The position numbers and the translations under genes were made by a program. Below the pieces are notes generated by a model. The model was not told the origin of the DNA, made no database searches, and worked only from the letters and a program-made list of their open reading frames with translations. Positions 1 to 17,075 of a stretch of DNA of 17,075 nt are shown here, piece after piece. Source of the stretch: Myxococcales bacterium (GTDB lineage: Bacteria > Myxococcota > Bradymonadia > UBA7976 > UBA1532). Location of the stretch: contig JACKDM010000075.1 of the NCBI GenBank assembly GCA_020633515.1, forward strand, positions 1 to 17,075, given 5' to 3'. Numbering within the stretch: the first letter of the stretch is position 1; every line of letters starts with the position of its first letter.

Positions 1-542
1 GCCTCGACTTCGACGCCGCGGGCAACATGTACGTCGTCGGCTTCAGCACCTCGCCCGACGCGCCGATCACACCCGGCGCCTGGCAGGCTCGACACGGGGG
101 CGCGACCGACGCGCTCGTCGCCCGGTTCGACCCCGAGGGCCGGCTGGTCGCTTCGACCTTCTTCGGCGGTGCGGCGGGCGACGGCGTCGACGGGGTCTCG
201 GTGAGCGCCGATGGCTATCTCGTGTGGGTCGGCGAGACCCACTCCGACGATCTCTTCACCACGCCGGACGCTCACCAGGATGCCATCGCCGCCGACGTCG
301 ATGGCTACACCGTGTTGATGGATCCCGACCTGCGGCCGGTCTATGCCAGCTACCTCGGCGGTCAGGGTCACGACAACATCCGCGGCGCCTACATCGACGA
401 TGCCTGCTCGTTCTACGTCGTCGGCGCCTCCGCGGGCCCGGGCTACCCCACCGTCAACGCGTGGCAGCCGGACTTCGCCGGCGGCGCCGAGCAGTGGGGC
501 AACGGCGACAACGTCATCACCCGCATCGTCGTCGCGCCCTGA
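1..542 (+). CDS. SBBP-repeat (beta-propeller) secreted protein, 3' end only
   Basis: The reading frame is open from base 3 at the window edge to the TGA at 540-542, so the real start lies outside the window; the ATG at 27 is internal. The visible ~179 residues hold about three degenerate copies of the SBBP blade: a DALVARFDPEGRL strand, then an S-T-FFGG or ASYLGG turn, then a YVVG-x-S/T strand and a proline-rich P-x-T-x-x-AWQ segment. SBBP proteins are secreted or surface beta-propellers common in myxobacteria and planctomycetes; their ligands are mostly unknown. The protein ends just after the last blade (TRIVVAP), so no C-terminal sorting domain follows. It converges with the YCII gene, with about 10 bases between the stops. 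Family assignment is firm from the repeat pattern; function is not known. Confidence 0.85.
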   Translation, partial: LDFDAAGNMYVVGFSTSPDAPITPGAWQARHGGATDALVARFDPEGRLVASTFFGGAAGDGVDGVSVSADGYLVWVGETHSDDLFTTPDAHQDAIAADVDGYTVLMDPDLRPVYASYLGGQGHDNIRGAYIDDACSFYVVGASAGPGYPTVNAWQPDFAGGAEQWGNGDNVITRIVVAP

Positions 543-552
543 TCGGTCGCCC

Positions 553-1152
553 CTACCCCACCACCCGCCGCAGCTCGATCGCGCCGCCCTCCGGCACCAC
601 CACCCGGGCGAGCGCCTCGGCGACCTCGATGCCGCCGTCGACCACCGCGAGCGCATGCGGCAGCGCGACGGCGAGCCCATCGATCCGCGCGCCCCACCGC
701 AGCGCCGGGCCGGGCTCGCCGGGATCGAGGCGGATCCACGCGCGCAGCGCCGAGTGCACCGGCACGACCGGCGGCGCGACCCCGTAGCACAGCATCGCGC
801 ACTGCCCGGCGGGGCGCTTGCCGTCGCGCGGGAGCAGGTGCGCCGAGGCGACCCGCCGCGCCGTCACCCGCTCCGCCGGCATCGCGCGCGCCAGCTCGAC
901 CGCGGCCGCCTCGTCATCCACCGTCACCAGCGCGTAGCTCATCACCGCCGCCGTCGCGAAGCTCCCCTCCCCCGCCGTCGCCTCGCCGCCGCTGCGCCGC
1001 ACCGTGCGCGCGCTCGCGGCCGGGTGCAGGCGATCGGCGGCGCGCAGGTGGCCGCCGTCCATCAGCCGCCGCACGAAGCGCGCCTGCACCGCGCGGGCGG
1101 TGGCCTCGTCGCCGGGCGGCTCGTCGTCGTGGCTCAGCAGCAGGTAGTGCAC
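553..1152 (-). CDS. YCII-domain (YciI/DGPF family) protein with C-terminal extension
   Basis: About 199 residues. The first ~95 match the YCII/DGPF pattern: an MHYLLLSHDDE first strand, a GGHLRAADRLHPAASARTVR segment, a GSFA stretch where the family has DGPF, and a closing VDDEAAAVELARAMP strand-helix. The remaining ~100 residues are an unassigned extension. YCII proteins are small alpha/beta-barrel-like dimers with a His/Asp pair; most are of unknown function, and in actinobacteria and myxobacteria they often sit near ECF sigma factors, which is not the case here. The start is GTG at 1152-1150, preceded by GGAGG four bases upstream, a good if slightly tight ribosome site. The gene begins 19 bases after the aminotransferase stop, so it is the probable last gene of the operon. 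The DGPF signature is degraded, which lowers certainty about activity. Confidence 0.75.
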   Translation of the reverse strand: MHYLLLSHDDEPPGDEATARAVQARFVRRLMDGGHLRAADRLHPAASARTVRRSGGEATAGEGSFATAAVMSYALVTVDDEAAAVELARAMPAERVTARRVASAHLLPRDGKRPAGQCAMLCYGVAPPVVPVHSALRAWIRLDPGEPGPALRWGARIDGLAVALPHALAVVDGGIEVAEALARVVVPEGGAIELRRVVG

Positions 1153-1171
1153 GGGGCCTCCGGTGGCGCGG

Positions 1172-2338
1172 TCAGGGGCACGCGGCGGCGACCCGGTCGA
1201 CGAGCCGGGCGACGCCGTCCGCGAACGCGGCGGGCGGAGTCAGGAGGCTCAGGACCAGGTGCCCGTCACGGGCGAAGTCGTAGAAGAAGCCCGGCTGCAC
1301 CCGCACGCCATCGCGTTCGAGGAGCCACAGCGCCCACTGCTCGTCGTCGACGATCCGCGGTACTTCGACGATCGCGTACCAGCCGCCCTCGGCGCGCAGC
1401 ACCGTCGCAGATGAGCCGCGGACCGCCGCTTCGAGCGCGGCGAGGTTGTCGCGCACCCGCGCCGCGATCGCCGCCGTCGTCGGCCGCGCGGCATCCAGCA
1501 GCGCCGGCAGGGCGTGCTGCACCGGCGCCCCGACCGAGAGCCAGGTGTCGGCGATCAGCTCCAGCCGCGCGAGCGCCTCGTCGACCGCGTCGTCGGGGCC
1601 GGCGAGCGTGATCCAGCCCGCCTTGAGCTGCGGCAGCCCGGCGAGCTTGCTGAGGCCGCCGAGCACGAAGGTCGGGACCCGCGTCGCCGCCTGCGCCGAG
1701 ACCGCGCCGGGCGCGGGGTGCAGCGGGTAGGCGGCGAAGACCTCGTCGGCGATGATCGGGAGCCCGAGCGCTTCGAGCGCGTCGAGCTCGTCGCGCTTGA
1801 GGCGCTGGCCGGTGGGGTTGTTGGGGCTGACGACGAGCAGACCGCGGGTGCGCGGTCCGACGCGGAGCGGCGTCGCGTCGAGGTGCCACGCGCCGTCGTA
1901 GGCGAGCGCGTAGGGGTCGAGGGTGACGCCTTCGAAGGCGGCGAGCTGCTCGAAGAGCGGGTAGCTCGGCCGCGGCGCGAGGATCACGTCGCCGGGGTCG
2001 CACAGCAGCTTGAACAGCCACCCGTAGGCCTCGCTGCTGCTCGCGGTGAGCACGACGCGCCGCGGGTCGACGTCGAGCTCGGCGGCGACCGCGGCGCGCG
2101 CCTCGGGGAGCCCGAACGGCGCCGGCGTGTACCGCAAGGCGCGCGGATCGGCGAGCGCGCGCCGGATCGCCTCGCCGTCGTAGGGCAGCTCGGCGCGGGT
2201 CGGGTTGGAGACGGTCAGGTCGATCACCGGCTCGCCGCGCGACCGCCGCTCGGCGAGCGCGCGGGTGAGGCGGTTCTCGCGCGGGTCGAACGCGGTGCGG
2301 GTCGAGAAGCGGGTCACTGCTCGCCGCGCGCGGCTCAT
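1172..2338 (-). CDS. PLP-dependent class I/II aminotransferase
   Basis: 388 residues, normal for fold-type I aminotransferases. Visible landmarks: an N-terminal LTVSNPT segment (43-47 region), SSSEAYGWLF at the cofactor phosphate region (~100-109), SPNNPTG at 171-177 with the PLP-pyridine Asp in IADEVF (D198), and the Schiff-base lysine in LGGLSKLAGLPQLKAGW (K231). It should transfer an amino group between an amino acid and a 2-oxo acid in the cytoplasm; the substrate cannot be read from sequence. The C-terminal strand reads HLVLSLLTPP, where many class I enzymes have an Arg that binds the substrate alpha-carboxylate, so substrate binding may be non-standard. The ATG at 2338 overlaps the upstream gene's stop as ATGA with no good Shine-Dalgarno, indicating translational coupling to the MopE-repeat lipoprotein. 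Family call is secure. Confidence 0.93.
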   Translation of the reverse strand: MSRARRAVTRFSTRTAFDPRENRLTRALAERRSRGEPVIDLTVSNPTRAELPYDGEAIRRALADPRALRYTPAPFGLPEARAAVAAELDVDPRRVVLTASSSEAYGWLFKLLCDPGDVILAPRPSYPLFEQLAAFEGVTLDPYALAYDGAWHLDATPLRVGPRTRGLLVVSPNNPTGQRLKRDELDALEALGLPIIADEVFAAYPLHPAPGAVSAQAATRVPTFVLGGLSKLAGLPQLKAGWITLAGPDDAVDEALARLELIADTWLSVGAPVQHALPALLDAARPTTAAIAARVRDNLAALEAAVRGSSATVLRAEGGWYAIVEVPRIVDDEQWALWLLERDGVRVQPGFFYDFARDGHLVLSLLTPPAAFADGVARLVDRVAAACP

Positions 2339-3708
2339 CGGGCCCGGAGCGCGACGCCGAACATGTCGTCGCCGTTGACATCGCCGCCGAGGTCGAGGCG
2401 GTTGAAGCGCCCGTCGCCGCGGGTGCCGACGCAGCGGGTGTCGCCGATGTAGGAGCGCGACACCGCCGGGCAGCCAGCCCAGCCGGGGGAGCCGTTGGCG
2501 GGGCCGCGGTCTTCGTCGGCCCAGCCGAGGAAGACCTCGACCTGCGACTGCATCACCGCCGCGAGCCCGGGCCGGGCCGGGTCTTCGCTGCACTTCCACG
2601 CGATCGCGAGGTCGTCGTTGTCGTCGACGTCGCCCTCGGTGTTGAGCGCGCGGAAGAGGCCGTCGTAGCCGGTCGAGGTGCACGAGAGGCTGCCCGATCG
2701 GCCCTGGATCGCGGGCGGGCAGGCGCCGAAGACGTCGACGTCGCCGGGCGCGCGGTTGTTGTCGGCGTAGCCGAGGTAGAGCGCGCAGTGGCTCTGCACC
2801 CACGCCGAGAGCGCGGGGTCGCCGGTGTCGCGGCAGGTGAGCGAGAACGCGAACTGGTCGGTCTCGTCGACGTCGCCGTCGACGTCGAGCACCGCGAAGT
2901 TGCCGTCGTAGCGCGTGCCCACGCAGTGCACGGCGTTCAGCCGATACACGTCCTGCGCGGGGCAGCCGCCCCACACCGGCGAGGCGCCGGCGGGGCCGCG
3001 GCGGCTGTCGGCCCAGGCGAGGAAGAGGCGGCAGCTCTGCTGCACGAAGAGGCCGCAGACGCTCGCCTCGTCGACCGCGCCGTCGCAGTCGTCGTCCCGG
3101 CCGTTGCAGCCCTCGGGCGCGCAGCAGACCCCGCCCTCGTCGATCGCGCCGTCGCAGTCCTGATCGGCGCCGTCGCAGACCTCGTCGACCGGCGCGCAGC
3201 AGGCGTCGCCCTCGTCGGCCACGCCGTCGCAGTCGTCGTCGGCGCCGTTGCAGACCTCGACGCCGCAGCAGACGTCGCCCTCGTCGACCGCGCCGTCGCA
3301 GTCGTCGTCGAGCGCGTTGCAGGTCTCGACCTCGTCGCCCACGCAGCAGCCCGCGCCCTCGTCGACCGCGCCGTCGCAGTCGTCGTCGCGGCCGTTGCAC
3401 TGCTCGGCGTTCATCCGGCAGCAGACCGCGCCCTCGTCGACGGCGAGGTCGCAGTCGTCGTCGCGCTGGTTGCAGATCTCGTCGGTGGGCACGCAGGGGC
3501 CGATCGGCTCGATGTCGGCCTCGGCGTCGGCGGCGGGCGCGGCGTCGTCGGGATCGGGCGGGGTGATGTCCTGGTCGGGCGCGTCGAGCGGCGGGAGCGC
3601 GAGGTCGAGCGCGGCGTCGAGGCCGCCGTCGGCGAGCGGCGGCTGGATCTCGGCGCAGCTCGCGAGCAGCAGAGAGGCGACGGCGACGGTTCGAGCCAGG
3701 GTGCGCAT
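2335..3708 (-). CDS. Lipoprotein with six MopE-type Cys/Asp repeats and three ~80-residue repeats
   Basis: 457 residues. The N-terminus MRTLARTVAVASLLLASC is a lipoprotein signal with the lipidated Cys at 18. An Asp/Pro/Ala-rich linker (20-75) follows, typical of myxobacterial surface lipoproteins. Residues 79-215 hold six copies of C-N-x-x-D-D-D-C-D-G-x-x-D-E (first Cys at 79, 104, 130, 153, 178, 201), the putative metal-binding motif named after the copper-associated MopE protein of Methylococcus. Residues ~223-457 are three tandem copies of an unnamed ~73-82-residue unit with a WAD-x-x-R-x-P motif, GCP, a Y-D-G-x-F motif and an acidic GDVDxxD loop; the third copy has lost some cysteines. 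The gene lies 36 bases after the cyclase and overlaps the aminotransferase by four bases. The start ATG has no clear Shine-Dalgarno. A role as an extracellular metal-binding (perhaps Ca or Cu) protein is inference. Confidence 0.88.
   Translation of the reverse strand: MRTLARTVAVASLLLASCAEIQPPLADGGLDAALDLALPPLDAPDQDITPPDPDDAAPAADAEADIEPIGPCVPTDEICNQRDDDCDLAVDEGAVCCRMNAEQCNGRDDDCDGAVDEGAGCCVGDEVETCNALDDDCDGAVDEGDVCCGVEVCNGADDDCDGVADEGDACCAPVDEVCDGADQDCDGAIDEGGVCCAPEGCNGRDDDCDGAVDEASVCGLFVQQSCRLFLAWADSRRGPAGASPVWGGCPAQDVYRLNAVHCVGTRYDGNFAVLDVDGDVDETDQFAFSLTCRDTGDPALSAWVQSHCALYLGYADNNRAPGDVDVFGACPPAIQGRSGSLSCTSTGYDGLFRALNTEGDVDDNDDLAIAWKCSEDPARPGLAAVMQSQVEVFLGWADEDRGPANGSPGWAGCPAVSRSYIGDTRCVGTRGDGRFNRLDLGGDVNGDDMFGVALRAR
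3067..3474 (-). repeat. Tandem coding repeat of MopE-type motif, six copies
   Basis: This DNA encodes the six CNxxDDDCDGxxDE units of the lipoprotein. On the plus strand it appears as recurring gtcgcagtcgtcgtc-like blocks every 69-78 bases. Spacing is always a multiple of three and the encoded motif is conserved, so this is a protein repeat and not a CRISPR or intergenic repeat. Near-identity of several copies makes it a likely site of copy-number change by recombination. Confidence 0.85.
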
Positions 3709-3744
3709 GCGGCGGCGAGGATAGCCCGCCGGCGCGGCGGCACG

Positions 3745-5052
3745 CTACCCGATCACGTCGGCGGTCACCGCCGAGAGCGGCCGGATCGGGCCGGTCGCCG
3801 GGACCGGCGCCATCGGCGCGGTGACGCCCTGCACGAGGAACATGGGCAGCTCGCCGCGCCCCTTGACGCCGATCTTGCCCCGGCTGGTGCAGCGGTAGTG
3901 GGCGGCGACGAGGTCGTAGGTCGCCTGCGAGATGTTGATCCGCCCCGGCAGCCCCGACGCCTCGAGCCGCGCCGCGACGTTGACGGTGTCGCCCCAGACG
4001 TCGTACGCGACCCGGCTCCGCCCCACGACGCCGGCGACGAGCGGCCCGGAGTGGATCCCGATCCGCACCTGCCACCCCCGCTCGCCCCGCGCCTGCGCGT
4101 CCGCGGCGTCGCTCTGCACGTGCGCGAGGATGTCGAGCGCCGCCGCCACCGCCCGCTGCGCGTGCGCCGGATCGGGGGCCGAGACGCCGCCGACGTACAT
4201 GTAGGCGTCGCCGATGGTCTTGAGCTTCTCGAGCCCATGCGACTCGACGATCAGGTCGAGCTGGGCGAAGAGGTGGTCGAGCGCCGCGACCACCGCGTTC
4301 GGGGTCATGCGCGCCGCCGCCGCGGTGAAGCCGACGAGGTCGACGAAGACCACCGTCGCCGCCGGGTGCAGCACCGGCTCGACGCGCCCCTCGCGGGTGA
4401 ACTCGTCGGCGATCGCGGCCGGCATCACGTTGAGCAGCGCGTGGCGGTGCAGCGCGTTGGCCGCGTCGAGCTCCGAGGCGAGCCGCTGCAGCTCCTCGTA
4501 GCGCCACGCGTTGCGGAACATCGCCGCGGTCTGGAGCGCGAGCATCGTCACGATCCGCAGATCGTCGACCCCGTACGCGCCCCCGTCGCGCCCGAAGGCC
4601 AGCGCGCCGACGACCTCCCGCTCGACGTGCAGCGGCACGACGAGCAGCGAGGCCACCGGCGCCGCGCGGCCCTCGATCACCGCGTCGGGGTAGATCCCCG
4701 GCTGCCCGCGGGTCAGCGCGCGGTGCAGCGGCCCGCCCGCCTGCACCGCCGGCCCCGCCGCCTCGGGCCGGCTCCCGTGCGGCTGCACCCGCCAGCCCTC
4801 GCCCTCGACCGCCCGCACGACGACGAAGTGGTCGAAGCCCACCACCCACTTCGTCTGCTGCCAGAGCACGTCGAGGATCGCCTTGATCGACAGCGACCGG
4901 CTCACCGCCACCGCGATCTCGGCGACGCGCGCGATCCGCAGCGACATCGCCTGCAAGTCGGCCACGGCGCCGTGCAGCGCCGCGCGCAGCGCCTCGGCGT
5001 CACCGGGATCGGCGCCGAGGCGAGCCTCGTCGACGAGGGGATGGGCGCGCAT
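3745..5052 (-). CDS. GAF-domain class III adenylate cyclase
   Basis: 435 residues with no membrane span. Residues ~40-185 form a GAF sensor domain (AVSRSLSIKAILDVLW start, LLVVPLHVEREVVGALAFG core, LQTAAMFRNA end). A short helical linker (185-225) leads into the class III cyclase domain (~230-395). Catalytic positions are intact: metal Asp D238 in VFVDLVGFT and D282 in KTIGDAYM, adenine-selecting K278 and D351 in YDVWGDTVN, and transition-state N358 and R362 in NVAARLE. The Lys/Asp pair predicts ATP rather than GTP as substrate, so it should make cAMP in the cytoplasm, as a homodimer, under control of a GAF ligand. The ATG at 5052 has GAGGAG seven bases upstream, and that site overlaps the TGA of the preceding CMD-fold gene, so the two are translationally linked. 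Genes of this type are numerous in myxobacteria. Confidence in catalytic class is high; the signal is unknown. Confidence 0.93.
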   Translation of the reverse strand: MRAHPLVDEARLGADPGDAEALRAALHGAVADLQAMSLRIARVAEIAVAVSRSLSIKAILDVLWQQTKWVVGFDHFVVVRAVEGEGWRVQPHGSRPEAAGPAVQAGGPLHRALTRGQPGIYPDAVIEGRAAPVASLLVVPLHVEREVVGALAFGRDGGAYGVDDLRIVTMLALQTAAMFRNAWRYEELQRLASELDAANALHRHALLNVMPAAIADEFTREGRVEPVLHPAATVVFVDLVGFTAAAARMTPNAVVAALDHLFAQLDLIVESHGLEKLKTIGDAYMYVGGVSAPDPAHAQRAVAAALDILAHVQSDAADAQARGERGWQVRIGIHSGPLVAGVVGRSRVAYDVWGDTVNVAARLEASGLPGRINISQATYDLVAAHYRCTSRGKIGVKGRGELPMFLVQGVTAPMAPVPATGPIRPLSAVTADVIG

Positions 5053-5062
5053 CGGCCGCTCC

Positions 5063-5605
5063 TCAGAGCGCGTCGATCTCGAGATCGATCGCGTCGGTGT
5101 ACTGGTTGACCCCGTTGAAGAGGTGCGCCGTCGCGATGAGCTCGAAGACCTCGTCGGCCCCGAGCCCGGCCTGCTTCAGCGCGGCGAAGTCGGCGGCGGC
5201 GAGCCCCTTGGGATCGGTCCCCGCCTTGAGCCCGAAGCGCAGCGCCGCCCGCTCGGTCGCCGGCAGCGGGCAGCGGTCGACGTCCTCGACGAGCAGCCGC
5301 AGCACCTCCTCGCTGATGCCGAGCGCCGAGAGCCCGTGCAGGTGCACCCGCAGCGCGTACTCGCTGTGGTTGTGCTGCGAGATGAGGATGCCGACCATCT
5401 CCTTGAGCGTGCGGGGCAGCGCGCCCTCGAGCACCGTCGATCGGAAGTGATTCCAGTTGGCTTCGAGGAAGCCGGGCCGACTCGCCATCGAGCGGAAGAG
5501 GTTCGGCACCATGCCGAAGCCGAGCTCGACCCGGATCTCGTCGTACACCCGCTTGACGACCGGATCGGCGGCGTCGTGCTCGCCGATCAAGGGCACCCAT
5601 GCCAT
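5063..5605 (-). CDS. AhpD/carboxymuconolactone decarboxylase-fold protein lacking the active-site cysteines
   Basis: 180 residues from the ATG at 5603-5605, which has a clear GAGGAG six bases upstream (5612-5617); an upstream in-frame start at 5644 has no comparable site. The sequence follows the peroxidase-related CMD pattern: VPNLFRSMASRP (33-44), a KEMVGILIS helix (68-76) with E69, a conserved H88, and a C-terminal HLFNGVNQYTDAI segment (161-173). Family members normally carry C-x-x-C in the segment before the conserved His and act as alkylhydroperoxidases. Here those positions read S81-E-Y-A84, so thiol peroxidase chemistry is not expected. The only cysteine, C112, lies elsewhere. It is the first gene of the minus-strand operon, 10 bases before the cyclase. 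It might be a regulatory or ligand-binding relative, which is inference. Confidence 0.88.
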   Translation of the reverse strand: MAWVPLIGEHDAADPVVKRVYDEIRVELGFGMVPNLFRSMASRPGFLEANWNHFRSTVLEGALPRTLKEMVGILISQHNHSEYALRVHLHGLSALGISEEVLRLLVEDVDRCPLPATERAALRFGLKAGTDPKGLAAADFAALKQAGLGADEVFELIATAHLFNGVNQYTDAIDLEIDAL

Positions 5606-5657
5606 CGCGCACTCCTCGGGCGCTCGCGGCGCGTCTCGTGGCACTCGAGGCTTCGCG

Positions 5658-5673
5658 ATGTCATGATTGACAT
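5658..5673. promoter_or_regulatory. Inverted repeat ATGTCA-N4-TGACAT, candidate operator
   Basis: Perfect 6-base arms (5658-5663 and 5668-5673) around TGAT. It lies about 53 bases upstream of the CMD-fold gene start, inside the leader expected from the promoter at 5848-5876. The same half-site recurs in the neighbouring element, so a dimeric DNA-binding protein is likely. Which regulator binds is unknown. Confidence 0.5.
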
Positions 5674-5689
5674 CGGTGACGTGGCGCGC

Positions 5690-5707
5690 CTGTCACATGA
5701 ATGACAG
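5690..5707. promoter_or_regulatory. Inverted repeat CTGTCA-N6-TGACAG, candidate CRP-family-type site
   Basis: Perfect 6-base arms (5690-5695 and 5702-5707) around CATGAA. The 16-base core TGTCA-N6-TGACA has the spacing of CRP-family operators (TGTGA-N6-TCACA) with a changed half-site, and also fits the TGTY-N8-RAC pattern described for the CRP-family protein MrpC of Myxococcus xanthus. Another TGACA follows at 5711-5715. Because the operon it precedes encodes an adenylate cyclase, cAMP feedback is an attractive but untested idea. Confidence 0.45.
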
Positions 5708-5847
5708 AGGTGACACGGCGAAACATTCACTCAACCAGATGTGACACGAAGATACGGCCGGGCGCGAAAACTCATTATGATAAGGCCAATTACGTGGCGC
5801 GCCATGCGCCGGCCGGGTCGAGCCCCATCACTCGACGCGGCGTATTG

Positions 5848-5876
5848 AGTATACTCCGGTTCTCATATTGTGACAA
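5848..5876 (-). promoter_or_regulatory. Sigma70-like promoter reading toward the CMD-cyclase operon
   Basis: On the minus strand TTGTCA (5876-5871) is followed after exactly 17 bases by TATACT (5853-5848). Each hexamer differs from the sigma70 consensus at one base and the spacing is ideal; such a match is rare in DNA this GC-rich. Transcription would begin near 5841 and give a leader of about 236 bases before the first start codon, containing both inverted repeats. A second promoter closer to the gene cannot be excluded. Confidence 0.55.
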
Positions 5877-5921
5877 CGGGATCTGGCAGGCAGATGACGC
5901 GGGCGTTGCAAGCCGGGGCCG

Positions 5922-6860
5922 ATGCCTTCAGGATGCACAGATGGTTGGTCCGCGCAGAATGTCACGGCATCACCCCTCCTACCCGGCAAACCCCGCTCCC
6001 GGGCGCCGCGCGGCGGTGGCCGCGCTGTGGGCGCTGCTGCTCGCCGCGTCGTGGGCGCTGCTGCTCGCCGCGCCGCCGCCGCCGCGCCCGACGCCGCGCT
6101 CGACGGGGCGCTCGACGGCGACCTCGGCGACGCCGGCCCGGTCGACGCGCAGCCCGACGCGCCGCCGCCTGAGCCGCAGGACAGCGGCCCTCCCCTCCCC
6201 GGCGAGGTCGACGCGGCCGCCGCCGAGCCGGTCGCCATCGACCGCGACACCTCGACCGACACCCTCCGCCGCCAGATCGCGGCGCTCTCGCCGCTCGCCG
6301 AGGGCAAGCCGCCGGCCGAGGGGGTCGAGATCGCGACGCTCTTCCAGGTCGACCTGCGCGACGACGCCGGGGTGCACGCGCGCATGGCCGAGCTGCGGGC
6401 GGCGATCGACGCGGCGCGCGCCGAGGTCGACCCGCTCGTCGCGCGCAAGACGGCCGCCGAGCAGGGCCGCGCGGCGCAGCCGACGCTCGAAGAGGCGGCG
6501 CGGCTCGAGCGCCTCGGGCTCCTCGTCGAGCGCGAGGGGCTGCGGCTCGCGGTGCTGACCCGGCCGCTCGCCGAGCGGATCGCGCTCCTCGAAGCGGAGG
6601 CGGCGCGGCGGCGGGCGGCGACGGAGCAGGCGTCGGCGGCGGCGATGCGGGTCGAGGCCGAAGAGCGGTGCGCCGCGCCGAGCTGGCCCGCGAAGAGGCG
6701 CTGCGCGAGGCGGAGAGCGCGCGCAGCGAGGCGGCGCGGGCGCTCGCGCAGGCGCGGGCGGCGGCGGAGCGGGTGCGCGGCGAGCTCGCGGCGCTGCGGG
6801 GCACGGCCGCCGAGCAGCGCGCGACGCGGGCCGAGGCGGCGCAGCGGCGGACCGATCTGA
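5922..6860 (+). CDS. N-terminal part of split membrane ATPase: signal peptide and periplasmic coiled coil (frame broken)
   Basis: This open frame is genuine only between about 6075 and 6668. Before 6075 the real coding frame is one step over: starting at ATG 5941 or ATG 5959 (MSRHHPSYPANPAPG), it encodes a signal peptide with the core ALWALLLAASWALLLAA. After it the frame shown here continues with APDAALDGALDGDLGDAG, an acidic Pro/Asp linker, then TLRRQIAALSPLAEG and a long Ala/Glu/Arg coiled coil to AAAMRVEAEE. Beyond ~6668 this frame turns into Arg/Ser-rich out-of-frame sequence, while the downstream frame carries on the same coiled coil (RRAELAREEALREAESARS). Both switches equal loss of one base, so this and the next entry are almost certainly one gene of ~1,110 codons. 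AGGA lies eight bases before ATG 5941. Secretion signal plus coiled coil resembles the N-terminal region of MscK/KefA-type channels. Confidence 0.6.
   Translation: MPSGCTDGWSAQNVTASPLLPGKPRSRAPRGGGRAVGAAARRVVGAAARRAAAAAPDAALDGALDGDLGDAGPVDAQPDAPPPEPQDSGPPLPGEVDAAAAEPVAIDRDTSTDTLRRQIAALSPLAEGKPPAEGVEIATLFQVDLRDDAGVHARMAELRAAIDAARAEVDPLVARKTAAEQGRAAQPTLEEAARLERLGLLVEREGLRLAVLTRPLAERIALLEAEAARRRAATEQASAAAMRVEAEERCAAPSWPAKRRCARRRARAARRRGRSRRRGRRRSGCAASSRRCGARPPSSARRGPRRRSGGPI
5941..6075 (+). other. Signal-peptide coding segment in the first frame of the split ATPase gene
   Basis: In this frame the ATG at 5941 or 5959 leads to a basic start, then RRAAVAALWALLLAASWALLLAA, a convincing signal peptide or membrane anchor. 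Past 6075 the frame becomes PPPPRPTPRSTGR and Ser/Thr/Arg-rich, which is out-of-frame composition for this genome. The fitting continuation lies in the adjacent frame. The hydrophobic core is doubled by a 24-base tandem repeat. Confidence 0.55.
6027..6074 (+). repeat. 24-base tandem duplication in the signal-peptide coding DNA
   Basis: Bases 6027-6050 and 6051-6074 are 24-base units (both begin gtgggcgctgctgctcgcc) differing at one position (t6049 versus c6073). The duplication adds eight residues (WALLLAAS then WALLLAAP) and keeps frame. It ends exactly where the apparent frameshift begins, in a run of gcc triplets, so slippage during replication or sequencing is a plausible common cause. 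Confidence 0.8.
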
Positions 6861-9283
6861 TCCATTGGGTGCGGACGACGCTCGCCGAGCCGCAGACGAG
6901 CGCGGCGACGGTCGACGCGCTGCACGACACGATCGTGCCCGAGCTGATGACCGCGCGCGCCGATCTGGCGGCGGCGCTCGACGTGGTCGACGAGCCGGTC
7001 GCCGCCCCCGCGCTCGAGGCGCCGGTCGACCTCGACGCGGCGGTCTACCGGGCGCTGCCGCTGGAGCGCGACGCGGTGCTGCGGGCGTTCGAGGCGGCGG
7101 GCAAGGAGCGGGCGACCTACGTGGCCGAGGTCGAGGCCGACCGCCGGGCGGCGGTGCCGGCGACCGCCGAGCAGGTCAAGACGCTCAACGACCTGCGCCT
7201 CGCGCTGCTGCCGCGGCTGAGCCCGACGCGGCGCGAGGCGGTGCTCGGGCTCGGCACGCAGGGCATCGAGCAGCTCCGGCGCGAGCTCGGGCACCTGCAG
7301 TTGATGACGCGCTACTACGTCTTCCAGCGGCGCGCGAAGATGCGGCAGGCGAGCGGCTGGCTCGTCGAGACGCTCGGGCGGGCGTCGACCCGGTGGACGC
7401 TGATCGAGCTGTTGCTGCTCGCGCTGCTCGCGGTGCCGCTCGCGCTGCGGCGGCGGCGCATCCTCGACTGGATCGACGCCCGGATCCAGGGCTGGGCCGA
7501 GGACGACCACCCGCGGGCGCAGGTGCGCTGGGATCGCGCGGTCGCGGCCGATCGGCGCCAGCTCGTCGAGCGGTGGTGGCCGCCGATCAAGGCGCTGGCG
7601 TTCCCGCTCGCCTTCTATGCCTTCGTGCAGCTCGCGTTCGGGCTCCTCGTCGAGCTGATCGACGCGCCCGAGACGCGGTTGATCGCGCGGGTCGCCGAGG
7701 TGATGGCGACCTACTGGCTGGTGATCGCGCTGGTGCATTACGTGCTGGTGCGGATCGCCTCGCGGCCGGGCGCGCCGATCGACGAGCAGTTCAGCGCGCG
7801 GCTGCTGCGCACGGTGCGCCTCGCCGGGCGCACGGCGGCGGTGCTCTCGGTGTTCCTGATCGTCGCCGAGGTGGTGCTCGGGCGGGGCTACCTCTACACG
7901 CTGGTGCTCGACTTCGCGTGGTTCGCGGCGGTGCCGATCGGCTGGGTGACGATCCGGCGCTGGCAGCCCGACATCTTCGCGGCCTACCTGCGCATGGCGC
8001 CGGGCGGCTCGATGGCGTCGCTCGTCGAGCGCGCCCGCGGCAAGCTGTGGGGCGCGTTCGTGGCGGTGCCGGTCGCGCTCTACCTCGGGGTGCGGCGCAG
8101 CGGGCAGATCGTCGGGCGCTGGGTGATGCGGCTGGAGCACGTGCGGCGGGCGCTGGCCTTCCTGTTCTTGCGGCGGCTCGAGAAGCAGGCGACCGCCGAT
8201 CGCGCGACCGCGGCGCCGGATCGGCCGCCGCCGGCCGAGGTGGTCGCGATCATCGAGCAGAAGCCGATCGACGACGCGGTGCGGGTCGAGCACTTCCCGG
8301 GGCTCGCGGCCGCGGTCGGCGACATCGCGGCGTGGCGCGCGGGCGCGATCGGGATCTCGTGGGCGGTCGTCGGCGAGCGCGGGATCGGGCGCACGGCGTG
8401 GCTCGACACCTTCGTCGCGCGGATCGGCGAGGGCGCGGCGGTGCTGCGGATCGATCGGCCGGTGCCGACGGCCGAGGCGCTGTGCCGGTGGCTGGTCGAC
8501 GCGCTCGGGCTCGGTGAGGCGCCGGCGACCGTCGATGGCATCGTCGCCGCGCTCGAAGGCGGGTCGGCGCGGCTGGTGATCCTCGACGACGTGCAGTTCT
8601 CGGCGCAGCGGGCGGCGGGGCGGCAGGCGGGCTTCGAGGCGCTGTTGCAGATCGTGCGGCGCTCGCACCGCACGGCGTGGGTGTGCAGCGTCAGCCGCTA
8701 CCTGTGGGCGTGGCTGATGTTCGCGCGCAAGGGGCAGGATGTCTTCCGTCACACCGCGGTGCTCGACCGCTGGAGCGAGCGCGACGTCGCGGGGCTGATC
8801 GACCGGCGCATGGCGGCGGCGGGGCGGAGCGTGACCTTCGAGGATCTGATGGACAACCCCGATCAGGTCTTCGAGCGCGAAGAGGAGCTCTTGCGCACCC
8901 GTGAGCGCTACCTGCGGCTGCTTTGGGACTACGCCGAGGGCATCCCCGATCTGGTGCTGCACTTCTGGGCGCGCTCGCTGGTCGACCCGGGCGACGGCGG
9001 GCCGCTGCGGGTGCGGCTCTTCGAGGTGCCCAAGCCCGACGAGCTCGAAGACCTCTCCGATCCGGCGCGCTTCGCGCTGCACGCGGTGGTGATGCACACC
9101 CGGCTCTCGCTCGACGACGCGCCGACGGTGTTGCAGCTCGCCCCCGCGGCGGCGCACGCGATGCTCGAACAGCTCCGCGCGCTCGGCTGCCTCGTCGCCG
9201 AGGGGTCGAGCTACCGGATCCCCATCCACTGGCACCGAGCGGTCGTGCGCTTCCTGCGGCGCAAGCACCTGCTGTTGTCTTGA
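6668..9283 (+). CDS. Multispan membrane protein with cytosolic P-loop ATPase domain (C-terminal part of split gene)
   Basis: 871 residues from a GTG at 6668, but that GTG is probably internal (see the preceding entries). Residues 1-60 are coiled coil, ~60-240 a helical, probably periplasmic region, then about six hydrophobic spans near 244-260, 306-331, 338-363, 385-404, 408-428 and 459-475. From ~540 a cytosolic NTPase domain begins: Walker A-like GERGIGRT (569-576, with Arg in place of the usual Lys), Walker B-like RLVILDD (635-641), a possible sensor segment WVCSVSRYLWAW (671-682), and an AAA/STAND-like helical lid. Residues ~795-871 look like a winged-helix (LDDAPTVLQLAPAAAHAMLEQ, then a CLVAEGSSYRIP wing). 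The layout equals the N-terminal half of an MscK-type protein joined to an ATPase. The MscS gene starts 24 bases downstream, so the two products probably work together in the inner membrane. I do not recognise a named family; KAP- or AAA-like membrane NTPases are the nearest comparison. Confidence 0.8.
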   Translation: MRRAELAREEALREAESARSEAARALAQARAAAERVRGELAALRGTAAEQRATRAEAAQRRTDLIHWVRTTLAEPQTSAATVDALHDTIVPELMTARADLAAALDVVDEPVAAPALEAPVDLDAAVYRALPLERDAVLRAFEAAGKERATYVAEVEADRRAAVPATAEQVKTLNDLRLALLPRLSPTRREAVLGLGTQGIEQLRRELGHLQLMTRYYVFQRRAKMRQASGWLVETLGRASTRWTLIELLLLALLAVPLALRRRRILDWIDARIQGWAEDDHPRAQVRWDRAVAADRRQLVERWWPPIKALAFPLAFYAFVQLAFGLLVELIDAPETRLIARVAEVMATYWLVIALVHYVLVRIASRPGAPIDEQFSARLLRTVRLAGRTAAVLSVFLIVAEVVLGRGYLYTLVLDFAWFAAVPIGWVTIRRWQPDIFAAYLRMAPGGSMASLVERARGKLWGAFVAVPVALYLGVRRSGQIVGRWVMRLEHVRRALAFLFLRRLEKQATADRATAAPDRPPPAEVVAIIEQKPIDDAVRVEHFPGLAAAVGDIAAWRAGAIGISWAVVGERGIGRTAWLDTFVARIGEGAAVLRIDRPVPTAEALCRWLVDALGLGEAPATVDGIVAALEGGSARLVILDDVQFSAQRAAGRQAGFEALLQIVRRSHRTAWVCSVSRYLWAWLMFARKGQDVFRHTAVLDRWSERDVAGLIDRRMAAAGRSVTFEDLMDNPDQVFEREEELLRTRERYLRLLWDYAEGIPDLVLHFWARSLVDPGDGGPLRVRLFEVPKPDELEDLSDPARFALHAVVMHTRLSLDDAPTVLQLAPAAAHAMLEQLRALGCLVAEGSSYRIPIHWHRAVVRFLRRKHLLLS

Positions 9284-9307
9284 GGCCGATCGAAGGAGCG
9301 ATCTGAC

Positions 9308-10150
9308 ATGGACGAGAGCCTCAACATCGTCGAGTTCATCCGCATCGGTGGCATCGTGCCGGCGCTCTTCGTGCTGTTCGTCACCTGGATGATCAGCGCG
9401 ACGATCACCCGCTTCACCGATCGCATGGGGAGCCGCTTCTCCGAGCGGCGGCTGGTGTTGCAGCAAGCCAACACCGTGATGCGGTTCATCTTCTCGTTCG
9501 CGGGGATCGCCGGCGCGGTGGTGCTGGTGTTCCGGCTGAGCGAGCAGATGCTGCTCGCGATCGGCGGCACGCTCGCGGTCGCGGTCGGTATCGCGCTCAA
9601 GGATCTCGCCGCGTCGATCGTGGCGGGGCTGATGATCCTCTTCGACCGGCCGTTCCAGGTCGGCGATCGGGTCTCATTCGGTGGCTTCTATGGTGAGATC
9701 CAGCGGATCGGGCTGCGATCGGTGCGGCTGGTGACGCTCGACGACAACCTCGTGACCATCCCCAACAACAAGTTCCTGACCGACATCGTCTCGTCGGGCA
9801 ACGCGGGCGCGCTCGACATGCTGGTGCAGGTCGACTTCTTCATCGGGGTCGATCAAGACATCGCGACGGCGCGGCGGATCGTCGAGGACGTGGTGACGAC
9901 GTGCCGTTATGCCTACCTCGACAAGCCCTGGTCGGTGCTCGCCGCGCAGGTGATGCAGGAGGGCTACTACGCGGTGCGGCTGCGGGCCAAGGTGTACGTG
10001 CTCGATGTCATCTACGAGAAGGCATTGGAGAGCGACCTGACGGTGCGGGTGCTCGACACCTTCCGCCGCGATGGGATCCGCCCGCCGGCGCTGCTGCACC
10101 GCGACGTGGCCGACGAGAAGCGGCCGCCGGTGATCCGGGCGGTGGGGTGA
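9308..10150 (+). CDS. Small-conductance mechanosensitive channel (MscS family)
   Basis: 280 residues, close to the size of E. coli MscS. Spans lie near 12-30, 57-76 and 80-112. The third contains the pore-lining Gly/Ala pattern LAIGGTLAVAVGIALKDLAASIVAGL followed by ILFDRPFQVGD, the diagnostic junction to the cytosolic beta domain. IPNNKF (151-156) and the C-terminal alpha/beta region (RRIVEDVV, VYVLDVIYEKALESDLTVRVLDTF) complete the vestibule. It should form a heptameric inner-membrane channel opened by membrane tension. The ATG has AAGGAG nine bases upstream. It follows the membrane ATPase by 24 bases and is surely co-transcribed. It ends 8 bases before the convergent lipoprotein stop. Separation of the channel core from a larger MscK-like partner carrying an ATPase is the unusual point. 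Confidence 0.95.
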   Translation: MDESLNIVEFIRIGGIVPALFVLFVTWMISATITRFTDRMGSRFSERRLVLQQANTVMRFIFSFAGIAGAVVLVFRLSEQMLLAIGGTLAVAVGIALKDLAASIVAGLMILFDRPFQVGDRVSFGGFYGEIQRIGLRSVRLVTLDDNLVTIPNNKFLTDIVSSGNAGALDMLVQVDFFIGVDQDIATARRIVEDVVTTCRYAYLDKPWSVLAAQVMQEGYYAVRLRAKVYVLDVIYEKALESDLTVRVLDTFRRDGIRPPALLHRDVADEKRPPVIRAVG

Positions 10151-10158
10151 GCGGCCGG

Positions 10159-11145
10159 TCAGTTCCCGCGGGTGCTGCGCACGACCTCGGCGCGGATCCA
10201 GTTGAGCAGCCGCACATGGCGGCTGTCATCGCTGCCGCGGAAGACATCGCGGCCGCCGTGCATGGGATCGCGGGGCTGGGTGAGCAGCGGTGACTCGAGC
10301 GGGTTGAGCCAGTCGATGTAGATCTGCGAGGCGACGAAGTTCCACTCGATCGCGCACTCGGAGTCTTCTTCGAGGAGCCAGTAGTCACCGCCCTCACCGG
10401 CGAGGGCATGGCAGCCGCCGTTGCGCGCGCACGAGCCGACGAGGACGTCGTTGTGCGAGACGCCGTCGGGGTCTTCGCGCTCGAAGTCGTCGCGGTACGT
10501 CTGCGAGCGGGCGCCGCCGTTGCCTTCGGGGCCGAGCAGCGCCTCGCAGGGCGGGCGGACCGGGTTGCCCCCGTCGGGTCCGTCGACCCCGGCGTCGCCG
10601 CAGTCGCCGGGCTCGGGCTCGACGATGCGGGTGCCGTTCTCGATCCACTCGATGATGGCATCCTTGAGCGGCCCGTCGCCGATGTAGCCGGGGTGGCCGT
10701 TCGGGTGCCAGTCGATGAGATCGCTCCCCGCCGGATCGGCTGCGTCGACGAAGGAGAGGCACTCGGCGACGTTGAGCTGGTTCTGCTCGGGGGTGAGGCC
10801 GGCGGGGCCGTTCCGCACGAGCGTGAACGGCGCGCCCGGCCGTGGCTCCGGGTCGTTGTGGCACACCCCACAGGCGATGTAGAGCGGCTGCGCGATCTCG
10901 GCGGCGAAGTACTCGGGGTCGGGCTCGAAGACGCTGCGCGGTCCGCAGAGATCGGGCTCCATGTCCATCCCGGGCTCGGGCTCCGGCTCGGGCCCCGGCG
11001 GATCGACGGGCATGTCGGTCATGACTCCCCGGTCGAGGGGGTCGTACTCGGGCCCGAGCGGCGGCTCGCTGCAACCGACGGCCACCACGCCGAGGAGAGC
11101 GGCCCCTGCGAGCGCGCGCCTGCCCATGCCTGTCTCACCGCGCAT
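10159..11145 (-). CDS. Lipoprotein with two cytochrome-c-like halves (one CxxCH heme site)
   Basis: 328 residues. Signal ALAGAALLGVVAVGC gives a lipidated Cys at 25, followed by a Pro/Glu/Met-rich linker (PGPEPEPEPGMDMEPD). Residues ~75-175 and ~230-325 are two similar halves: C-x-x-C-H (CGVCH, 92-96) then a D-L-I-D-W-x-P-x-x-H segment and IIEWIENG; and CARNGGCH (239-246) then SPLLTQPRDPMH and VRLLNWI. The pattern is that of cytochrome-c-like domains of myxobacterial and planctomycete surface proteins. The first half has a normal heme c site; the second has five residues between the cysteines, so covalent heme attachment there is doubtful. The ATG at 11145 has GGGGGAG six bases upstream. The gene lies 57 bases after the multiheme cytochrome in the same direction and is probably co-transcribed, suggesting an electron-transfer partner at the membrane surface. 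Confidence 0.85.
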   Translation of the reverse strand: MRGETGMGRRALAGAALLGVVAVGCSEPPLGPEYDPLDRGVMTDMPVDPPGPEPEPEPGMDMEPDLCGPRSVFEPDPEYFAAEIAQPLYIACGVCHNDPEPRPGAPFTLVRNGPAGLTPEQNQLNVAECLSFVDAADPAGSDLIDWHPNGHPGYIGDGPLKDAIIEWIENGTRIVEPEPGDCGDAGVDGPDGGNPVRPPCEALLGPEGNGGARSQTYRDDFEREDPDGVSHNDVLVGSCARNGGCHALAGEGGDYWLLEEDSECAIEWNFVASQIYIDWLNPLESPLLTQPRDPMHGGRDVFRGSDDSRHVRLLNWIRAEVVRSTRGN

Positions 11146-11202
11146 CTTCCACTCCCCCGCTGCTGCGACATGCCATGTCGAACGCGACCTCGGCCTCGAT
11201 GG

Positions 11203-14200
11203 CTACTGCAACAGGTTGGCCGCCTGACCCTGGGCGTTGCCGTCGGCGTCGAACCAGGCGTCGAGGATCAACCCGTTGTAGATGTTGTCGCCGCCCACGA
11301 GCCGCTGGAGCTGCGCGCTGCCGAGGGGGCCGCCCATCTGCGAGTTGGTGGCGCCGCCGCGCTGCGCGCCCTGCAAGGTCTCGCGGGGGTGGGCGTTCGA
11401 CGAGTTGGGGATGCCGTTGAACTCGACCATGCGGTCGAGATCGTAGGCGACGTTGTTGACCTGGTCGGCGAAGTTGACCGCCGGGGCGACGCCGTTGCAG
11501 TTCTGCCGGTTCGCGTTGTTGTCGAGCGGGTTGACCGGGCACCCGTTCGCGTCGAACAGGTAGGTGCCGGTGCCCATGCCCGACATCATGCGGACGAAGA
11601 ACGGCGAGTTGTTCTGGTTGCCGGTGTTCTGGCCGATGTTCGCCGCGAGGACGTTGAAGTCGAGGTTGGCGAAGTCCTGGTTGTCATACGCCGCCACGAA
11701 GGCATCGTACTGCGCCATGAGATCGGCGTTGGCGATCATGGCGTCGTTGAGGTGGCAGGCGACGCAGTAGCTCGGGCCTTCGTTCTGTCCGTCGACGGCG
11801 CCGCGGATCGAGTGGGGCATGAGCTGGTTCATGGCATTGGCGGGGAAGTCGTTGCGGCCGCCGAGCGCGGGGTTGTTGCCTTCGCCGAGGCGGTCGGAGA
11901 AGACGAAGACGTCCGAGGTGTCGCCGTTGAGGTCGACGAAGCGCCAGAAGACCTTCTGGCCGGCGTAGACCTTGGTGATCTTCCCGCGGCTGTTGACGCC
12001 GAGGTACTGGTTGACCGGGTTCTGGTAGACGAAGTCGGCCGCCGTCTGGTTGAGCAGGATGCGCTCGCCGGTGATGTTGCTGAAGAAGTAGTTGGCGGGG
12101 TTGACATCGTAGGCATTGGCGAGATGGCAGCCGATGCAGTTGTTGATCCACGACGCATGGCAGCTCTGGCAGTCCATGGTGTCGAGGTGGCTGAAGCCTT
12201 CGGTGTACAGGTTGGGGTTGGCCTGCAAGGGGCCGGTGCCGGTCTGCGGGTTGCCATCGGCGCGTCCCATGGCATACGAGGCCTTGGGGCTGTAGAGGTT
12301 GTTGAGCGTGATCGGGTGGGTGCGCTGCGAGAGGATGGTGACGTCCTTGGTCTGCGGCAGGTAGTGCCGCTGGCCGTCGACCCGGCTGATGAGCCAGTAG
12401 TGGCCCTGCGGGTCCTTGGTGACGTGCTTCATCGGGTTGCCGTTCTTGTCGGTCGTGCACTCCGCGGCCTGGCCGCTGTAGGTGGTGCAGGGCACCGTGC
12501 GCGCGAAGCCTTCGACCGTGCCGTGGCAGTTCTCGCAGGTGAGCGCGGTCGCCTGGTTCATGCGGCTGACGACCTGCCCCGAGGTCGCGTCGCCCGCCGT
12601 GCCGCCGTGCAGGTCGCGGCTGCCGTGGCAGTCGATGCAGCCGAGCCCGCGCTCGTAGTGGATGTCGGGCGGGGTGTCGTCGCGGCCGTCGGCGTCGTAG
12701 TCCTCGGTGAGGATGTACTGGTTGGCGTTGCGGCCGTTGAAGGTGTTGTTGGCCACCGCCGGGTTGTACAGCCGCTGGTCCTGCGCGGTGTTCTCGAAGT
12801 CGTCGGGGTTGGCCGGGTACTGGAAGTTGTTGACGAGGTCCTGGTTCTGGTCGAGCCGGATCCCCCAGAACTGGAGCACGGTGCGGTTGCTGCCCTGGTG
12901 GCAGCCGACGCAGGCGCGGTCGCTGATGCCGCGCACGAACGCGCCGTTGGGCAGGATCTTGGCGACGTTGCGGATCTGGTGGCTGAGGACGTGGGCGCGC
13001 TCGCCGGCGGCGATGGCGTCGGGGTTGGCGGGCTCGTCGCGGGGCACGTTGGGGTCGAAGCCGGCGTGGCGGCCGTCGTAGCTGTACTCCATGTGGCAGG
13101 CGGTGCAGCCCGAGGAGCGGAAGTCGGCGTAGCGGTTGTTGGCGCCGGCGCTGTAGAGGTGGCAGTCGCCGCAGGTGATGCTGACCTGCTCGTCGATGAG
13201 GGTCTCGAGCGGGCTGCCGGCGCGGACGCGGTTGGGCTTCTGCTGGTCCTGGTTGGCGTTGATGATGTGGTTGTTGAGGTTGGCGGCGAGGTAGTTGCCG
13301 TTGTCTCGCATCTGGCCGTTGTACGCGGCGAGCTCGGGCTGCTCGACGAGGCGGCCGATCTCACCGACGCGGGCGCTGGCGGCGTCGAACGCGGGGTTCT
13401 GCACCGTGCGGGGCGCCGAGTCGGCGAGCGAGTTGGCGTCGCGGTTGCCGCGGTACTCGGGGATGCGGTTGTCGACGCCGACGAGGAAGCGGGTCGCCGA
13501 GAAGATGCCGGTCGAGGTGGCGATCATCGAGCGCGGGACCCACTGCGCGTGCTCGTCGTAGTGGCAGCCCTGCTGGCCGCAGCCGCGGCCGGCGGAGACG
13601 ACGCGGAGGTCGCCGGGGTTGATGAACTGGAGGTAGTCGAGGTTGGAGTACTGCTGGCCGTTGGGGCCGGTGTACGGGTCGGGGGTGAGCTTGTCGACGC
13701 CGGCGAGGGTGACGCGGTTGAAGAAGGCCTTGTTGTTGTTGGCCTGGAAGATGCGGTCGCCGATCTCGGGCGGGGCGGGGACGTGGCTGCCGTTCTTGCC
13801 GGCGCCGCGGCCGTTGCCGCCGTGGCAGCCGGTGCAGGGCACGTACTGCGCGGGCGCGAAGGGGTGGGGGTTGCCGATGCCGTTGCCGCTGTAGTCGTTG
13901 GCCTGCGCGCCGTTGTGGCATGCCATGCAGCTCTCGGCGTTCTGCGGGATCGGCGCCTCGGGCTCGGGTTCGCCGGGCTCGGGGGGGGGGTCGCAGGCGC
14001 CGGGGTCGGGCTCGCAGTAGCGGGGGTCGCACTCGCAGCAGGCGAGGCGGTACTGGAAGTCCGCTTCGTTGCAGCGGTCGAGCGCTTCGCAGTCGTAGGT
14101 GGTGCCGCGGTAGTCGTACGCGCCGCAGTTGTTGTCCTCGCCGATCGGCGCGGCGTCGGGCGTGAGGTTCTCGGCGTCGACGATGACGTCGCCGTCGAGC

Positions 14201-14307
14201 TGCGGCGCGGCGCCATCGGGCGTCACGAGCACCTCGGGGTCGTCACATCCGGCGAGCAGTACGAGCGCGACGGCGAGCGTCGACGCGGTGCGATTGAATC
14301 GAAGCAT
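11203..14307 (-). CDS. Lipoprotein multiheme c-type cytochrome (10 CxxCH plus one CX4CH)
   Basis: 1,034 residues from the ATG at 14305-14307, which has GGGGGAAG five bases upstream; an upstream in-frame start at 14340 has no such site and would lengthen the signal by 11 residues. The signal ends in LLAGC with lipidated Cys 21. Residues 61-105 form a Cys-rich module with eight cysteines, followed by a Pro/Glu linker. Heme sites: CMACH 127, CTGCH 158, CGQQGCH 243 (four-residue gap), CGDCH 379, CTACH 401, CVGCH 466, CIDCH 557, CENCH 591, CQSCH 713, CIGCH 724, CVACH 848. The C-terminal ~180 residues are Asn/Gly-rich with no heme site. Proteins of this build sit at the cell surface and pass electrons outward or receive them; no substrate-reducing family signature was recognised. 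LysR lies upstream and a CxxCH lipoprotein downstream, on the same strand. A poly-C run occurs in the linker codons. Confidence 0.95.
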   Translation of the reverse strand: MLRFNRTASTLAVALVLLAGCDDPEVLVTPDGAAPQLDGDVIVDAENLTPDAAPIGEDNNCGAYDYRGTTYDCEALDRCNEADFQYRLACCECDPRYCEPDPGACDPPPEPGEPEPEAPIPQNAESCMACHNGAQANDYSGNGIGNPHPFAPAQYVPCTGCHGGNGRGAGKNGSHVPAPPEIGDRIFQANNNKAFFNRVTLAGVDKLTPDPYTGPNGQQYSNLDYLQFINPGDLRVVSAGRGCGQQGCHYDEHAQWVPRSMIATSTGIFSATRFLVGVDNRIPEYRGNRDANSLADSAPRTVQNPAFDAASARVGEIGRLVEQPELAAYNGQMRDNGNYLAANLNNHIINANQDQQKPNRVRAGSPLETLIDEQVSITCGDCHLYSAGANNRYADFRSSGCTACHMEYSYDGRHAGFDPNVPRDEPANPDAIAAGERAHVLSHQIRNVAKILPNGAFVRGISDRACVGCHQGSNRTVLQFWGIRLDQNQDLVNNFQYPANPDDFENTAQDQRLYNPAVANNTFNGRNANQYILTEDYDADGRDDTPPDIHYERGLGCIDCHGSRDLHGGTAGDATSGQVVSRMNQATALTCENCHGTVEGFARTVPCTTYSGQAAECTTDKNGNPMKHVTKDPQGHYWLISRVDGQRHYLPQTKDVTILSQRTHPITLNNLYSPKASYAMGRADGNPQTGTGPLQANPNLYTEGFSHLDTMDCQSCHASWINNCIGCHLANAYDVNPANYFFSNITGERILLNQTAADFVYQNPVNQYLGVNSRGKITKVYAGQKVFWRFVDLNGDTSDVFVFSDRLGEGNNPALGGRNDFPANAMNQLMPHSIRGAVDGQNEGPSYCVACHLNDAMIANADLMAQYDAFVAAYDNQDFANLDFNVLAANIGQNTGNQNNSPFFVRMMSGMGTGTYLFDANGCPVNPLDNNANRQNCNGVAPAVNFADQVNNVAYDLDRMVEFNGIPNSSNAHPRETLQGAQRGGATNSQMGGPLGSAQLQRLVGGDNIYNGLILDAWFDADGNAQGQAANLLQ
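13981..13990 (-). repeat. 10-base homopolymer (poly-C in the coding strand) within the cytochrome gene
   Basis: Ten consecutive G on the plus strand, read as GAC CCC CCC CCC GAG in the cytochrome gene (residues 106-109 region, in the Pro/Glu linker). Tracts of this length are slippage-prone. A one-base change would truncate the protein before all heme sites, so it is a candidate on/off switch or a sequencing-error hotspot. At present the frame is intact. Confidence 0.8.
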
Positions 14308-14445
14308 GCCCACTTCCCCCTTCCGGCTGTCGACCATCATTGCAGTCGGTCGGGCGCAGCGTCCAGCACAAAAAAACCGGCGTCAGGGGTGAAGTCACCA
14401 GCGGTCACCATGCGTTACGTGCGCGTCGAATCGCGGTTTTCGAAG
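14308..14445 (-). promoter_or_regulatory. Gap between LysR gene and multiheme cytochrome with repeat elements
   Basis: Reading the minus strand, this 138-base gap contains two copies of GGTGAC ten bases apart, the second forming the hairpin-capable palindrome GGTGA-CT-TCACC (14388-14399), then 11 bases later a run of seven T (14376-14370). It could be an imperfect terminator after LysR or, given the one-turn spacing of the repeats, a regulator binding site upstream of the cytochrome. The stem is short and not adjacent to the T run, so a classical intrinsic terminator is not established. No convincing -35/-10 pair was seen. Confidence 0.35.
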
Positions 14446-15327
14446 TCATGGTGCGCCGCCGGTGGCGAGCGCGCTCCACAGCCGCTGCTCGGGCGCGGTC
14501 GGGGCGGCGTCCCCGCGGCGGATCGCGTACCAGGTGCGTGTCGGGAGGCCGGCGATCGGGCGGGCGACGCAGCCGGGCGGGGGCGGGCAGCAGTCGTTGA
14601 CGACGGCGCGGCCGAGGCCGAGCGCGACGGCGTGCAGGGTGAGCGGCCAGCCGGTCGCTTCGAGCGCGACGGTCCACGGCACACCGGCGCGGTCGAGCGC
14701 GTCGGCGAGCGCGCGGCGGTGGGGGCGGCCCTCGGGCGGCACGATGAGGCGGGCGTGGGCGAGATCGGCGAGCGTGAGCCGGTCGCGGGCGGCGAGGGGG
14801 TCGTCGACGGGCATGACGAGGTGGTGGCCGACGGTGGCGATCGGGTGGCACTCGAGGTCGTCGGGCGCGCCGGCGAGCGGGGCGACGCCGACGTGGGCGG
14901 CGTGGGTGCGCACGGCGTCGACGGTCGCGGGCGCGTCGCGCACGAGGAGGCGCAGCCGGTCGCGGGCGGTGAAGGCGGCGATCGCGGGGCCGAGCAGGTA
15001 GAGCAGCGAGCCTTCGCCGGCGGCGAGCACGACCGGGCCGTGGGCGAGCCCGCGCAGCTCGGCGACGAAGCGGGCGCTGCGGGCGAGCTGGTCGCGGGCG
15101 AAGGTGCGCACCGCCTCGCCGGCCTCGGTGAGCACGAGCTCGCGGCCCTCCTTGCGGTAGAGCGGCATCCCGAGCAATTCCGAGAGCTTGCGCACCTGCC
15201 CGTGCACCGCCGGCTGCGAGAGGTGCAGCGCCTCGGCGGCGCGGGTGAAGTTGCGGTGCTCGGCGAAGACGGCGAACGTCTGGAGCCACTCGAGCTCGGG
15301 CAGCGGGTGCACGGCGCCTCCAGCCAT
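14446..15327 (-). CDS. LysR-family transcriptional regulator
   Basis: 293 residues from the ATG at 15325-15327; a GTG at 15312 (five codons in) has GGAGG four bases upstream and may be the true start. Residues ~11-70 are the LysR winged helix-turn-helix: LEWLQTFAVFAEHRNFTRAAEALHLSQPAVHGQVRKLSELLG, with the usual ALHLSQPAV recognition region, then RKEGRELVLTEAGEAV. The remainder is the periplasmic-binding-like effector domain; it is short of cysteines and runs to ATGGAP at the C-terminus. LysR proteins bind DNA as tetramers and usually activate a neighbouring gene in response to a small molecule. The next gene on this strand is the multiheme cytochrome 138 bases on, and KptA diverges from the other side, so either may be the target. 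The effector is unknown. Confidence 0.92.
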   Translation of the reverse strand: MAGGAVHPLPELEWLQTFAVFAEHRNFTRAAEALHLSQPAVHGQVRKLSELLGMPLYRKEGRELVLTEAGEAVRTFARDQLARSARFVAELRGLAHGPVVLAAGEGSLLYLLGPAIAAFTARDRLRLLVRDAPATVDAVRTHAAHVGVAPLAGAPDDLECHPIATVGHHLVMPVDDPLAARDRLTLADLAHARLIVPPEGRPHRRALADALDRAGVPWTVALEATGWPLTLHAVALGLGRAVVNDCCPPPPGCVARPIAGLPTRTWYAIRRGDAAPTAPEQRLWSALATGGAP

Positions 15328-15339
15328 CGCCTTTGGCGA
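15327..15339. promoter_or_regulatory. Inverted repeat TCGCC-TTT-GGCGA at the LysR start
   Basis: Perfect 5-base arms around TTT, directly at the LysR ATG, in the 98-base divergent gap to KptA (15328-15425). It could be an auto-regulatory operator or a small mRNA hairpin occluding the ATG. The nearby tctatcaagttt (15346-15357) is the only AT-rich patch and may hold the LysR promoter. Functional assignment is tentative. Confidence 0.3.
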
Positions 15340-15425
15340 AGGTCTATCAAGTTTCGCGTCTTCCGGTCGACGGCCCGGGTCGCCATCATCGGCGGCGTTC
15401 ATGCACAACCGAGAGCGAGGACGCG

Positions 15426-16028
15426 ATGACCGCGGAGCAGATCAAGGAGAAGAGCCGCAAGCTGTCGTGGCTGCTGCGGCACGGGGCGGGCGAAGAGGGG
15501 CTGCCGATGGACGCGGCGGGCTGGGTGCCGGTGAGGGCGGTGCTGACCCGGCTGCGGCTGTCGCCGGCGGCGCTCGGCGAGATCGTCGAGCAGAACAACA
15601 AACAGCGGCTGGAGTGGGTCGGCGACCGGATCCGCTGCTGCCAGGGGCACTCACGGGAGGGCATGCCGGTGACGCAGGCCGCGCTCGAGGCGTCGTGGAC
15701 GCCGTGGACGGGCGGGGTGGTGTGGCACGGGACGCGGGCGGCGGTGGTGCCGGCGATCGCGCGGGAGGGGATCGTGCCGGGTCGGCGGACCCACGTTCAC
15801 CTCGCGCCGGGGCTCGACAGCGGCGTCGGCAAGCGCGCCGAGGTCGAGGTGATGCTGGCGGTCGATCCGGCGCGCATGGCGGCGGCCGGGCTCGGGCTGT
15901 GGGCGGCGTCGAACGGGGTGGTGCTCGCGCGGGCGGTGCCGCCGGGCTGCATCATCGAGCTGCGGGCGATGACCCGGCGGGCGCGGCCGCAGGAGGCGGC
16001 GCTGCGGGGCGCGCTCGGGCTGGGTTGA
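15426..16028 (+). CDS. kptA: RNA 2'-phosphotransferase (Tpt1/KptA family)
   Basis: 200 residues, usual for bacterial KptA. The ATG at 15426 has GAGG five bases upstream; a longer frame from 15333 lacks support. Tpt1/KptA transfers an internal RNA 2'-phosphate to NAD+, giving ADP-ribose 1'',2''-cyclic phosphate and nicotinamide. Visible landmarks: LSWLLRHG with the Arg-His pair (R18, H19), the RLEWVGDRIRCCQGHS segment with R70, WHGTR (100-104), RTHVHLA (121-127) and NGVVLARAVPPGCIIE. All expected catalytic Arg/His positions appear present. The common IRAxQGHS motif reads IRCCQGHS here. The enzyme completes tRNA splicing in eukaryotes; bacteria lack that pathway, so its role is unclear, with clean-up of 2'-phosphorylated RNA ends or ADP-ribosylation of 5'-phosphates as options from published biochemistry. 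It stands alone, divergent from LysR and convergent with the TPR gene. Confidence 0.94.
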   Translation: MTAEQIKEKSRKLSWLLRHGAGEEGLPMDAAGWVPVRAVLTRLRLSPAALGEIVEQNNKQRLEWVGDRIRCCQGHSREGMPVTQAALEASWTPWTGGVVWHGTRAAVVPAIAREGIVPGRRTHVHLAPGLDSGVGKRAEVEVMLAVDPARMAAAGLGLWAASNGVVLARAVPPGCIIELRAMTRRARPQEAALRGALGLG

Positions 16029-16043
16029 TCGCGCCGGGGCCGG

Positions 16044-17075
16044 TCAGCGCAGCGGGATGACCCGCACCGCCTCGAGCTGCGCCAGATCGGCCAGATCGTG
16101 ACGGCCGACCAGCGCGGCGACCGCCGGCGGCGGCTCGCCGGCGACCGCGCGCACGACCAGCGCGCCGTCGTCGGTGACCGTCGCGTCGAGTCGCCAGTCG
16201 ACCCCGGCGAGCGCGGCCGGCGGCGGCTCGTCGGCGCGCATCGGCGCCGGGCTCACCCGGCTCGCGAGCGGCACCTCGAGACACACCGGCGCCGGGCGGG
16301 CGTGGCAGATCCACAGCGACGCCGCGTCGGCGACCACCACCCGATTCGCCTCGAAGTCCCCGTCGGCGATGCGGTTCTCGCCGCGCACGACCAGCACCTC
16401 GCCCCGCGTCGCCTCGCCCGCCGTGCGGAACCCGAAGCCTTCGACGCGCCCGACGCGGCCGACGTACGCGGCGCCGGGGAGCCACTCGGCCGCGATCCGC
16501 CCCACGAGCTGCCAGCCGCCGCTCGCGGTCTCGACGACGAGGTAGCGCGCGTCGAGGCGCCCGATCCCGCTGCCGGTGAGCCGCAGCAGCGCCGCGGCGA
16601 CGACGACCCGCGGCTCGCGCGCGGTGATGCCCTGTGGATCGGTCGTGATCACGCCGCGGCTGACCGCCTGCGGGGTGTCGACGAGGCGCTCGACGCGGCA
16701 GTCGCAGCGCATGCCGCCGTGGCCGGGGCGCGAGGCCGGCGCGCAGCCCCAGGCGTCGGCGAGCTCGGGGCAGAAGGTCATCGGCGACATCAGCGCGAGG
16801 TCTTCGGAGCGCTCGAGCGCGTTGAGGCGCGCGCTCGCCATCGACGAGGCGCTGAGCCCGAGCGCGCGGCTGTAGTGCATGCGGGCGGCGGTGAAGTCTT
16901 CGACGGCCTCGGCGAGCTGCCCGAGCTCGACGTGGCGGCGGGCGAGCGCCTCGCGGTCGTCGGTGAGCTCGAGCGCGCGCCGCAGCGTCGCGTCCGCGCG
17001 GCGGCGATCACCGGCGCCCCGCTCGGCGGCGGCGAGCTCGGCGACCAGCTCGGCGTCGTCGGGGTCGAGCACGAG
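16044..17075 (-). CDS. TPR-containing protein of unknown function, C-terminal part
   Basis: The frame is open to the window edge, so the start is outside; a GTG at 17072 reads as an internal Val. The visible ~343 residues begin with helical TPR-like units (ELVAELAAAERGAGDRRRADATLRRALEL; LGQLAEAVEDFTAARMHYSRALGL), ending near residue 85. The rest is beta-rich with a Cys cluster (FCPELADAWGCAP, MRCDCRVERLVDTP) and no recognised domain. Its repeated short strands (RYLVVETASGGWQLVGRI, GEVLVVRGENRIADGDF) suggest a secreted or periplasmic beta domain, but no signal is visible because the N-terminus is missing. The stop lies 15 bases from the convergent KptA stop. No function is proposed. Confidence 0.75.
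   Translation of the reverse strand, partial: LVLDPDDAELVAELAAAERGAGDRRRADATLRRALELTDDREALARRHVELGQLAEAVEDFTAARMHYSRALGLSASSMASARLNALERSEDLALMSPMTFCPELADAWGCAPASRPGHGGMRCDCRVERLVDTPQAVSRGVITTDPQGITAREPRVVVAAALLRLTGSGIGRLDARYLVVETASGGWQLVGRIAAEWLPGAAYVGRVGRVEGFGFRTAGEATRGEVLVVRGENRIADGDFEANRVVVADAASLWICHARPAPVCLEVPLASRVSPAPMRADEPPPAALAGVDWRLDATVTDDGALVVRAVAGEPPPAVAALVGRHDLADLAQLEAVRVIPLR

Follow-up and report, generated by a model that had tools for sequence, protein, structure and literature searches.

A membrane AAA+ protein with a moderately MscK-like N-terminal half is encoded next to a separate MscS channel and may form one complex with it

The window, i.e., the whole stretch of 17,075 nucleotides which was analyzed, carries two adjacent genes on the plus strand, one for a large membrane AAA+ protein (5941-9283, with the stop codon at 9281-9283) and one for an MscS-type protein (9308-10150). 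Divergent from the first of these, on the minus strand, is a gene coding for a GAF domain and an adenylate/guanylate cyclase catalytic domain (3745-5052; PF00211, E 1.4e-50), and a CMD-family gene (5063-5644) lies between the two. The minus strand also carries a gene for a repetitive Cys/Asp-rich protein with a match to the MopE metal-binding motif (2335-3708; PF11617, E 2.1e-15). On the other side of the pair a 1045-aa multihaem cytochrome-like protein with cytochrome c3/c7 and MtrC/MtrF-like Pfam matches is encoded at 11203-14340 (minus strand), followed by a gene for a 328-aa protein without Pfam match (10159-11145, minus strand). A bacterial member of the RNA 2'-phosphotransferase KptA/Tpt1 family is encoded at 15333-16028 (plus strand; PF01885, E 4.6e-35).

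The ATPase gene is broken twice as assembled, because the matches of its relatives switch frames: tblastn of two relatives, P0002 and P0001, on the window gave matches at 6111-6665 in frame 3 and at 6680-9280 in frame 2. The gene was analyzed as assembled, with the frames left unmended. It starts at the ATG at 5941 with a signal-peptide-like stretch (5941-6110, plus strand, frame 1, inside the 5701-6558 open reading frame) which was recognized by eye and agrees with the signal peptide read in the initial annotation; the first break lies before 6111. The next part (6111-6665, plus strand, frame 3; tblastn, P0002 88% and P0001 100%) is the first part of a helical domain which is presumably periplasmic. 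The second break was placed between 6665 and 6680, and the main open frame of 871 aa (6668-9283, plus strand, delimited by the reading frame and the relatives) codes for the rest of the helical domain, the membrane spans, the AAA+ domain and the winged helix. Among the matches listed in a full-length protein search there were seven relatives with an unbroken frame (P0001-P0007, 1073-1117 aa). The closest among these matches is P0001, from a 'Myxococcales bacterium' metagenome assembly, which is 97% identical over the 871-aa frame (P0002, 93%) and has one stretch unlike the remaining relatives. The alanine-rich full-length queries found at least 11 and at least 9 proteins in broad protein searches. 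An assembly error or a local defect is the probable cause of the two frame breaks.

In the N-terminal half the helical domain is followed, in P0002, by five hydrophobic spans in a hydropathy analysis with a cut of 1.5. They correspond to 7385-7954 of the window (plus strand; P0002 472-661; hydropathy, models and MscK matches), which falls in the part aligning with the MscK membrane bundle. A sixth, weaker hydrophobic segment follows in the hydropathy profile (8045-8113, plus strand; P0002 692-714); with the AAA+ domain on the cytoplasmic side, this segment would be interfacial. The average of 41 relatives has six segments, the second and sixth both weak (~1.4), so that "about six" spans is a fair description. 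With models of relatives, the top two Foldseek matches of the N-terminal half in the PDB were E. coli MscK (7ux1 and 7uw5), at modest scores. Compared as sequence only, a two-sequence MscK/MscM profile gave the link to MscK 2%, and no MscK was among the matches of the N-terminal profile to PDB sequences; it took a 14-sequence profile together with structure comparison to bring the link out. The claim that this protein has the build of the N-terminal half of MscK/KefA thus stands for the layout, with a large N-terminal helical domain and a peripheral bundle of several spans behind it, while the kinship to MscK is only moderate. No MscS domain was found in the ATPase protein, either in the window or in the six relatives tested.

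The C-terminal part of the window protein matches AAA_22 (PF13401, E 4.5e-6). The AF2 model of P0002 has an AAA+ fold (P0002 751-1022; 8222-9037 of the window, plus strand) and ends in a winged helix (P0002 1024-1101; 9041-9274, plus strand), both also placed by PDB comparison, without C-terminal sensor repeats. This bears out the P-loop ATPase with a winged-helix-like tail proposed earlier, and in this relative the C-terminal domain has the fold of an NTPase. The PDB folds closest to the AAA+/winged-helix part of P0002 are DNA-binding initiators of the Orc/Cdc6 type and TnsC, and the matches of the whole model include remodelling ATPases such as NSF. A profile of the whole family gave 247 matches to PDB sequences, and the best 60 of the 247 are nearly all generic P-loop proteins. 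The Walker A motif of the window copy, GERGIGRT (8372-8395, plus strand), has an arginine in place of the usual lysine, as also found in P0002-P0004; the Walker B motif, RLVILDDVQ (8570-8596, plus strand), was read from the sequence. The lysine is kept in 65 of the 82 aligned ATPase copies. Owing to its replacement by arginine, ATP hydrolysis by the window copy is doubtful, and since Walker A is degenerate in a part of the family which includes the window, steady hydrolysis is a poorer fit than the binding of nucleotide. The family has a very divergent fringe (P0013, P0014 and P0072; loci L119, L121 and L124-L126), in which several members have an altered Walker A or B and the loci have weaker MscS partners; ATPase activity may have been lost there.

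The resemblance to DNA-binding initiators and to TnsC, which carry a winged helix, could be taken to mean that the winged helix of this protein binds DNA and that the protein is a membrane-tethered regulator reading tension or turgor via MscS. DNA binding does not follow from a common fold, however, and no conserved target gene was seen in the ten neighbouring ORFs tested; we find this reading very doubtful.

The MscS gene (9308-10150, plus strand, 280 aa) starts 24 nucleotides past the ATPase stop codon and has a ribosome-binding site of its own, AAGGAG at 9293-9298 (plus strand, found by eye), as stated in the initial annotation. Its product has three hydrophobic segments, the last ending in the pore helix, an MscS beta domain (MS_channel_2nd, E 1.8e-19) and a C-terminal part, as judged from the reading frame, Pfam, PDB comparison and hydropathy. 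Its PDB matches are MscS, YnaI, MscK and MscM. The MscS proteins of seven genomes were compared with the window MscS. The partner MscS is 51-87% identical to it in six of the seven, and non-partner MscS proteins are at most 34% identical over matches of at least 130 residues; three shorter non-partner matches have 37-46% identity.

A neighbourhood survey was made starting from the ATPase. A first set comprised 10 loci, seven from species genomes and three on Novosphingobium and Caulobacter plasmids, and nine of them have the partner MscS immediately downstream; at the tenth (L004, on a 3.3-kb contig with 0.9x coverage) no MscS was seen in the 711 nucleotides 3' of the ATPase. For the second set, 282 sampled genomes from the phylum to which G001 belongs, taken as Myxococcota since Sandaracinus is included, were searched for the ATPase domain at E 1e-10, with at most seven candidates scored per genome. 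The domain was found in 83 of these genomes at 92 places, with one match in 75 of the 83. The two sets are not independent, because L001-L004 and L007 occur in both. All 92 places were scanned with profiles, and at 88 of them a same-strand MscS match begins at most 363 nucleotides past the ATPase stop (E below 1e-30 in 83, weaker, 2.5e-16 to 1.8e-4, in five). The ATPase is thus seldom found without an MscS neighbour. The four exceptions are L065, where the partner MscS is 3.5 kb downstream; L101, where by eye an MscS start is visible before a likely misjoin of the contig, a later part of MscS being found elsewhere, as a fragment at the end of a contig; L113, where the contig ends 5 nucleotides past the ATPase match; and L037, the same locus as L004. 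L113 and L062, two pieces in one genome (G362), are probably one split gene. A fused ATPase-MscS protein was not seen at any of the survey loci. Two tandem MscS genes stand behind one ATPase on the Caulobacter plasmid pNIBR24541 (L010, 6717-8560) and in genome G254, and such tandem pairs might form hetero-oligomeric pores. Conjugation genes lie ~2.6 kb downstream of the pair on this plasmid.

The reverse test, in which an alignment of partner MscS proteins was run against the same 282 genomes at E 1e-35, found partner-type MscS in 80 genomes, 78 of which are also ATPase-positive. In the other two the contig ends just upstream, within what by eye is a likely ATPase tail (clear in G231, only suggestive in G315). 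Five ATPase-positive genomes have no MscS at this threshold; in four of them (G194, G270, G287 and G322) a more divergent MscS adjoins the ATPase, and in G004 no MscS was seen. In the phylum to which G006 belongs, taken as Acidobacteriota via Thermoanaerobaculales, 99 genomes were also searched. At the best four MscS places, one of which is the query's own locus, the ATPase is upstream in all, weakly so in two (tblastn E 8e-8 to 9e-11). It is absent at the 12 other MscS loci fetched, i.e., the six next-best in Acidobacteriota and six from the seven-genome comparison. The tree distances of ATPase and MscS in 82 pairs correlate with r 0.70, above all of 1000 permutations (maximum 0.16), and much of this correlation could be explained by common descent alone. 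Outside these phyla, pairs were found on three alphaproteobacterial plasmids (Novosphingobium and Caulobacter). One alphaproteobacterial pair is that of Novosphingobium pentaromativorans US6-1 (JI59_RS21590/RS21595). An alphaproteobacterial query with the C-terminal region found at least 59 proteins among protein records, its own record and P0002 included, and those that are named come mostly from Novosphingobium, Croceicoccus, Altererythrobacter and other Sphingomonadales. The pairing of ATPase and MscS exceeds chance, and adjacency and co-inheritance are near-obligate.

It should be considered whether the two genes are merely co-operonic for osmotic control, with an MscS that works alone and no physical association of the products. 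The MscS appears complete, and E. coli MscS functions without a partner. This is at variance with the near-total adjacency and co-occurrence across phyla, with the lack of the ATPase at the 12 other MscS loci, and with the lack of an MscS domain in the MscK-like protein itself, as judged from the six relatives tested; we consider mere adjacency unlikely. Strict pairing would also be expected if the AAA+ protein were an assembly, quality-control or turnover factor, which inserts, remodels or removes MscS rings at the expense of ATP. AAA+ domains frequently remodel their partners, and NSF and similar ATPases are among the matches of the whole model. The N-terminal half, however, resembles the peripheral module of MscK, which is itself a part of a channel structure, and the Walker A motif, degenerate in some members of the family, speaks against an obligate motor. 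Such a factor seems to us unlikely.

The initial annotation also considered conflict-type membrane permeabilization, in which a STAND-like sensor, dependent on NTP, would trigger the MscS pore upon infection. A P-loop ATPase with a winged helix beside a pore former, and three pairs borne on plasmids, are in line with this. So is a gene for a family 4 glycosyltransferase which follows the pair at L005 (4789-6135) and has a GT4-conflict match of E 2.4e-16, below its better matches to ordinary glycosyltransferase families. The two proteins have no PADLOC match at E 0.1, the AAA+ protein lacks C-terminal sensor repeats, and the distribution is wide and mostly single-copy, as seen in Myxococcota, where 83 of the 282 genomes have the ATPase. 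Of the ten neighbouring ORFs tested, nine have no Pfam match, a weak argument because some of these ORFs may not be real genes; the tenth is the glycosyltransferase gene at L005. These tests are thin and lend the idea little support, and we regard it as quite improbable.

The reading we prefer, and towards which we lean slightly, is that the products of both genes make up a single membrane complex, related to MscK but split, with a peripheral module bearing an AAA+ domain. Its computed basis is the domain layout, the moderate resemblance to MscK, the AAA+ fold, and the near-obligate co-inheritance and adjacency. The MscS-type protein (9308-10150) would form the pore, presumably heptameric as in other MscS channels. 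Around this pore the larger protein would sit as the MscK-type peripheral module, with a helical periplasmic domain and a transmembrane bundle, and would end in the AAA+ domain and winged helix of Orc/Cdc6-TnsC type at the point where MscK enters the channel core. The AAA+ domain would be cytoplasmic, beside the MscS vestibule. We infer that the two proteins associate and that the pore is gated by tension, and the nucleotide state or the oligomerization of the AAA+ domain may set how easily the channel opens. A more specific version, which we regard as possible but less likely than not, is an energy-coupled osmotic valve with separate MscK-type paddles around an MscS pore and a cytoplasmic AAA+ ring, in which the opening tension would be set by the cell's nucleotide state.

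If this is true, a dedicated AAA+ partner would be a new way to regulate an MscS-family channel, present in Myxococcota and two other phyla, and the pair may act as a pressure valve whose setting follows the energy state of the cell. Since module and pore are separate genes, the role of the module can be tested directly by recording the pore with and without it. Proteins whose given names are so far only hypothetical protein, ATP-binding protein or AAA ATPase would thereby get a testable function. No description of an AAA+ ATPase paired with MscS was found in searches of an open-access library. The MscS proteins of Myxococcus xanthus are counted in a passage of PMC3924187.

As folds, both halves are already known; it is the combination, a separate MscK-like module with an AAA+ domain nearly always paired with MscS, for which the searches of the open-access library found no description. 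A section of PMC9653487 describes the MscK heptamer with a periplasmic domain, a peripheral bundle of TM1-6, and a core of TM7-11 and CTD. The pair shares with E. coli MscK/KefA (7ux1, 7uw5) the large helical, presumably periplasmic domain, the outer transmembrane bundle and an MscS pore in the unit. It differs in that a gene of its own encodes the MscS core, which is not part of the ATPase polypeptide, and in that the peripheral module has five or six spans and ends in an AAA+ domain; activation of MscK/KefA requires external K+. With Orc1/Cdc6 and TnsC the protein shares the AAA+ fold followed by a C-terminal winged helix, as seen in P0002. Unlike these it is anchored in the membrane behind an MscK-like module, some members of the family have a degenerate Walker A, the intact lysine being absent in the window, and no replication or transposition genes were seen among the few neighbours tested. 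MscM (YjeP), YbiO and YnaI are MscS-superfamily channels with extra peripheral spans, each encoded by a single gene and without an ATPase, and the channels of the MscS family in general are known to be tension valves made by one gene. The partner described here is like MscS in its three hydrophobic segments and MS_channel_2nd domain, but unlike MscS proteins generally it forms a co-inherited subgroup of its own which, apart from the exceptions given above, has a dedicated AAA+ membrane partner.
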